Positions 1-64,000 of a stretch of DNA of 64,000 nt are shown piece after piece (within the stretch, counting starts at the first letter, position 1; every line of letters starts with the position of its first letter). The stretch is from the NCBI GenBank assembly GCA_015067545.1, contig SVMG01000004.1, forward strand, positions 1-64,000, read 5' to 3'. This stretch comes from Oscillospiraceae bacterium. GTDB lineage: Bacteria; Bacillota; Clostridia; Oscillospirales; Oscillospiraceae. Position numbers and translations under genes: made by a program. A model generated the notes under the pieces. The model was not told the origin of the DNA. It searched no databases and worked only from the letters and a program-made list of their open reading frames with translations.

Positions 1-122
1 TAATCTTGTAAGTGAAAAGTTAACTTAAACTACGATGGCACGCCGTGTGCGGGGAAACTCGCATGCACGGTGTAGACGGGGGGAAAACTTGGAGATAATT
101 TCAAAGAGTTACCTATCCGTAT
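1..122 (+). mobile_element. 3' end of a bacterial group II intron (domains V and VI), truncated by window start
   Basis: A 34-nt domain V fold at 40-73, ACGCCGTGTGCGGGGAAACTCGCATGCACGGTGT (CGC triad, GAAA tetraloop, 2-nt bulge), followed by a DVI-like stem and a ...CCTATCCGTAT 3' end. The downstream sequence continues in frame as RecD2. Confidence 0.85.
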
Positions 123-1279
123 CCACCATTATGAAGGGGCTTTTGTCCTTGCTGGGACAGATGCAGCTGAGCTATGTGATGGCAGCCCCCACCGGACGTG
201 CCGCCAAGCGGCTGACCGAGGTCACCGGCGAGGAGGCCTCCACCATCCACCGCCTGCTGGAAAGCACCATCGACCCCGCCACCGGGGACATGGTCTTTTT
301 GCGGGATGAAGCCAATCCTCTGAAGACCGATGTGGTGATCGTGGACGAAATGAGCATGGTGGATGTGCTGCTTCTGCACAGTCTTTTGCGGGCGATCCCT
401 GAGGGAAAACGGCTGATCTTCGTGGGTGACCCGGATCAGCTGCCTCCGGTAGGCCCGGGCTTTCCCTTTGGGGATATGCTGCGAAGCGGAGCGCTTCCTA
501 CTGTCCGGTTGACAGAGATCTTCCGACAGGCCCAGGAAAGCCTCATTGTCATGAACGCCCACCGGGTCAATAACGGCCAGATGCCGGAGCTTAAAAATGT
601 AAAAAGCGACTTTTTCTTCCTGCCCTGTCGGTCAGAAGAGGAAATGCGTCAAACGATCACCGGCCTGTGCACCACCCGGCTACCCCAAAAAATGGGCATC
701 CCGGCAACGGAGATCCAAGTCCTCTCCCCCACCCGCAAGGGCGGCGTGGGCACAGCGGTGCTGAATCAAACATTGCAGGCTGCTCTCAATCCTCCGGGCG
801 GCGGCAAAAAGGAACGTCAATTCGGCGACTTTGCCTTTCGGGAGGGCGACCGGGTCATGCAGATCCGGAATAACTACGACATTATGTGGAAAAAGCAGGA
901 TGGCAGTGCCGTTGGCACCGGCATTTTCAATGGCGATGTGGGCACCATCACCTGTATCGACCCTCACATGGAGACCATGACTGTGGTATTCGATGATCGG
1001 GAAGCGGACTACGACTTTGCCCAGCTCAACGAACTGGAGCCGGCCTACGCCATGACTGTTCACAAAAGTCAGGGCAGCGAATACCGGGCTGTGATCCTAT
1101 GTGCATGGAGCGGCTCACCGTATCTGCTCAGCCGAAGTGTATTGTACACCGCCATCACCCGGGCACGGGAGCTGCTGATCATCGTAGGTCGGGCAGAGAC
1201 CGTGGCCGCCATGACAGAGAACGCCAAGCGCGGCCGCCGATACACCGGGCTGAAGCTGCGCCTGCAGGGGAAAGCATGA
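123..1279 (+). CDS. recD2: ATP-dependent RecD2-like DNA helicase, 3' exon (5' part lies upstream of the intron, outside the window)
   Basis: AAPTGRAAKRLTEVTGEEASTIHRLLE, VIVDEMSMVD, GDPDQLPPVGPG, AYAMTVHKSQGSEY motifs. The ORF-track start at 35 is inside intron domain V and is not a real start. Confidence 0.9.
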
Positions 1280-1950
1280 TGAAATTTGTAAAATGGCTGC
1301 TTTCGGTTTTGTTCCCGCCCAAGTGTCTGCTGTGCAGGCAGGTGCTGAAGGATGATGAACTGGATCTATGCCGCAAATGCCGTGTAAATGGCCCGGAGTG
1401 CACAAATTTCCGGAAAAAGCTTCCCTTTATTGACAGTTGGACGGCAGTTTGGTATTATGAAGACAACGCAAGGCGAAGCTTGCTTCGCTACAAGTTTCAA
1501 GGTGCGCGAAGCTATGCTGTGGGCTATGGTCGGCTTCTTGCCATGAAGCTGCAGGAAGCCCAACCGGACGCTCTGGATCTTCTGACCTGGGTGCCCGTCA
1601 GTCGCCTGCGCCGACTGCGGCGTGGATATGATCAGGTGGAGCTTCTCGCCCAAGCCGTGGGGCAGGAACTGGGCTTAGAGCCTGTGCCTCTCCTGCGGAA
1701 GGTTCGGCACAATCGCCCACAGGCCCGGATCATCGGCGAGGCTCAACGCCGGGCCAATGTGCTTGGCGCGTATCGGATAGAAAATGCAGAACTGTTCCGG
1801 GGCAAACGCATCCTTTTGCTGGATGACATCATCACCACCGGCGCAACTGCCGGTGAATGCGCCCGGGTTCTTCTGACTGCCGGTGCAAAAGAAATTCATT
1901 GCGGTGCTGTGGCTATTGCCCGGCACCGGGCAAATAACAAAGTTAGGTGA
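1276..1950 (+). CDS. comF: ComF family phosphoribosyltransferase-like protein
   Basis: N-terminal CxxC zinc motifs (PPKCLLCRQ, LCRKC) and PRPP loop LLLDDIITTGAT. ATG at 1276 overlaps the recD2 stop (ATGA). Confidence 0.9.
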   Translation: MMKFVKWLLSVLFPPKCLLCRQVLKDDELDLCRKCRVNGPECTNFRKKLPFIDSWTAVWYYEDNARRSLLRYKFQGARSYAVGYGRLLAMKLQEAQPDALDLLTWVPVSRLRRLRRGYDQVELLAQAVGQELGLEPVPLLRKVRHNRPQARIIGEAQRRANVLGAYRIENAELFRGKRILLLDDIITTGATAGECARVLLTAGAKEIHCGAVAIARHRANNKVR

Positions 1951-1955
1951 AAGCT

Positions 1956-2993
1956 ATGCAATTATTATCTCACGACCTGGGCATTGACCTGGGTACTGCC
2001 AATGTGCTGATTTATGTGGACGGCAAGGGTGTTGTGGTTCGGGAGCCATCCGTGGTTGCGGTGGATAAAAACACCGGCAAGATCATCCAGGTAGGCTCTG
2101 CCGCCCGGAATATGCTGGGCCGGACACCCGGCAATGTGGTGGCCATGCATCCGATCAAGGACGGCGTGATCTCCGACCATGAAATGACGGTGCAAATGCT
2201 CCGGGAGCTGTTCAAGGAAGCTGCAAAGACTTCACTGTTCACCCCCAAGCCCCGGGTAGTCATCAGCGTTCCCAGCGGCGTTACCGAGGTTGAGGAACGG
2301 ACTGTGATCAACGCTGCCATCGAGGCCGGCGCACGGCGGGTGTATCTCATTGAAGAGCCGTTGGCTGCCGGCATGGGCGCGGGATTGGATCTGCGCTCTC
2401 CCAAGGGACATATGGTGGTCAACATCGGCTGCGGCACAACGGATGTGGCCGTGCTGTCGCTGAACGGCGTAGCCGTTTCCTCCTCCATCAAGGTGGCCGG
2501 CGGCACTTTTGACGAAGCCATTGGCCGGTATGTTCGCCGGAAGCACGGCGTGGTCATCGGCCAGGCAACTGCTGAGGATGTGAAGATCCAGATCGGTTCT
2601 GTCTATCCCCGTTCGGAAAATGTCAGCTATACGGTCAAGGGCCGTGATGCCAAATCCGGTGTTCCCAGAGAGGCCACGCTCTACTCCGACGATATCTATG
2701 ACGTTCTGCGCCGGCCGGCCCGGCAGATCGCGGAAGAGGTGCTGTCCGTTCTGGAAATGACCTCTCCTGAGTTGGTCAGCGACATTTCCGAAAACGGAAT
2801 CACCCTCACCGGCGGCGGCAGTCAGCTGTGGGGCATGGATAAGCTGCTGATGGATGCCACGGGCATTATGTGCACCCTGGCGGACGATGCCGATTCCTGT
2901 GTGGCCTACGGCTGCGGCAAAAGCCTTGCATGGATCAACCACATGCAGGAAGGCCCGATCAATATCGCCAAAAAACGCATCATGCGCGGATAA
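1956..2993 (+). CDS. mreB: MreB/Mbl family rod-shape actin homolog
   Basis: HDLGIDLGTANVLIYVDGKGVVVREPSVVAVD, GCGTTDVAVLSLNG, LTGGGSQLWGMD. Confidence 0.92.
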   Translation: MQLLSHDLGIDLGTANVLIYVDGKGVVVREPSVVAVDKNTGKIIQVGSAARNMLGRTPGNVVAMHPIKDGVISDHEMTVQMLRELFKEAAKTSLFTPKPRVVISVPSGVTEVEERTVINAAIEAGARRVYLIEEPLAAGMGAGLDLRSPKGHMVVNIGCGTTDVAVLSLNGVAVSSSIKVAGGTFDEAIGRYVRRKHGVVIGQATAEDVKIQIGSVYPRSENVSYTVKGRDAKSGVPREATLYSDDIYDVLRRPARQIAEEVLSVLEMTSPELVSDISENGITLTGGGSQLWGMDKLLMDATGIMCTLADDADSCVAYGCGKSLAWINHMQEGPINIAKKRIMRG

Positions 2994-2996
2994 AAA

Positions 2997-3020
2997 AGAG
3001 CCTGCAAAAGCAGGCTCTTT
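2997..3020. terminator. bidirectional rho-independent terminator between convergent genes
   Basis: AAGAGCCTGC AAAA GCAGGCTCTT with A/T tracts on both sides. Confidence 0.8.
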
Positions 3021-3724
3021 TACATTTCCAATTCAATTCCCACGATCCGGGCGTACTGTGCATCATAATGCTCGGGCATAATGGAACGCCGCTGCCCCGG
3101 CTGCAGAAAAAATACATGCGCAGAATAGGCCTGTCCGCCCAAATAGTAACCGCCCTCAGACACATACTGCTTATACCGAACCGTAACATGGCGAAGCTCC
3201 CGGGTATCCCGGTTGATGACGGTCATCAGCGGGCCAAAACCTACATAATCCACCTGCTCCCGGCTCAGCTCCTGCTGAGCCCACCGAACACAAAGCTCCC
3301 GACAGCCTGTGACCGACTCTGGGTCACAGGCTTTTTTGTTATATTCCAGCACCAAGCACCGGCTCTGCGGCGGCAGGCAATACACAAAAAAGTACAGTCT
3401 CTGCCCTGCCTGCTCCACCACAAAGGCTGCAAATTCCACCATGCTGTTTGTGGGATTGGAGATCATAAGCCCCGCCACATTCTCTACCGACACGCCACTC
3501 TGATCTTCCCAGTAAGGGCCTTGGTAACATACCAGCTCTTCTGCGATCAGCGTCCCGCCCGACAGTGTCACAGGAAATTCCGCAGGTGCTGCTGTGACCT
3601 GTGGTTTCTCAGAAGCCTCTTCCCAAGCCCCGGGCACAACCGTTTCCACCTGCGTGTCACAGCCACACAGCACTCCCAAAACCCCTATTGCCAACGCCAA
3701 CGCCCCGCACATTCTTCTGTACAT
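3020..3724 (-). CDS. putative lipoprotein of unknown function
   Basis: MYRRMCGALALAIGVLGVLCGCD signal peptide with lipobox. Start trimmed from the ORF-track start. Confidence 0.65.
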   Translation of the reverse strand: MYRRMCGALALAIGVLGVLCGCDTQVETVVPGAWEEASEKPQVTAAPAEFPVTLSGGTLIAEELVCYQGPYWEDQSGVSVENVAGLMISNPTNSMVEFAAFVVEQAGQRLYFFVYCLPPQSRCLVLEYNKKACDPESVTGCRELCVRWAQQELSREQVDYVGFGPLMTVINRDTRELRHVTVRYKQYVSEGGYYLGGQAYSAHVFFLQPGQRRSIMPEHYDAQYARIVGIELEM

Positions 3725-3939
3725 CTGCCTGCCCCCTTGCCGTAATGGGTAAAATGTACTGGCATTATAGGATAAAGGGTTTGGCTCTTTCAAGGGAAAT
3801 GCCACATTTTCTGCGGTATTCCAAACATATTCATCGACAAAATAGGGGATAATGCCTATTAGTGGCATTTTTTACGGATTTTTTCTACGATAAAATCAAT
3901 TATTTTGCATATTCTAGCTTCAGGGGGGATGTCACGAAA

Positions 3940-4410
3940 ATGGGTTTGTGGAAAAAAATTTGCTTTTGCAGCTTGCCTCTTGTTCTGCTGTCCCTATCCG
4001 GCTGCTGCCGCGTGTTACTGCAAAAAGATCTCCGGCCTTACCGGATCATAACGCAGGTAAGTGTCGTTTATGAAAACGGAGCGCTTTCAGCGCAGCGGGA
4101 TTTTTACCGGGAAGAAAGCATCCGGCATATTCTGGATTACCTGCGCTATGTGGATCCCTACGGCATCCCCCGGGAAGACCCGGAGCTGGCCACGGGCCGG
4201 TGCTACTCGATCACACTGATCTATTCCGACGGCTCACAGCGCCTTTACGAACAGCGCGCTGACCAATATATGCGCATTGACGGCGGAGACTGGATGCGGA
4301 TCGAACCCCAAAAAGCCCTGTATCTCAGCGGACTTTTCAGCATGATGCCCAGCGATGCTTCGATAACGGATGCCGGACCCGTTCCACCGTTGATACGGCC
4401 ACAGATATAA
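3940..4410 (+). CDS. putative lipoprotein of unknown function
   Basis: MGLWKKICFCSLPLVLLSLSGCCRV lipobox signal. Confidence 0.6.
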   Translation: MGLWKKICFCSLPLVLLSLSGCCRVLLQKDLRPYRIITQVSVVYENGALSAQRDFYREESIRHILDYLRYVDPYGIPREDPELATGRCYSITLIYSDGSQRLYEQRADQYMRIDGGDWMRIEPQKALYLSGLFSMMPSDASITDAGPVPPLIRPQI

Positions 4411-4440
4411 AAGGTGCCGTTGCAATGCAACAGCACCTTT
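4408..4440. terminator. terminator hairpin between convergent ORFs
   Basis: AAAAGGTGC...GCACCTTTT inverted repeat. Confidence 0.6.
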
Positions 4441-4443
4441 TCA

Positions 4444-6321
4444 TTATTCTTCCTCGCGATTCGCATCAAACAGAGACACCTTGGTAGCCTCGCCGATTTC
4501 CCGGCCTGCCATACAGTCTTCAAACTGCTTGCCTGTCATGGTCTCGTGCTCCAGCAGGTGATCAACCACCGCCATCACCTTGTCCTCATTTGCCTTGAGG
4601 ATCTCGGCACACTGGGCATAGGCCTTGTCCACCAGGAGCTTGACCTGATCATCGATCGTTCCGGCCACCTTTTCAGAATAACTCTTTGTGGTCTGATAAT
4701 CCCGACCGATGAACACCTCACCGCCGCCCAGGTAGCTCACCGTACCCAGCTCCTCGCACATGCCGTACCGGGCCACCATATCCCGGGCCAGCTTGGTCGC
4801 CCGGTCGATGTCATTGGATGCCCCCACGGAAATATCCCCCAGGAACAGGGCCTCCGCTACGCGGCCGCCCAGCAGACCTACGATCTGCTCATACATCTGA
4901 TTCCGGGTCAGATTGAAGCTGTCATCCCTGGGAATGTGCCAAGTGGCACCCAGGCTTTGACCCCGGGGCACAATGGTGATCTGCAGCACAGGGTCCTGGG
5001 TGGGCAGATGGTACATGGCAACGGCGTGACCGGCTTCATGGATGGCAGTCTCCTTCAGGTCCTTGCGCTGACGCACGCGGCTGCGCTTTTCCGGACCAGC
5101 CAGGATCTTCATCATGGATTCGTTCAGATCCTCCATGGTCAGCACCTTGCGGTCATTCCGGGCAGCACGGATGGCCGCCTCATTCATCAGATTGCTCAGA
5201 TCCGCACCGGTGAAGCCCACAGTGGAACGGGCCACCAGCTTCAGATCCACATCGCTGTCCAGCCGTTTGCCCTTGGAATGGACCTTGAGGATATCCTCGC
5301 GGCCCTTTACATCCGGCGCACCCACATGGATCTGCCGGTCGAACCGACCGGGTCGCAGAAGCGCAGGATCGAGAATATCGGGGCGGTTGGTGGCAGCCAG
5401 GACGATAACGCCTTCGTTTTTCGCAAAGCCATCCATCTCCACCAGCAGCTGGTTCAGTGTCTGCTCTTTTTCATCATGGCCGCCGCCGAGGCCGGAGCCA
5501 CGCTTGCGGCCTACCGCATCGATCTCATCGATAAAAATGATCGCCGGGGCTACCTTCTTGGCCTGGTCAAACAGGTCACGGACACGGCTTGCGCCCACGC
5601 CCACATACAGCTCCACAAAATCCGAGCCGGAAATGGACAAAAACTGCACATCCGCCTCACCGGCCACTGCACGGGCAAGCAGGGTCTTTCCTGTGCCGGG
5701 AGGGCCCACCAGCAGCAAGCCGTGGGGGATCCGGGCACCGATCTCCTTGAATTTCGCAGGGTCACGGAGAAAATCCACGATCTCCTGCAATTCCTCTTTT
5801 TCTTCCTCCGCGCCGGCCACATCATCAAAGGTGACCTTGCTGCCGCCGGGTACGCCCAGAGTGGTGCGCGCTCTGCCAAAGTTGGCCATAGGATTGTTAC
5901 CGCCGGCATTGATCCGGCCCATGAGCAGCACCCACAGCACCAACAGGACCAGACCCACGATCAGAAGCGGCAGGATCAAATCATAGGGAGAAAACTCACT
6001 TTCCGGCAGGAAATCATAGCTTTGAAGCACACCGCTTTTGCTCTGCTCCTCAAGCACCGCCTGCATCTGCCGATGGAAGCCCTCCGGGTCTGCTAGACGG
6101 CAGGTCAGCGCGGATTTGCCTTCGTAGGAGCCATGCAGCTCCAAATAGATGGTGTTCTCCTCCACGACAAAGCTCTTCACCTGTTCCGAATGGAACAGCT
6201 CAAGCACCTGTGAATAGCTCAGATCATCCACCCGTCCGCCAAAAATTACGGTGATAATGCTAAGCAGCAGTACCAGGATGATCAGATACATCGGCACTGA
6301 TAAGAATTTACGTTTCTTCAA
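4444..6321 (-). CDS. ftsH: ATP-dependent zinc metalloprotease FtsH
   Basis: AAA motif [39 protein letters not shown] zinc site, two N-terminal TM segments. Confidence 0.97.
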
Positions 6322-6338
6322 TTGGGTACTCCTTCTAA

Positions 6339-6884
6339 TTAAGTATATGCTTCCGGCTTCAAAATCCCAACATAGGGCAGATTCCGGTAATATTCATTGT
6401 AATCCAGGCCGTAGCCCACCACAAAGGCATTGGGAATGGTAAAGCCCACATAATCCGCCTGCAGCGTCACGCCCGGCTTTCTCCGGGAAGGCTTGTCAAG
6501 CAGGGTGCAGATCTTCAGCGATGCAGGCTCTTTTTTCATCAAGTGGTCATAGATAAAGGAAAGAGAGTTTCCTGTATCAAAAATATCCTCCAGGATCAGC
6601 ACATGGCGATCCTTAATGTCCGTGGTGATGTCCCGCTTGACCACCACCGAGCCGGTGGAATCCGTTCCCTCATAGGAAGATACCCACATAAAATCCATTT
6701 GGCAGGGCACATTGATCTTACGGATCATGTCCGCATAAAAGATCACCACGCCCTTCAGTACACCCAAAACCACGGGATTTTTGTCCCGGTACTCTTCGGT
6801 CAGAATTTTGCCCAATTCCTCGATACGAGCCTGGATCTGCGCTTCGGTCAGCATGACCTCCTGAATATCTTTCTCCATAACCAA
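6339..6884 (-). CDS. hpt: hypoxanthine phosphoribosyltransferase
   Basis: VLILEDIFDTGNSL PRPP motif; ftsH-hpt-tilS synteny. Confidence 0.93.
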   Translation of the reverse strand: MVMEKDIQEVMLTEAQIQARIEELGKILTEEYRDKNPVVLGVLKGVVIFYADMIRKINVPCQMDFMWVSSYEGTDSTGSVVVKRDITTDIKDRHVLILEDIFDTGNSLSFIYDHLMKKEPASLKICTLLDKPSRRKPGVTLQADYVGFTIPNAFVVGYGLDYNEYYRNLPYVGILKPEAYT

Positions 6885-6897
6885 GTCTCCCTCTGTG

Positions 6898-8160
6898 TTA
6901 TTTCAATACTTCCAGCCGAATTTGCATTGCCGGAAGCTGCGCTGCAAGCCGGTCCACATTGGCACCGATGCCATAAACTCCCAGCACGCCCTGCCCGTCC
7001 GCCAGCACAGGAATGTACGGCCGCTGATGGGCAGGAATTTTTCGGTCTATAAAAAGCTTTTTCAGTGTGCAGGTGCCTGCATTCAAGCGAATGCTGTCCC
7101 CTGCCTGTCTGGATCGCAGCACCACAGGGCCGGATGCGCTGACGGTGAAAATTTCTTTTGTGTTGATGATCTGCTGCGCAGGAACATAGGAAGCCGTCAT
7201 TCCCCATTGGGGCAGCTGCAATGTATCCCCCGGCAGAAGTGTGACCTCATCCGGTGCCGTTTTTTGCTCCAATACCACCAGCCGGTCATAATTGCGTCCA
7301 ACAGTCACTGCGCCGGGCAAATTTGTCCTGGCAGACGGTTTTTCCGAAAAAATCAGACTGTCCACAGCCCGGATATGACTCCGCTCCGGCTCCGGAACGC
7401 CGTTTTCCTTCAAGAATCGGCTGATTTTGCGGCTGCGCAAAGCAGGATCCATTTCACGAAGCTCCCCAACTGACGGCAGTTTTCCGTCAAGCTCCAGAGC
7501 TTGCGCATCCTGGCGCAGCTCCATGGCCATCTGTGACAAATTCTCCGCCAGGCGGGGATTTTCCTCTTTCAAGAAGGGCATCACCCTATGACGCAGACGG
7601 TTGCGAAGGAAATCGTCGGTTTTATTGGAGCTGTCCTCCACGTGGCTCAGGCAGTATTTCTCCAAAAAGGCCAATACTTCCTGCCGGGTCACTGTGAGCA
7701 TGGGGCGGATGATATTCCCGTTCACCGGGCTGATTCCCCCAAGACCACGCAGGCCCGTTCCCCGGACCAGGTGCATCAAAACAGTTTCTGCGTTGTCATC
7801 CGCTGTATGGGCGGTGGCGATTTTGCCGGGAAGCGTGGCGAAAAATGCATATCTTGCCTCTCTTGCGGCAGCCTCCAGTCCTTTTTTGCCGGCTGCCACC
7901 CGGGCACTTCCTACTGAAAGCGGGATGTCATAGCGGCTGCAGAAATCCCGGACGAATTGTTCGTCCCTGTCGGATTCTTCGCCACGAAGACGGTGGTTAA
8001 AATGGGCGGCAGACAGGGTAATACCCAATTTTTCCCGTAAAAGGTACATTCCAAACAGCAGCGCCACAGAATCCGCGCCGCCGGACACCGCACAGGTCAC
8101 ATGATCGCCGGGTGCGACCATGTCATACTGCCGCAGAAGCTTTCGCAGCTTATTCAGCAT
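6898..8160 (-). CDS. tilS: tRNA(Ile)-lysidine synthase
   Basis: AVSGGADSVALLFGM PP-loop, HFNHRLRG, ATAHTADDNAETVLMHLVRGTG. Confidence 0.94.
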   Translation of the reverse strand: MLNKLRKLLRQYDMVAPGDHVTCAVSGGADSVALLFGMYLLREKLGITLSAAHFNHRLRGEESDRDEQFVRDFCSRYDIPLSVGSARVAAGKKGLEAAAREARYAFFATLPGKIATAHTADDNAETVLMHLVRGTGLRGLGGISPVNGNIIRPMLTVTRQEVLAFLEKYCLSHVEDSSNKTDDFLRNRLRHRVMPFLKEENPRLAENLSQMAMELRQDAQALELDGKLPSVGELREMDPALRSRKISRFLKENGVPEPERSHIRAVDSLIFSEKPSARTNLPGAVTVGRNYDRLVVLEQKTAPDEVTLLPGDTLQLPQWGMTASYVPAQQIINTKEIFTVSASGPVVLRSRQAGDSIRLNAGTCTLKKLFIDRKIPAHQRPYIPVLADGQGVLGVYGIGANVDRLAAQLPAMQIRLEVLK

Positions 8161-9487
8161 GCTTCCACTCCCTGTCCGCGAAGGTGGTGTACTGAGGCAG
8201 CCATTGCAGCTTCACCGTGCCGATCTCGCCATGGCGGTTCTTGGCAACGATACACTCTGCAATATTCTTTTCTTCCGTATTGGGATTATAGTAATCGTCA
8301 CGATAGAGCATCATGACGCTGTCGGCATCCTGTTCGATAGAACCGGATTCCCGAAGGTCGGACAGTACAGGCCGCTTGTCCGAACGGCCTTCCGCCGCAC
8401 GGTTCAGCTGGCTCAGACAAATAACAGGAACATTCAGCTCCTTGGCCATGATCTTCAAAGAACGGGAAATATCGCTGACCACCTGAACGCGGTTGTCATT
8501 GCCCTTGCCATAGCCCGAGCCCTGCATCAACTGCAGATAGTCAATAATAACCAAGCCCAAATTGTCCAGCCGGCGGCACTTTGCATTCATTTCCGCAACT
8601 GTGATGCCGCCGTTATCATCCACCCGGATGTCTGTCTGACTTAAGGCAGAGGATGCCATACCGATCTTGACCCATTCCTCCTCCGTCAGCTTGCCGGTGG
8701 CCATTTTTTGGCTGTCCACAAAGCTTTCGCTGGAAAGAAGTCGCATGGCCAGCTCCTCCCGGGACATTTCCAAGGAGAAGAACGCAACGGTCTTTTTATA
8801 CTTCTTCGCCACATTCAGGCAAATATTCAGCGCAAAGGAGGTCTTGCCCATGGCAGGACGGGCCGCCACCAACAACAGATTTCCCTTGTTGAGGCCATTG
8901 ATCTTCCTGTCCAGATCCCGCAATCCCGTGGACAGACCGGGAATGGCAGAGTCGGACTGTGCCAGCTCATTCAGCCGATCATACACCTTGTGCAAAATCG
9001 TGCCGATGTGCTCCAAGGAATCCCGGCGGTCACCCTTGCGCAGGGCATAGATCTTCTTTTCCGCGGATTCCAGCATCTCAGCCGGTGTTCCCACCTGCTC
9101 CTGCACCATTTCCGTAATATCCACGCCAGCCTGTGAAAGGCTGCGCAGCATGGCCTTCTCCCGGACGATGTTTGCGTACCGCACCGCATTGGCGGCGGTG
9201 GGAGTGATCTCCATGAGCTGCATGATGTAGTCCCGGGAATTGTCGTGATAGACTCCGGCCTCGCGCATCTTGTCCAGCACGGTCACCGGGTCGATGGCCT
9301 GAGCCAGGTTAAACATGGAATAGATCACTTCAAAGATCTCTCTGTTCTGTTGAAGATAAAAATCCTCCGGCTGCACCACACCGATCACATCGGTGATGCA
9401 GCGGCTGTCAATAAGGATGGAGCCCAGAACGGACTGCTCCGCATCCAAATCATGAGGCTGCTGCCGCGCCATCAACTGTTCATCCAT
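8150..9487 (-). CDS. dnaB: replicative DNA helicase DnaB
   Basis: PHDLDAEQSVLGSILID, ARPAMGKTSFALNI, LVIIDYLQLM. Confidence 0.96.
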   Translation of the reverse strand: MDEQLMARQQPHDLDAEQSVLGSILIDSRCITDVIGVVQPEDFYLQQNREIFEVIYSMFNLAQAIDPVTVLDKMREAGVYHDNSRDYIMQLMEITPTAANAVRYANIVREKAMLRSLSQAGVDITEMVQEQVGTPAEMLESAEKKIYALRKGDRRDSLEHIGTILHKVYDRLNELAQSDSAIPGLSTGLRDLDRKINGLNKGNLLLVAARPAMGKTSFALNICLNVAKKYKKTVAFFSLEMSREELAMRLLSSESFVDSQKMATGKLTEEEWVKIGMASSALSQTDIRVDDNGGITVAEMNAKCRRLDNLGLVIIDYLQLMQGSGYGKGNDNRVQVVSDISRSLKIMAKELNVPVICLSQLNRAAEGRSDKRPVLSDLRESGSIEQDADSVMMLYRDDYYNPNTEEKNIAECIVAKNRHGEIGTVKLQWLPQYTTFADREWKHAE

Positions 9488-9524
9488 GTTTATTCCTCCC
9501 TACCTCTTCTATCTTATGATCCTT

Positions 9525-9643
9525 CCTTGGCTCCCCCTGTGGGGGAGCTGTCAGCCGAACAGGCTGACTGAGAGGGCAAATACAGACACCCTCTCCGTCA
9601 AAAATCAGAGATTTTTGCCACCTCTCCCATAGGGAGAGGCAAG
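9525..9643. repeat. dispersed intergenic repeat, family A (CTCCCCCTGTGGGGGAGCTGTCAGCC... type)
   Basis: Imperfect nested inverted repeats (CTCCCCC/GGGGGAG, CTCTCCC/GGGAGAG, AAAATC/GATTTTT) in an intergenic region; related in style to 20322-20508. Confidence 0.6.
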
Positions 9644-9664
9644 TGAATTTGCTAATATTAAAAA

Positions 9665-10111
9665 TTACGCCTCTTCGATCTTCACCGTCAGCGGCGCAGT
9701 GATCTCATAGCCCAGCTTGCAGGTAACGGTGTACGTACCCACGGACTTAATGGTATCTGCGATCACGATTTTGCGCTTATCCAGAGTGATACCGGTCTTG
9801 GCTTTCAGTGCGTCGGCAATTTCCTGGTTGGTTACAGAACCGAACAGACGGCCCGCACCGCCACCCTTGGCTGTCACCACCAAGGTCAGCTCCCGCAGTT
9901 GCTTGGACAGCGCCAGAGCCTCTGCCTTTTCCTTGGCAATACGCTCCTGGGTAGCCTTGTCATTCATACGCATGGTATTGATGGCATCCGGTGTAGCCTC
10001 AATGGCTATCTTTTTAGGCAGCATAAAGTTGCGGGCGTAGCCGTCGGAAACCTCGATCATTTGGCCTTTCTTGCCCTTACCCTTAACATCTTGCAACAGA
10101 ATTACTTTCAT
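9665..10111 (-). CDS. rplI: 50S ribosomal protein L9
   Basis: [39 protein letters not shown]. Confidence 0.97.
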
Positions 10112-10126
10112 AACATTTACTCCTAT

Positions 10127-12121
10127 TTATTCTTCGTAGAATTTATCAATGGAAGCCACTAATTGATCCAATGCCTCCTTGACCGTACAGCCGGACAGCT
10201 GCGCACCGGCCGTTGCGGTATTGCCGCCACCGCCCAAAGGCTCCAGGATCACCTGCACGTTGGCATCGCCAATGGAACGGGCGGAGATCCACACCATCTC
10301 GCCGTCATCCCCATCCGGGTACAGCACGAACGAAGCCGTAATACCGGAGATATTCAGCAGCTCGTCCGCTGCCTGGGCGGCCAGCGCCCGGGATGTGGTG
10401 GTGGTCAGTGCCGCGATGGCCAGCTCCTGGCGGTACAGCCGGGCGGACTTGATGATCTGATATTTGGACATGGTATCCTGGAAATCGTTTTGCAAAAGCT
10501 TTTTGACCTCCACCGTGTCCGCGCCCCACTGCCGCAGTACAGCGGCAGCCTCAAAGGTACGCTCGCCCGTGCGGACATTGAAGCTCTTGGTATCCAGGAA
10601 AATACCCGCCATCAGGCTCTTGGCCTCAATGGGCAGAACATCGGACTTTTCCACTGCGTATTGCAGCAGCTCCGTCACCAGCTCCGCGGCAGAGGAAGCA
10701 AAGGGCTCATGCAGATTTACCACTACCGGATTGATGTAGGCGGCTGCTCTGCGGTGGTGATCCACCACACAGACTTTGGGAATCGCCTCCAGCAGGCTCT
10801 GGCATTCCACCTGATCCGGGCGGTTGGTATCCACCACCACCAGGGTGCTGTGGTTATCGCACAGCAGCAGGGCTTCCTGCCCGGAGATAAAGGTGTCCCG
10901 GTATTCCGGTACCACACGGATCTCCTCCAGCAGCTTTTCTGCCACGTTCTTCTCCAGATCCAGAACGATATATGCCTTTTTGCCCTTTTTGCGGCACATG
11001 CAGGAAATACCCATTGCCGCACCCACAGCATCCAGGTCCGCATTTTTGTGGCCCATGATAAATACCTGGCTGCTTTGGCCGATGAGCTCCATCAGCGAAT
11101 TGGCCGTCACACGGGAACGCACCTTGCTGCGGTGATCGTTTTCCTTGTTGCGTCCGCCGTAGAAGGTGAAATTGAAGCGATCCTTGATCACTGCCTGGTC
11201 ACCGCCACGGCTCAAAGACATTTCGATGGCCAGTGCGGCGAAATCGTAGCTCTCCTCAAAATTCGCACCGTCCACGCCGATACCCAGGGAAATGGATGCC
11301 TGCAGGCCGGTGGGATTTTCCACCTGGTGGATATCTTCCAGCAGGAGGAATTTTCCCTCCACTGCCCGATCCAGATCCTGCTTTTCAAACACCAGCAGGA
11401 ATCGGTTTCGCTCTAACCGGCGAAGCATGCCGTGGTAATCCTCCGCCCAGGAGGTGATAACCTCATTGATCCGGGCATTGAGGTTGGAAATGGCACTTTC
11501 CGTCAGGTTTTTGATCAGCTCCTCGTAATTGTCTACGAGGATGATGCTGACAACAGGCCGGGAACGGATATACTCATCCCGGACAAGATACAGCTCCGTC
11601 AGATCGCTCAGATACAGCATACCCAAAGCGGTTCCTTCCGGGTCGTCCGCCCGGAGTGCCGTTCCGTATACCCGGTAGCGGCGGTTGCCTACTTTTATAT
11701 CATAAGGATACTCTTTCTTACCGGCGGACAGCCAGTCCAGTGTAAGACCCGGCAGCACATTTTCCAGCTTCTGATGCAAATATTTGTCCTGACAGCCGGT
11801 GATGGCAGCAAATGTGTCATTGGTCCACAGTATGCCCTGATCTCCCAGGCGCACCAGCACCATGGGCAAGGGCACATCGGCACCGCCACTGACACCTGCA
11901 CTGTCAAATACAGTCTTTACATATTGCTGGATCTCCCTGCGGCGGTACATGCGGTATAGAACATAATAGATGCCCAGCAAGCCGGTCAAGCCGCCCTCCA
12001 CTGCAGCAAGAATATAATTTTCTGTGATCACGGCAGCAACAACAAAGCCGACCATTACTGTAAAAAATACCCAAAGACCCGGCCATAAAAGACGTCCGAG
12101 TTTTTTGTTCATATGCCGCAC
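10127..12121 (-). CDS. gdpP: GdpP/YybT-like c-di-AMP phosphodiesterase (two TM, PAS, degenerate GGDEF, DHH-DHHA1)
   Basis: MGHKNADLDAVGAAMG, VVDHHRR (DHH), LEPLGGGGNTATAGAQL (DHHA1); dnaB-rplI-gdpP synteny. Confidence 0.93.
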   Translation of the reverse strand: MRHMNKKLGRLLWPGLWVFFTVMVGFVVAAVITENYILAAVEGGLTGLLGIYYVLYRMYRRREIQQYVKTVFDSAGVSGGADVPLPMVLVRLGDQGILWTNDTFAAITGCQDKYLHQKLENVLPGLTLDWLSAGKKEYPYDIKVGNRRYRVYGTALRADDPEGTALGMLYLSDLTELYLVRDEYIRSRPVVSIILVDNYEELIKNLTESAISNLNARINEVITSWAEDYHGMLRRLERNRFLLVFEKQDLDRAVEGKFLLLEDIHQVENPTGLQASISLGIGVDGANFEESYDFAALAIEMSLSRGGDQAVIKDRFNFTFYGGRNKENDHRSKVRSRVTANSLMELIGQSSQVFIMGHKNADLDAVGAAMGISCMCRKKGKKAYIVLDLEKNVAEKLLEEIRVVPEYRDTFISGQEALLLCDNHSTLVVVDTNRPDQVECQSLLEAIPKVCVVDHHRRAAAYINPVVVNLHEPFASSAAELVTELLQYAVEKSDVLPIEAKSLMAGIFLDTKSFNVRTGERTFEAAAVLRQWGADTVEVKKLLQNDFQDTMSKYQIIKSARLYRQELAIAALTTTTSRALAAQAADELLNISGITASFVLYPDGDDGEMVWISARSIGDANVQVILEPLGGGGNTATAGAQLSGCTVKEALDQLVASIDKFYEE

Positions 12122-12235
12122 CTCCTAAAAATAGGTATACTATCCACACTATATCAATTATACCGCATATTATATCAAAAGAAGACCAAAGGTGCAACTG
12201 TTTTTCACACTTTTTCCAAAAGTATCTTTGCAGTA

Positions 12236-12264
12236 TTGACATCCACAAAAGGCAACAGTATAAT
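12236..12264 (+). promoter_or_regulatory. consensus sigma-A promoter of ldh
   Basis: TTGACA (12236-12241), 17-nt spacer, TATAAT (12259-12264). Confidence 0.8.
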
Positions 12265-12312
12265 TCTATCGATAGCAAAATATTTATTGCCAAGTGGCAA
12301 GGAGGAAACGTT

Positions 12313-13263
12313 ATGTCAACCAAAATCACAGTAATCGGTGCCGGCAGTGTCGGTGCCGCCATCACCAACGATATTATGGTGCAGGGCATCGCCAGTGAAG
12401 TGGTGCTCATCGACATCAACAAGCAGAAGGCTGTGGGCGAAGCAATGGATATCTATCAGGGTGCCCCGTTCTGCTCTCCTGCCATCATTCGCTCCGGCGA
12501 TTACGAGGATGCCGCCGGCTCTCAGATCGTCATCATCACCTCCGGTCTGCCCCGCAAGCCCGGCCAGACCCGGCTGGAGCTGGCGCAGGCCAATGTGAAC
12601 ATTCTGAAAAGCATCACCCCTCAGATCGTCAAATACGCCCCGGACGCCATCTATATCCTGGTGGCAAATCCTGTGGACATTCTGACTTATGTGTTCACCA
12701 AGATCTCCGGCATCCCGGAAAATCGTATCCTCGGCTCCGGCACGGTACTGGACACCAGCCGGCTGCAGTCCGAGCTGGCAAAGCGCTTCCACATCAGTCC
12801 CAAGAATGTTCACGCCCATGTTTACGGTGAGCACGGTGACAGCTCCTTTGTGCCCTGGTCTCTGGCATCCATCGCCAACAACCATATCGATGATTATCAG
12901 AATAACGTGGCTGACTCCGTGCGCATCCGCTGGAGCAAGGACGACCATCAGGCTGTGGAGGATTTTGTAAAGCAGTCCGGTGCACAGGTGATCAAAAACA
13001 AAGGTGCGACCTTCTATGCGGTGGCCATTTCCGTGTGCCACATCTGCAAGTGCATCCTCAACGGCAGCGGCACAGCCCTAACCGTCTCCACCATGATGCA
13101 CGGTGAGTACGGCGTGGAGGATGTGTGCCTTTCCACTCTGGCCCTTGTGGGCAGTGACGGCGTTCACACCAAGATCATCTCCCCCCTCACCCCCGAGGAA
13201 ACCGAAAAGATGCAAGCCAGCGCCCAAAAGCTGAAAGAGATCATCGACGGTCTGGAAATCTGA
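12313..13263 (+). CDS. ldh: L-lactate dehydrogenase
   Basis: VIGAGSVGAAITNDIM Rossmann motif, VANPVDILTYV, GSGTVLDTSRLQ, GEHGDSS. Confidence 0.93.
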   Translation: MSTKITVIGAGSVGAAITNDIMVQGIASEVVLIDINKQKAVGEAMDIYQGAPFCSPAIIRSGDYEDAAGSQIVIITSGLPRKPGQTRLELAQANVNILKSITPQIVKYAPDAIYILVANPVDILTYVFTKISGIPENRILGSGTVLDTSRLQSELAKRFHISPKNVHAHVYGEHGDSSFVPWSLASIANNHIDDYQNNVADSVRIRWSKDDHQAVEDFVKQSGAQVIKNKGATFYAVAISVCHICKCILNGSGTALTVSTMMHGEYGVEDVCLSTLALVGSDGVHTKIISPLTPEETEKMQASAQKLKEIIDGLEI

Positions 13264-13270
13264 TAAACAC

Positions 13271-13300
13271 ACCCGGCTGCAAAAATGCAGCCGGGTTTTT
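13271..13300 (+). terminator. rho-independent terminator after ldh
   Basis: ACCCGGCTGC AAAAAT GCAGCCGGGTTTTT. Confidence 0.85.
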
Positions 13301-13425
13301 GCATCTTGCAAAAAGTGTCGAACGCATCTTTGAAAAATAGGTATACTTTTTCCCTTTTCTGTGTTATACTAGCCTAAGAGTGCGCCGGGACGGGCAGACC
13401 CGGGCAAAGAAAATTGAAGAAAAAT

Positions 13426-13485
13426 GCAGGCATTTCCCTCACATTTGCCATACAGGGCATCAAAATGTGATAAGTGGCTGCCTGC
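13426..13485 (+). promoter_or_regulatory. structured 5' leader of RNase J gene (candidate)
   Basis: Nested complementary arms GCAGGCA/TGCCTGC (13426-13432/13479-13485), CACATTT/AAATGTG (13440-13446/13463-13469) and inner TGCC/GGCA. Confidence 0.45.
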
Positions 13486-13530
13486 TTTGTTATGGCTTTT
13501 TAGCCGCATTTTGAAAGGAGTTACTATACT

Positions 13531-15186
13531 TTGGCAGAAAAACTGAAAATTATCCCCCTTGGCGGTCTGGACGAGATCGGCAAGAACTGTACAGTGCTGG
13601 AATACGGCAAGGACATGATCGTGATCGACTGCGGCGTGGGCTTCCCGGATGAGGATATGTACGGCGTGGATCTGGTGATCCCGGACTTTACCTATCTGAC
13701 GCAGAACGCGAAGAAGCTGCGGGGTATGTTCATCACCCACGGACACGAAGATCACATCGGCTCCATCCCCTACTGCATGCAGCAGGTCAGTTGTCCCATC
13801 CATGGCACCGCCATGACCAACGGACTGATCCGACTGAAGCTGGAAGAGCACCGGCTGCAGGATTCGGTCAAGCTGGTCACCCATAAGCCCGGTGATGTGG
13901 TCAAGGCCGGCTGTTTCACTGTGGAATTCATCCATGTGAACCACTCCATCGCTGACGCGGTTGCCTTTGCCATCAAGACGCCTGTGGGCACTGTGGTCAT
14001 GACCGGCGACTTCAAGATCGACCCCACCGCCTCTGACGGCATGATCGACCTGGCCCGTCTGGGTGAACTGGGCAACCAGGGCGTTTTGGCCCTTCTGGCG
14101 GACTCCACCAATGTGGAGCGGGCCGGTTATACTCCCAGCGAAAACATCGTTGCCGAGAGCCTTGACCGGCAGTTCCGCAACTGTGATCAGCGGATCATCG
14201 TCACCACCTTCGCCTCCAACATGCACCGCATTCAGGCGGTTTTGACTACCGCCCACCGACACGGACGAAAAGTGGCCGTGTCCGGCCGGAGCATGGAAAA
14301 TATGCTGAAGGTCGCTCAGGAACTGGGCTATCTGAAAGTGCCCGCCGGCACCATCGTGGAGCTGGGTGCTGTCAAGAGCCTGCCCAAAAACAAGGTGGTC
14401 ATCGTATCCACCGGCTCCCAGGGTGAGAATATGTCCGCTCTGTACCGCATGGCCTTCTCCACCCACAAGCAGATCGACATCACCGCCGGTGACCGGGTGA
14501 TCATCTCCGCCTCTGCCATCCCCGGCAACGAAAAGGCGGTCTCCCGGATCATCAATGAGCTGTACCGCAAGGGCGCGGATGTGGTGTATGAAAAGAGCGA
14601 GGGTCTGCACGTTTCCGGCCACGCCTGCCAGGAGGAGCTGAAGATCCTGCATGCGTTATGTAAACCCAAATATTTCATCCCTGTTCACGGCGAACAGCGA
14701 ATGCTCCAAATCCACAGCCGTCTGGCCCAGCAGATGGGCATCGCTGCCCGGAATGTGGTCATCGGCGAGATCGGCTCGGTGATCGAGCTGGGCGGCCGCA
14801 GCTGCAAGATCACCGGCACGGTCACTGCAGGCAAGGTCTTCGTGGACGGCACCGGCGTGGGCGATGTGGGCAGCGTGGTGCTTCGTGACCGCAAGCACCT
14901 GGCTCAGGACGGCATGATCGTTGTATGTCTGAATCTGTCTGGCCAGGACGGAAGCATCATTTCCGGCCCGGATATCATCACCCGGGGCTTTATCTATGTG
15001 AAGGAATCCGAAGCGCTGATGGATGAACTGCGTGGTGTGGCAGTGGAAGCCATCGAGCGCTGCCAACGCAAGCGGGTCAGAGATTGGTCGGCCATCAAGA
15101 CCGCCATCAAAAACGACTTGAGCGGTTACCTGTATAAGACCACCAAGCGAAATCCCATGATTTTGCCGGTGATTACGGAGCTGTAA
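13531..15186 (+). CDS. rnj: ribonuclease J (TTG start)
   Basis: FITHGHEDHIGSIPY beta-lactamase motif, beta-CASP features, VSGHACQEELK, FIPVHGEQRMLQ. Confidence 0.95.
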   Translation: MAEKLKIIPLGGLDEIGKNCTVLEYGKDMIVIDCGVGFPDEDMYGVDLVIPDFTYLTQNAKKLRGMFITHGHEDHIGSIPYCMQQVSCPIHGTAMTNGLIRLKLEEHRLQDSVKLVTHKPGDVVKAGCFTVEFIHVNHSIADAVAFAIKTPVGTVVMTGDFKIDPTASDGMIDLARLGELGNQGVLALLADSTNVERAGYTPSENIVAESLDRQFRNCDQRIIVTTFASNMHRIQAVLTTAHRHGRKVAVSGRSMENMLKVAQELGYLKVPAGTIVELGAVKSLPKNKVVIVSTGSQGENMSALYRMAFSTHKQIDITAGDRVIISASAIPGNEKAVSRIINELYRKGADVVYEKSEGLHVSGHACQEELKILHALCKPKYFIPVHGEQRMLQIHSRLAQQMGIAARNVVIGEIGSVIELGGRSCKITGTVTAGKVFVDGTGVGDVGSVVLRDRKHLAQDGMIVVCLNLSGQDGSIISGPDIITRGFIYVKESEALMDELRGVAVEAIERCQRKRVRDWSAIKTAIKNDLSGYLYKTTKRNPMILPVITEL

Positions 15187-15187
15187 A

Positions 15188-15220
15188 AGAAAAGAAGCCG
15201 CGTTCGCGGCTTCTTTTTAT
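15188..15220. terminator. bidirectional terminator
   Basis: AAGAAGCCGCG TTCG CGGCTTCTTTTTATT. Confidence 0.75.
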
Positions 15221-15558
15221 TGTTCCTCCCGGCTATGGGTTGCCACAAAGGTTTCCAAGTTAACGGTATGGTTATATTTTACCGATGCGATTCGGTCTTT
15301 TTCCACAATCACCTTGGACAGCGGAATATCATTGAGCGCGGCAATGGCCACAATATAGTGGATCATATCGGCCAATTCGATGCCCAGCTGTTCCTGCAAA
15401 TCATTTTCATCCGATGCTTTTCTGCCGGCCCTTTTATTCAGCACCTCAGCAACCTCGCCGATTTCTTCCACCAGCTTCATGAACATTCCCTGCTCGTTTG
15501 CCCAGCCGCAATAGCGATCAGCCAGATAATCTTGCAGATCATTGATGGTAAGATTCAT
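15217..15558 (-). CDS. MazG-like nucleotide pyrophosphohydrolase
   Basis: KLVEEIGEVAEVLNKRAGRK...LGIELADMIHYIVAIA: EExxE/ExxD motif of the MazG superfamily. Confidence 0.8.
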   Translation of the reverse strand: MNLTINDLQDYLADRYCGWANEQGMFMKLVEEIGEVAEVLNKRAGRKASDENDLQEQLGIELADMIHYIVAIAALNDIPLSKVIVEKDRIASVKYNHTVNLETFVATHSREEQ

Positions 15559-15704
15559 TTTCCGTTCTCCTTTGCGGTATTGATAGAGGTTGCAGAGCGC
15601 TCCAGCTGATTAACGAGGGAATAATGGCCTTTGATAGTTTCGCAGAGTTTAATTATCTTAATGGCAAAATCCGTAGATAAATCGATAAGTTTGTTTTCTT
15701 TCAT
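15555..15704 (-). pseudogene. truncated four-helix-bundle protein (23S rRNA intervening-sequence / TIGR02436-like), 49 codons
   Basis: Hand translation MKENKLIDLSTDFAIKIIKLCETIKGHYSLVNQLERSATSINTAKENGK* matches the N-terminal third of S23 four-helix-bundle proteins (..LSxxFAxxIxxL...NQLxRSxTSI). Absent from the ORF track because it is under 60 aa; its stop overlaps the mazG start (ATGA). Confidence 0.65.
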
Positions 15705-15739
15705 AACGATCACCTCTGCGTATAGTATAACATACGGAA

Positions 15740-15910
15740 TGAAATATTGCTACGCAATATGAAATAATTCTGCGGATTATGAAATATTTTGCCTTGAGGG
15801 CAAAATGTGAAATAAAATAAATCCCCCATACGCCGCTGCGTATTTCATAGCATCAGCTATTTCATGACGCGAAGCGTTATTTCACAAATCCCGCAAGGGA
15901 TTTATTTCAT
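15740..15910. repeat. tandem array of short hairpins separated by (T)GAAAT / ATTTCA(T/C) motifs
   Basis: Stems at 15744-15760, 15764-15780, 15786-15806, 15828-15843, 15847-15860, 15864-15880, 15886-15903, plus a long-range pair 15816-15826/15897-15907. Spacers are GAAAT in the left half and ATTTC in the right half. Confidence 0.85.
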
Positions 15911-15912
15911 TA

Positions 15913-15953
15913 AAAAGAACCCACACTTGTCGTAGACAAATGTGGGTTCTTTT
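15913..15953 (-). terminator. terminator-like hairpin downstream of tRNA-Gly
   Basis: AAAAGAACCCACA/TGTGGGTTCTTTT with inner TTGTC/GACAA arms and loop GTA. Confidence 0.75.
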
Positions 15954-15954
15954 C

Positions 15955-16030
15955 TGGAGCGGGTGACGAGGCTCGAACTCGCTACCTCCACCTTGGCAAG
16001 GTGGCGCTCTACCGGATGAGCTACACCCGC
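15955..16030 (-). tRNA. tRNA-Gly (GCC), CCA encoded
   Basis: Reverse strand GCGGGTGTAGCTCATCCGGTAGAGCGCCACCTTGCCAAGGTGGAGGTAGCGAGTTCGAGCCTCGTCACCCGCTCCA. Confidence 0.95.
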
Positions 16031-16096
16031 GGAACAAAAGGTATTATAGCAGAATTCTGCGTTTTGTCAATACCTTTTCTTCAGTTTTTATGAAAT

Positions 16097-17164
16097 TTAT
16101 TCTGCAGTAGGATAGGCGGAATAATCCCAAACATAATTGGTCATTTCCCCTTGTGTATACAGCCGGAAACCGTCCTGTTCGTTGCAGCGCAGCAAGTCTA
16201 TGTAATAGTATTCCCCATCGATCTGCACCGCATTCCACACCCAGGGCGCGCCTTCCCGTGTGCCGGTGACCACATGGCCGTCCAAGCCCGCCTGGCGGCA
16301 CATGGCACTGTAAACCATGGCAAAAGCACGGCTGTCGCCCACGCCGTGTAAAAGCAAGCTGTATGCCGGTGTGATGGAGGTCTGGATATTGTATTCATAC
16401 CGATCCATCAAAAACCCGTAAAGCCGCTGGGCTTTTTCAGCTGCTGTCCAGTCACCTGCCAAATGCTGCGCCGCAGAAGAAAACACGGGCGCGACCTTAT
16501 TCTGCAAGGTTCGCAGCTGGGCCCGGCTGGTCTGATAGGAGAATTTAAGCTCCACGATCTGCTCGATCCCCTCTTCCGGGTACAGACTGACCGTCACTTC
16601 CGGCGCTTCCATCACCTTTTGGGGATAGGCCAGCGCATAATCGGCCACCATTTGGGCATAGTCCACCTGGCCCGGATCTGCAAAATACAGCACCACACCG
16701 GCATCACAGTCATCCAAATGCTGTGCGAGGATCTGCTCTACCTGCTCCAATGTCTGCACCCTTTGGATCTTGTCCGCGTGCACCCGATTCTGCAAGTAGG
16801 TGATCTGCACACTGACTGCATTCCGGCCGCCGCTGGCGCCGAATACATAGCCGATCTCCTCCACCGCATAGACAGCAAAGGGGTCATTTTGTCGGATCTC
16901 CCGGATGGCTTTGTCCAGATCCGCCCGGGCGGCATCCTCTGTGTCATACTGCATGGAAAGCATGCCGCTTTCCGCGCCGTTTTCCACCAAAGCTTCCAGT
17001 ACCCGGATCAGCTCCTCATAATCGGACACATTTTCTGCCGGCTTTTCTTCTTGATTGGCCGCTTCCTTGTGGGGCTTCACAGAAGAATAACTGCCGTCCG
17101 TCCAAAAGCTGCATCCACTGAGCAGCAAACACAGCACCATAACAAGCGCGATCATTTTTCTCAT
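16097..17164 (-). CDS. lipoprotein with transglutaminase-like domain
   Basis: MRKMIALVMVLCLLLSGCSF lipobox; C-terminal SRAFAMVYSAMCRQAGLDGHVVTG...APWVWNAVQIDGEYYYID. Confidence 0.7.
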   Translation of the reverse strand: MRKMIALVMVLCLLLSGCSFWTDGSYSSVKPHKEAANQEEKPAENVSDYEELIRVLEALVENGAESGMLSMQYDTEDAARADLDKAIREIRQNDPFAVYAVEEIGYVFGASGGRNAVSVQITYLQNRVHADKIQRVQTLEQVEQILAQHLDDCDAGVVLYFADPGQVDYAQMVADYALAYPQKVMEAPEVTVSLYPEEGIEQIVELKFSYQTSRAQLRTLQNKVAPVFSSAAQHLAGDWTAAEKAQRLYGFLMDRYEYNIQTSITPAYSLLLHGVGDSRAFAMVYSAMCRQAGLDGHVVTGTREGAPWVWNAVQIDGEYYYIDLLRCNEQDGFRLYTQGEMTNYVWDYSAYPTAE

Positions 17165-17181
17165 GTTCCCCACTCCTTTCT

Positions 17182-18045
17182 TTACAGTGCATCCTTGGAA
17201 TAACGGGAGAAGCCGTCTCCCAGAACCTGGTGCGCCTCCTGCACGATGATAAATGCATCGGGATCCACCGCCACCACCAATTCCTTCAGCTCTGCCAGCT
17301 GCTGGCGCTTGACTGCGGTGAGGATCACCTTGGTATCCTTGTGGCTGTATGCACCCTCACCCTTGAGGAAGGTCGCGCCACGGCCCAGTTCATCGCTGAT
17401 CTTTTTTGCCACCGCATCGTGGTGCTGTGTGATGATCAGCGCCACCTTGGAATAGTCGAAGCGATAAACCACCGCATCGATCACCTGACCCATCACAAAT
17501 ACGGCAATGCCACAGTACAGTGCCTTACTCATATCTCCAAAGGCGATGCCCGTCAGGGCCACCACCGTCAGATCAAAGCAGGTATTGATGGTTCCGATGG
17601 CCATATTGGGCCATCTGCGCTTGAGTAAGCGCACGATAATATCCGAGCCGCCGGTGGTTGCGCCGGTCATAAACACCGTGCCCAAGCCCAAGCCGCACAG
17701 CACGCCGCCGTAGAGCGCCGCCACCAGCGGATCTGCTTCCGGCACCGGCAATATGCTGAGCACATCAATGGAAACCGAGCTTGTAAGCATACCGATCAGC
17801 GACAGGAAAAAGAACCGTTTTCCCAACGTCCATCCACCTATGACAAACAGGGGGATATTGATGAGTATCGTCAGCGTACCCACTGTGCCAAAGTCAAGCA
17901 AATGCACCAGGATCATGGAAAGACCCGAAAGGCCGCCCGCGTTCATATCATGGGATACCATGAACATATTGAAGCCCGCACCAAACAGGGCACTGCCAAT
18001 GATGATCTGCAAAATACTCCCCAGAGAGCGTACTTTGTTTTTCAC
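17182..18045 (-). CDS. YitT family membrane protein (DUF161/DUF2179); likely GTG start
   Basis: GSILQIIIGSALFGAGFNMFMVSHDMNAGGLSGLSMIL; GATTGGSDIIVRLL. Confidence 0.85.
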   Translation of the reverse strand: MKNKVRSLGSILQIIIGSALFGAGFNMFMVSHDMNAGGLSGLSMILVHLLDFGTVGTLTILINIPLFVIGGWTLGKRFFFLSLIGMLTSSVSIDVLSILPVPEADPLVAALYGGVLCGLGLGTVFMTGATTGGSDIIVRLLKRRWPNMAIGTINTCFDLTVVALTGIAFGDMSKALYCGIAVFVMGQVIDAVVYRFDYSKVALIITQHHDAVAKKISDELGRGATFLKGEGAYSHKDTKVILTAVKRQQLAELKELVVAVDPDAFIIVQEAHQVLGDGFSRYSKDAL

Positions 18046-18049
18046 GCGA

Positions 18050-20299
18050 TCACACCTCGAAACTGATCTGCTTTTCCGGTGCATCTTCCTCTTTCAGCGG
18101 CGCGCCGGCAGAGGGAATGTTTCTGCTGCGGTAGCGGCTCTGATTGACGATGCCGCAATCCTTAAGCAGCTGCACCCCGGAAACTGCAGCCTTTTTCTTC
18201 AAGGATACCACCGAAACGCCAATGGTATTCCGGGTAGTCTTGGGAAGCAGCTGGGCGGTGGAGAAGATCACTGCACGGCTGTCCGTGGTGTAGACCGCCA
18301 TTTGGGTATCCTCGGTCATGGCAAAGGCTTCTACCAGCTTACTCTTGTCAGAGTATGCACCGGTGAGCTTCTTGCGGTTGGTCTTGGTCTCATAAGCAGA
18401 CAGGGGCACTTTTGCGGCCTTGCCGTTTTCAAAGAAGAACAGCACAAAGCCCTTGTAATCCCCGGGCAGTACGATCTGTACTACACTTTCACCGGGATCC
18501 ATACCCAGCTTTTGGGGCAGATAATCGCCCAACTGGGATGCCTTGCCATCCTCAAAATCGGAAAGACGGGTCTTATAGCACTGGAACTGGTCGGTAAATA
18601 CCAGCATCTCTTCCTTGTTGCTGGACTCCACGCTGAGGCGCAGGCTGTCGCCTTCCTTGAACTTCTGTTCGCCGCTCATCCGCAGGGATTGGGCGGTGAT
18701 CTTCTTGAAGTAGCCTTCCTTGGACAGGAAGATGGTCACCGCATAATCCGGCACCTGCTCCTCTTCCTCGTCGATCTCAATGGAAGCCGATTCGTAGATG
18801 ATCTCGGTCTTGCGGGGCTGACCATAGGTTTCTGCAACCTTCTTCAGCTCGGAAATGATCACATTTTGCAGCTTGGCGTGGCTGTTCAGGATTCCCTTGA
18901 GCTCCTTGATCTCCTTTTCCAGGTCGGAGATGGCCTTGGTCTGCTTGAGGATGTATTCCTTGTTGATGTTGCGCAGTTTGATCTCCGCAACGAAGTTGGC
19001 CTGGATCTCATCGATACCGAAGCCGATCATCAAGTTGGGGATAACCTCTGCATCCAGCTCCGTCTCACGAATGATCTTGATGGCCTTGTCGATGTCCAGC
19101 AGGATGCGCTCCAAGCCTTTCAGCAGATGCAGGCGGTCTTCCTTCTTTTGGATCTGGAAGAAAATACGGCGCTTGACGCATTCGATCCGCCATGCCGTCC
19201 ATTCTTCCAAAATTTCGCCCACGCCCATCACCCGGGGCATACCGGCGATCAGAATGTTGAAATTACAGGGGAAGCTGTCCTGCAGGGTGGTCATACGGAA
19301 CAGCTTTTGCATCAGCTTTTCCGGCTCAACACCGCGTTTTAAGTCGATGGTCAGCTTCAGACCGCCCAGGTCGGTCTCGTCACGCATGTCGTTGATCTCT
19401 TTGATCTTGCCGGCCTTAATGAGCTCCGCCACCTTGTCCATGATGACTTCCGTGGTGGTGGAATAGGGGATCTCATAGATTTCGATCAGATTGCCCTCTT
19501 TGACATAGCGCCACTTGGCACGGAGCTTAAAGCTGCCCCGGCCGGTTTGATAAATTTCCCGGGTGGCATTTTCATCAAAGAGCAGTTCACCGCCGGTGGA
19601 AAAGTCCGGGCCGGGCAGGGTCTGCAAAATGTCATGATCGGGGTTTTCCATCAGGGCGATGGTGGTGTCGCAAATTTCCTTCAAATTGAAGGAGCAGATA
19701 TTGGACGCCATACCCACAGCAATGCCCTGGTTCGCAGAAACCAGTACATTGGGGAAGGTGGTGGGAAGCAGGGAGGGCTCTTTCATGGTGGCATCGTAGT
19801 TGTCCACCATGTCAACCGTATCGGAGTCGATATCCCGGAACAGCTCCTCGCAGAACTTGTCCAGCTTTGCTTCCGTATAACGGGAGGCCGCATAGGCCAT
19901 ATCCCGGGAATAGACCTTACCGAAGTTACCCTTGGAGTCCACAAAGGGATGCAGCAGGGTCTCATTGCCCCGGGCAAGACGCACCATGGTCTCATAAATA
20001 GCCGCATCGCCGTGGGGATTCAAGCGCATGGTCTGGCCAACGATGTTGGCAGATTTCGTCCGTCCGCCGTTGAGAAGACCCATTTTGTACATGGTATACA
20101 GGAGTTTGCGGTGGGAAGGCTTGAAGCCATCGATCTCGGGAATGGCCCGGGATACGATCACTGACATGGCATAGGGCATGTAGTTGATCTCCAGGGTCTC
20201 GGAGATCGCCTGCTCGGTGGTAGAACCCACCAGACCCATAATGCCGCTGGTGTCGATCTTTTTCTTATTCTGTTCCGGTTCTTTCTTCTTTCGTGCCAT
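18050..20299 (-). CDS. parC: DNA gyrase/topoisomerase IV subunit A
   Basis: YAMSVIVSRAIPEIDGFKPSHRKLLYTMYKM, catalytic-region AASRYTEAKL. Start moved to MARKKKE. Confidence 0.88.
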   Translation of the reverse strand: MARKKKEPEQNKKKIDTSGIMGLVGSTTEQAISETLEINYMPYAMSVIVSRAIPEIDGFKPSHRKLLYTMYKMGLLNGGRTKSANIVGQTMRLNPHGDAAIYETMVRLARGNETLLHPFVDSKGNFGKVYSRDMAYAASRYTEAKLDKFCEELFRDIDSDTVDMVDNYDATMKEPSLLPTTFPNVLVSANQGIAVGMASNICSFNLKEICDTTIALMENPDHDILQTLPGPDFSTGGELLFDENATREIYQTGRGSFKLRAKWRYVKEGNLIEIYEIPYSTTTEVIMDKVAELIKAGKIKEINDMRDETDLGGLKLTIDLKRGVEPEKLMQKLFRMTTLQDSFPCNFNILIAGMPRVMGVGEILEEWTAWRIECVKRRIFFQIQKKEDRLHLLKGLERILLDIDKAIKIIRETELDAEVIPNLMIGFGIDEIQANFVAEIKLRNINKEYILKQTKAISDLEKEIKELKGILNSHAKLQNVIISELKKVAETYGQPRKTEIIYESASIEIDEEEEQVPDYAVTIFLSKEGYFKKITAQSLRMSGEQKFKEGDSLRLSVESSNKEEMLVFTDQFQCYKTRLSDFEDGKASQLGDYLPQKLGMDPGESVVQIVLPGDYKGFVLFFFENGKAAKVPLSAYETKTNRKKLTGAYSDKSKLVEAFAMTEDTQMAVYTTDSRAVIFSTAQLLPKTTRNTIGVSVVSLKKKAAVSGVQLLKDCGIVNQSRYRSRNIPSAGAPLKEEDAPEKQISFEV

Positions 20300-20321
20300 A
20301 AGTGCACTCCTTATTGTTAAT

Positions 20322-20508
20322 GCCCTCCCCCGGAGGGAGGGTGGATTCAAATTCAGCGCGTCAGCTGAATTTGAAGACGGGTGAGGAACGGCGAAAAGTT
20401 TTATGTTCGAGGAAGTCTGTTAGGGTGTCAAAACCTTCGGATTTCCGCCCGCATTCCTCATCCGCCCCAGTGTGCGCACTGGGGCACCTTCCCCTCGGGG
20501 GAAGGCTC
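20322..20508. repeat. dispersed intergenic repeat, family A-like
   Basis: GCCCTCCCCCGGAGGGAGGGTGG...ATTCAGCGCGTCAGCTGAAT...CCTTCCCCTCGGGGGAAGGCTC inverted arms. Confidence 0.5.
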
Positions 20509-20509
20509 T

Positions 20510-22492
20510 TTACGAAATATCCGCCAGCTCCAGATATTTGGCGCCGTTTTCCGCAATAAAATTCTTACGTTCCTGCAGGGCATCGCCCAGCAGGACATCG
20601 AAATAGTGACTGGTGCGTTCCGCATCCTCAGGCATGACCTTGATGAGCCGACGGGTCTCCGGGTTCATGGTGGTCATCCACATCATCTCCGGATCGTTTT
20701 CGCCAAGACCCTTGGAGCGCTGGATGGTCACCTTTTTGCCCTCCAGCTCGGAAAGGATCTTTGCCTTTTCCGATTCGTTGTAGGCAAACCAGGTCTTGTC
20801 CTTGTGGGTAATTTCAAACAAGGGAGACTCTGCGATATACACATAGCCGTCCCGGATCAGTGTCGGACACAGGCGGTACAGCATGGTCAAAATCAGCGTG
20901 CGGATCTGGAAGCCGTCCACATCTGCGTCGGTACAGATGACCACCTTGTTCCACCGCAGCTGAGAAATGTCGAAGCTGGAAAGATCCTTGGCCTTTTTAC
21001 CCTGGATCTCCACGCCACAGCCCAGCACCTTCATCAGATCGGTGATAATGGGAGACGCAAAAATCTTGTTGTAATCCGCTTTCAGACAGTTGAGGATCTT
21101 ACCGCGCACCGGCATGATGCCCTGGAATTCTGCATCACGGCTTAATTTGACGCTGCCCAATGCGGAGTCACCCTCCACGATGTAGAGTTCCCGCTTGTCC
21201 GTATCCTTGCTGCGGCAGTCCACAAATTTCTGCACCCGGTTGGCAATGTCCACCTTGGCAGAAAGGTTCTTCTTGATATTGGACTTGGTCTTTTCCGCAG
21301 ATTCCCGGGCGCGCTTGTTGATGAGGATCTGCTCTGCGGCCCGGTCGGCCTCCTGCTTGTTCTCAATGAACCAAACCTGCAGCTGATCCTTGAAGAAGGC
21401 TGTCATGGCCTCCTGGGTGAACTTGGAGTTGACGGACTTCTTGGTCTGGTTCTCAAAGCAGCCGATGGTGGAGAAGCAGTTGGTCACCAGCACCAGAGAA
21501 TCCTGGATGTCCTGATAGAGAATTTTGTTCTCATTCTTGGTGTACTTGTTGTTCTCGCGCAGATACTTGTCAAAGGCCGCAGTAAAGCCCAGGCGCACGG
21601 CCCGATCCGGGCTTCCGCCGTATTCCAGCCAGGAGGAATTGTGATAGTATTCCACATGGCTCACCTGCTTGCTGAAACAGAAGGAGCAGGTGATCTTCAG
21701 CTTCATTTCCGGGCGGTTGTCCGCATCCCGGCCACGGCGCTCGGTCTCCCAATATGTGGGCATGGTGAAGGCATTGTCGCCAACCAGCTCGCCGATATAC
21801 TCCTTAATGCCGTCCTGGTAGCAATATTCTTCCTCTTCAAACTTTTTGCCAACCTGGTTGCGGAATTTGAAGCGAACGCCCTTGTTCACCACCGCCTGGC
21901 GGCGCAGAACATCCCGGTAGTAGTCCGCAGGGATGTTGATGTCCGTAAACACCTGTTTATCCGGCTTCCAATGGAACACAGAGCCGGTCTTACGGCCACG
22001 GTCAGTGGGCTCTTTCTTAAGGCCGCCCTTGTTGCGGCCCTTTTCAAAATGCAGGTCGTAGCGGAAGCCGTCCCGGCGGATGGTGGCGTCAAAAAATTCA
22101 GAAGCATACTGTGTGGCACAGGAGCCCAGGCCGTTCAGGCCCAAAGAATATTCATAGTTCTCGCCGTTTTCCCCGTACTTGCCGCCGGCGTACATCTCGC
22201 AGAACACCAGTTCCCAGTTGTAGCGCTTTTCCTTTTCATTGTAGTCCACAGGACAGCCGCGGCCAAAATCCTCCACCTCAACGCTCATATCCTCGTAACG
22301 GGTGACGATGATGGTGTCGCCATGACCCTCCCGGGCCTCGTCGATGGCGTTGGAGAGGATCTCAAAAACCGCGTGCTTACAGCCCTCCAGATCGTCCGAG
22401 CCGAAGATGACCGCCGGGCGCTTGCGCACCCGGTCCTCGCCCTTGAGCATGGAGATACTGGAATTGCCGTATTGTTCCTTTTTTGTAGCCAT
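20510..22492 (-). CDS. parE: DNA gyrase/topoisomerase IV subunit B
   Basis: GHPase features (EILSNAIDEAREG, GLNGLGS), TOPRIM YIVEGDSALGS, CTDADVDGFQI. Start at MATKKEQ. Confidence 0.88.
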   Translation of the reverse strand: MATKKEQYGNSSISMLKGEDRVRKRPAVIFGSDDLEGCKHAVFEILSNAIDEAREGHGDTIIVTRYEDMSVEVEDFGRGCPVDYNEKEKRYNWELVFCEMYAGGKYGENGENYEYSLGLNGLGSCATQYASEFFDATIRRDGFRYDLHFEKGRNKGGLKKEPTDRGRKTGSVFHWKPDKQVFTDINIPADYYRDVLRRQAVVNKGVRFKFRNQVGKKFEEEEYCYQDGIKEYIGELVGDNAFTMPTYWETERRGRDADNRPEMKLKITCSFCFSKQVSHVEYYHNSSWLEYGGSPDRAVRLGFTAAFDKYLRENNKYTKNENKILYQDIQDSLVLVTNCFSTIGCFENQTKKSVNSKFTQEAMTAFFKDQLQVWFIENKQEADRAAEQILINKRARESAEKTKSNIKKNLSAKVDIANRVQKFVDCRSKDTDKRELYIVEGDSALGSVKLSRDAEFQGIMPVRGKILNCLKADYNKIFASPIITDLMKVLGCGVEIQGKKAKDLSSFDISQLRWNKVVICTDADVDGFQIRTLILTMLYRLCPTLIRDGYVYIAESPLFEITHKDKTWFAYNESEKAKILSELEGKKVTIQRSKGLGENDPEMMWMTTMNPETRRLIKVMPEDAERTSHYFDVLLGDALQERKNFIAENGAKYLELADIS

Positions 22493-22659
22493 AATAAATA
22501 CCACACTTATCCATAATAATTCCAGTTTATTATACGCATTTTTCGTCAAAAAGTCAACAATTGCCAAAACCGCTATTTTCCTGTCCGGAATTTGTCCTGT
22601 GCACTTGCATTCGACAAAAAAGTGCGCTATAATAGGCCGAAGAAAGGAAGCGTTTATAG

Positions 22660-23784
22660 ATGAAGCTGACTACAAAACAAATCATGTTTATTCTGATGTG
22701 CACCCTTTTGGTGCTGGTGGTGGTAATGGGCTCTATCGTACTCAGCCGCATCAGCGGCCTTTTTCAGCTGAGCGTGCCCAATAACACAACTGCTCCCTCG
22801 GATGTGCCGTCTTCGTCCAGTTCTGTTCCGGAATCCTCTTCTGTGATCCCCTCCTCCAGTCAACCGCCTGAGACCACCGTGCCCCATGTGCATGACTACC
22901 AGAAGGGCAAGACCGTTTCCGCCACCTGCGACACCCAGGGCTACACCCTGTATAGCTGCTCCTGTGGCAAGACCGATATCCGGGATTTCAAGAATCCTCT
23001 GGGTCATAAATACGGCGAAGCAACCGTTGTCAAGGCCACCTGTGAGACCGACGGCTACACAGAGCGCGTCTGCAGCCGCTGCCAAAAGGCGGAACGCACC
23101 AATCCCACCACCGCCGGTCACAAATTCAGCTCCTGGGCTCCCATTTCCGTATCCGACGGAACACCTGTCAACGAGCAGCGCACCTGCAGTGGCTGTAAGG
23201 TAACGGAGATCCGCAGCCTGGATACCGCAAACACTTGGGTGATCCGCAAAACCACACAGGAGCCCATGGGTGTGTATACCTGCTACAAGATCGTGGTGGA
23301 TCTTTCTGACACTGACACAGATCCCACCTATGAGCTTTACATTGGCCTGCCCAACAAGAATCTGAGCTTCGACTATGCGCAGGGCCGGCTGACTGTTCAC
23401 TACATCGCCGTGGGCGAGGACGAAAGCTACCAGGTGCCGTCCGACGCCACCGTGCTGACCATCTCTGCCGACGGCACAGTAACCACAAAGAAGCCGGGCA
23501 CAACAGAAGATCCCGATCCCAGCACCGGATCCAGCTCCGGCAGCAGCGAACCGGGTTCCAGCGCTTCCGGCTCTCAGCCCGGCTCTCAGCCCGGCTCGCA
23601 GCCGGATTCTCAGCCGGATTCTCAACCGGCTTCTCAGCCCGATTCGCAGCCTACTTCTCAGCCTACTTCTCAGCCTACTTCTCAGCCCGATTCGCAGCCT
23701 ACTTCTCAACCTACTTCTCAACCTACTTCTCAACCGGACTCCCAGCCCAGCAGCTCCGGCCCGGCTAACGAAGACGATAACTAA
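22660..23784 (+). CDS. membrane-anchored/secreted protein with Ser-rich linker and C-terminal SQP tandem repeats
   Basis: N-terminal TM MKLTTKQIMFILMCTLLVLVVVMGSIVL; C-terminal SQPGSQPDSQPDSQPASQPDSQPTSQPTSQP... Confidence 0.7.
   Translation: MKLTTKQIMFILMCTLLVLVVVMGSIVLSRISGLFQLSVPNNTTAPSDVPSSSSSVPESSSVIPSSSQPPETTVPHVHDYQKGKTVSATCDTQGYTLYSCSCGKTDIRDFKNPLGHKYGEATVVKATCETDGYTERVCSRCQKAERTNPTTAGHKFSSWAPISVSDGTPVNEQRTCSGCKVTEIRSLDTANTWVIRKTTQEPMGVYTCYKIVVDLSDTDTDPTYELYIGLPNKNLSFDYAQGRLTVHYIAVGEDESYQVPSDATVLTISADGTVTTKKPGTTEDPDPSTGSSSGSSEPGSSASGSQPGSQPGSQPDSQPDSQPASQPDSQPTSQPTSQPTSQPDSQPTSQPTSQPTSQPDSQPSSSGPANEDDN
23575..23751 (+). repeat. in-frame 12-nt tandem repeat encoding (S-Q-P-D/T/G/A)n
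   Basis: Repeated TCTCAGCC(C/T)(G/A).. units. Confidence 0.9.
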
Positions 23785-23788
23785 ACAA

Positions 23789-23824
23789 ACTCCGGCCTGC
23801 TGATGCTTCAGCAGGCCGGTTCTT
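23789..23824 (+). terminator. rho-independent terminator
   Basis: CCGGCCTGCTGATGCTTCAGCAGGCCGGTTCTT. Confidence 0.7.
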
Positions 23825-23844
23825 CATCCTGTCAAAAAAGTGGT

Positions 23845-23873
23845 GTCATTCCCCTGCGGCTCCTCGCAATGAC
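23845..23873. repeat. short copy of dispersed repeat family B (GTCATT...AATGAC)
   Basis: GTCATTCCCCTGCGGCTCCTCGCAATGAC. Confidence 0.55.
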
Positions 23874-23931
23874 ACAGATATCTGCAAACCAAAACCCGGG
23901 AAGCGCATCCGCACTTCCCGGGTGGAATTTT

Positions 23932-25212
23932 TTATCGAATCGCCTGACCGGAGCAGGCGACCTTTTCCTGTATGAGCTCATCCATAGAAATGGCCACATT
24001 GTGCTCGATGGGCTTCCATTCCACCTTGGCAAACAGAGCCTGCACAGAAATGGGAATGTAGGTCATCATGAACAGAGGGAAGGTAAAGAAGGACAGTATT
24101 TTCCGGGATGCAGAGCAGTGGATCTGCTTCCACTCAGTAATGCCGGTAGTCAGGCCAACGATAAACAGCAGCAGATAAGCGGACGCCACCGTATAAACCA
24201 GACTGCCTGCAATGATCCTGATGAACGCGGGGTCGTAAAGGCAGGCGTATACCAGCGCGGACAAATTGGAGATCAGGCAAAATATGGTGATCAAAAAGGC
24301 CGGCGCAATGGTCATCAGCATATCAAAGGCAGAAAAGCGCTTGAAGCTCTGCTTGAACAGTGATCCGCCGTAGTCGCGCATGACCTGCAAAAATCCCTTG
24401 GACCAGCGCAGGCGCTGCCTCCATGCCACCTTAAAGCTGGAAGGCTGTTCGTCGTACAGCATAGCGGTGTGGCAGTAGCCGATCTTTTCACCCTGCAGAA
24501 CATTGTCCACAGAGAATTCAATATCCTCCGTAAGCAGGAAATGGATCCAGCCCTTTTGCCGCTTCAGAATGTCCTTATGGATCAAAAAGCCCGTTCCGGA
24601 GATGGCACAGCTGGTTCCCAGAAGAGAACGGGGATTATTGAGAAATTTCGCTTCCCGCAAGAACCAAAGGGCATAGCCGGCAGAGATCCAGTTTGCACCG
24701 TAATTCTTGGAATTGCGGTAGCTTGTGATCACCCGGTTCCCGGCGCTGAAGCATTTGTCCATTTCCGTGATATAATGCTTGTCCAAAAGGTTATCCGCAT
24801 CAAAAACGAAGAAGCCGTCGTAATACTCCGTGCCGTGCAAGCCGGTGATATGGGCATACAGCTCATTCAGGGCATAGCCCTTTCCGATCAGCTTTTTGTT
24901 GAACCGCTGATATACATTTGCTCCGTTTTCCGCGGCAATTCGTGCCGTTTCGTCGGTACAGTTGTCTGCCACCACATAAATATCCACCAGCTCCGACGGG
25001 TAGTCGCAGGAAGTGATGCTTCGCAGCAAATGTCCGATCACCTTTTCTTCATTTCTTGCTGAGATCATAACCGCATATCGGTTTGTCTGCTTGGTCGCGC
25101 TGTATTTCTTGGGAGATACGAAAAGCGCATATATTAAATAGAAGATCTGATAAGCATAGCACACTGTGAACAAAATGCTCACACAGGTGTTGATGATCAC
25201 GATCCAATCCAT
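23932..25212 (-). CDS. family 2 glycosyltransferase (membrane-associated)
   Basis: VVADNCTDETARIAAENGANVYQRF, FVFDADNLLDKHY, WRQRLRWSKG (QxxRW), C-terminal TM helices. Confidence 0.88.
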   Translation of the reverse strand: MDWIVIINTCVSILFTVCYAYQIFYLIYALFVSPKKYSATKQTNRYAVMISARNEEKVIGHLLRSITSCDYPSELVDIYVVADNCTDETARIAAENGANVYQRFNKKLIGKGYALNELYAHITGLHGTEYYDGFFVFDADNLLDKHYITEMDKCFSAGNRVITSYRNSKNYGANWISAGYALWFLREAKFLNNPRSLLGTSCAISGTGFLIHKDILKRQKGWIHFLLTEDIEFSVDNVLQGEKIGYCHTAMLYDEQPSSFKVAWRQRLRWSKGFLQVMRDYGGSLFKQSFKRFSAFDMLMTIAPAFLITIFCLISNLSALVYACLYDPAFIRIIAGSLVYTVASAYLLLFIVGLTTGITEWKQIHCSASRKILSFFTFPLFMMTYIPISVQALFAKVEWKPIEHNVAISMDELIQEKVACSGQAIR

Positions 25213-25371
25213 GAAAATTCACCGCCTTTTTGATTGCTCCAAGCCTGCGCACAGAGCGCGTTCAGCTTAGGCTATCGAGAGCATACATTGCCCCAAACCG
25301 ATTGTCAAGGCAGCTAAAATAAACTTGAACGCTTTTTAAGGAAACCTTAATAAGCACGAAAAAACGCGAAA

Positions 25372-25404
25372 ATCCGGGGAACGCAAATGCGTTCCCCGGA
25401 TTCG
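25372..25404 (-). terminator. terminator-like hairpin
   Basis: ATCCGGGGAACGCAAATGCGTTCCCCGGAT. Confidence 0.5.
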
Positions 25405-25422
25405 GTTTATCGGGATATTCTC

Positions 25423-25480
25423 TTACTTCAGAGCCTCTTCCACAGCAACAGCCACGGAAACGGTCATGCCGACCATGGGG
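25423..25480 (-). pseudogene. partial duplicate of the 3' end of the GGGtGRT gene
   Basis: 58 nt aligns to 25705-25762 with about 5 differences by eye; encodes MVGMTVSVAVAVEEALK* as in the intact gene. Confidence 0.85.
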
Positions 25481-25704
25481 GGAGCGAAAGGAGCGCCGCC
25501 GGTGGCGGATGAAGCGACTTGAGCGAGTGGCAGCGGTCGGCGAGTGACGCAGGTGCTTGCACCAAGGAGATCGCCGGGTACCGCAACAGAGGGAGCGCAG
25601 CGACTCAAATCTGCAGTCTGTCCCCGACAGACTGCCACCTTACAACCCCATGGTCACTACAAAAACAAAGGCTCCCAGTTGGGAGCCTTTGCCATACATT
25701 GTGA

Positions 25705-26703
25705 TTACTTCAAAGCCTCTTCCACAGCAACAGCAACGCTAACGGTCATACCGACCATGGGGTTGTTACCTGCGCCCAGGAAGCCCATCATTTCCACATG
25801 GGCGGGGACGGAGGAAGAACCTGCGAACTGTGCATCGCCGTGCATACGGCCCATGGTGTCGGTCAGGCCGTAGGAAGCGGGACCGGCAGCCATGTTATCG
25901 GGGTGCAGAGTACGGCCCGTGCCACCGCCGGAAGCAACGGAGAAGTACTTCTTGCCCTGCTCGATGCACTCCTTCTTGTAAGTGCCTGCAACGGGGTGCT
26001 GGAAGCGGGTGGGGTTGGTGGAGTTACCGGTGATGGAAACATCAACACCTTCGTGGTGCATGATGGCAACACCCTCGCGGACATCGTCACAGCCGTAGCA
26101 GTTAACGGCAGCGCGCTCGCCCTTGGAGTAAGCGATCTTGTTGACGATGGTCAGCTCGCCGGTGTAGTAATCGAACTTGGTCTGCACATAGGTGAAGCCG
26201 TTGATACGGGAGATGATCTGAGCAGCATCCTTGCCCAAGCCGTTCAGGATAACACGCAGGGGCTCCTTACGGGCCTTGTTGGCGGAGCGGGCGATGCCGA
26301 TCGCGCCTTCAGCAGCAGCGAAGGACTCGTGACCTGCCAGGAATGCGAAGCACTTGGTCTCATCACGCAGCAGCATAGCGCCCAGGTTGCCGTGACCCAG
26401 ACCGACCTTGCGGTCCTCAGCGACGGAGCCGGGGATGCAGAATGCCTGCAGGCCGATACCGATGGCCTCAGCAGCCTCAGCGGCGTTCTTAACGCCCTTC
26501 TTGATGGCGATGGCAGCGCCTACGCAGTAAGCCCAAGCCACGTCCTCGAATGCGATGGGCTGAATGCCCTTAACGATCTCATAGGGATCAAAGCCCTTAG
26601 CGGTGCAGATGTCGCGGCAAGCCTCAACAGATTCCAGACCGTACTGAGCCAGGACACCATTGATCTTGTCGATTTTTCTTTCGTAACCTTCAAACAATGC
26701 CAT
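25705..26703 (-). CDS. GGGtGRT protein
   Basis: Signature ASGGGTGRTLHPDNMAAGPASYGLTDTMGRMHGDAQFAGSSSVPAHVEMMG. Confidence 0.88.
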   Translation of the reverse strand: MALFEGYERKIDKINGVLAQYGLESVEACRDICTAKGFDPYEIVKGIQPIAFEDVAWAYCVGAAIAIKKGVKNAAEAAEAIGIGLQAFCIPGSVAEDRKVGLGHGNLGAMLLRDETKCFAFLAGHESFAAAEGAIGIARSANKARKEPLRVILNGLGKDAAQIISRINGFTYVQTKFDYYTGELTIVNKIAYSKGERAAVNCYGCDDVREGVAIMHHEGVDVSITGNSTNPTRFQHPVAGTYKKECIEQGKKYFSVASGGGTGRTLHPDNMAAGPASYGLTDTMGRMHGDAQFAGSSSVPAHVEMMGFLGAGNNPMVGMTVSVAVAVEEALK

Positions 26704-26718
26704 TTTCGTGTCCTCCTC

Positions 26719-27411
26719 TTATTCGTGACGGGGGTCGATGTACTTGGCAGCATCAGCAAAACGGCCGTAGGAGCCCTTTGCCTTCTTCAGTGCCTCGTTG
26801 GCATCGTCGCCCTTCTTGATGAAGTCCATCATCTTACCCAGGTTGATGAACTCGTAGCCGGTGATCAGGTTGTCCTCGTCCAGAGCGATGCGGGTCACGT
26901 AACCCTCAGCCATCTCCAGGTAACGGGGGCCCTTTGCCTTGGTGGCAAACATGGTGCCCACCTGGCTGCGCAGACCCTTGCCCAGGTCTTCCAGGGAAGC
27001 GCCCACTGCCAGGCCATCCTCGGAGAATGCGGACTGGCTGCGGCCGTAAACGATCTGCAGGAACAGCTCGCGCATAGCGGTGTTGATGGCATCGCACACC
27101 AGGTCGGTGTTCAGTGCCTCCAGCAGAGTCTTACCGATGAGGATCTCGGAAGCCATAGCGGCAGAGTGGGTCATGCCGGAGCAACCCAGAGTCTCAACCA
27201 GGGCCTCTTCAATAATACCTTCCTTCACGTTCAGGGTCAGCTTGCAGCAGCCCTGCTGAGGTGCACACCAGCCGATGCCGTGGGTGAAACCGGAGACATC
27301 CTTGATCTCCTTGACCTGAACCCACTTGCCCTCTTCGGGAATGGGAGCCGGGCCGTGATAAGCGCCCTTGGCAACGCTGCACATATGTTGTACTTCGCTA
27401 CTATAAATCAT
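26719..27411 (-). CDS. NifU-like iron-sulfur cluster scaffold protein, partner of GGGtGRT
   Basis: LVETLGCSGMTHSAAMASEILIGKTLLEALNTD NifU-N-like; adjacency to the GGGtGRT gene. Confidence 0.8.
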   Translation of the reverse strand: MIYSSEVQHMCSVAKGAYHGPAPIPEEGKWVQVKEIKDVSGFTHGIGWCAPQQGCCKLTLNVKEGIIEEALVETLGCSGMTHSAAMASEILIGKTLLEALNTDLVCDAINTAMRELFLQIVYGRSQSAFSEDGLAVGASLEDLGKGLRSQVGTMFATKAKGPRYLEMAEGYVTRIALDEDNLITGYEFINLGKMMDFIKKGDDANEALKKAKGSYGRFADAAKYIDPRHE

Positions 27412-27496
27412 GGCAAATTTCCTTTCTTATGGAGACGAAATGCTTTCGCCCCTTATTTTCCGCAGATATTATACATACAAACCTAAAAAATGTCAA

Positions 27497-28762
27497 TCAG
27501 CACTTGAAGGTAAATTCCGTGTGATCGAGGGTCGCAAAATAGTCCTGAGGGGTCTCCGCCCGGCGAATCAGCTTGAAAGAACCGTCCGGGTGCAGCAGCA
27601 CCTCCGCAGAGCGGAGCTTACCGTTGTAGTTGTAGCCCATGGCATGGCCGTGGGCACCGGTATCGTGGATGGCCAGAATGTCGCCGATCTCGATTTGCGG
27701 CAGGCTGCGCTCAATGGCAAATTTGTCATTATTTTCACAAAGGCCGCCGGTCACATCATAGACATGATCCAAAATGGCATCTTCCTTGCCCAGCACCGTA
27801 ATGTGGTGATATGCGCCGTACATGGCCGGGCGCATCAGATCTGCCGCGCAGGCATCCAGTCCCACATATTCCCGGTAGATGTGCTTTTGGTGCAGGACTG
27901 TGGAGATCAGATGGCCGTAGGGTGCCATCATAAACCGGCCCAGCTCTGTGAAGATCGCGATGTCGCCCATGCCGTTAGGGGTCAGGATCTGCTCGTAGCG
28001 CTGACGCACACCCTCACCAATGATCCCGATGTTGCAGCAGGGCTGCTCGGGACGGTAATCCACACCGATACCGCCGGACAGGTTGACAAAGCTGAAATGG
28101 GCGCCGGTGGCATTGCGCAGACGCACCGCCAGGCGGAACAGATTGCCGGCCAATTCGGGATAATACTCATTTGTGGTTGTGTTGGAGGCCAAAAATGCGT
28201 GGATGCCGAAATGCTTGGTGCCCAGCTTCATCAGCCGGTTGATGGCCCCGGCCATCTGATCCTCGGTCATGCCATACTTGGCATCCCGGGGCATGTCCAT
28301 GATGGTATTTCCAAGGCTGAAGGAGCCACCGGGATTGTAGCGCAGGCAGACCGTTTCCGGCACTTTATCTGCTACCCGTTCCAAAAATTCCACATGGGTG
28401 GAATCATCCAGGTTGATATACGCGCCCATTTCGCAGGCCTTGCGCATGTCCAGCTCCGGAGTTACATTGGCTGAGAACATCACATCGTGTCCGGTGATGC
28501 CCACCGCTTCAGAAAGCAGCAGCTCTGTATAGCTGGAGCAGTCGCAGCCGCAGCCCTCCTCGTACAGTATCTTCAGAATATACGGATTGGGTGTTGCCTT
28601 TACGGCAAAGAACTCCCGGAAGCCGGGATTCCATGCAAAGGCCGCCTTCAGTGCCCGGGCGTTGGCCCGGATACCGGCCTCGTCATAAATATGAAAAGGC
28701 GTTGGGATCTGTGCAGCGATCTGCTTCGCCTTTTCCAATGTCAAAAAAGGTGTTTTCTTCAT
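27497..28762 (-). CDS. lysA: diaminopimelate decarboxylase
   Basis: TPFHIYDEAGIRANARALKAAF, FFAVKATPNPYIL (PLP Lys), NLSGGIGVDY, GGLCENNDKFA. Confidence 0.88.
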   Translation of the reverse strand: MKKTPFLTLEKAKQIAAQIPTPFHIYDEAGIRANARALKAAFAWNPGFREFFAVKATPNPYILKILYEEGCGCDCSSYTELLLSEAVGITGHDVMFSANVTPELDMRKACEMGAYINLDDSTHVEFLERVADKVPETVCLRYNPGGSFSLGNTIMDMPRDAKYGMTEDQMAGAINRLMKLGTKHFGIHAFLASNTTTNEYYPELAGNLFRLAVRLRNATGAHFSFVNLSGGIGVDYRPEQPCCNIGIIGEGVRQRYEQILTPNGMGDIAIFTELGRFMMAPYGHLISTVLHQKHIYREYVGLDACAADLMRPAMYGAYHHITVLGKEDAILDHVYDVTGGLCENNDKFAIERSLPQIEIGDILAIHDTGAHGHAMGYNYNGKLRSAEVLLHPDGSFKLIRRAETPQDYFATLDHTEFTFKC

Positions 28763-29424
28763 TTTTCCTCCAAGTTAGCTTGTATTTTTTTTACAAAGGC
28801 CGCTTTATCCTGCGCCTTGAAATAAGCAGACCCGGCGACCAGCACCTGCGCGCCGTTTTCCTTGCATACGGTGCAGGTGTTTTCATCCACACCGCCGTCC
28901 ACCTCCAAAATGCAGTCGGGGTTCACTTCATCCAGCATCTGGCGCAGCTTTTTCAATTTTGGCATCATATCTGCCATGAATTTTTGACCGCCGAAGCCGG
29001 GCTCTACCGTCATCACCAAAATCATATCCACCTTATCCAGATAGGGAACGGCCTCCTCCGCCGGCGTGCCGGGCTTCAGGGAAATAGCCGCCTTGCAGCC
29101 CATGGCGCGGATCTTTTCCAGCGCTTTCAGGGTGTTTTGGGGCTCATCCGCCTCAATGTGGATCGTCAGGTAATCCGCACCTGCCTGAACGAAGCGCTCC
29201 ACATAGCGGATGGGGCGGTCGATCATCAGATGCACATCCAAAACCATATCTGTCAGCGGACGCACTGCCTGGATCAGCGGAAAACCGAAGGAGATGTTGG
29301 GAACAAAAACGCCGTCCATCACATCCATATGTATCCAATCCGCACCGGTTTCCTTCAACTGACGGATATCCCGTTCCATATTTGCAAAATCCGCAGACAA
29401 AATCGAGGGCGCAATTTTTGCCAT
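28759..29424 (-). CDS. rpe: ribulose-phosphate 3-epimerase
   Basis: MAKIAPSILSADFANMERDI, DWIHMDVMDGVFVPNISFG, VMTVEPGFGGQKF, VDGGVDENT. Confidence 0.96.
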   Translation of the reverse strand: MAKIAPSILSADFANMERDIRQLKETGADWIHMDVMDGVFVPNISFGFPLIQAVRPLTDMVLDVHLMIDRPIRYVERFVQAGADYLTIHIEADEPQNTLKALEKIRAMGCKAAISLKPGTPAEEAVPYLDKVDMILVMTVEPGFGGQKFMADMMPKLKKLRQMLDEVNPDCILEVDGGVDENTCTVCKENGAQVLVAGSAYFKAQDKAAFVKKIQANLEEK

Positions 29425-29561
29425 GGTAAAAAACTCCTTGTCATTTTTTATTATCATACCACGCACGGACGTTGATTGCAAGAAAATCAAAATTTTTCCC
29501 GTATTTCTTTTGATGCGTGGGACATACTAATTCCGAACCCAAATTAAAGGAGGAATTTATC

Positions 29562-29726
29562 ATGAACGACAAGGCAAACAAGTGCATCGAATGCACCGTT
29601 CAGCAGTGCGCTTACCACTGCGATTCTGAAAATTACTGCTCCCTGGATCGGATCCTGGTGGGTACGCATGAGCAGAATCCCACCGTGGATCAGTGCACTG
29701 ACTGCAAATCCTTCCGCAAGAAGTAA
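29562..29726 (+). CDS. DUF1540-type small Cys-rich protein
   Basis: KCIECTVQQCAYHCDSENYCSLDRILVG...DQCTDCKSF. Confidence 0.8.
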   Translation: MNDKANKCIECTVQQCAYHCDSENYCSLDRILVGTHEQNPTVDQCTDCKSFRKK

Positions 29727-29735
29727 CAAACTACC

Positions 29736-29833
29736 TCATTGCGAGGAGCGAGGCAATGCGGCAATCCCCATAGGTTTCGGAAACCCTCACGAGATTGCCA
29801 CACCGGTGACCTCATGTCACCGGTTCGCAATGA
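29736..29833. repeat. dispersed repeat family B (TCATTGCGAGGAGCG ... GCAATGAT)
   Basis: Terminal inverted repeats; internal ACCGGTGAC..GTCACCGGT stem; similar copies at 50282, 52697, 60576. Confidence 0.75.
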
Positions 29834-29881
29834 TATGCCCGCTTGGGATTTGGCGGCGGCCTTGTGCCGCCGTCTTTTTTC

Positions 29882-29910
29882 TTGACGGAAGGTAAAAAAA
29901 ATAGTATGAT
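29882..29910 (+). promoter_or_regulatory. putative promoter of htrA-like gene
   Basis: TTGACG (29882-29887), 17-nt spacer, TATGAT (29905-29910). Confidence 0.55.
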
Positions 29911-30018
29911 GGTGACAGGTTTTACAGAAAATGTTTATAAAACCTTTTTCTTCTGTACACAGTTATTTCATAAGCTGTAACTACTATCAGATTGTACTTA
30001 TTCCCAGGAGGAATCACT

Positions 30019-31347
30019 ATGGAAAATAACGAAAACATCCCCCAGGAACCCATTATCGAAGAAAGTATCCCTCAGGAACCTGTTGCCCAGGAGCCCGTCG
30101 CTGAGCCCATTGCTCCCAAGGCATCCCCCTTTGCAGATTCTCCCTATGTGATGGAAGCACCCGCTTCCACACAGCCGCAGGCCCCCACTGCTGCAAGCAA
30201 GCCCCGTAAGGAAGGCCGCGGTAGGAAGGTTTTGAAGACCCTGCTGGCCAGTGTGCTGATCGTTGCCTTGGTTGCAGTAAGCTGCGGCTTCACTGCCTTC
30301 TGCGTAAACCGTCGCTGGGAAGACCGGAACAAGCAGACAACGCTCGCTCTGCAGGAGCAGATCGAAGAACTGAAGCAGGAAATCAAGGACAACTCCTATA
30401 CCGGCAACGGCAACTCCATTTCCGGTACACCTGTTCCCGTGGAGGGTCTGACTCCCGGTCAGATCCACGCACAAAACAAAAACAGTGTGGTGGGAATTGC
30501 CAACCAGGGCATTACCACCAACATCTTCGGCCAGACCACGGAAACTGCCTCCTCCGGCTCCGGCTTTATCATCTCCGAGGACGGCTATATCGTCACCAAT
30601 TACCACGTGATCGAAGGTGCTACCACACTGACCGTCATCACCAATAATGAAGAGGAATATCCTGCAACCGTGGTGGGCTACGACGACGGAAATGATTTTG
30701 CACTGATCAAAATCGACGTTACCGGCCTGACTCCCGTGAAGCTGGGCTCCAGTGATGACCTGATCGTAGGCGACCAGGTGGTGGCCATCGGCAACCCCCT
30801 GGGTGAGATGACCAACTCTCTGACCGTTGGCTATATCAGCGTCAAGGACAGGGACGTGACCATTGATAACAGCATCATCAACATGCTCCAGACGGACACC
30901 GCCATCAACCCCGGCAACTCCGGCGGCCCGCTGTTTAACATGAAGGGCGAGGTCATCGGCATCACTACCGCAAAATATTCCGGCACTGCCGTGGAAAGCA
31001 TCGGCTTTGCCATTCCCATTGACGATGTGAGCCAAATGATCGACGAGCTTCTGGAAAACGGCTACATTTCCGCCCCCTATATGGGCATTCAGATCACCAC
31101 GCAAACCGACGGCATCGGTGTCTATGTGTACAGTGTGGAAGCAAATTCTCCTGCCGCTGCCGCAGGCCTGCGCAAGGGCGATATCATCGTGGGCCTTGGC
31201 TCTTACGAAACTCCCACCCTGGCCTCTTTGGACAAAGCCCTGCGGAATTTTGAGCCCAACGATACCACGACCATTCAGGTATACCGCAACCGCCAGGTGC
31301 TGGAGCTGACCATCACCTTTGGAGCAAAGAATCCCTCTAACTCCTGA
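30019..31347 (+). CDS. htrA: HtrA/DegP-like trypsin-like serine protease with PDZ domain
   Basis: GSGFIISEDGYIVTNYHVIEGA, DTAINPGNSGGPLFN, PDZ SPAAAAGLRKGDII. Confidence 0.93.
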   Translation: MENNENIPQEPIIEESIPQEPVAQEPVAEPIAPKASPFADSPYVMEAPASTQPQAPTAASKPRKEGRGRKVLKTLLASVLIVALVAVSCGFTAFCVNRRWEDRNKQTTLALQEQIEELKQEIKDNSYTGNGNSISGTPVPVEGLTPGQIHAQNKNSVVGIANQGITTNIFGQTTETASSGSGFIISEDGYIVTNYHVIEGATTLTVITNNEEEYPATVVGYDDGNDFALIKIDVTGLTPVKLGSSDDLIVGDQVVAIGNPLGEMTNSLTVGYISVKDRDVTIDNSIINMLQTDTAINPGNSGGPLFNMKGEVIGITTAKYSGTAVESIGFAIPIDDVSQMIDELLENGYISAPYMGIQITTQTDGIGVYVYSVEANSPAAAAGLRKGDIIVGLGSYETPTLASLDKALRNFEPNDTTTIQVYRNRQVLELTITFGAKNPSNS

Positions 31348-31356
31348 ATCATTACA

Positions 31357-31386
31357 GCAGCCTGCTCTCCGGAGCAGGCTGCTTTT
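31357..31386 (+). terminator. rho-independent terminator
   Basis: AGCAGCCTGCTCTCCGGAGCAGGCTGCTTTT. Confidence 0.75.
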
Positions 31387-31554
31387 CCTGTTAACGCATA
31401 ATTTTTAAGGCCATTTGATACACTAAAGCATGCCGATCTGTATGCTCTATAAATTTTTTTGTAATTTTTCATAAAGTACTGGCTTTTTCTGTCGAACAGA
31501 GGTATAATGTGTTAACGATACTTTGGCATGTGCCAACAAATTGGAGGCCCCAAT

Positions 31555-32619
31555 ATGAAAAATTCCAAAGGTCCGCTGCGTATTTCCTGGCAGCGCGTGT
31601 CCTTGAGTATTCTGTGTGTGCTTTTGGCGCTGGTGCTGTTCGTGATGCTGTTTGCAACGGCATATATCCACCACCTGCTGAGTCTGGTCACCAGTAATAA
31701 CAACAATGATCTGACCGCAACCATTGATCCGACGGCCACAATTCCCCCGGATGATGATCATGATCCGGATTTCACCGGCCCTACCGCGCATCCCAGTGAT
31801 GTTCCCGTAAATACCATCCCCAGCCAGCCTGTTGAAAATCTGCAGACAGAGGGCATCATCAATATCATGCTCATCGGCGAAGACCGCCGTCCCGGCCAGG
31901 GCCGTCAGCGTTCCGACTCCATGATCCTGTGCAGCTTCAACACCAAGTCCAACACCCTCACCATGATCTCCTTCCTTCGGGATACTTATATCCCGCAGAT
32001 CCCCGGTTACAAAGCCGAAAAGCTGAATGCTGCCTATGCCAAGGGCGGTGTCAACATGTTGGATCAGACCCTGGCTGCCTATTTCGGTGTCCATGTGGAT
32101 GCAAACATTGCCGTGCAGTTTGACGGCTTCAAGGCCATCATCGACCTGCTGGGCGGCGTGGATATCGAGCTGACGAAAAAGGAAGTCAACCATTTGAGAG
32201 AGAATGCCGGTATCTACGGCGACTCCTGGAATCTCAAGGTCGGCATGAACCACTTGAACGGCGAGCAGGCACTGGCCTATTCCCGTATCCGCAAGATCGA
32301 TATGGATGCCATGCGGGCACAGCGTCAGCGCAAGGTGCTTACCGCCATTATCAATGCCTACAAGAGCAAGCCGGTGGGCGAAATGCTGTCCTTGGCCAGC
32401 CAGATCCTGCAAATGGGCGTGGTGCAGACCGATATGACCTCCGGTGAGGTTTTGAGCTATGTTTCCACACTGTTCCCCATGTTGGCCACTGCCACCATCA
32501 ACAGCCAGCAGATCCCGGCAGAAAATACCTACACATCTATGACCGTAGGCAGCATATCTGCCACAAAGGTTTGCGATTTTGAAGTGAACCGCAAGATCCT
32601 GCAAAATATCCTGCAATAA
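31555..32619 (+). CDS. LytR-CpsA-Psr (LCP) family protein
   Basis: N-terminal TM; IMLIGEDRRPGQGRQRSDSMILCSFNTKSNTLTMISFLRDTYIPQIPG...AYSRIRKIDMDAMRAQRQRKVL. Confidence 0.92.
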   Translation: MKNSKGPLRISWQRVSLSILCVLLALVLFVMLFATAYIHHLLSLVTSNNNNDLTATIDPTATIPPDDDHDPDFTGPTAHPSDVPVNTIPSQPVENLQTEGIINIMLIGEDRRPGQGRQRSDSMILCSFNTKSNTLTMISFLRDTYIPQIPGYKAEKLNAAYAKGGVNMLDQTLAAYFGVHVDANIAVQFDGFKAIIDLLGGVDIELTKKEVNHLRENAGIYGDSWNLKVGMNHLNGEQALAYSRIRKIDMDAMRAQRQRKVLTAIINAYKSKPVGEMLSLASQILQMGVVQTDMTSGEVLSYVSTLFPMLATATINSQQIPAENTYTSMTVGSISATKVCDFEVNRKILQNILQ

Positions 32620-32622
32620 ACA

Positions 32623-32657
32623 GATCCCGGAAGTGCGCTGCACTTCCGGGATTTTCT
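32623..32657 (+). terminator. rho-independent terminator
   Basis: GATCCCGGAAGTGCGCTGCACTTCCGGGATTTT. Confidence 0.7.
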
Positions 32658-32689
32658 CTTATTCAGGCCCTCCCTGTGGGAAAGGCTTA

Positions 32690-34111
32690 TTATTTCAGAA
32701 CACGGTCAAGGCCGAAGTAATGCAAGGTGTTGTAGTAGCTGATGTTCTCCACCAGCTTGCCCAGGTAATTCCAATCGGCAGGATACTCTCCGTCTTCCAC
32801 CATCTGACCGAACAGGTTGCACAGTATTCTGCGGAAGTATTCGTGCCGGGTATAGCTGAGGAAGCTGCGGGAGTCGGTGAGCATGCCGTTGAAGGTACCC
32901 ATGGCACCCAAACTCATTAGGCTCTTCATCTGCTCCTCCATGCCCGTCTTGTGGTCATTGAACCACCAGGCAGAGCCCTGCTGCAATCTGCCGGGGATGG
33001 CGCTGTCAGTCTGGAACGCACCCATGATCGTACCAACCACGCCGTTATCTGCCGGGCTGAGGGAATACAAAATGGTCTTGCCCAAAGCGCCTGCCTCTTC
33101 CAGAGCATTCAGCAGCCTGCTAAGTCCGGCGCCGTTGGTGCCGCCGCTCATGGAATCATAACCGGTGTCCGCGCCGATCTTTCGGAACATGGTCTTGGAG
33201 TTGTTCCGCATAACGCCGAAGTGGAACTGAGTCACCCAGTCACGCTTGGCATATTCCTTACCCACGGACAGCAGCAGCGCAGTATGATAAGCCAACTGCT
33301 CATTCCAGGTAATGGCCTGGCCTGCCTTTGCCCGGACAAAAATGTCGTCCAAGGTAGCCTCGTCCGCTTCCACGCAGAAGCAGCTTTCACCCAGGTCGTG
33401 GTCAGAAACGCAGCAGCCCCGGTCAGCAAAATAGGCGATCCGGTCATTGAGTGCCTTGCGCATATCTGCCACCGTATTGATGGCATAGCCCACTACCTGC
33501 TCCAGCTGTGCAACATAGGCGGGGAAGGTCTCCTTATCGGCACGCATGGCCTTGTCGGGCCGGAAAGCAGGCAGCACCACAGCCGGAACGGTGGGATCCG
33601 CTGCCAGCAATTCATGAGCCTTCAGGTCGTCCACAGGGTCGTCGGTGGTGCAAAGCAGCTTGACATTTGATTTGCGGATGATGCCCCGGACGGACATATC
33701 CGGCTGTGCAAGGATCTTATTGCACTTTTCGTAAATTTCCATGGCATTTTCGCCGGTCAGCGGCTCAGTTATGCCAAAATACCGCTGCAGCTCCAAATGC
33801 GACCAATGGTAGAGGGGGTTGCCGATGAGCATGGGAAGGGTCTCGGCCCACTTTTGGAACTTCTCGGCAGGTGTTGCGTTGCCGGTAATATAATGCTCCG
33901 CCACGCCGCAGGAGCGCATGGCCCGCCACTTGTAGTGGTCACCACCCAACCATACCTCGGTAATGGTATTGTAACGCTTATCCTCATAGATCTCCATGGG
34001 GTTGATATGGCAGTGGTAATCGATGACCGGCACTTTTGCCGCGTGCTCATGATAAAGCTTCTTGGCGGCTTCTGTTTTCAGGAGAAAGTCCCGATCCATA
34101 AACTTTTTCAT
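32690..34111 (-). CDS. uxaC: glucuronate isomerase
   Basis: MKKFMDRDFLLKTEAAKKLYHEHAAKVPVIDYHCHINPMEIYEDKRY; C-terminal YFRRILCNLFG. Confidence 0.93.
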   Translation of the reverse strand: MKKFMDRDFLLKTEAAKKLYHEHAAKVPVIDYHCHINPMEIYEDKRYNTITEVWLGGDHYKWRAMRSCGVAEHYITGNATPAEKFQKWAETLPMLIGNPLYHWSHLELQRYFGITEPLTGENAMEIYEKCNKILAQPDMSVRGIIRKSNVKLLCTTDDPVDDLKAHELLAADPTVPAVVLPAFRPDKAMRADKETFPAYVAQLEQVVGYAINTVADMRKALNDRIAYFADRGCCVSDHDLGESCFCVEADEATLDDIFVRAKAGQAITWNEQLAYHTALLLSVGKEYAKRDWVTQFHFGVMRNNSKTMFRKIGADTGYDSMSGGTNGAGLSRLLNALEEAGALGKTILYSLSPADNGVVGTIMGAFQTDSAIPGRLQQGSAWWFNDHKTGMEEQMKSLMSLGAMGTFNGMLTDSRSFLSYTRHEYFRRILCNLFGQMVEDGEYPADWNYLGKLVENISYYNTLHYFGLDRVLK

Positions 34112-34269
34112 AGAAAAACTCCTTTTTATTATCTGCATTTATCATACCTTAGAAGCGGTGGTATTGTCAAGATTTACAGCATTGGATTATTCTTCCACAT
34201 ATGCTGCAACGGCATTGACACCAAAACCCAGGTGCTGTATGATAGCTTCTGTAAAGGGAGTGTTATGCC

Positions 34270-35190
34270 ATGCACTATTATTTTGCGCCTATGGAGGGCT
34301 TGACAGACAGTGTCTACCGCCGGCTCCATCACCAATATTTCGGCGGTGTTCACCGCTACTATATGCCCTTCCTGTCCCCCACTATGCACCGCACGCTGTC
34401 CGCCAAGGAAAACCGGGAGCTTCCCATGGCCGATTCCGTCCCCTTCGCGGCTGTTCCCCAGGTGCTGACGAAGGTGCCCGAGGATTTTCTTTGGGCTGCC
34501 GGGATCTGCCGGGATCGGGGCTACGAGGAAGTAAATCTGAATGTGGGCTGCCCCTCCGGGACAGTGGTAGCCAAGGGAAAGGGCGCAGGCATGCTTTCTG
34601 ACTGCGATGCTTTGGATCGTTTTTTAGAGGCTGTCTTTGCGGAATCTCCCCTGCCCATTTCCGTCAAGACCCGGCTGGGACTGACAGAACCGGAGGAGTT
34701 TCCTGCCCTGCTGGAGGTTTTTAACCGCTACCCCATCCGGGAGCTGACCATTCACAGCCGGGTACGCAAGCAGTTTTACCAGGGGGATGTGCATCTGGAT
34801 ATGTTCCGCTACGCCGTCCGGGAAAGCAAAAACCCCCTATGCTACAACGGCGATCTCTTTTCTATGCAGGACATTACAAACATCACCGGCGAGTTTCCTC
34901 AGGTAAATGCGGTAATGCTGGGCCGGGGTCTGGCAGCTGATCCGGGAATGCTCTGCGGCGGTACGGATGTGCACGTTTTAGAGCAATTTCACGCCGGGCT
35001 GTTGGAGGAATACCTTGTTCTGTTCGGCGGCAGCCGCAATGCCATGTTCCGTCTGAAGGAAAACTGGAGCTATTGGCTTACGCGATTTGAAGGCAGCGAA
35101 AAGCTGGCCAAGCGCCTGCGAAAAACCACGGAGCTTGCCGAATACCGCAATATCACCGCCGAGATTTTTCACACGCTCCCATTGAAATAA
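34270..35190 (+). CDS. dus: tRNA-dihydrouridine synthase
   Basis: YYFAPMEGLTDSVYRR, VNLNVGCPSGTVVAKGKGAGML, SVKTRLGL. Confidence 0.92.
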   Translation: MHYYFAPMEGLTDSVYRRLHHQYFGGVHRYYMPFLSPTMHRTLSAKENRELPMADSVPFAAVPQVLTKVPEDFLWAAGICRDRGYEEVNLNVGCPSGTVVAKGKGAGMLSDCDALDRFLEAVFAESPLPISVKTRLGLTEPEEFPALLEVFNRYPIRELTIHSRVRKQFYQGDVHLDMFRYAVRESKNPLCYNGDLFSMQDITNITGEFPQVNAVMLGRGLAADPGMLCGGTDVHVLEQFHAGLLEEYLVLFGGSRNAMFRLKENWSYWLTRFEGSEKLAKRLRKTTELAEYRNITAEIFHTLPLK

Positions 35191-35221
35191 AAAATGCGCT
35201 GCACAAAGCAGCGCATTTTTC
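35190..35221. terminator. bidirectional terminator
   Basis: AAAAATGCGCTGCACAAAGCAGCGCATTTTT. Confidence 0.75.
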
Positions 35222-36877
35222 TCATTTATTGATCGCCAGGAAGTAATCTGCAATGCCATGAGCCATGGCCACTGCCTTCAGCTCCACCTTCTCCTGTTCG
35301 ACCATAGCTGTCAGATCATCAGCGTTGGACATATAGCCGTTCTCCGTAAGGATCGTCGGGCAAACGGTCTGGCGCATCATGAAATAGCCCACGGACCACT
35401 TCAGATGGGTCTTGGTGTAGACACCGGTATCCTTGGTGTACTCCCGGATATTCTTGGCCAGCAGCTGCGACCAGGGGGTATAATACATGCTGTCAAAGCC
35501 GCCCACCTTATTGGAGTTGTAGGAATTCTGGTGGATCGCCACGCAGATGTCCGGCGCGGTTTCCATGAGATCCCTCAGACGGTCATTGATATTGATGGGA
35601 GAATCGTCCGAGCGGTTGAGGATGACCTCCGCACCCATGAGCTCCAGCTCCACCTTCAAGGCGTTTGCCAGAGATAGATTCAGGTCGGCCTCCTCGTGCA
35701 TCTGCACCTCCTTGCCGCAGGTGGGGCAGTACTTTTTGTTGGTCAATTTTTTCTTGTCCGTCCAGCAGAGCTTGCAATCTGCACAGCGGTAAGCCACCGC
35801 ACCGCCATCGATGCCGCCGTGGCCCACATCGATCATCACCGTCACGCCGGAAAGATCCGCGCCGTACTTGTTGTCCGCAGCAGCTGCCTTGGCCGGATTC
35901 AGGAACTGGAAGCACAGCTGGCCGTTGTCGTTGTAATAGGCATGCCAGCCATAAAGGCTGCCCGCCTTGCGCAGATGCAGCCGCAGGGTGTAGTCGGACT
36001 CATTTTTGATCACCTGGGCAGACTTGAACAGCGGATGGTTGGCAGGAATGGACACGTTACCCGTAAAAACGGTGGTATAGCAGAAGGTAATGTCCACATA
36101 AGTGGCATTGTTGCCGGCAACTGCATAGTCGCGCTCGCTGCCGCCGTTGGGATTGGCATAGCCGGATTGGTTGGTTTTGAAGTAGAACGGTGCTTTCCAC
36201 AAACAGTCCAGCGTCAGGACAGAATGCCTGCCCACCGTCTCCAGGGACACCACACCGATCTCATTGTGATCCGGAAGCGTACCCGCATACTGCTTTACCT
36301 CTGCGACCTGACGGGACACCGGCTCTGTCTCAAAGGGATATACCTTCTTCTCCAAATAGACCCGATGGCCGCTGCGCAGTTTTACATATTTGGTGTTGCT
36401 GCCGTAGACCAGCTCCTTATCGCAGTAATCCACAGTGCCCTCGGGCAAATAGTTGTTGGTGGGATGGGAATAATCGTCGTATGTATCTCCATCGAAGGTC
36501 TCCACATTGGCCTGGATCACCTCTGCGATGTAGCCTGAGCCTACATTGGTGTAATTACCGCCGCTGGGAGTCACTGGAAGCTGCGGCACAGTGGTTGGCG
36601 GCACTGTGGAGGGAGGTGGTGTTGCAACACTGGATGAAGGCGGCGTGACCACACTGCCGGAGGTCTCACTGCCGGATTCGGATGTGGCAGCGGAGCTGCC
36701 GGGTGTGCCGCTGTTGAGCGCATTGTCTGACGGGTCATTGGCATCGTGATTGACGATGCTTCCGCAAATCACCAACAGCACGACCAAAACCGCTGACAAA
36801 ATTCCAACCAAAGTCAGCAGTGTCTGATTATTCAACATCATGCCGGAGCGGCGTCTCCGGCGCGGTCTGTTATTCAT
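35222..36877 (-). CDS. N-acetylmuramoyl-L-alanine amidase (Amidase_3) with TM anchor and zinc-ribbon-like insertion
   Basis: VTVMIDVGHGGIDGGAVAYRC, EEADLNLSLANALKVELELMGAEVILNRSDD, CVAIHQNSYN, LTENGYMSN; CxxC...CPTCG insert. Confidence 0.9.
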   Translation of the reverse strand: MNNRPRRRRRSGMMLNNQTLLTLVGILSAVLVVLLVICGSIVNHDANDPSDNALNSGTPGSSAATSESGSETSGSVVTPPSSSVATPPPSTVPPTTVPQLPVTPSGGNYTNVGSGYIAEVIQANVETFDGDTYDDYSHPTNNYLPEGTVDYCDKELVYGSNTKYVKLRSGHRVYLEKKVYPFETEPVSRQVAEVKQYAGTLPDHNEIGVVSLETVGRHSVLTLDCLWKAPFYFKTNQSGYANPNGGSERDYAVAGNNATYVDITFCYTTVFTGNVSIPANHPLFKSAQVIKNESDYTLRLHLRKAGSLYGWHAYYNDNGQLCFQFLNPAKAAAADNKYGADLSGVTVMIDVGHGGIDGGAVAYRCADCKLCWTDKKKLTNKKYCPTCGKEVQMHEEADLNLSLANALKVELELMGAEVILNRSDDSPININDRLRDLMETAPDICVAIHQNSYNSNKVGGFDSMYYTPWSQLLAKNIREYTKDTGVYTKTHLKWSVGYFMMRQTVCPTILTENGYMSNADDLTAMVEQEKVELKAVAMAHGIADYFLAINK

Positions 36878-36967
36878 AGTGATTTATGATCCTCCTGTAT
36901 TTTCTTCCACAACTATACCATTTTTCTGCCCTGCTGTCAACGGAAAATAGCCCCTGCTAACCCATAC

Positions 36968-37005
36968 AAAAACCCGGGGCAGCTTCCTGCTGCCCCGGGA
37001 TCCTT
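36968..37005 (-). terminator. terminator-like hairpin
   Basis: CCCGGGGCAGCTTCCTGCTGCCCCGGG. Confidence 0.6.
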
Positions 37006-37009
37006 TTGA

Positions 37010-38665
37010 TTATGCTTCTGTACGCTCGCTGAACATGATCGCCCAATAGTCCACATCGATGGGATGTGCATCTGCACAGGACTGCATCATATTCTGGGAT
37101 GTCTCCGTCTTCAGGCCGTCCAGACACCAAACCTCCCATTCGATGTCATCGCCGACATAGTAAAGGATCTGATAACCCTCTTCCGTCTTGACCAGGCCCA
37201 CATCTCCCACCTTGCGATCCTCAGCAAATGCCCAGTCATCCACAGGGCCGTTGCGGTCCACAAAGTACATCACATGGTAACCGTACTGGGTCTTCACCAG
37301 ACCGGTGTCGCCCGTCTTGCGGCTGGCGTCAAAGACCCACTGCTCGAAGGGCTGGACCATCTGTCCAACGTAAATATCCTCATACAAGCCGCCGTTGGTC
37401 ACCTTTCCGTTCTGATCCTGGCTGTGCTCGTTGGCCAATGCGCCGAAAGCATCCGCGGTCTTCTCTCCGGCCAGATACTGGTCAAGCAGCTCCTGCGCCT
37501 TAATGCGGCAGGCCTCCCATTCCGCATCAGAATAGGTGATTTTGCCCGCCTCGTCCTTGGTGCCGCCTTCGGGCATAATGAGAATATGCCGTGCATCCAC
37601 GGTGGCCATGTCATTTTTGCCTATATACTGATACAGGCCGCCGTTGGAGGCCGTATAGCTGTCCTGGGACTTGGTGCTTGCCAGCTTGGCAAAGGTCTCT
37701 TCCAGCTTGTCGCCGTTTTCCCAGGTCTGCAGGATACCCTGTGCCTTCTCCAGGCAGGTCTGCCAGGCCTCGTCGGTGATCACGGACTTGCCGTCTTCAT
37801 CCTTGGTGGCCACAGGCTTTACCAAAATGTTCCGGAAATCCACCAAATTGCCGCTGTCCTTGGTAACGCCGTACTGCGCCAGGGCCTCCTTGTTCTTCTC
37901 AAAGAAGGCATCCAGCTCTGCATCCGTAAAGGACAGCTTGGAGGTCAGATCGTCGAAATACAGGTTGCCCAGCCAGTAGACCTCCATGTAGTAGTAGTAA
38001 TCGTCGAAGGTCACGCTGCTGCCCATTTCCGTCTGCAGCATGGCATCCACGCTGTCGAAGCCGCCCTTCTTGGCAGACTCCTCCAAAGAAGCACGCAGCC
38101 CGGCAAATTCCTTCTGATAGTCCGCGGGCATCTGGTAACCGGCCTTCTTTGCTTCATCTGCCAGAGCCTGGTAACGGTGCCAGGTGTAGATCGCATCCTC
38201 CAGGAAATACTGCTCCCAGGTCATGCCGGTATCTTCCCGATAGATCTGATCAGCCAGCGGCTGCTCCAAATCAAGGCCCAGATAATACACTGCGTAGTCA
38301 CCGTACTGCTGGACATAGTATTCCACATAATTGTATACCTGCATCCAGTAGAACACCTGCAGACGGCTGTTGGTCAGCTCATACTCACCCATGGTGGCGA
38401 CCACCTGCTTTTTGGTCAGTCCGCTCCAAAAGTCCGATGTTGTATACTGCTTCTTGTAGTAAACATCATTCTCGCGCAGTGCCAGCACCAGGATGCCTGC
38501 GATCAGCGCCAGCACCAGCAGGCCCGCCACAATGGCGATGACCAGCTTGGCGATCCGCTTTTTCGTCCACGGCTTCTTTTCTTTTTTTACTTCCACGCAC
38601 TCACCACAGGAGGGGCAAACCATCTGTCCCTCTTCCAGCTGTGCGCCGCAATTCTTGCACTCCAT
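37010..38665 (-). CDS. membrane-anchored peptidylprolyl isomerase (parvulin/PrsA-like) with N-terminal zinc ribbon
   Basis: MECKNCGAQLEEGQMVCPSCGE, TM segment, parvulin motifs VDARHILIMPEGG, GGLYEDIYVGQMVQPFEQWVFDASRKTGDTGLVKTQYGYHVMYF. Confidence 0.85.
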   Translation of the reverse strand: MECKNCGAQLEEGQMVCPSCGECVEVKKEKKPWTKKRIAKLVIAIVAGLLVLALIAGILVLALRENDVYYKKQYTTSDFWSGLTKKQVVATMGEYELTNSRLQVFYWMQVYNYVEYYVQQYGDYAVYYLGLDLEQPLADQIYREDTGMTWEQYFLEDAIYTWHRYQALADEAKKAGYQMPADYQKEFAGLRASLEESAKKGGFDSVDAMLQTEMGSSVTFDDYYYYMEVYWLGNLYFDDLTSKLSFTDAELDAFFEKNKEALAQYGVTKDSGNLVDFRNILVKPVATKDEDGKSVITDEAWQTCLEKAQGILQTWENGDKLEETFAKLASTKSQDSYTASNGGLYQYIGKNDMATVDARHILIMPEGGTKDEAGKITYSDAEWEACRIKAQELLDQYLAGEKTADAFGALANEHSQDQNGKVTNGGLYEDIYVGQMVQPFEQWVFDASRKTGDTGLVKTQYGYHVMYFVDRNGPVDDWAFAEDRKVGDVGLVKTEEGYQILYYVGDDIEWEVWCLDGLKTETSQNMMQSCADAHPIDVDYWAIMFSERTEA

Positions 38666-38780
38666 AGCTTCCTCTTTCTCCCGTTTTCGGGCATAGAATA
38701 CTGGAATTCTACCATGTTGCACCATAAAAAGCAAGATAAAACACAGTTTGTTTACAAATCTGCTCTGCCACATTGCAAAT

Positions 38781-38806
38781 CCCCACCGCCGAAGCGGTGG
38801 GGATAC
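38781..38806. repeat. 26-bp palindrome copy 1
   Basis: ATCCCCACCGCCGAAGCGGTGGGGAT, just downstream of the 38815-39342 ORF. Confidence 0.9.
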
Positions 38807-38814
38807 GGAGTATA

Positions 38815-39342
38815 TCATTTCCAAATATCGGTAATATGATCAGCAAAGTACGCTGCTAACTGGTCATAAGTTTTGCTGCCGCTTACAGAGCCCATATAGT
38901 ACACTCTCGGTCCTCCATTGGTGCTGACAGAAATGAGCCATTGGTCAAAATCCTTGCTGATGCACACATAGAAATTATACGACTTTGACTGTGCCATATC
39001 ATCTTTGTCCAAAATAGAACTAATCAGGTCGCTGATGTCGTCGATTATAAAATTGGAATGCAGAACATCCTCATTGAAGTGCTGTTCAAATTCTGATGTA
39101 TCTACCTCAAAATCCGGCGCATTTTCAATGGAGCCAACATCCACACGCAAAGAATCTTTGCGGAATAAGGATACGGTTTTCTTGCCGTCCAGGACTATTT
39201 CAACGTCGCCGATTCTATTGCCCTCAGCGTCCATTTTGATGGCATTCATCGTGTGATGATAAGGCAAAGGTATATAGCAATGTCCAAGAGCAATCACAAG
39301 CAACAGTGCAACGGCAGCTATAATGATTACTTTTTTTGACAT
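38815..39342 (-). CDS. hypothetical membrane-anchored protein, cassette member 1
   Basis: MSKKVIIIAAVALLLVIALGHC TM; C-terminus TYDQLAAYFADHITDIWK. Confidence 0.6.
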   Translation of the reverse strand: MSKKVIIIAAVALLLVIALGHCYIPLPYHHTMNAIKMDAEGNRIGDVEIVLDGKKTVSLFRKDSLRVDVGSIENAPDFEVDTSEFEQHFNEDVLHSNFIIDDISDLISSILDKDDMAQSKSYNFYVCISKDFDQWLISVSTNGGPRVYYMGSVSGSKTYDQLAAYFADHITDIWK

Positions 39343-39368
39343 AGTATGCCCCTCCATGTGTCCATCTC

Positions 39369-39394
39369 ATCCCCACCGCCGCAGCGGTGGGGAT
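39369..39394. repeat. 26-bp palindrome copy 2
   Basis: ATCCCCACCGCCGCAGCGGTGGGGAT. Confidence 0.9.
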
Positions 39395-39407
39395 AGCGTA
39401 TTCGCAA

Positions 39408-39890
39408 TCAGTGAAGTATCCACTTGTGGACTTCTAAAATCTCGGCAATTTCAGACGCGTTATCAAGAGAGCAGGCAAAGAACCGTTCACCATCAAGACG
39501 AATCAGACAGTTAGCCCAATTTTCCTCAAGAGAAATGTAGACCGACCGATCACTTGCACCATCCCAAAGGATGCCGAAAGCCGCATGAGGATCAATTTCT
39601 TCGGATAGTGTCAAAGGAGTACCCGATAAGGTTTTCATTGGTGCAGAATTACCCGGAAACTTAATTGCGTCAATCATAATTTGATCATGCTTAAACAGAT
39701 AATTCATCTGCCATCCCTGGATCGTGACAGTTCCATCTGTCACGACATCACCATTTTGCGTCACCTCTGAGCAGGTCATTTCCATATCTATCCGTGTCGG
39801 CCACGGCGCCAAAAAAGCCACAAGAAGGACTCCCAAAAGAATAACACAGATTAAGAAACGTCTTGTATGGAATTCTCTGAAATGCTCCAT
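39408..39890 (-). CDS. hypothetical membrane-anchored protein, cassette member 2
   Basis: MEHFREFHTRRFLICVILLGVLLVAFLAPWP N-terminal TM; intact ORF. Confidence 0.55.
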   Translation of the reverse strand: MEHFREFHTRRFLICVILLGVLLVAFLAPWPTRIDMEMTCSEVTQNGDVVTDGTVTIQGWQMNYLFKHDQIMIDAIKFPGNSAPMKTLSGTPLTLSEEIDPHAAFGILWDGASDRSVYISLEENWANCLIRLDGERFFACSLDNASEIAEILEVHKWILH

Positions 39891-39950
39891 AAATTCTTCT
39901 CCTAGAAATTCTGGTGATGGTAGGCAATTGAGGAATATTCAAGTTTCCAT

Positions 39951-39976
39951 ATCCCCACCGCCGAAGCGGTGGGGAT
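39951..39976. repeat. 26-bp palindrome copy 3 (extended to CCAT...ATGG)
   Basis: ATCCCCACCGCCGAAGCGGTGGGGAT, identical to copy 1. Confidence 0.9.
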
Positions 39977-39998
39977 ATGGAATAAGTGCTATGCAAAA

Positions 39999-40538
39999 TC
40001 ATTGATTCCAAATCTTTGCAAAGTCAGATGTAGTGAAGTCAGTGAAATGCGCAAGGAGCTGATCATAGGTTGCTTCATCATCCCGAGCTGCCACCAGATA
40101 ACAATCCGGTGCGTTTTGGAACAAAACGATAGCATACTCATTTTCGAGATCCAGCGCTAAAACAAAAACAGTAGCAACATTTTTTTGTTTGTCATAAGCA
40201 TAGCTTTGACTGATTACAAGATGCGGCAAATCATTATTCTTTTGATTTGTGCTCAAGAGGTGGGACTCCGTTGTATCGATTCGATAACGGAAGTCCTCCG
40301 GAAGCATGATGGCAATATCCAGTTCGACAGAGCCGTCCCGCGTCCTTCGGATATCCCCTTGGATCGTAAAGTCCACATTTTTTGTGGAGGCGTCTTCATA
40401 TATAAAAGTGCCATTCATTTCAAGGTCATTCTTGGCGGCATTCTGTGCATCATCTTGTTCTTGAGTGTAAAAAACCTTCCACACGACAAGGCCGAGAATC
40501 AAAACAAAAACGCTGCAAAAAATAATCCATTTTTTCAT
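39999..40538 (-). CDS. hypothetical membrane-anchored protein, cassette member 3
   Basis: MKKWIIFCSVFVLILGLVVWKVF TM; C-terminus TYDQLLAHFTDFTTSDFAKIWNQ resembles member 1. Confidence 0.6.
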   Translation of the reverse strand: MKKWIIFCSVFVLILGLVVWKVFYTQEQDDAQNAAKNDLEMNGTFIYEDASTKNVDFTIQGDIRRTRDGSVELDIAIMLPEDFRYRIDTTESHLLSTNQKNNDLPHLVISQSYAYDKQKNVATVFVLALDLENEYAIVLFQNAPDCYLVAARDDEATYDQLLAHFTDFTTSDFAKIWNQ

Positions 40539-40568
40539 AGCAACCCCCCACTGCGTTGATTGCACTCA

Positions 40569-41645
40569 TCAATAAAACCAATGTAATTGTGTAAAAAGTG
40601 GCTGGCCACTTCCTGTGAAACTGATTTCGTTTTTAGAATCCTTCAGATAGAAATCAATGTCCCCGGTAAAATCGCGGCTGATATTTCTGGCCAGGTATGC
40701 TTGAACTGCATTTAATTTACGCTGACTAGCATTGTTGTAAAGAACAGAGCATCTTGTGAATACCGCCTCATTACCAACAAAAAACTCTGACCTATTATTT
40801 GATTCGTTATAAAGGTATCCATGGCATAGCGCGCGTGACTCGGCCGATTCTGAAGATTGTGATGATATCCACAAACCGGTATTTGAGTCATATACCTGTA
40901 TATATTTTAGTGTCCAAAGTGTGTTTCCAGAAATTGTTAGTTGATTGGTTTCAAGAACCACATAATTATCATCTGTAAACACATCTGACATAAGCGAAAA
41001 AATTGATGCAATCGGTACATGCTCAGTTAGGGAATCCACCGTATACATAAGAATAGCGTCAAGTATTTCATTCCATGTTTCAGGGAACTGTTCATGGGTA
41101 AGATAATAGTGGAATGAGCGACTTAAAGATGACTGGTCGGCCGCTGTTACCGTCACATATCTCATTTTATATGTTGTACCACCATATGTGTACTCAAAAT
41201 ATGTAGGACCGCCATCCAGAGCCTGATCAACAACAACATCCAGGCTGGGGCCGCGGGCGTTATTACCCGCGCTGTTCTCTTCACCGCTTATGGTAATAAT
41301 ATAGGAAGCATCCGAGTCAAGGCCCATTTCAGAGAAATCTGTCTGAAGCTGTTTTTCCAGTGTTTTATAATTATCGGACGTCACATTATATGCCTCATAG
41401 CCGGCGGCGTTCAAGGTGGCTACAGTTTCCTGCTCCAAGGTTTTTCCGGAACCTCCGGCACTCCGGGAATTGGCGGAAGCACGCCCCGTCTGCTGGACAA
41501 CTTCTGCTTCAAAGGCCTTTTGGTGATATTCGCTCAGAATCTCCTCCACCGTGGGCCGTGGGACGTTATCGTCAGCGGCTACGGCAGGTGTAAAGGGAAC
41601 GAGCATAGCAAGTGCGAGGAATAGCGCGATCATTCGTTTTTTCAT
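40569..41645 (-). CDS. secreted protein of unknown function
   Basis: Signal peptide MKKRMIALFLALAMLVPFTPAVAA; no recognised catalytic motif. Confidence 0.65.
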   Translation of the reverse strand: MKKRMIALFLALAMLVPFTPAVAADDNVPRPTVEEILSEYHQKAFEAEVVQQTGRASANSRSAGGSGKTLEQETVATLNAAGYEAYNVTSDNYKTLEKQLQTDFSEMGLDSDASYIITISGEENSAGNNARGPSLDVVVDQALDGGPTYFEYTYGGTTYKMRYVTVTAADQSSLSRSFHYYLTHEQFPETWNEILDAILMYTVDSLTEHVPIASIFSLMSDVFTDDNYVVLETNQLTISGNTLWTLKYIQVYDSNTGLWISSQSSESAESRALCHGYLYNESNNRSEFFVGNEAVFTRCSVLYNNASQRKLNAVQAYLARNISRDFTGDIDFYLKDSKNEISFTGSGQPLFTQLHWFY

Positions 41646-41917
41646 TTTTTAGATTCCTTTCTTTTGTTAGTCTCGACACAGAACTCAGCCAAAAGCAAGG
41701 AATATACAATTATTTCCAAGCTTATTTTAACACACTGGAATTCCTGCGTCAACAAAAATAACGAAAATACAGGCGCGCATTAGACACGAAACAAAGAATT
41801 TTCCATAAAAATTTATTTTCCGAGAGGTATTGCGAAAAAGGTGTCACTTCCCCTTGAAAATCCGGCGAAAAAATGCTATTATTTTATGTTGAGAAAGCAT
41901 TACCCGGAGGATACCCA

Positions 41918-43330
41918 ATGAACACCAAAACCACCGTTATTTCCGATGCACAGCTGCAGGAGCAGTTTGCCTTTTGCGATAAAATAAATGCCTACTGGCT
42001 GGCCGAAAACCGCACACCCACTGCCTATGTGGAGACCTACGGCTGTCAGCAGAACGAGGCAGATTCTGAGAAAATCCGTGGATATCTGACCCAAAGCGGC
42101 TACGCCATTGTGCAGGAGGCCGAGGGTGCGGATGTGGTGGTGATGAACACCTGCGCCATCCGGGAGCACGCTGAGCAAAGAGTGTTTGGCAATCTGGGCG
42201 CATTGACCCACGCCAAGCGCCGCCATCCGGCACAGAAGATTTTTCTGTGCGGCTGTATGGCCGGCGAAATGAAAGTATCTGACCGCATCCGCAAGAGCTA
42301 TCCTCATGTGGACGGCTGTTTTTCCACCCATCATCTGTGGCAGTTCCCGGAAATTCTATGGAATGTGCTGAGCAAAAAGAAGCGGCAGTTCTACATTGAA
42401 GACGAGCCCGGCTCCATCGCCGAGGGCATCCCCCAGGTGCGGGACAACACCCTGAAAGCCTGGGTATCCATCATGTACGGGTGCAACAACTTCTGCACCT
42501 ACTGCATCGTGCCCTATGTCCGGGGACGGGAGCGCAGCCGCAATAAAGAGGATATTTTGGCAGAATGCCGCTGCCTGATCGAAAACGGCTGTAAGGAAAT
42601 CACCCTGCTGGGTCAGAATGTCAACTCCTACGGAAAAGACCTGCCTGACGGTGTGGATTTTTCCGATCTGCTCTCTGAAATCGCCGCCATCGACGGAGAT
42701 TTTCTCATCCGCTTTATGACCAGCCATCCCAGAGATGCGGGCAAAAAGCTGTTTGATACCATGGCCTCTTCCCCGAAGATCGCAAAGCAGCTGCATCTTC
42801 CCTTCCAGTCCGGCTCTTCCCGGGTCTTGAAAGCCATGAACCGGCATTATGACCGGGAAAAATATCTGGAACTGGTGCGCTACGCCAAGTCCGTCATGCC
42901 CGATCTGGTATTGACCAGCGATGTCATCGTTGGCTTCCCCGGGGAAACGGAAGAAGAATTTGAAGAGACCATCTCCCTCATCCAGCAGGTGCGTTACGAT
43001 TCTCTGTTCACCTTCATCTTCTCCCCCCGTACAGGCACACCTGCCGCATCCATGGATGATCCCACCCCCAAGGAAGAAAAGAACCGCCGTTTTGACCGGC
43101 TGTGCGCGGTGCAAAACAGCATTTCCGAGGAAATTCACGAAAGTTATGTGGGCAAAACCATGCGCTGTCTGGTAGACGGCATGGACAAGGGATTTTTGAC
43201 TGCCCGCACTGAGGGCGGCCGGCTGGTGCGCTTTACCGCTGAAGCCAAATACATCGGCACCTATCAATTCATCACCATCACCGGCGCTACCACCTGGAGC
43301 TTGACCGGCGAACTGAGTAAGGAGGCATAA
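41918..43330 (+). CDS. miaB: tRNA-2-methylthio-N6-dimethylallyladenosine synthase
   Basis: YVETYGCQQNEADSEKI, radical SAM YGCNNFCTYCIVPYVRGRERSR, TRAM domain. Confidence 0.95.
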   Translation: MNTKTTVISDAQLQEQFAFCDKINAYWLAENRTPTAYVETYGCQQNEADSEKIRGYLTQSGYAIVQEAEGADVVVMNTCAIREHAEQRVFGNLGALTHAKRRHPAQKIFLCGCMAGEMKVSDRIRKSYPHVDGCFSTHHLWQFPEILWNVLSKKKRQFYIEDEPGSIAEGIPQVRDNTLKAWVSIMYGCNNFCTYCIVPYVRGRERSRNKEDILAECRCLIENGCKEITLLGQNVNSYGKDLPDGVDFSDLLSEIAAIDGDFLIRFMTSHPRDAGKKLFDTMASSPKIAKQLHLPFQSGSSRVLKAMNRHYDREKYLELVRYAKSVMPDLVLTSDVIVGFPGETEEEFEETISLIQQVRYDSLFTFIFSPRTGTPAASMDDPTPKEEKNRRFDRLCAVQNSISEEIHESYVGKTMRCLVDGMDKGFLTARTEGGRLVRFTAEAKYIGTYQFITITGATTWSLTGELSKEA

Positions 43331-43331
43331 T

Positions 43332-45941
43332 ATGGCCACCGCAAATACAGAACTGACCCCCATGAAGCGTCAGTACAACGAAATCAAAGAACGCAATCAG
43401 GACTGCATCCTGTTTTTCCGCCTGGGTGACTTTTATGAAATGTTCGACGAGGATGCCAAGGTTGCATCCCGGGAGCTGGATCTGACCCTTACCAGCCGTG
43501 ACCGAAATAAACCCAAGGAAGAACAGACCCCTATGTGCGGAGTTCCGTACCACAGCGTGGATGCTTACATCGCCCGTCTTGTGGCCAAGGGCTACAAGGT
43601 GGCCATCTGCGAGCAGATGCAGGACCCTGCTACCACCAAGGGACTTGTGGAACGGGACATCACCCGCATCGTCACCCCCGGCACAGTTACAGAAAGCTGC
43701 ATGTTGGAAGAAAGCCGCAATAACTATTTTGCCTGCATGTATGCTGACGGCAACAAATTCGGTATGGCCTTCTGCGACATTTCCACCGGTGCGTTTTACG
43801 CTACCACCTGTGCCGATGCCCCCTCTGCTGCTTCCGAGCTGGGCCGCTTCTCCCCTGCGGAGATCCTGCGCTGGGGCGAAGGCGCATACGACGCCGCCAT
43901 TGATGATGCTCTGTTTCATCGCTTAAGCTGCTGTGTCAACGAGGGCAAACCGGAACAGTTTGATGCAGAAAAAGCAGAAGCTCTCCTGGTTGCACATTTC
44001 GGTGCATCCCTGGCCGAGCTGGGTCTGGGCGGTTTCTCTGCTGCCACCGTTGCCGCAGGCACATTGCTGCAAACGCTGATCACTCTGCAAAAGAACGCCC
44101 TGGCGCACATTCGCCAGCTGCAATACTACACCTCCGGCCGGTTTATGGAGCTGGATCTGGATGCCCGTCGGAATCTGGAGCTGACGGAGACCATGCGCAG
44201 CAAGGAAAAGAAGGGCTCACTTCTGTGGGTGTTGGACAAGACCCGCACCGCAATGGGCGGAAGACTCTTGCGCTCCTGGCTGGAAAAGCCCCTGCTTGAT
44301 CCCGTGGAAATTCAGCGCCGTCAGGCAGCTGTGGAAGAGCTGGTGGAGTCCACCATCTGCCGCAGCGAGCTCGGCGAAGCACTGCGCTCTGTGTCCGATC
44401 TGGAGCGCGTCATGACCCGGATCGTCACCGGCAATGTCAACTGCCGTGACCTTTTGGGCCTGGCAGCGGGCTTGCGGGCACTGCCTGCTGTGAAGGCGCA
44501 GCTTGCCAACCTGGAAACTCCCCTGCTCCGAAAGATCAACGAGGCCATTGCGGACATGGAAGACTTTGCCGCACTCATCGAAAACACCATCGTGGACGAG
44601 CCTCCCCTGACCATCCGCGAGGGCGGCATCATCCGCAAGGGAGCTAACGAAGAAGCTGACCGGCTGCGCTCCATCATGGAAGGCGGCACAGGTATCATCT
44701 CCTCCATTGAAGCATCCGAACGGGAAAAGACCGGCATCCGCACCCTGAAGGTGGGCTACAACCGGGTCTTCGGCTACTATATCGAGGTCTCCAAATCCTT
44801 TATGGAGCAAGTGCCTGACACATACATCCGCAAGCAGACGCTGGCCAACTGCGAGCGCTACATTACCCAAGAGCTGAAGGAGCTGGAAGATCAGATCCTC
44901 ACTGCCAAGGAGCGTTTGACTGCTCTGGAATATCAGATCTTCACCGAGCTGCGGGAAACCCTTTCCAAGCAGGCCGCCCGGGTACAGATCACCGCCGCGG
45001 CAGTTGCAGAAGCCGACGCGCTGTGCTCTCTGGCAACCGTTGCCGTACAGCGGGGCTACTGCCGCCCGGAAATCAGTCTGGGTAACGAAATTTCCATCAC
45101 CGACGGCCGCCACCCTGTGGTGGAGGTGGTGCTGAAGGATTCCCTGTTTGTGCCCAACGACACTGACCTTGGTCGTGCAGACCATCAGGTAAGCATCATT
45201 ACAGGCCCCAATATGGCAGGTAAATCCACGTACATGCGTCAGGTGGCGTTGATCACCCTCATGGCGCAGATCGGCTCATTCGTTCCCGCCCGTGCCGCCA
45301 CCATCGGCATCGTGGACCGGGTATTTACACGAATCGGCGCCAGCGACGACCTGGCCTCCGGCCAGTCCACCTTCATGGTGGAAATGGCGGAAGTTGCATC
45401 CATTTTGAAATACGCCACCTCCAAGAGCCTGCTGATTCTCGACGAGATTGGCAGAGGTACTTCTACTTACGACGGCATGGCCATCGCCCGTGCGGTGCTG
45501 GAATATGCCGCTGATACCAAGAAGCTGGGCGCAAAGACCCTGTTTGCCACCCACTATCACGAGCTGTCCACCATGGAGGACAAGCTCCCCAATGTGAAGA
45601 ATTTCAACATCGCCGTGAAAAAGCGCGGGGACAAGATGATCTTCCTGCGCAAGATCGTCCCCGGTGCTACCGATGACAGCTACGGCGTAGAGGTGGCCAA
45701 GCTGGCAGGCCTGCCCAATGCCGTCATCAACCGCGCTCGGGAAATTCTCGAGGAGCTGGAAAGTGAAGCCGGTGTGGTGCATGTCCATCCTGCCATGAGC
45801 GAACAGGACGATCAGATCAGCATGATCGATCTGACCCAGCAGCAGGTCTGCAATGCTTTGCAGTCCATTTCTGTGGAAACGCTGACCCCCATTGAAGCCA
45901 TGAATGAGCTGTACAAGCTGAAGAAGATGTTAAACGGATGA
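43332..45941 (+). CDS. mutS: DNA mismatch repair protein MutS
   Basis: FFRLGDFYEMFDEDA, GPNMAGKSTYMRQVA, DEIGRGTSTYDGMAIA. Confidence 0.97.
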   Translation: MATANTELTPMKRQYNEIKERNQDCILFFRLGDFYEMFDEDAKVASRELDLTLTSRDRNKPKEEQTPMCGVPYHSVDAYIARLVAKGYKVAICEQMQDPATTKGLVERDITRIVTPGTVTESCMLEESRNNYFACMYADGNKFGMAFCDISTGAFYATTCADAPSAASELGRFSPAEILRWGEGAYDAAIDDALFHRLSCCVNEGKPEQFDAEKAEALLVAHFGASLAELGLGGFSAATVAAGTLLQTLITLQKNALAHIRQLQYYTSGRFMELDLDARRNLELTETMRSKEKKGSLLWVLDKTRTAMGGRLLRSWLEKPLLDPVEIQRRQAAVEELVESTICRSELGEALRSVSDLERVMTRIVTGNVNCRDLLGLAAGLRALPAVKAQLANLETPLLRKINEAIADMEDFAALIENTIVDEPPLTIREGGIIRKGANEEADRLRSIMEGGTGIISSIEASEREKTGIRTLKVGYNRVFGYYIEVSKSFMEQVPDTYIRKQTLANCERYITQELKELEDQILTAKERLTALEYQIFTELRETLSKQAARVQITAAAVAEADALCSLATVAVQRGYCRPEISLGNEISITDGRHPVVEVVLKDSLFVPNDTDLGRADHQVSIITGPNMAGKSTYMRQVALITLMAQIGSFVPARAATIGIVDRVFTRIGASDDLASGQSTFMVEMAEVASILKYATSKSLLILDEIGRGTSTYDGMAIARAVLEYAADTKKLGAKTLFATHYHELSTMEDKLPNVKNFNIAVKKRGDKMIFLRKIVPGATDDSYGVEVAKLAGLPNAVINRAREILEELESEAGVVHVHPAMSEQDDQISMIDLTQQQVCNALQSISVETLTPIEAMNELYKLKKMLNG

Positions 45942-46636
45942 AAAATTCTGATTTCCTTTCCCATTCTCTGACCCGGCAGGAAAAGCGATACGGTGCTTGC
46001 TGGCTGGCCTTTGAAACGCTGCTTTTCAGCAGCCTTTTGCAGATACTAAACAGCCTTCTGCCCACGCCCCTGCCCCAGGTGGAAGTGAATTTCATTTTCT
46101 TTTCCGTAAACTTCACGGTGGTGGCCATTCTCTTCCGCCGCTACCTTTGGTCGCAAGTCGAGCTGGTTGCGGATCTCATGGGTAAAATTGTCTCCACCGC
46201 GATCACGGTCTTTATAGCCTATTGGGTCGCCAATTTTCTGCTGATGCAGATGCTGTTTGCCCTGGATCCGGAGCATTTCAGTATCAATGATGTGACCATT
46301 CAAACACTGGTAAAGGAAGATTTCTTCCTCATGTTCCTGGGCTCGGTGATTCTGGTGCCCATCACGGAAGAGTGTTTGTTCCGGGGACTTTTGTTCCGGG
46401 GGCTTTATGACCGTAATCCCATCCTTGCATGGGTCGTCTCCATCGCCCTGTTTTCCGCGGTTCACATTATCAACTATATTGGCGCATACCCCTTTGGCAC
46501 AATCTTGCTGTGCTTTGTGCAGTATATTCCGGCAGGTGTGTGCCTTGCAGGAGCATACAGGCTGTCCGGCTCGCTCCTTTCTCCCATTCTCATTCATGCC
46601 CTTGTAAATTTCGTGGGCATGCTGGCTCTGAGGTGA
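45938..46636 (+). CDS. CPBP family intramembrane metalloprotease
   Basis: PITEECLFRGLLFRGLYDR (EExxxR), FSAVHIINYIG, HALVNFVGM. Confidence 0.88.
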   Translation: MKNSDFLSHSLTRQEKRYGACWLAFETLLFSSLLQILNSLLPTPLPQVEVNFIFFSVNFTVVAILFRRYLWSQVELVADLMGKIVSTAITVFIAYWVANFLLMQMLFALDPEHFSINDVTIQTLVKEDFFLMFLGSVILVPITEECLFRGLLFRGLYDRNPILAWVVSIALFSAVHIINYIGAYPFGTILLCFVQYIPAGVCLAGAYRLSGSLLSPILIHALVNFVGMLALR

Positions 46637-46641
46637 ATTTT

Positions 46642-48534
46642 ATGCCTAAAATCATTCAGCTTTCCCAACATGTTGCCAATTTGATCGCCGCCGGCGAGGT
46701 GGTGGAGCGCCCTGCATCCGTGGTCAAGGAGCTTCTTGAAAACGCGGTGGATGCCGGTGCCTCCAAGGTCACCATCGAGATCAAGGATGGCGGTATGACC
46801 TTCATCCGGGTCACCGACAACGGCTGCGGTATGGCACCGGAAGATGCACGCACGGCCTTTTTGCGCCACGCCACATCGAAATTGCGCACCGCAGAGGACC
46901 TGGCGGCCATCGGAACCATGGGCTTCCGTGGTGAGGCTTTGGCAGCCATCGCTTCCGTCAGCCGCATTGATCTGATGACGAAAACCCCCGGCAGCACCGC
47001 CGGAACAAATTTGTGCCTGGAAGCCGGTCAGATCACGGAGGAATCCGAGGTGGGCTGTCCCGACGGCACGACCATCATCATCCGGGATCTGTTCTTCAAC
47101 ACCCCGGCGCGGATGAAATTTATGAAAGCCGACACAGTCGAGGGCGGTCGTGTCACTGCCGCTGTGCAGCTGCAGGCTCTTGCCCATCCCGAGGTGGCAT
47201 TCACCTATCTTCGCGACGGCAAGCAGATCCTCTCCACCCCCGGTTCCGGCAAGCTGGAGGATGCTGCTTACTGCGTCTATGGCCGTGACTGTGCCAAATT
47301 GGTGAAAGTGGAAAGCCGTTGGGAGAACTACACCCTCACCGGCTTCGTGTCCAAGCCCACGGATGCCCGTCCCAGCAGAGCCATGCAGACCTTTTTCGTC
47401 AATGACCGCCCGGTACGCTCAAAATTGCTGATCTCTGCCTTGGAAGAAGCCTATCGCAATCAGCTGATGGTGGGCAAATTCCCTGCCTGCGTGCTGCATC
47501 TGCGGCTGCCTGCCAACGCGGTGGATGTGAATGTCCATCCTGCCAAGACGGAAGTAAAATTCCTGCAGGAAAAGGCCGTTTTTGACTGCGTGCACTATGG
47601 CGTGCTGGGTGCGCTGAACAAGCAGATCGACCGTCCCCAGGTACAGTTTAAGCCTAACACCACCACCTACACAGCCCCTCCTGCCGCACCAACCGCGGCC
47701 AAGCCCGCTCCTAAGCAGGAGAATTTCTTCCGTTCTATGTCCGCGGAGGAATTCAAGAACTATTCTGCTGTCATCCAATCCGCACCTCAACCGAAAAAGG
47801 AGGCGGCCGTGGCCACGGTTCTGGCCGTGGAGCGTCAACAGAGCATCCCCGTGCAGGAAAAAATCTTTACCCCTGCCCCCGCGCTTCCCGTGAAAAAGGA
47901 AATCCCCAAGCCGACTCCTGTGGAATCCGCAGAGCCGGAGCAGACCGCTATGGAAATGCCCGCCGAAACCCCTTGGCGGATGGTGGGCGAGCTGTACAAT
48001 TCCTATATCTTGGTGGAGCAGGGCGAGGATGCGTTTCTCATTGACAAGCACGCCGCCCATGAGCGGATTTTGTTTGAAAAGCTGAAAGCAAATCAGGAGA
48101 CCATTTCCTCCCAAATGCTTCTGTCCCCCATCCCGGTGCGGCTCAGCCCCGAGGGCGCGGCAGAACTGCTGAGCAACGCCGCTATGCTGCTGGAATTGGG
48201 CTTCGAGGTGGAAGAATTCGGCGACAATACGGTTCTTCTGCGACAGATCCCCATGGACTTGGACGCATCCAATGCCGCCGACGCGGTGGAAACTCTGGCT
48301 ACAGATTTGCTCCGCGGCCGCAGAGAAAAAGCGGATACCGTCCGGGATGAGATCCTGCATACAGTTGCCTGCAAGGCCGCCATCAAGGCCGGCTGGGTCA
48401 ATGACGAAAAAGAGCTTTTAGCCCTCGTGAAGCAGGTAATGTCCCGTGAGGATCTGAAATACTGCCCCCATGGCCGCCCCATCTGCATCAGCCTGAGCAA
48501 AAAGCAACTGGAAAAACAGTTTAAAAGATCATAA
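46642..48534 (+). CDS. mutL: DNA mismatch repair protein MutL
   Basis: IIQLSQHVANLIAAGEVVERPASVVKELLENAVDAGA, GFRGEALAAIASV; start trimmed. Confidence 0.96.
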   Translation: MPKIIQLSQHVANLIAAGEVVERPASVVKELLENAVDAGASKVTIEIKDGGMTFIRVTDNGCGMAPEDARTAFLRHATSKLRTAEDLAAIGTMGFRGEALAAIASVSRIDLMTKTPGSTAGTNLCLEAGQITEESEVGCPDGTTIIIRDLFFNTPARMKFMKADTVEGGRVTAAVQLQALAHPEVAFTYLRDGKQILSTPGSGKLEDAAYCVYGRDCAKLVKVESRWENYTLTGFVSKPTDARPSRAMQTFFVNDRPVRSKLLISALEEAYRNQLMVGKFPACVLHLRLPANAVDVNVHPAKTEVKFLQEKAVFDCVHYGVLGALNKQIDRPQVQFKPNTTTYTAPPAAPTAAKPAPKQENFFRSMSAEEFKNYSAVIQSAPQPKKEAAVATVLAVERQQSIPVQEKIFTPAPALPVKKEIPKPTPVESAEPEQTAMEMPAETPWRMVGELYNSYILVEQGEDAFLIDKHAAHERILFEKLKANQETISSQMLLSPIPVRLSPEGAAELLSNAAMLLELGFEVEEFGDNTVLLRQIPMDLDASNAADAVETLATDLLRGRREKADTVRDEILHTVACKAAIKAGWVNDEKELLALVKQVMSREDLKYCPHGRPICISLSKKQLEKQFKRS

Positions 48535-48543
48535 GGAGTTTTT

Positions 48544-48999
48544 ATGGCACGTTCAGAACAAGCGATCTTCACAAACCTGTGCATGGTCTATGACGATGCC
48601 GGAAATATCTTGGTGCAAGACCGACTTGACCCCTCCTGGCCGGGCTTGTGCTTTCCCGGCGGCCACGTAGAGCCGGGCGAGTCCTTTGTGGAGTCCGTCA
48701 TCCGGGAGGTTTGGGAAGAAACGGGATTGACCATTAAAAAACCCGTGCTCTGCGGAACAAAGCAGTTCCAGACCAAACACGGAGAACGGTATGTGGTTTT
48801 CTTCTATAAAACAAATCGCTTTTCCGGAGAACTTCGTTCCTCGGATGAGGGCAAAGTGTTTTGGCTGCCTCGGAAAGACTTGGAACAGTACACCCTTGTG
48901 GACGATTTTATGGACATGGTCAAGGTCTTCGAAAGCGACGATCTGTCCGAATTCTATTACTATACCGAAAACGATCAGTGGAAATTGAAGCTTCTGTAA
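48544..48999 (+). CDS. NUDIX hydrolase (8-oxo-dGTPase-like)
   Basis: GGHVEPGESFVESVIREVWEETGLTI Nudix box. Confidence 0.88.
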   Translation: MARSEQAIFTNLCMVYDDAGNILVQDRLDPSWPGLCFPGGHVEPGESFVESVIREVWEETGLTIKKPVLCGTKQFQTKHGERYVVFFYKTNRFSGELRSSDEGKVFWLPRKDLEQYTLVDDFMDMVKVFESDDLSEFYYYTENDQWKLKLL

Positions 49000-49022
49000 T
49001 CATGCACCAAGGAGGTAAGGCC

Positions 49023-49958
49023 ATGGACAACATCATATGCATTGCCGGGCCGACTGCCTCCGGAAAGACTGCGCTGGCCGTGGAGCTGGCAAAAGAATTT
49101 AACGGCGAGGTCATCTCCTGCGACTCCATGCAAATCTACCGCCGCATGGATATCGGCACTGCCAAACCCACCCGGGAAGAAATGCAGGGTATTCCCCACC
49201 ACATGCTGGATGTGGCCGACCCGGATGAGGATTTTTCCGTCAGTCGGTACTGCGAAATGGCCACGCCCATTTTGGATGACATTCTCGCCCGGGGCAAGAC
49301 CGCCATCATCGCCGGCGGCACAGGGCTTTACATGGATTCCCTTATTCGGGGCAACAGCTTTGCCCCCTATCCGTCCACCGGTGCAAGAGAGCGGCTGGAA
49401 AAAGAAGCGGATGAAAAAGGCATGGATGTTATGTTAACCAAGCTGCGTGCCATTGACCCGGAAGCCGCCGAAAAACTGCACCTTGCCGACCGCAAGCGGA
49501 TCATCCGCGCCTTGGAGGTTTTTGAGGAAACCGGGCAGACCATCACTGCCCACAACAAGCGCACCCAGGCCATCCCGCCCCGGTATAAGCCCCTGTGGCT
49601 GGGGCTGGATTTTGAGCCCCGGCAGGCACTGTACAACCGCATTGATCTGCGGGTAGGGCTCATGCTGGAGCAGGGACTGATCCAAGAAATCCAGGATCTT
49701 TTGTCTTCCGGCATTCCGGCCAAATGCACCGCCATGCAGGCCATTGGCTATAAGGAATTTGTGTCCGCGCTGGAAGGAAACGCTGACATCGAAGAAGCCG
49801 CGGACGAAGTGCGCAAGGCTTCCCGGCACTATGCCAAGCGCCAGCTGACCTGGTTCAGACGTAATTCTGAAATGAACTGGCTCATCCGTCACCAAGGGGA
49901 AGACTTTGCAGAAATTCTTCGACAGGCAAGACAGCTTGCGCGGCAATTCGACAAGTAA
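49023..49958 (+). CDS. miaA: tRNA dimethylallyltransferase
   Basis: MDNIICIAGPTASGKTALAVELA, ISCDSMQIYRRMDIGTAKPT, AIIAGGTGLYMDSL. Confidence 0.96.
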   Translation: MDNIICIAGPTASGKTALAVELAKEFNGEVISCDSMQIYRRMDIGTAKPTREEMQGIPHHMLDVADPDEDFSVSRYCEMATPILDDILARGKTAIIAGGTGLYMDSLIRGNSFAPYPSTGARERLEKEADEKGMDVMLTKLRAIDPEAAEKLHLADRKRIIRALEVFEETGQTITAHNKRTQAIPPRYKPLWLGLDFEPRQALYNRIDLRVGLMLEQGLIQEIQDLLSSGIPAKCTAMQAIGYKEFVSALEGNADIEEAADEVRKASRHYAKRQLTWFRRNSEMNWLIRHQGEDFAEILRQARQLARQFDK

Positions 49959-49968
49959 AATCTGCTAC

Positions 49969-50004
49969 CATATGTATATCCCAAAGAAAGAAGGTATACA
50001 TATG
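49969..50004 (+). promoter_or_regulatory. hairpin enclosing hfq RBS and start codon (candidate translational control element)
   Basis: Perfect 10-bp arms CATATGTATA (49969-49978) and TATACATATG (49995-50004); the hfq ATG is 50002-50004. Confidence 0.5.
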
Positions 50005-50229
50005 TCCGAACAAATCAATTTGCAGGAAGCCATTTTGAAGGAGGTTCGCCGGGACAAGGTGCCGGTGACGCTGTTTCTGATGAACGGCTTTCAACTCCGT
50101 GGAATCATCACAGGCTACGACAGCTTTGTGGTGGTGCTGGTGACCGATGGCAAGCAGCAGATGATCTACAAGCACGCCATCTCCACCTTGGCACCGATTC
50201 GACCGCTGAAAGCAGCTGCCACTGCATAA
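50002..50229 (+). CDS. hfq: RNA chaperone Hfq
   Basis: MSEQINLQEAILKEVRRDKVPVTLFLMNGFQLRGIITGYDSFVVVLVTDGKQQMIYKHAISTL. Confidence 0.95.
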   Translation: MSEQINLQEAILKEVRRDKVPVTLFLMNGFQLRGIITGYDSFVVVLVTDGKQQMIYKHAISTLAPIRPLKAAATA

Positions 50230-50265
50230 GCGCCCAGGCGACGGAGAAAATTCCGTCGCCTGTTT
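50230..50265 (+). terminator. rho-independent terminator after hfq
   Basis: AGGCGACGGAGAAAATTCCGTCGCCTGTTTT. Confidence 0.8.
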
Positions 50266-50281
50266 TATACGAAAAACGCCT

Positions 50282-50477
50282 GTCATTCCGAGGGTGTTGC
50301 AGAGCGCAGCGAATTTCTATTCTAATGATTGCCGGTGGCAATCATACAACAGTTGATCGCAAAGCGACCGTGGGAATCCGTTCTCCTTGCGGCTCCTAAG
50401 AGCCGCGTGGCACCATAGGTGCCACAAAAGATGCGGATTGCCACACCAGTGACCACGGGTCACTGGTTCGCAATGAC
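50282..50477. repeat. dispersed repeat family B, long copy
   Basis: GTCATTCCGAG...TTCGCAATGAC ends; internal hairpins such as CCAGTGACCACGGGTCACTGG. Confidence 0.75.
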
Positions 50478-50514
50478 ACCACTTCGTTGATAAGTTACAG
50501 AAAGAAGGCTTACC

Positions 50515-51210
50515 ATGTCCATTGCTGAAAATATCGCCCGAATCCGGGAGCAAATGAAGGCTGCCGCCATTGCCGCCGGGAGAGATCCCGAAAGCATACT
50601 CCTGTGCGCCGCCACCAAAATGAATGATAGCAATGCCGTCCGTGCAGCCGTTGCCGCCGGAGTGGATGTTTGCGGCGAAAATCGGGTGCAGGAGCTGACC
50701 CAAAAGTTGTCCGAGCATGCTTATGACGGCGCGCCGGTGCATTTCATCGGCCACCTGCAGACCAACAAGGTCAAACAAGTGGTGGGCAAGGTGGCGCTCA
50801 TTCAAAGCGTGGACAGTCTGCGTCTGCTGGAAGCCATCCAAAAGGAAGCGGCCCGGCAGGGCATCCGGCAGGAGATCCTGCTGGAGGTAAACATAGGCCA
50901 TGAGGAAAGCAAGTCCGGTTTTTCGGCTGAAGAAATCCCCGGTCTTGTGGAGCATTTTGACCGTTTTCCCAATATTTGTCTCCGCGGACTCATGGCTATT
51001 CCCCCCATTTCCCAAAATTCGGGGGATAATCGCAAATTTTTTCAAAAAATGTACACACTGGCTGTTGACATAACGACGAAAAAAGTGGATAATGTATGTG
51101 TGGATATTTTGTCCATGGGCATGTCCGATGATTTTGCTGATGCCATTGCATGTGGCAGTACCATGATCCGTATCGGCACCGCCATCTTTGGACAGCGTCA
51201 TTATATCTAG
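50515..51210 (+). CDS. yggS: YggS family pyridoxal phosphate homeostasis protein
   Basis: ILLCAATKMND, GENRVQELTQK, VHFIGHLQTNKVK, GLMAIPP. Confidence 0.93.
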   Translation: MSIAENIARIREQMKAAAIAAGRDPESILLCAATKMNDSNAVRAAVAAGVDVCGENRVQELTQKLSEHAYDGAPVHFIGHLQTNKVKQVVGKVALIQSVDSLRLLEAIQKEAARQGIRQEILLEVNIGHEESKSGFSAEEIPGLVEHFDRFPNICLRGLMAIPPISQNSGDNRKFFQKMYTLAVDITTKKVDNVCVDILSMGMSDDFADAIACGSTMIRIGTAIFGQRHYI

Positions 51211-51246
51211 CATCCTAAAGATGAGAACATACAGGAGGAGACAATC

Positions 51247-51747
51247 ATGAGCTTTTGGGACAATGTAAAGAAATTTGCACAACCGTACTCCGAGGATGAG
51301 TATGATGAATACGACGAGGAGGAAATGGAAGGCTTCGAAGAAGAGCAGGAAGAGCGTCCTGCCCGCCGCCGCGCCCCTCTGTTCGGCGCTTCCGCAGAGG
51401 AAGCCCCCGCATATAACAATCCCAAGCCCACCGGCACCACTGCTTTCAGCGGCCAGGTGGTAAGCATGGGCAACAAGCAGGAAGTGGTTCTGTTCCACCC
51501 TGCCAACTTCAACGACACTTCCAAGGCAGCTGACGATCTGCGCAGCAGAAAGGCTGTCATTGTGAATATGGAAAATGTGGATAAGGCCATGGCCCGCCGG
51601 GTGGTGGACTTCCTGTCCGGCTGCGCCTACGCTCTGGACGGCAAGGTCAAGAAGGTGGCACAGTCCACTTACCTGTTCTGCCCCCATAACATGGAAGTCA
51701 TCGGCGACCTGGAAAGCCTGCAAAACGAAGCAGAAAGCTATATCTGA
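51247..51747 (+). CDS. sepF: cell division protein SepF
   Basis: ADDLRSRKAVIVNMENVDKAMARRVVDFLSGCAYALDGKVKKVAQSTYLFCPHNMEV. Confidence 0.93.
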   Translation: MSFWDNVKKFAQPYSEDEYDEYDEEEMEGFEEEQEERPARRRAPLFGASAEEAPAYNNPKPTGTTAFSGQVVSMGNKQEVVLFHPANFNDTSKAADDLRSRKAVIVNMENVDKAMARRVVDFLSGCAYALDGKVKKVAQSTYLFCPHNMEVIGDLESLQNEAESYI

Positions 51748-51767
51748 GTTAGGAGAGGAAACAGTAT

Positions 51768-52433
51768 ATGATCACACCGCAGCAAATCGAACAGATCTCC
51801 TTTGGTCGGGCCACCTTCGGCGGCTACGATATGCAGTCCGTGGATGAGATCTTGGAGCCCCTGACCGAGGATTACATTACCCTTTACAAGGAAAATGCTC
51901 TGCTCAAGAGCAAAATGCGGGTTCTGGTCGCCAAGCTGGAAGAGTACCGCAACAACGAGGAATCCATGAAGGATGCCATCGTCAACGCACAGAAGACCTG
52001 TGATCAGATGGTCAAGGCCGCTGAGGAAAAATGCACACAGATGCTTACCGACGCCAATGCCTTGGCATCGGAAAACGCCAAAAATGCCGATGCCCTCATT
52101 GCCGCTGAAAATGAGCGTGTGGAGGAGGCTCGCCGCGCCGCTGCTGACAAGATCGATCAGCTGACTGCAGAGCTGAACTCCTGCATCCAGGCACTGAACC
52201 GGATCAAGAGTGCCAATGCACCCGCACCCATCGGCAGCTCCTTCTATGACTACGACAAGGAGCCCGATGCAGATCCCGCTGATGCCGTAGCTGCTGAGAT
52301 CTCCGCCAATCTGGAGAATCTGGTTGGCACTGCTGACGAGCCCGAAGCCCCCAAGGCTACCACGGATACCATCAGTAAGTTCAGCGATCTTTCCAAGCAT
52401 TTCGGTTCTGACTACAATCCTACCGCTAAATAA
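51768..52433 (+). CDS. divIVA: DivIVA domain-containing protein
   Basis: MITPQQIEQISFGRATFGGYDMQSVDEILEPLTEDYITLYKEN followed by coiled coil. Confidence 0.9.
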   Translation: MITPQQIEQISFGRATFGGYDMQSVDEILEPLTEDYITLYKENALLKSKMRVLVAKLEEYRNNEESMKDAIVNAQKTCDQMVKAAEEKCTQMLTDANALASENAKNADALIAAENERVEEARRAAADKIDQLTAELNSCIQALNRIKSANAPAPIGSSFYDYDKEPDADPADAVAAEISANLENLVGTADEPEAPKATTDTISKFSDLSKHFGSDYNPTAK

Positions 52434-52439
52434 ATATGC

Positions 52440-52687
52440 AATGACGAGGACACGTGAGCGCTTTTCCCTATCCTCAGAGAGCCGCCATTTGGTGAGAGGC
52501 GGCGATATAAAAGCGACTCATATCCCCTCGGAGCAGCGCACCGAAGCCCATATGGGTGTGTAGGCCGCGCCGGTGTTGCGCCCGATATCGCGCATCTGAG
52601 TGCCGTCGCAAGACGGAACAAGAGTGGTACCGCAGAGGTATGTTACGCCTTTGTCTCTTATTGTAAGGGACAAAGGTGTTTTTTTAT
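52440..52687 (+). promoter_or_regulatory. T-box riboswitch leader of ileS
   Basis: T-box core GAGTGGTACCGCAG at 52622-52635; terminator CCTTTGTCTCTTATTGTAAGGGACAAAGGTGTTTTTTT; upstream Stem I-like region; ileS downstream. Confidence 0.9.
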
Positions 52688-52696
52688 TGCCCCTTT

Positions 52697-52812
52697 GTCA
52701 TTGCGAGGAGCCGTAGGCGACGTGGCAATCTCCTGGTAGCATTCATCGACCTGCGACAATGTAACTTAAGCTGTACCGGGAGATCGCCACGGCCCGTTGG
52801 GCCTCGCGATGA
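52697..52812. repeat. dispersed repeat family B (MITE-like) inserted between T-box and ileS
   Basis: GTCATTGCGAGGAGCC...GGCCTCGCGATGAC terminal inverted repeats. Confidence 0.8.
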
Positions 52813-52848
52813 CATATATTCAGAAATTACTATGGAGGTAACATTCCA

Positions 52849-55638
52849 ATGGACTACAAAAATACCATCATCACCCCCAAGACCGACTTCCCCATGAAGG
52901 CCGGTCTGCCTGCCCGGGAGCCGGGTATGCTGGCTGCTTGGGAAGAAATGGATCTTTACAGCGCAATGCTGGAAAAGAACAAAGATCTGCCCCCCTTCAT
53001 CCTGCATGACGGCCCTCCCTTCTCCAATGGCTACATTCACATGGGCCACGCGCTGAACAAGACCCTCAAGGACTTCATCGTCCGCAGCCACGCCATGATG
53101 GGCTTCTACACCCCCTATGTCCCCGGCTGGGATAACCATGGCCTGCCCATTGAGCGCGCCATTGAAAAAAGTAAGAGCAAGCTGAACAAGGACATGTCCG
53201 TTCCCGAATTCCGCAAGGCCTGCGAGGACTTCGCCGAGGACTTCATTCAAAAGCAGATGGGCGGCTTCAAGCGCCTGGGTGTCGTGGGCGACTGGAAACA
53301 GCCCTACCGCACCATGGACAAGCATTTTGAAGCACAGGAAGTCAAGGTCTTTGGCCGGATGTTCGACAAGGGCTTTATCTACAAGGGTTTGAAGCCCGTT
53401 ACGTGGTGCCCCTTCTGTGCAACCGCCGTTGCCGAAGCTGATATTGAGTATCAGGACGATCCCTGTACTTCCGTCTATGTGAAGTTCGCCATGAAGGACG
53501 ACCAGGGCAAGCTCTCCCAGTTTGATCTGAGCAAGACCTATTTCGTCATCTGGACCACCACCATTTGGACGCTCCCCGGCAACATGGCCATCTGCCTGCA
53601 CCCCCGGGATTCCTATGTGCTGGTGAAGGCTGAGAACGGCGAGACCTACATCATGGCAGAAGCCTTGATGGAGAAGACCATGAAAATGGGCGGCTTTGAG
53701 AATTATGAGGTTCTCGCCACCTATCCCGGCGCATTCTTTGAAAATATGCTGGCACAGCATCCTTTCCTGGATAAAACTTCCCGTTTGGTGAACGCCGAGT
53801 ACGTCACCATGGATTCCGGTACGGGCTGTGTCCACACCGCCCCCGGCTTTGGTGCGGATGACTATCAGACCTGTATGCGTTACGGCATGGATTTGGTCGT
53901 TCCTGTGGACGACTATGGCCGTCACACTGACTACGCCGGCAAGTACGCCGGTCTCAAGACCGAGGACTCCAATCCCATCATCTTGGAGGACATGAAGCAG
54001 ACCGGTTCTCTGTTCGCATCCGAGCAGATCGTCCACTCCTACCCCCACCATGACCGCTGCAAGAAGCCCGTCATTTTCCGGGCAACACCTCAGTGGTTCT
54101 GCTCTGTGGAATCTTTCAAGGATCAGGCTGTGGAAGCCATTGAAAACGTCCAGTGGTTCCCCGCATGGGGCGGCGACCGGATGGTAAGCATGATCCGCGA
54201 GCGCGCCGACTGGTGCATCAGCCGTCAGCGCCGTTGGGGTCTGCCCATCCCTGTTTTCTACTGCGAAGACTGCGGCAAGCCCGTCTCCACTCCCGAGAGC
54301 ATTGAAAAGATCTCCAAGCTGTTTGATGAACACGGCTCCAACATTTGGTTTGAAAAGGATGCCATGGAATTGGCTCCCGATGGCTTTACCTGCCCCCACT
54401 GCGGCGGTAAGGCATTCACCAAGGAGACCGACACCCTGGACTGCTGGTTTGACTCCGGCTCTACCCACTTTGCTTCCTTGATGCACCGCACCCCCGAGCT
54501 GTGGCCTGCGGATGTGTATCTGGAGGGCGCTGACCAGTACCGCGGTTGGTTCCAGTCCTCCCTGCTGACTTCTGTGGGCGCGCTGGACAAGGGCGCACCC
54601 TTCAAGCAGGTTCTGACCCACGGCTGGGTGGTTGATGGCCAGGGCCGCGCCATGCACAAGTCCCTGGGCAACGGCGTTGATCCTGCTGACCTGATCAAGG
54701 ACTTCGGTGCGGACATTGTCCGTCTGTGGGCGGCATCTTCCGACTACCATGTGGACGTGCGCTGCTCCAAGGAGATCTTCAAGCAGATCGCACAGAACTA
54801 TCTGAAGTTCCGCAATACCGCCCGTTACTGCCTGGGTAACCTTGCCGACTTCGACCCCAACAACCTGGTGGTCGCTGCCGACATGGAAGAGCTGGACAAG
54901 TGGGCGCTGACCAAGCTGGATGCGCTGGTCAAGCTCTGCCGCAAGGCTTACGAGAACTATGAGTTCCATGTGATCACCCACGCCATCAACGATTTCTGTG
55001 TGGTCGAGCTCAGCTCCTTCTATCTGGACATCCTCAAGGATCGTCTGTACTGTGAAGAGGCAACCGGCCTGCGGCGCCGCAGCGCACAGACCGCCCTGTT
55101 CCTCATCCTGGATGCTATGGCAAAGCTGTTTGCTCCCATCCTGGCCTTTACCTGTGACGAAATCTGGCAGTCCATGCCCCACCGCGAGGGCGACGATGCC
55201 CGGAACGTCCTGCTGAATCAGATGCCCGCTGACTTTGCCGCTTACGCCCTCAGTGATGAGACCATGGCAAAGTGGGAAACCGTCATGAAGCTGCGCCAGG
55301 ATGTGAACGGCATTCTGGAAAAGGCCCGCGCCGACAAGCGGATTGGCAAGGCTTTGGAAGCCCATGTGGCTCTGGCTACCGACAATGCCGAGCTGAAGGC
55401 CGCCTGCGAGGGGCTGAATCTGGCTGAGATCTGCATTGTTTCCGCCTGCGAGTGGGCAGACGCAGAGGAAGGCGCAGAGGTAGGTGTCGGTGTGAACTTC
55501 CCCGACCTGACCATCGCCGTTAGCGAAGCCAAGGGCGCCAAGTGCCCCCGCTGCTGGATGCACTCCGAAAAAGCCGGTGCAGATGACCTCTGCCCCCGCT
55601 GTGCCGCTGTCGTTTCCAAGCTGGATATCGAAATCTAA
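52849..55638 (+). CDS. ileS: isoleucyl-tRNA synthetase
   Basis: HDGPPFSNGYIHMGHALNKTLKD (HIGH), DGQGRAMHKSLGNGVDP (KMSKS-like), C-terminal Zn CPRCW...CPRC. Confidence 0.97.
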   Translation: MDYKNTIITPKTDFPMKAGLPAREPGMLAAWEEMDLYSAMLEKNKDLPPFILHDGPPFSNGYIHMGHALNKTLKDFIVRSHAMMGFYTPYVPGWDNHGLPIERAIEKSKSKLNKDMSVPEFRKACEDFAEDFIQKQMGGFKRLGVVGDWKQPYRTMDKHFEAQEVKVFGRMFDKGFIYKGLKPVTWCPFCATAVAEADIEYQDDPCTSVYVKFAMKDDQGKLSQFDLSKTYFVIWTTTIWTLPGNMAICLHPRDSYVLVKAENGETYIMAEALMEKTMKMGGFENYEVLATYPGAFFENMLAQHPFLDKTSRLVNAEYVTMDSGTGCVHTAPGFGADDYQTCMRYGMDLVVPVDDYGRHTDYAGKYAGLKTEDSNPIILEDMKQTGSLFASEQIVHSYPHHDRCKKPVIFRATPQWFCSVESFKDQAVEAIENVQWFPAWGGDRMVSMIRERADWCISRQRRWGLPIPVFYCEDCGKPVSTPESIEKISKLFDEHGSNIWFEKDAMELAPDGFTCPHCGGKAFTKETDTLDCWFDSGSTHFASLMHRTPELWPADVYLEGADQYRGWFQSSLLTSVGALDKGAPFKQVLTHGWVVDGQGRAMHKSLGNGVDPADLIKDFGADIVRLWAASSDYHVDVRCSKEIFKQIAQNYLKFRNTARYCLGNLADFDPNNLVVAADMEELDKWALTKLDALVKLCRKAYENYEFHVITHAINDFCVVELSSFYLDILKDRLYCEEATGLRRRSAQTALFLILDAMAKLFAPILAFTCDEIWQSMPHREGDDARNVLLNQMPADFAAYALSDETMAKWETVMKLRQDVNGILEKARADKRIGKALEAHVALATDNAELKAACEGLNLAEICIVSACEWADAEEGAEVGVGVNFPDLTIAVSEAKGAKCPRCWMHSEKAGADDLCPRCAAVVSKLDIEI

Positions 55639-55643
55639 CGAAA

Positions 55644-55676
55644 ACCGCCCTGCCAAACGGCAGGGCGTGTTTCTTG
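55644..55676 (+). terminator. terminator hairpin after ileS
   Basis: CCGCCCTGCCAAACGGCAGGGCGTGTTTCTT. Confidence 0.6.
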
Positions 55677-55688
55677 CGAATGCCAAAT

Positions 55689-55773
55689 GACGGATTCGCT
55701 CGCCTGCGGGCGAGCCACGGCAGTTGCAAGTGTCCACCGGGCACTTGCTAAGAGACGCCCTTTCGAATCCGTC
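55689..55773. repeat. 85-bp inverted-repeat element with 10-bp TIRs matching a tRNA T-arm
   Basis: GACGGATTCG (55689-55698) ... CGAATCCGTC (55764-55773); internal stems CTCGCC/GGCGAG and GCAAGTG/CACTTGC. Confidence 0.65.
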
Positions 55774-55781
55774 CACAATAC

Positions 55782-55816
55782 AAAAAGTCCAACACCTGAT
55801 GGTGTTGGACTTTTTG
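55782..55816 (-). terminator. terminator downstream of tRNA-Tyr
   Basis: AAAAAGTCCAACACCTGATGGTGTTGGACTTTTT. Confidence 0.8.
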
Positions 55817-55901
55817 TGGTGGGGGAGGACGGATTCGAACCATCGAAGCGATACGCAGCAGATTTACAGTCTGTCCCCTTTGGCCACTCGGGAACTCCCC
55901 C
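55817..55901 (-). tRNA. tRNA-Tyr (GTA)
   Basis: Reverse strand GGGGGAGTTCCCGAGTGGCCAAAGGGGACAGACTGTAAATCTGCTGCG...GGTTCGAATCCGTCCTCCCCCACCA; long variable arm. Confidence 0.95.
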
Positions 55902-55926
55902 AAATATTCATTTTGTCCGCTCCGTT

Positions 55927-56002
55927 TGGAGCCGGTAGACGGACTCGAACCCCCGACCTGCTGATTACAAATCAGCTGCTCTACCAACTGAGCTATACCG
56001 GC
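55927..56002 (-). tRNA. tRNA-Thr (TGT)
   Basis: Reverse strand GCCGGTATAGCTCAGTTGGTAGAGCAGCTGATTTGTAATCAGCAGGTCGGGGGTTCGAGTCCGTCTACCGGCTCCA. Confidence 0.95.
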
Positions 56003-56162
56003 GGCTCAAACAGAACATGCTTATTATAGTCACAAGCGGTCCGTTTGTCAAGCATTTTTTCGTGTTTTTCAAAAAAAGAAAAAACGTAGTTTTTAATACC
56101 ATGTTTTCCTTGCACTTTCTTATTAATTATGCTAAAATCGCTCAAAAAAGGAGGCATTTACT

Positions 56163-56816
56163 ATGATTTTCTCGAATATGGACCGCATTGTTTTTGCCGG
56201 TGATTCCGTCACCGATATGGGCAGCACCAATCCCGTAGGGGAAGGTCTTTTCGACAGTCTTGGACAGGGCTATGTGCGCATTGTGGACAGCCTGCTGGCT
56301 GCTTGCTATCCTGAAATCAAGGTGCGTGTCACCAACTCCGGTATTTCCGGCAACACCAGCCGGGATCTGTTGGCCAGGTTTGACCGGGATGTGGTGGAGC
56401 TGAAGCCCGATTGGGTCTCCATCTGCATCGGCATCAATGATGTATGGCGTCAGTTTGACTTGCCTGCCCTTCCCGACACCCATGTTCTTCCAAAAGAGTA
56501 CGAGCGCGATGTAGAAGAAATGATCCTGCGGGTCAAGGATACAGTGAAGGGCATTTTCATCCTCTCCCCCTACATTATGGAGCCCAATTCCAGCGACATG
56601 ATGCGCGCAAGAATGAATGAATATGTGGCGATCTGCGAAAAGCTTGCTGCCAAGCATGGCTGCACCTTCGTCAACTTCCAAAAGTTGTACGAGGATTACT
56701 GCAAAATCCGTCATTCTTCTTATATTGCCTGGGATCGCATTCACCCCAATCAGGTGGGCGCCGTTTTGATGGCACGGGCATTCTTGAAGCACTGCGATTT
56801 CGATTTTAACAGATAA
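56163..56816 (+). CDS. SGNH/GDSL hydrolase family protein
   Basis: IVFAGDSVTDMGS, NSGISGNTSRDLLARFDRDV, WVSICIGINDVWRQ, WDRIHPNQVGAVLMA. Confidence 0.9.
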   Translation: MIFSNMDRIVFAGDSVTDMGSTNPVGEGLFDSLGQGYVRIVDSLLAACYPEIKVRVTNSGISGNTSRDLLARFDRDVVELKPDWVSICIGINDVWRQFDLPALPDTHVLPKEYERDVEEMILRVKDTVKGIFILSPYIMEPNSSDMMRARMNEYVAICEKLAAKHGCTFVNFQKLYEDYCKIRHSSYIAWDRIHPNQVGAVLMARAFLKHCDFDFNR

Positions 56817-56825
56817 TTTTTCATC

Positions 56826-56852
56826 ACGCCGGCCTTTTGGCCGGTGTTTTTG
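56826..56852 (+). terminator. rho-independent terminator
   Basis: CACGCCGGCCTTTTGGCCGGTGTTTTTGTG. Confidence 0.65.
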
Positions 56853-56932
56853 TGTGCGGTGTTGTGATTTTGCATAATCACTCCCGGCTGCGTCTGCGCA
56901 TTTGTGTATATTTAGCGGATATTTATGAATAT

Positions 56933-56950
56933 TATGAAATTTTATGCATT
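56933..56950. promoter_or_regulatory. putative ARG box (ArgR/AhrC operator)
   Basis: TATGAAATTTTATGCATT fits WNTGNATWWWWATNCANW at 17 of 18 positions by eye, immediately upstream of the argG promoter. Confidence 0.6.
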
Positions 56951-56955
56951 CTGCG

Positions 56956-56984
56956 TTGACAAATTCCTTATATAGCTGTATAAT
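56956..56984 (+). promoter_or_regulatory. consensus sigma-A promoter of the arg operon
   Basis: TTGACA (56956-56961), 17-nt spacer, TATAAT (56979-56984). Confidence 0.85.
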
Positions 56985-57023
56985 TTCTGCATACTTATCA
57001 ATCACCATTTGGAGGGATTACTT

Positions 57024-58247
57024 ATGAACAAGGAAAATATCAAAAAGGTCGTTTTGGCCTACTCCGGCGGTCTGGATACATCCATCATCATCCCCTGGCT
57101 GAAGGAAAACTACAATAACTGCGAAGTCATCGCCGTTTCCGGTAACGTGGGCCAGGCTGACGAGCTGGAGGGTCTGGAAGAAAAGGCTCTGAAAACCGGC
57201 GCTTCCAAGCTGTATGTGCTGGATCTGACCGACGAATATGTGGATGATTACATCATCCCCTGCGTTAAGGCCGGCGCAATTTACGAAGAGTACCTGCTGG
57301 GCACTTCCCACGCCCGTCCCTGCATTGCCAAGGGTCTGGTGGAAATCGCTCTGAAGGAAGGCGCAGATGCCATCTGCCACGGCTGTACCGGCAAGGGCAA
57401 CGACCAGGTTCGTTTTGAGCTGACCATCAAGCATTTTGCTCCCGATATGCCCATCATCGCTCCCTGGCGTGAGTGGGATATCAAGTCCCGTGAGGAAGAG
57501 ATCGACTATGCCGAGGCTCACAACATTCCCCTCAAGATCAACCGTGAGACCAACTACTCCAAGGACAAGAACCTGTGGCACTTGAGCCACGAGGGTATGG
57601 ATCTGGAGGACACCGGCAACGAGCCTCAGTACGAAAAGCCCGGCTTCCTGGAAATGGGCGTTTCTCCCATCATGGCTCCCGATGCTCCTACATATGTGAC
57701 CATCGACTTCGAAAAGGGCATCCCCGTTGCTCTGGACGGCCAGAAGATGAGCGCCAAGAATATCATTCTGAAGCTGAATGAGATCGGCGGTGCCAACGGC
57801 ATCGGCCTGCTGGACATCGTGGAAAACCGTTTGGTGGGTATGAAGTGCCGCGGCGTGTACGAGACTCCCGGCGGTGCCATCCTCTACAAGGCACACAGCG
57901 TGCTGGAGTCAATCTGCCTGGACAAGATGGTTCTGCACGAAAAGCAGAGACTGGCCATCACCTATGCTGAGCTGGTTTATAATGGCCAGTGGTTCACCCC
58001 CCTGCGGGAGGCGCTTGCTGCATTCGTGGACAAGACCCAGGAGACCGTCACCGGCAAGGTTCGGCTGAAGCTGTACAAGGGCAACATGATCAACGCCGGT
58101 GTGTGGAGCGACTACTCCTTGTACTCCGAGGAGATCGCTACCTTCGGCGAGAGCGACTACAACCAGGCAGACGCTGCCGGCTTCATCAACCTCTACGGCC
58201 TGCCCATCAAGGTCAAGGCTATGGTTGACGCAAAGAACAAGAAGTAA
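57024..58247 (+). CDS. argG: argininosuccinate synthase
   Basis: [39 protein letters not shown]-like [17 protein letters not shown]. Confidence 0.96.
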
Positions 58248-58259
58248 GGAGAATTTCTC

Positions 58260-59633
58260 ATGGCAAAGATGTGGGCAGGAGTGACGGACGGCGCGACTGC
58301 AAAGATCGCGGACGATTTCAATTCCTCCATCCATTTTGACAGCCGGATGTACCGGCAGGATATCACCGGCTCCATGGCCCACGCCGCCATGCTGGCAAGC
58401 AAGGGGATCATTTCCCAGGCCGATGCCGATCAGCTGATCGCAGGCCTGGAGGGGATTCTGAACGACATCGAAAGCGGCAAGCTCCCCATTGACATGGAAT
58501 GTGAAGACATCCACATGTTTGTAGAACAGGTGCTGACCCAGCGCTTAGGTGATGTGGGCAAGAAGCTTCACACCGCCCGTTCCCGGAATGACCAGGTGGC
58601 TTTGGATGTTCGGATGTATTTGCGTCAGGAGATCGATGATATTACCGATCTGATCAAAAAGCTTTTGGCCGCCATCGTTTCCAAGGCGGAGCAGTACAAA
58701 GCCGCCATTATGCCCGGCTACACCCATCTGCAGCGGGCGCAGCCCATTACCTTCGGACACCATCTTATGGCTTACGCCATGATGCTCCTGAGGGATCTGG
58801 ACCGTCTGGCGGACTGCCGCAAGCGGATGAACATATCTCCCATTGGCTGCTGCGCTTTGGCGGGTACGACCTACGACACAGACCGGAATTTCGAGGCTGA
58901 AAAGCTGGGCTTCGACGGCATCTGCCTGAATTCTTTGGACGGCGTGTCCGACCGGGACTTCTGCGTGGAGCTTCTCAGCGCCATCAGCGTGCTGATGATG
59001 CACCTTTCCCGGTTCTCCGAGGAGATCATCCTGTGGTCCAGCTGGGAATTCAAGTTTGTGGAGCTGTCCGATGCGTACACAACCGGTTCGTCCATCATGC
59101 CTCAAAAGAAAAACCCGGATATGGCAGAGCTGGTTCGCGGCAAGACTGGCCGGGTCTATGGCGATCTGATGGCACTGCTGACCGCCCTGAAGGGTCTTCC
59201 CCTTGCCTACAACAAGGACATGCAGGAAGACAAGGAAGCAGTGTTCGACGCCTGCGATACAGTTAAGATGTGCCTGCAGGTGTTCTGCGGCATGGTCGAG
59301 ACCTTGACCGCCAACACCGCCAACATGAAACTGGCCGCCCAAAAGGGCTTCATCAATGCAACGGACCTTGCCGATTATTTGGTGAAAAAGGGCCTGCCCT
59401 TCCGCAGTGCTTACAAGATCTCCGGTCAGCTGGTTGCCCTGTGCATCCAAAACGGCACAGTTTTGGAAGAGCTGCCCCTTGAAACCTATCAAGGCTTCAG
59501 CGAACTGTTTGACAACGATCTGTACGAGGCGATCGACCTTTACAAATGCGTGGAAAAGCGCATCTCCCAAGGCGGTACTTCCGTTGCATCCGTGGAAGCA
59601 CAAATCAAGTATGTGAGAGAGAATTTACAATGA
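58260..59633 (+). CDS. argH: argininosuccinate lyase
   Basis: TARSRNDQVALDVRMYLRQEI, GSSIMPQKKNPDMAELVRGKTGRVYG. Confidence 0.96.
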   Translation: MAKMWAGVTDGATAKIADDFNSSIHFDSRMYRQDITGSMAHAAMLASKGIISQADADQLIAGLEGILNDIESGKLPIDMECEDIHMFVEQVLTQRLGDVGKKLHTARSRNDQVALDVRMYLRQEIDDITDLIKKLLAAIVSKAEQYKAAIMPGYTHLQRAQPITFGHHLMAYAMMLLRDLDRLADCRKRMNISPIGCCALAGTTYDTDRNFEAEKLGFDGICLNSLDGVSDRDFCVELLSAISVLMMHLSRFSEEIILWSSWEFKFVELSDAYTTGSSIMPQKKNPDMAELVRGKTGRVYGDLMALLTALKGLPLAYNKDMQEDKEAVFDACDTVKMCLQVFCGMVETLTANTANMKLAAQKGFINATDLADYLVKKGLPFRSAYKISGQLVALCIQNGTVLEELPLETYQGFSELFDNDLYEAIDLYKCVEKRISQGGTSVASVEAQIKYVRENLQ

Positions 59634-60553
59634 CAAAAGTATTTATTGACGGCAGTGCCGGCACCACCGGCATCCGTATTGAAGACAGGTTGTCCGCCCG
59701 GCAGGACATTCAGCTCATTCGTTTGCCGGAAGAATTGAGAAAAGACCCCGCGATGCGCAAAGAGGCCCTGCACAGCGCAGATATCGCCTTTTTGTGCCTG
59801 CCGGATGCAGCGGCCATGGAAGCGGTGGCTTTGGCAGAGGGTGCAAAGGTGAAAATCATCGACACCTCCACCGCCCACCGCACAGATCCTGCATGGGCCT
59901 ACGGCTTCCCGGAACTGGCCGGGCAAAGAGAAAAGATCATGGCATCCGGCCGCATTGCCAATCCCGGCTGTCACGCCAGCGGCTTTGTTGCATTGGTCGC
60001 GCCGCTGGTAAGCAGCGGCATTCTTTCCAAGGATGTGGCGCTGACCTGCTTCTCCCTCACCGGCTACTCCGGCGGCGGCAAGAAAATGATCGCAGAATAC
60101 GAATCTGCAGAGCGCAGCCCCCTGCTGAAAGGCCCGCGGCAGTATGCCCTGACCCAACAGCACAAGCATCTGAAAGAGATGGTTGCTCTGTGCGGCATTG
60201 AAAATGCTCCCATCTTCTGCCCCATTGTCGCTGATTTTTACAGCGGTATGGAAGTCACCGTTCCGGTGTTTTCCAAGGACATCAAGGGCGGGATCGACGA
60301 CATCCGCGCACTGTATGCAAGCTATTACCAAAACGGCCTTGTCCGTTACTGTGACGAGCCTGACCCCGACGGCATGCTCTCCGCAGCCGCATTTTCCGGC
60401 CGGGACGATATGTGCCTTTCCGTCCACGGCAACGAGGACCGGATCATTCTCACCGCAAGATTCGACAATTTGGGCAAGGGCGCATCCGGTGCGGCCATTC
60501 AGAACATGAATATCCTGCTGGGCATTGACGAAACCACAGGACTTTGTGTATAA
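59630..60553 (+). CDS. argC: N-acetyl-gamma-glutamyl-phosphate reductase (short type)
   Basis: TKVFIDGSAGTTGIRIEDRLSAR, IANPGCHASGFVALVAPL; arg operon position. Confidence 0.92.
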   Translation: MTKVFIDGSAGTTGIRIEDRLSARQDIQLIRLPEELRKDPAMRKEALHSADIAFLCLPDAAAMEAVALAEGAKVKIIDTSTAHRTDPAWAYGFPELAGQREKIMASGRIANPGCHASGFVALVAPLVSSGILSKDVALTCFSLTGYSGGGKKMIAEYESAERSPLLKGPRQYALTQQHKHLKEMVALCGIENAPIFCPIVADFYSGMEVTVPVFSKDIKGGIDDIRALYASYYQNGLVRYCDEPDPDGMLSAAAFSGRDDMCLSVHGNEDRIILTARFDNLGKGASGAAIQNMNILLGIDETTGLCV

Positions 60554-60575
60554 TATCACAACCAAATCAGCTACT

Positions 60576-60669
60576 GTCATTGCGAACCAGTGACCCGAGG
60601 TCACTGGTGTGGCAATCTCCTCTTTCGATGGGGATTCCCACGCCAGTGTGCGCACTGGCTCGGAATGAC
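60576..60669. repeat. dispersed repeat family B inside the arg operon (argC-argJ gap)
   Basis: GTCATTGCGAACCAGTGACCCGAGGTCACTGG...GCTCGGAATGAC. Confidence 0.8.
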
Positions 60670-60711
60670 ATGTGCTTTTTACAAACTGATACATAAAAGG
60701 AAGAACGAGAT

Positions 60712-61926
60712 ATGAAAATGGTCTCCGGCGGCGTATGCGCCGCAAAGGGCTTCAAAGCCAACGGCATTCACTGCGGCATCCGCAGGAATCATCCCAAGAA
60801 AGACCTGGCGCTGATCGTCAGCGACTGCAAGGCTGCCGCTGCGGCTGTATATACCACCAATTTGGTGAAAGGCGCTCCCCTTACGGTCACCAAGCAGAAT
60901 ATTTCCGACGGTTACGCCCAAGCTGTGATCTGCAACAGCGGCAACGCCAACACCTGCAATGCAAACGGCATTGAAATTGCCGAGAGCATGTGCGCGCTGG
61001 TAGCCGAAAAGACCGGCGTAAACGCCAAGGATGTGGTGGTGGCTTCCACCGGCGTCATCGGCCAGCCTCTCAATCTGGATCCCATCGCAGCCGGCATGGA
61101 CGAGCTGTGCGCAGGGCTATCCTACGAGGGCAGCCCCGCTGCCGCGCAGGCCATCATGACCACCGACACCGTAGAAAAAGAACTGGCTGTGGAATTTTCT
61201 CTGGGCGGAAAAATCTGCCGCATGGGCGGCATCGCCAAGGGCAGCGGTATGATCCACCCGAACATGGCCACCATGCTGGTGTTCATCACCACCGATGCCG
61301 CGATTTCCGCCGAAATGCTGCAAAAGGCCCTGTTTTGCGACATCCAAAACACCTTCAATATGCTGAGCGTCGACGGCGACACATCCACCAATGATATGGT
61401 CACCGTCCTGGCAAACGGCATGGCCGGCAACGAAGAGATCACTGCCGAGGGCGAAGATTTCACCGCCTTTATGCAGGCGCTGAACACCATCACCGTCAAC
61501 CTCTGCCGCCGCATTGCCGGTGACGGAGAGGGTGCAACCAAGCTGCTGGAATGCATTGCCACCGGCGCAGACACGGCAGAAGCCGCCAAAACCTGCGCCA
61601 AGAGCGTCATCTGCTCCAGCCTGCTGAAGGCTGCCATGTTTGGCGCGGATGCCAACTGGGGCCGGGTGCTGTGTGCCATCGGCTACAGCGGCGCGGATGT
61701 GGATGTGAGCAAGATCGGCGTTGCCTTCCGCAGTGCCAAAGGAACCGTGGTGGTCTGCGAAAACGGCGCAGGCGTTCCCTTTTCCGAGGAGATCGCCAAG
61801 GAGATCCTTCTGGAAAAAGAGATCGAGATCCTGCTGACTTTGGGCGACGGCCCTTACGGTGCAACCGCCTGGGGCTGCGATCTGACATACGATTACGTAA
61901 AAATAAACGGCGATTACCGTACTTGA
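60712..61926 (+). CDS. argJ: bifunctional glutamate N-acetyltransferase/amino-acid acetyltransferase
   Basis: GVCAAKGFKANGIHCGI, GGIAKGSGMIHPNMATML (autocleavage T), DVSKIGVAF. Confidence 0.95.
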   Translation: MKMVSGGVCAAKGFKANGIHCGIRRNHPKKDLALIVSDCKAAAAAVYTTNLVKGAPLTVTKQNISDGYAQAVICNSGNANTCNANGIEIAESMCALVAEKTGVNAKDVVVASTGVIGQPLNLDPIAAGMDELCAGLSYEGSPAAAQAIMTTDTVEKELAVEFSLGGKICRMGGIAKGSGMIHPNMATMLVFITTDAAISAEMLQKALFCDIQNTFNMLSVDGDTSTNDMVTVLANGMAGNEEITAEGEDFTAFMQALNTITVNLCRRIAGDGEGATKLLECIATGADTAEAAKTCAKSVICSSLLKAAMFGADANWGRVLCAIGYSGADVDVSKIGVAFRSAKGTVVVCENGAGVPFSEEIAKEILLEKEIEILLTLGDGPYGATAWGCDLTYDYVKINGDYRT

Positions 61927-61935
61927 GGTGACAAC

Positions 61936-62799
61936 ATGAATATGGAATTTTCCAATGCAGAGCGCGCGGAGGTTTTGACCGCTGCCCTGCCCTACATTAA
62001 GAAATATAACGGCAAGACCATCGTGATCAAATACGGCGGCAACGCCATGGTCAACGAGCAGCTGAAGCAGCAGGTGATGGAAGATATCGTCCTGCTATGG
62101 CTCATTGGCGTAAAGGTAGTGCTCATCCACGGCGGTGGCCCGGAGATCAGCGAAACCATGGAAAAGCTGGGCAAAAAGGCTGTTTTTGTGGACGGCTTGC
62201 GCGTTACCGACAAAGAAACTGTGGATATCGTGCAGATGGTTCTGGCCGGCAAGGTAAACAAGACTCTGGTAAACCTGTTGCAGACCAAGGGCGGCCACGC
62301 TGTGGGCGTTTCCGGTATCGACGGCGGCATCATCGAGGCCACCGTCAAGAATGAGGCTTTGGGTTATGTGGGAAAAATCACGAAGATCCGCACCCAGCCC
62401 ATTACCGACCTGCTGGAAAAGAATTACATACCTGTTATTTCCACTGTGGCCAGTGACCGGCAGGGCAATGTGTATAACATCAACGGCGACACTGCCGCCG
62501 CCCACATTGCAGGCGCGTTGGGGGCAGAGCGTTTGATCATGATGACAGACATTGCCGGCATCCTGATGGACAAGGACGATCCCACTACTCTGATCCCGCA
62601 GATCACCGTATCCGAAGCGAAGAAGCTTTACGATAACGGTGTGATCTCCGGCGGCATGATCCCCAAGGTGGACTGCTGCATTGAGGCGCTGGATCACGGT
62701 GTAAACAATGTGATCATCATGGACGGCCGCATTCCTCACTCCATTTTGATGGAGCTGCTCACCGATGAAGGCGCCGGCACCATGGTTACGAAAGGCTGA
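61936..62799 (+). CDS. argB: acetylglutamate kinase
   Basis: KTIVIKYGGNAMVNEQLKQQVMEDIVLL, LIHGGGPEIS. Confidence 0.96.
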   Translation: MNMEFSNAERAEVLTAALPYIKKYNGKTIVIKYGGNAMVNEQLKQQVMEDIVLLWLIGVKVVLIHGGGPEISETMEKLGKKAVFVDGLRVTDKETVDIVQMVLAGKVNKTLVNLLQTKGGHAVGVSGIDGGIIEATVKNEALGYVGKITKIRTQPITDLLEKNYIPVISTVASDRQGNVYNINGDTAAAHIAGALGAERLIMMTDIAGILMDKDDPTTLIPQITVSEAKKLYDNGVISGGMIPKVDCCIEALDHGVNNVIIMDGRIPHSILMELLTDEGAGTMVTKG

Positions 62800-62804
62800 T
62801 AAAT

Positions 62805-63977
62805 ATGAGCATTATTTCTCTTGATAAGGAATTTGTGGCCGGCACTTACGGCCGTTTCCCGGTGGAACTGGTTTCCGGAAAGGGCTGTATCCTGACAGAT
62901 GTCAACGGCAAGGAATACATTGACTTGACCTCCGGTATCGGCGTGACTTCTTTCGGCATTGCGGACGAAGCCTGGGTGCAGGCCATCACTGCCCAGGCCA
63001 TGAAGCTGCAGCACTCGTCCAATCTGTATTACACCGAGCCCTGTGCAAAGCTGGCGCAGTTTCTGTGTCAGAAGACCGGGATGAAAAAGGTTTTCTTCTG
63101 TAATTCCGGTGCAGAAGCCAACGAATGCGCCATTAAGGTGGCCAGAAAATACTCTGCAGAGAAAAAGGGCGCGGAGCACTACACCATCATCACCTTGGTG
63201 AACAGCTTCCACGGCCGGACGCTGACCACCCTGGCCGCAACCGGTCAGGATCATTTCCATCAATATTTCCAGCCTCTGACCCCCGGCTTCGCCTATGTGC
63301 AGGCCAACAATATCGCCATGCTGGAAGAAATGGTGGCAACTGTCAAGCCCGCAGCCATCATGTTTGAGTGCGTCCAGGGCGAGGGCGGCGTGCTGCCACT
63401 GAACAAAGAATTCATCTGCGCCGCTGAAAAGCTGTGCAAAGAACAGGACATTCCCCTCATCATTGACGAGGTGCAGACCGGCAACGGCCGCACCGGCAAG
63501 CTGTATTCTTATATGCATTTTGGTATTACGCCCGACATCGTCTCCACCGCCAAGGGTCTCGGTGGCGGCCTGCCCATCGGTGCAACACTCATGAGCGAAA
63601 AGGTACAGTCCGTTCTGGGCCCCGGAGACCACGGCTCCACCTATGGCGGCAACCCCGTGTGCTCTGCCGGTGCGCTGAGCATCATGCAGCGGCTGGACGA
63701 CGCTTTCCTGGCTGAGGTTCAGCGCAAGAGCGACTATGTGTTTTCCGCCCTGCAGGGCGCGCCGGGTATTGAAAGTGTCACCGGTCTCGGTCTGATGATC
63801 GGCATTCAGACTGCAAAGCCTGCCAAGGATGTGGTGAACGCCTGCATCGAAAAGGGCGTGCTGGCTCTGACTGCCAAGACGAAAGTGCGGCTGCTGCCTG
63901 CGTTGAACATCCCTATGGAGCAACTGGAAACTGCCATTGAGACCATCAAGGCCGTTTGCAAGGAGGAAACCTTATGA
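62805..63977 (+). CDS. argD: acetylornithine aminotransferase
   Basis: FFCNSGAEANECAIKVARKY, LIIDEVQTGNGRTGKLY. Confidence 0.94.
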   Translation: MSIISLDKEFVAGTYGRFPVELVSGKGCILTDVNGKEYIDLTSGIGVTSFGIADEAWVQAITAQAMKLQHSSNLYYTEPCAKLAQFLCQKTGMKKVFFCNSGAEANECAIKVARKYSAEKKGAEHYTIITLVNSFHGRTLTTLAATGQDHFHQYFQPLTPGFAYVQANNIAMLEEMVATVKPAAIMFECVQGEGGVLPLNKEFICAAEKLCKEQDIPLIIDEVQTGNGRTGKLYSYMHFGITPDIVSTAKGLGGGLPIGATLMSEKVQSVLGPGDHGSTYGGNPVCSAGALSIMQRLDDAFLAEVQRKSDYVFSALQGAPGIESVTGLGLMIGIQTAKPAKDVVNACIEKGVLALTAKTKVRLLPALNIPMEQLETAIETIKAVCKEETL

Positions 63978-64000
63978 TCAACCTGAAAGGCAGAAACTTT
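63974..64000 (+). CDS. argF: start of next gene, probably ornithine carbamoyltransferase, truncated by window end
   Basis: ATGATCAACCTGAAAGGCAGAAACTTT (MINLKGRNF) overlapping the argD stop; operon context. Confidence 0.5.

Follow-up and report, generated by a model that had tools for sequence, protein, structure and literature searches.

A group II intron at the Walker A codons of a chromosomal recD2 gene in Oscillospiraceae, with related introns at a second recD2 motif

Group II introns seldom interrupt housekeeping genes (PMC6003770), and most of those in bacteria are found outside such genes (PMC4424553). The window analysed here, a 64,000-nucleotide stretch of an Oscillospiraceae genome, opens with what appears to be the tail of a group II intron running straight into the codons of recD2. 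We asked whether an intron really splits this repair helicase gene within its Walker A codons, whether RecD2 would depend on splicing, and whether recD2 is a target for such introns in other genomes as well.

Two halves of an interrupted recD2 gene

The host assembly consists of 18 contigs (1.80 Mb, 97.5% complete), and base 1 of the window is the first base of its contig C10. The 3' portion of the intron occupies window positions 1–122 (+), with the remainder off the contig. The Rfam model RF00029 for domains V–VI matches at 38–122 (+) with 59.6 bits against a gathering threshold of 40 (E 3.4e-9), and this is its single match in the genome. Folding of 34–122 yielded the 34-nt catalytic hairpin of domain V at 40–73 (+), in agreement with the Rfam alignment, and a domain VI stem at 76–120 (+); the fold has a stability z-score of -4.1, and 0 of 200 shuffled sequences were equally stable. 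Both elements had been proposed in the initial annotation, the second as a domain VI-like stem, and are borne out by the Rfam score and the fold together. Domain VI carries one bulged A, A115, at the eighth base from the intron 3' end, which is the predicted position of the branch point, and the intron closes with the same 3' end, TTACCTATCnnTAT, as its relatives.

The intron borders fit the group II consensus of 5' GUGYG and 3' AY, with GTGCGAC on another contig of the assembly, C9, and ...CCGTAT ending at window position 122. The 3' splice junction (^) at 122–123 (+) reads ...CCGTAT^CCACCATT... into recD2. Where the initial annotation had placed this junction near 121/122, the intron does end at 122, but exon 2 starts at 123, not 122, in the frame CC ACC ATT ATG. 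Exon 2 (123–1279, +) holds the rest of the Walker A codons, the helicase motifs and the stop codon, as judged from the ungapped spliced product and from Pfam. The list of open reading frames also contains a spurious frame of 414 codons at 35–1279 (+), which starts just 5' of domain V and reads on into exon 2. Gene callers are likely to report it as a RecD-like protein, and similar split recD2 genes may hide in annotations behind false read-through frames.

The missing 5' half was found in the same assembly. The RecD2-specific HHH domain lies at the edge of C9 on the minus strand, where the recD2 5' exon ends GGCCCGGGCACCGGTAAGA and runs directly into GTGCGAC, the group II 5' end. Read toward the edge, C9 gives ...CTGATCACCGGCGGCCCGGGCACCGGTAAGA as the end of exon 1 (351 codons plus 1 nt, from C9:118, minus strand), followed by 117 nt of intron, GTGCGACGCGTTTCACC... 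(G000:C9:117-1, minus strand), up to the contig end. An upstream recD2 exon ending in GGPGTGK had been predicted from the window, and it is present here, stopping exactly at the GTGCG start of the intron. Joining C9:118 to window position 123 produces GGT AAG A^CC ACC ATT ATG, which encodes GGPGTGKTTIMKGLL (GGPGTGK-TT) and restores the empty site as it stands in uninterrupted relatives. The insertion point falls between the first and second bases of the codon for the Walker A threonine (GK^T); the intron indeed interrupts the P-loop codons, as had been suggested, and the splice phase gives the threonine back.

The joined gene has 736 codons without an internal stop, and its predicted product aligns without gaps over its whole length with RecD2 of 23 relatives (best 85.5%). 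Pfam detects OB, HHH, AAA (AAA_19, AAA_30), SH3 (SH3_13) and UvrD_C_2 domains in the spliced protein; the match of the genome itself to RecD2 residues 351–736 is exon 2. Domain and protein searches of the assembly contigs revealed no second recD2.

Splicing, the intron interior and competing explanations

Left unspliced, exon 1 reads ...GPGTGKSATRFTVKQTKR and then stops, without the helicase core. The dN/dS of the interrupted recD2 against uninterrupted relatives is 0.08–0.13, compared with 0.10–0.12 between uninterrupted genes, all of these being rough values with synonymous sites near saturation. Such ratios fit a functional, spliced gene, and a very recent insertion would give low values too.

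The middle of the intron, which would contain most of domains I–IV and any reverse transcriptase (RT), falls in the unassembled gap between C9 and C10. The assembly breaks 117 nt into the intron on C9 and 122 nt into it on C10, about one assembly k-mer, and the contig ends look like a k-mer break. A search for RVT_1 in the bin, from whose assembly the intron interior is absent, found none, and Rfam recognised no domain I among the 117 nt at the 5' end of the intron. This 117-nt 5' stub, the only part of that region assembled, is similar to domain I of recD2 and dnaE introns. The copy in the window could be ORF-less or degenerate.

A degenerate ribozyme or a lost maturase would lead to a different reading, in which the intron inserted as described, splicing was then lost, and recD2 is a recent pseudogene. 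The lack of an RT in the bin and of a recognised domain I in the first 117 nt would agree with this, as would the fact that RecD2 is not known as essential here. Yet both domain V and domain VI are intact and the branch A is correct, the exons keep their full frame and a low dN/dS, and the interior is unassembled, not demonstrated missing; we consider the loss of splicing quite improbable. It might also be that only some members of the sampled population carry the intron, or that strains are mixed at the contig ends, in which case an uninterrupted recD2 may be the majority allele. With its 18 contigs, and with close relatives that are metagenome-assembled genomes, the source is itself probably a metagenome bin; the k-mer-sized distance of both contig ends from the exons points the same way, and a break of like kind in another genome of the genus, G859, leaves an exact 141-nt contig overlap, indicative of a branching assembly graph. 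Since the intron nevertheless occurs on both exon ends, and no contig with an uninterrupted recD2 exists in the bin, a mixed allele is unlikely.

That the two halves lie on different contigs might even suggest that C9 and C10 are unrelated and share intron borders by coincidence. However, the halves of the gene are complementary, with neither overlap nor gap, the GTGCG start and the AT end coincide exactly with the empty site, and the genome contains no competing recD2 pieces. In addition, the order atpB-recD2-comF is kept in about 20 of the 23 relatives, and here atpB lies upstream on C9 and comF downstream on C10, which shows that the two contigs are neighbours. A coincidence of this kind is hardly credible.

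We are highly confident of the reading in which a group II intron resides in the chromosomal recD2 at GK^T and RecD2 would be made only from spliced mRNA. Most likely, the recD2 transcript would fold into a ribozyme in which A115 attacks the GUGCG 5' splice site. The intron would then leave as a lariat, and exon 1 would be ligated to exon 2, restoring the GGPGTGKTT codons; spliced mRNA would be the only source of RecD2. The intron probably reached recD2 by retrohoming or retrotransposition. In the same reading, related introns use another conserved recD2 site, HKxQGS^E in the region of helicase motif V, for homing and pass between species at this site.

Sister introns at HKxQGS^E in recD2

Five intron copies were identified at HKxQGS^E in recD2 of four other genomes from two genera (L027, G119, G859 and two in G815). 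In G119, which belongs to another genus, recD2 contains a full intron at AGC G^AG TAC, where the gene encodes HKAQGS^E. Exactly the same site is occupied in L027 (JAFTVM010000005.1), a locus spotted among those already fetched by searching for a shared domain I element; its 2,866-nt intron encodes an intact RT and has domains V–VI as well as a match to domain I. A search of the genus brought to light a further copy in G859 and two that differ from each other in the bin G815, and the RT is intact in all five introns. Of 136 genomes searched in the genus, recD2 was matched in 128. The gene is split at residues 671–672 in G837 (taken as the genome of L027, with the same exon 2), G859 and G815, and at residue 352 only in the genome of the window.

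These introns resemble that of the window in their host gene, in their GTGCGAC...TTACCTATCnnTAT ends (all but one 3' end), in their domains V/VI, which are 82–86% identical to its own, and in a common 22-nt element of domain I, AAAAGTGGTTAGAACCCGCCTG, which G119 matches exactly. G119 has this element at two positions and L027 at one, and it was not used to set the domain I register in the window. In contrast to the window intron, they sit 319 codons beyond the Walker A site, at the E of HKxQGSE, and are known with interior and RT, whereas the window intron is known from its two ends alone. For the HKxQGS introns, EBS/IBS pairing gave no fixed assignment; in the window intron, the EBS region belongs to the missing part.

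We compared the sister introns with their host genes. The five RTs form one clade (support 100/100) with 85–98% identity, in which G119 groups with one of the two from G815 (G815a, 98/100), and the nearest other RT among 361 family genomes is 52% identical. The introns of G859 and L027 are 97.7% identical over 2,866 nt. Their host recD2 genes, by contrast, share 72.1% nucleotide identity, and the 90-nt flanks of the insertion 77–78%. Between G119 and L027, the RTs are 87.7% identical and the RecD2 proteins 51.5% at the amino acid level. Because the introns of the first pair are 97.7% identical while the host genes reach only 72%, the sister introns have moved horizontally into the same recD2 site, and HKxQGS^E shows the pattern of a housekeeping gene invaded by horizontal, site-specific homing.

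Occupancy of the same site by introns more alike than their host genes is seen at HKxQGS^E; at the Walker A site, with its one occupied genome, we infer site-specific homing by analogy. The proposal that the intron homes to a site conserved across hosts accordingly fits the related introns at HKxQGS^E, but not yet the Walker A site, which is occupied in 1 of 128 genomes. Splits at the same Walker A codon in other genomes, for which the initial annotation had suggested a search, were not found: each of the 80 relatives fetched has an uninterrupted GGPGTGKTT, and among the 128 genomes of the genus with a recD2 match the sole split there is that in the genome of the window.

In the G119 intron (L129, G119:C10:493700-500200), an extra segment of about 500 nt lies between domain V and the 3' end, in the domain VI region, and contains an antisense DUF4180 gene (PF13788, E 7.5e-38; reverse-complement coordinates ~4713–5117). 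It is unusual for domain VI to carry a cargo gene. The bin G815 holds two different introns (L199 and L200, on C54 and C109), each beside a recD2 half at the same site, whose RTs share 87.6% and 85.2% identity with the L027 RT; either the bin combines two strains or species, or recD2 is present at two loci.

Several other candidates were examined and set aside. In a subset of the other family genomes, most split recD2 matches end a few bases from the exon and are plain assembly breaks; among the contig ends checked there, an intron was present only in G119, with part of the family genomes that have a second recD2-like match covered individually. RecD2 alignments of genera g21 and g88 (G232, G339, G367, G088, G160) are split near residues 612–618, but the extra residues lie in one open frame, so that an intron was rejected in favour of an in-frame insertion. 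The junction pattern gave 14 matches in viral contigs, 0 of them with a group II domain V nearby and the open-frame ones being ordinary coding GKS/GKT, and the exact strings of the intron itself and its 3' junction had no match in these contigs. Elsewhere in the window, a Gut-1 sRNA at 15837–15912 (-; RF01706, 57.5 bits) directly adjoins a tRNA gene at 15958–16030.

Our views are evenly balanced on a broader idea, namely that an intron lineage of gut Oscillospiraceae has recD2 as its dedicated niche. Such a lineage would home into codons of the catalytic motifs Walker A and HKxQGS^E, which hosts cannot easily mutate, spread horizontally across species and genera, and put a repair helicase under the control of a ribozyme and possibly a maturase. 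A repair helicase invaded at two catalytic motifs by species-crossing introns is a natural and testable system. It could show how a retroelement persists in a gene that the host needs, whether the codons of conserved motifs are a safe place for homing, and whether RecD2 is tuned by how efficiently the intron splices.

Wider relatives and known group II introns

A DNA query with both ends of the window intron matched 27 of 401 family genomes and 9 of 136 genomes of the genus, its own included in both counts. Among relatives with recognisable exons, several lie in genes of conjugation or mobile elements (Pfam: TraG/VirD4 and a TraG-type P-loop protein), and the RT of a relative in G400 belongs to family TIGR04416.

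In G845, of the same genus as the window, a group II intron beginning GTGCGTCTTG... (L203, G845:C104:3500-11098, from 4692 onward) interrupts a DNA polymerase III alpha gene at ...EELGLLKMD, downstream of PHP and DNA_pol3_alpha domains; over 81 nt, the domain I of this intron and the 5' part of the window intron share 80% identity. With a DNA polymerase III alpha gene split as well, introns in housekeeping genes may not be as rare in this clade as they generally are. Near-identical introns (RT branch 0–0.05) were also observed in two genera, at L123 (G400:C34, the genus of the window) and L125 (G356). By eye, both are inserted at the same helicase-like motif, WRPxDLxQRxGRIxRQ, and Pfam identified no family for the 82-aa fragment submitted.

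The window intron appears to be IIB-like, a kind common in Bacillota, with relatedness traced through domains V–VI only; Ll.LtrB is of the IIA class. Ll.LtrB interrupts a functional gene whose expression needs splicing, as that of recD2 would here, but its host is a conjugative relaxase of a mobile element (PMC6003770). Class B or IIB introns of Bacillota, such as those of Enterococcus and Bacillus plasmids (PMC3261151, PMC4424553), are located on plasmids or integrative elements and not in a housekeeping gene. Domains V–VI of Enterococcus plasmid introns, those of E. faecalis among them, are 88% identical over 84 nt to those of the window intron, and the RT of an E. faecium plasmid falls among the RTs of the relatives in the tree. 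According to the passage of PMC4424553 that cites Chee and Takami (2005), the recA gene of Geobacillus kaustophilus carries a group II intron; there too, a DNA-repair gene on a Bacillota chromosome is interrupted, although gene and site are different. Among the papers covered by our literature search, none names group II introns together with recD2. Bacterial housekeeping genes with a group II intron are already known, if uncommon, and what is new is recD2 as a repeated, horizontally invaded home.

Follow-up and report, generated by a model that had tools for sequence, protein, structure and literature searches.

The closest relatives of the unit described here are the intervening sequences (IVS) of 23S rRNA genes that carry an S23/four-helix-bundle (4HB) ORF. 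Both share a homologous small 4HB protein (PF05635), inverted repeats and the attachment to a structural RNA gene, and the Coxiella 23S rRNA IVS is considered selfish (PMC4990558). However, an IVS interrupts a 23S rRNA helix, bears a single terminal stem and is cut out by RNase III (PMC4990558), whereas the unit lies after tRNA genes and carries, besides multi-hairpin mirror arrays, a promoter-like site of its own as well as a passenger gene. It was not assigned to the 23S rRNA IVS, since it is found after tRNA or protein-gene ends and not inside a 23S rRNA helix. Units of a short motif plus a hairpin, arranged in inverted pairs and dispersed, are also known from the REP/REPIN-RAYT family with its HUH transposase. 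The unit resembles these in its inverted, dispersed motif-plus-hairpin units, but it is without an HUH protein and has instead a 4HB partner, 3+1+3 hairpins and a location at tRNA ends. Integron cassettes are single promiscuous passenger genes with attC sites, which are folded recognition sites of variable sequence, together with IntI and attI. Single passengers of integron-like content and folded sites of variable sequence also occur here; however, the array is located upstream with a dedicated 4HB gene, the loci are anchored to tRNAs, and no IntI or attI was noticed in the loci that were read. In type III toxin-antitoxin systems (ToxIN), too, an array of repeats stands immediately in front of the gene for a small protein, but here the array lies outside the 4HB transcript, as judged by the promoter position. 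Membership in this type was rejected, since the repeats form inverted halves instead of a tandem and the protein belongs to PF05635 and is not ToxN.

For one half of the array a description exists. Gut-1 is a 77-nt motif rated as certain RNA, which was reported from human gut metagenomes only and whose role is not known (Weinberg 2010, PMC2864571). The motif corresponds to one array half, with its first hairpins joined by TGAAAT spacers. However, it has been described as stand-alone, whereas the head-to-head form, the tRNA anchoring, the 4HB linkage and the multi-copy state have not been described. A literature search, which did not cover subscription papers and preprints, yielded neither a follow-up of Gut-1 nor a description of arrays together with 4HB genes. 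Only half of the DNA module was thus known before, as an orphan RNA.

The window analyzed here comprises 64,000 nucleotides from the beginning of contig SVMG01000004.1 of an Oscillospiraceae bacterium (GCA_015067545.1); its features are compiled in Table 1. A first-pass annotation had recognized seven short hairpins joined by GAAAT/ATTTC spacers, and all of these are present at 15740-15910 when read from the window sequence. The sense strand of the array folds with -54.7 kcal/mol, compared to -34.9 +/- 3.7 kcal/mol in dinucleotide shuffles (z = -5.3, 0/200). The hairpin array is real and far beyond chance. It had also been stated that the array is neither a terminator nor a CRISPR, with which its anatomy agrees: the constant part measures only 5-7 nt, the variable parts are hairpins and the halves are inverted, unlike the identical direct repeats and non-palindromic spacers that define a CRISPR array. 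The long-range pairing noted earlier does exist, albeit with coordinates that had been off by about one base, and this helix covaries in other genomes. An eighth hairpin, H0, belongs to the same unit as the seven others. By eye it is a GC hairpin followed by a T tract; a terminator scan gave only 15886-15903 (+) as terminator-like. Compared with the Rfam gathering score of 50 bits for Gut-1, the right half-array qualifies as Gut-1 (E-value from a 401-nt scan), and the left half-array, which matches Gut-1 on the other strand, stays below this threshold. Thus, the array of the window consists of two converging Gut-1 motifs on opposite strands. This identity had escaped the first-pass annotation, as had the anchor at the tRNA 3' end and the probable passenger role of the neighboring pyrophosphohydrolase.

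Table 1. Features of the array locus and two further features of the window
Feature	Position	Strand	Details
Left-half spacers TGAAAT	15740, 15760, 15780, 15808		15808 is the central one
Right-half spacers ATTTCA	15842, 15859, 15879, 15904
Central arm	15811-15825		pairs with 15897-15911; 15 nt, 93%; alternative long-range helix around three hairpins
Left half-array, divergent Gut-1	15723-15790	+	44.6 bits, E 1e-7; under gathering score
Right half-array, Gut-1 RNA RF01706	15837-15912	-	57.5 bits, E 5.6e-11; three hairpins
H0, eighth hairpin, terminator-like	15913-15954 (hairpin 15913-15953)	-	19-bp arms; 5' end of the element
tRNA-Gly gene including encoded CCA	15955-16030	-	Rfam tRNA 65.2 bits at 15958-16030; CCA read directly
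Sigma-70 promoter of tRNA-Gly	16070-16043	-	perfect
4HB gene with in-frame internal deletion	15555-15704	-	TIGR02436 26.0 bits, cut-off 24
MazG-type nucleotide pyrophosphohydrolase, probable passenger	15217-15558	-	PF03819 22.9 bits, cut-off 22
Possible right border CCCATAGCCGG	15229-15239	-	resembles right-end motif of array-only copies; suggestive only
Group II intron domain RF00029	38-122	+	59.6 bits, at window edge
ORF with long low-complexity SQPTSQPDSQP repeat tail	22660-23784	+

The array is followed by a 4HB gene, in which residues 1-41 are fused to the last eight residues of the C-terminus, NTAKENGK. The missing piece is seen in an alignment with the intact homologue of locus L306, where the same pyrophosphohydrolase follows. 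In this shortened form the gene product stays below the PF05635 cut-off (24.5 vs. 33.8 bits), while the intact homologue of locus L151 reaches 96.5 bits with TIGR02436 and 86 bits with PF05635. A related 4HB protein is of solved structure (PDB entry 2RLD, matched with an E-value of 2.9e-22). Since the 4HB gene has lost its middle, the copy of the element in the window is probably decayed. The stop codon of the 4HB gene overlaps the start of the pyrophosphohydrolase gene as ATGA, and the latter gene is patchy in the genus (8/61 genomes). Across genomes, a same-strand ORF was observed at the 4HB stop in 59 of 77 loci with enough downstream sequence, and 36 of these 59 ORFs show the exact 4-nt overlap. 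The ORFs belong to variable families (GNAT, NUDIX, MazG, ASCH, P-loop kinase, DUF4279, DUF4288, WapI-like immunity, HAD, SfsA, MGMT). Because of the ATGA overlap, the diverse ORFs at 4HB stops and the patchy distribution, the pyrophosphohydrolase is probably the passenger of the element. No transposase, integrase or reverse transcriptase is encoded within the unit.

Homologous arrays are present in related genomes: Gut-1 was found in 164 of 396 genomes (41%) sampled from the order of the window, often in many copies per genome, whereby at most about 11 candidates were scored per genome. In a phylum-wide sample it occurred in 3 of 300 genomes, one of which is the window's own genome and one belongs to the same order. 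The standard architecture, observed in 69 non-redundant arrays from fetched loci, comprises four left and four right spacers with 3+1+3 hairpins. For an array-independent test, the contigs of named genomes were scanned with the 4HB protein of a congener, which led to 80 loci, 70 of which had enough upstream sequence. In all 70, a head-to-head array lies no more than 450 nt upstream of the start of the 4HB gene, so that the suggested linkage to four-helix-bundle genes is borne out for one 4HB clade. In terms of a REPIN/RAYT system, the adjacent partner gene is a 4HB gene in 70/70 loci; this concerns the adjacent position only, and a distant RAYT was outside the scope. An intact same-strand tRNA gene lies just before the array in 54 of the 70 loci, and a tRNA 3' fragment in 4 more. 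The distance from the tRNA to the first spacer is 34-69 nt in all but one of the 54, and 12 isotypes are represented (Leu, Ser, Arg, Gly, Ala, Trp, Val, Glu, Asn, Met, Gln, Cys). When arrays were sampled first, an intact tRNA was found upstream in 32 of 67 and a tRNA fragment in 5. The genome co-occurrence of Gut-1 and PF05635 (106/20/33/137; 296 genomes) corresponds to an odds ratio of 22, uncorrected for shared ancestry. Array-only copies without a 4HB gene are common, both dispersed and in tandem, and in other lineages the element follows protein-gene ends instead of tRNA genes.

Several single loci are recorded here as side observations. Two sequences from human faeces labeled "Bacteriophage sp." (MT835590.1 and MT835815.1; L376, L377) carry 4HB genes with arrays, one of them after a tRNA; both are unannotated, marked unverified and possibly bacterial contigs. 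Sister arrays of the type TGATAT/ATATCA alternate in tandem with Gut-1 arrays (L041 at 4230-5360, L030, L124), each array being followed by a tRNA T-arm-like tail; L030 is a hybrid in which a TGATAT left half is combined with an ATTTCA right half. In L070 (4100-4360), a Gut-1 array is immediately preceded by a displaced tRNA 3' fragment, beside which an integrase-like reading frame ends; this looks as though the same tRNA had been the integration site of a phage or island. Other 4HB lineages (L093, which is G000 C7, as well as L085, L095, L099, L102) are without arrays and have inverted repeats of microsatellite-like character on their flanks (TGGAAAATGG / CCATTTTCC, GTGCAGAATG / ATTCTGCAC), whereby several adjoin tRNA-Leu.

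At its left border, the element of the window abuts the 3' end of the tRNA-Gly gene at CCA/G. The 31-nt core of H0 was found 16 times in 9 of 60 genomes, which had been picked mainly for arrays or 4HB genes; two of the 16 read back the same copy, leaving 15 distinct loci. In every copy that was read, the first spacer and hairpin of an array come immediately afterwards. Twelve loci lie behind a tRNA gene (Leu, Arg, His, Gly, Ala, Ser) with the junction CCA/GAAAA identical in all 12, two do not, and one is at a contig end. Since H0 recurs with the array at different tRNAs, it can be ruled out for the tRNA-linked TGAAAT family that H0 is the host tRNA's own terminator. In the lineages without tRNA linkage, the 3' end of a host coding gene itself forms the left arm of H0, with its reverse complement as the right arm. 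This was seen at an RlmD-like gene end (L277, L279, L284, L287) and at the end of a "..GAGNNPMVGM.." gene (L188, L253, L254), although the host sequences differ; either pre-existing hairpins were chosen or the arm was copied from the target.

Genome G358 contains near-identical, sharp-ended copies at Gly, Tyr, Leu, Gln and Val tRNAs, all starting CCA/GAAAA, and its array-only copies end at CCCATAGACA. The right-end motif CCCATAGACAG was found behind one passenger only, and CCCATAG as a universal right-end motif is not general. Some congeners have nothing at the same tRNA-Gly, which is occupied in G000 and G402; in G402 a complete 4HB gene follows the array. However, none of the 4HB-type copies yielded an exact empty-filled pair with a right border, and the flanks of array-only copies gave no clean pair either. 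The route via RNase J did not lead to an empty site, as RNase J and the tRNA-Gly-linked lipoprotein gene lie apart in the checked congener G404. In other congeners (L133, L134, L141, L145, L147, L157, L160) the tRNA-Gly locus bears an unrelated small element with an inverted T-arm GAGGCTCGAA, hairpins CAACAGTCC..GGACTGTTG plus CCGGCtgGAC, and a second tRNA 3' end, and in several cases the terminator is duplicated. This looks like another tRNA-3'-end element.

The spacers differ between lineages. When the sequence upstream of 4HB genes was searched for arrays of whatever k-mer, the result was 5 to 9, compared to 0 to 5 in shuffles, and there are further spacer families of the same architecture (GTGAAGT/ACTTCAC, GTGATA/TATCAC, CGATAT/ATATCG, TGAATT/AATTCA, ATGAAG/CTTCAT, ATGATG/CATCAT). 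Most loci of the same protein clade that were missed by the detector bear a divergent array when inspected by eye. Left and right spacers are reverse-complementary in every family. In the 4HB tree, the array-bearing lineages fall within one supported clade, and the spacer type tracks the 4HB clade with 14 label changes (all labels) versus 41.9 when shuffled. Such co-descent is also expected from simple linkage, but the concerted change of the spacers within an array is not explained by it.

The stems, in turn, have diversified with their pairing kept, as had been suggested. An RNAalifold consensus of 33 arrays contains 25 pairs, 15 of which show two-sided, compensatory changes. Such changes were also seen in every hairpin position tested. 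Each of the six outer hairpins pairs better than all 200 re-pairings, and the long-range helix beats all 100. The imperfect pairs differ between the halves: in left-half stems T.G/G.T pairs outnumber A.C/C.A pairs by 169 to 17, whereas in right-half stems A.C/C.A pairs prevail by 219 to 52. The pair adjoining the spacer contributes much of this signal. Since a wobble on one strand is an A.C on the other, the left units are tuned on the plus strand and the right units on the minus strand. This polarity is what would be expected of inverted repeats of one recognition unit and not of one continuous RNA, and the flip between the halves disfavors a single sense RNA fold as the selected object. Furthermore, most loci have a promoter-like site between the last spacer and the 4HB start, so that the 4HB mRNA is not expected to include the array.

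The earlier suggestion of a structured mobile or RNA element is supported by the homologous arrays, the covariation and the 4HB linkage, whereby mobility is inferred from the distribution and movement itself has not been shown. We favor, with little more than an even balance of confidence, that the array acts in cis within a small tRNA-3'-end mobile gene-cassette element of gut Clostridia and forms a mirror-image site bound by the 4HB protein. An unlikely reading, which nevertheless has to be kept in mind, is that of a structured non-coding RNA system, in which each half-array would be transcribed as a 4HB-binding Gut-1 RNA in the manner of type III toxin-antitoxin systems. The curation of Gut-1 as an sRNA in Rfam and its rating as certain RNA (PMC2864571) would fit, as would the covarying stems and the position of the array before a protein gene. 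However, H0 stands between the tRNA promoter and the array, the promoter-like site of the 4HB gene comes only after it, and the halves are inverted whereas type III antitoxin repeats are tandem. The wobble flip speaks against a single sense transcript, but two opposed RNAs are still possible.

It might also be that the array is a passive relic, i.e., a MITE- or REPIN-like repeat at tRNA ends, with the 4HB gene and passenger linked to it only via insertion hot spots. The dispersed and tandem array-only copies and the unrelated small elements at the same tRNA-Gly in congeners point in this direction. We consider this doubtful in view of the linkage in 70/70 loci, where the array immediately precedes the 4HB start every time and keeps a shared spacing, the spacer type that follows the 4HB clade, and the ATGA coupling to the passenger. 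The location between the tRNA terminator and the 4HB promoter-like site would moreover allow for a regulatory leader or insulator of the 4HB-passenger operon, where the array would block or attenuate read-through from the strong tRNA promoter. This appears very improbable, as array-only copies without a 4HB gene are common and insulation needs neither eight concerted spacers nor mirrored halves.

In the favored reading of a mobile gene cassette, the unit consists, in this order, of H0, the mirror array (eight 5-7-nt spacers and seven hairpins), a promoter, the 4HB gene and a translationally coupled passenger. It directly abuts the 3' end of a tRNA gene, with H0 as a terminator substituting for the tRNA's own. 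Comparison between loci establishes this architecture, the CCA/G border, the complementarity of left and right spacers, the strand polarity of the two halves, the co-descent with the 4HB protein, the variable passengers and the dispersed and tandem copies. The half-arrays would represent inverted repeats of one recognition unit (spacer plus hairpin) on opposite DNA strands, to which the 4HB protein may bind; this is inferred and there are no binding data. Xanthomonas S23p is cited as a ring-shaped pentamer in PMC4990558, and, by analogy, such a ring would suit the binding of repeated units. The array may work either in the form of DNA, perhaps of single strands that fold, or through two opposed RNAs, and a function at the DNA level is likewise only inferred. 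Since the protein has no known catalytic center, either a recombinase of the host or of a phage or a reverse transcriptase would be needed in trans. We file the half-array under Gut-1, its protein under TIGR02436 and the complete unit among small 4HB-bearing elements, and there is a real chance that it forms a class of its own. That this would be an undescribed class of cassettes, defined by CCA-end integration at many tRNAs, a new terminator, a mirror array, a co-evolving 4HB protein and exchangeable single passengers throughout gut Clostridia, is a possibility that we put forward only tentatively.

With these data, the orphan Rfam family Gut-1, which has been without a function since 2010, gains a genomic context and a probable protein partner. 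To our knowledge, the very common four-helix-bundle family has no function assigned; with the array, in which the spacers vary jointly from one protein clade to the next, it gains a testable substrate. The spread of IVS elements that bear a 4HB gene, a long-standing question, thereby becomes experimentally approachable. If the unit is mobile, small adaptive genes for immunity proteins, acetyltransferases, NUDIX and MazG proteins would spread among gut bacteria via tRNA ends without an encoded recombinase.
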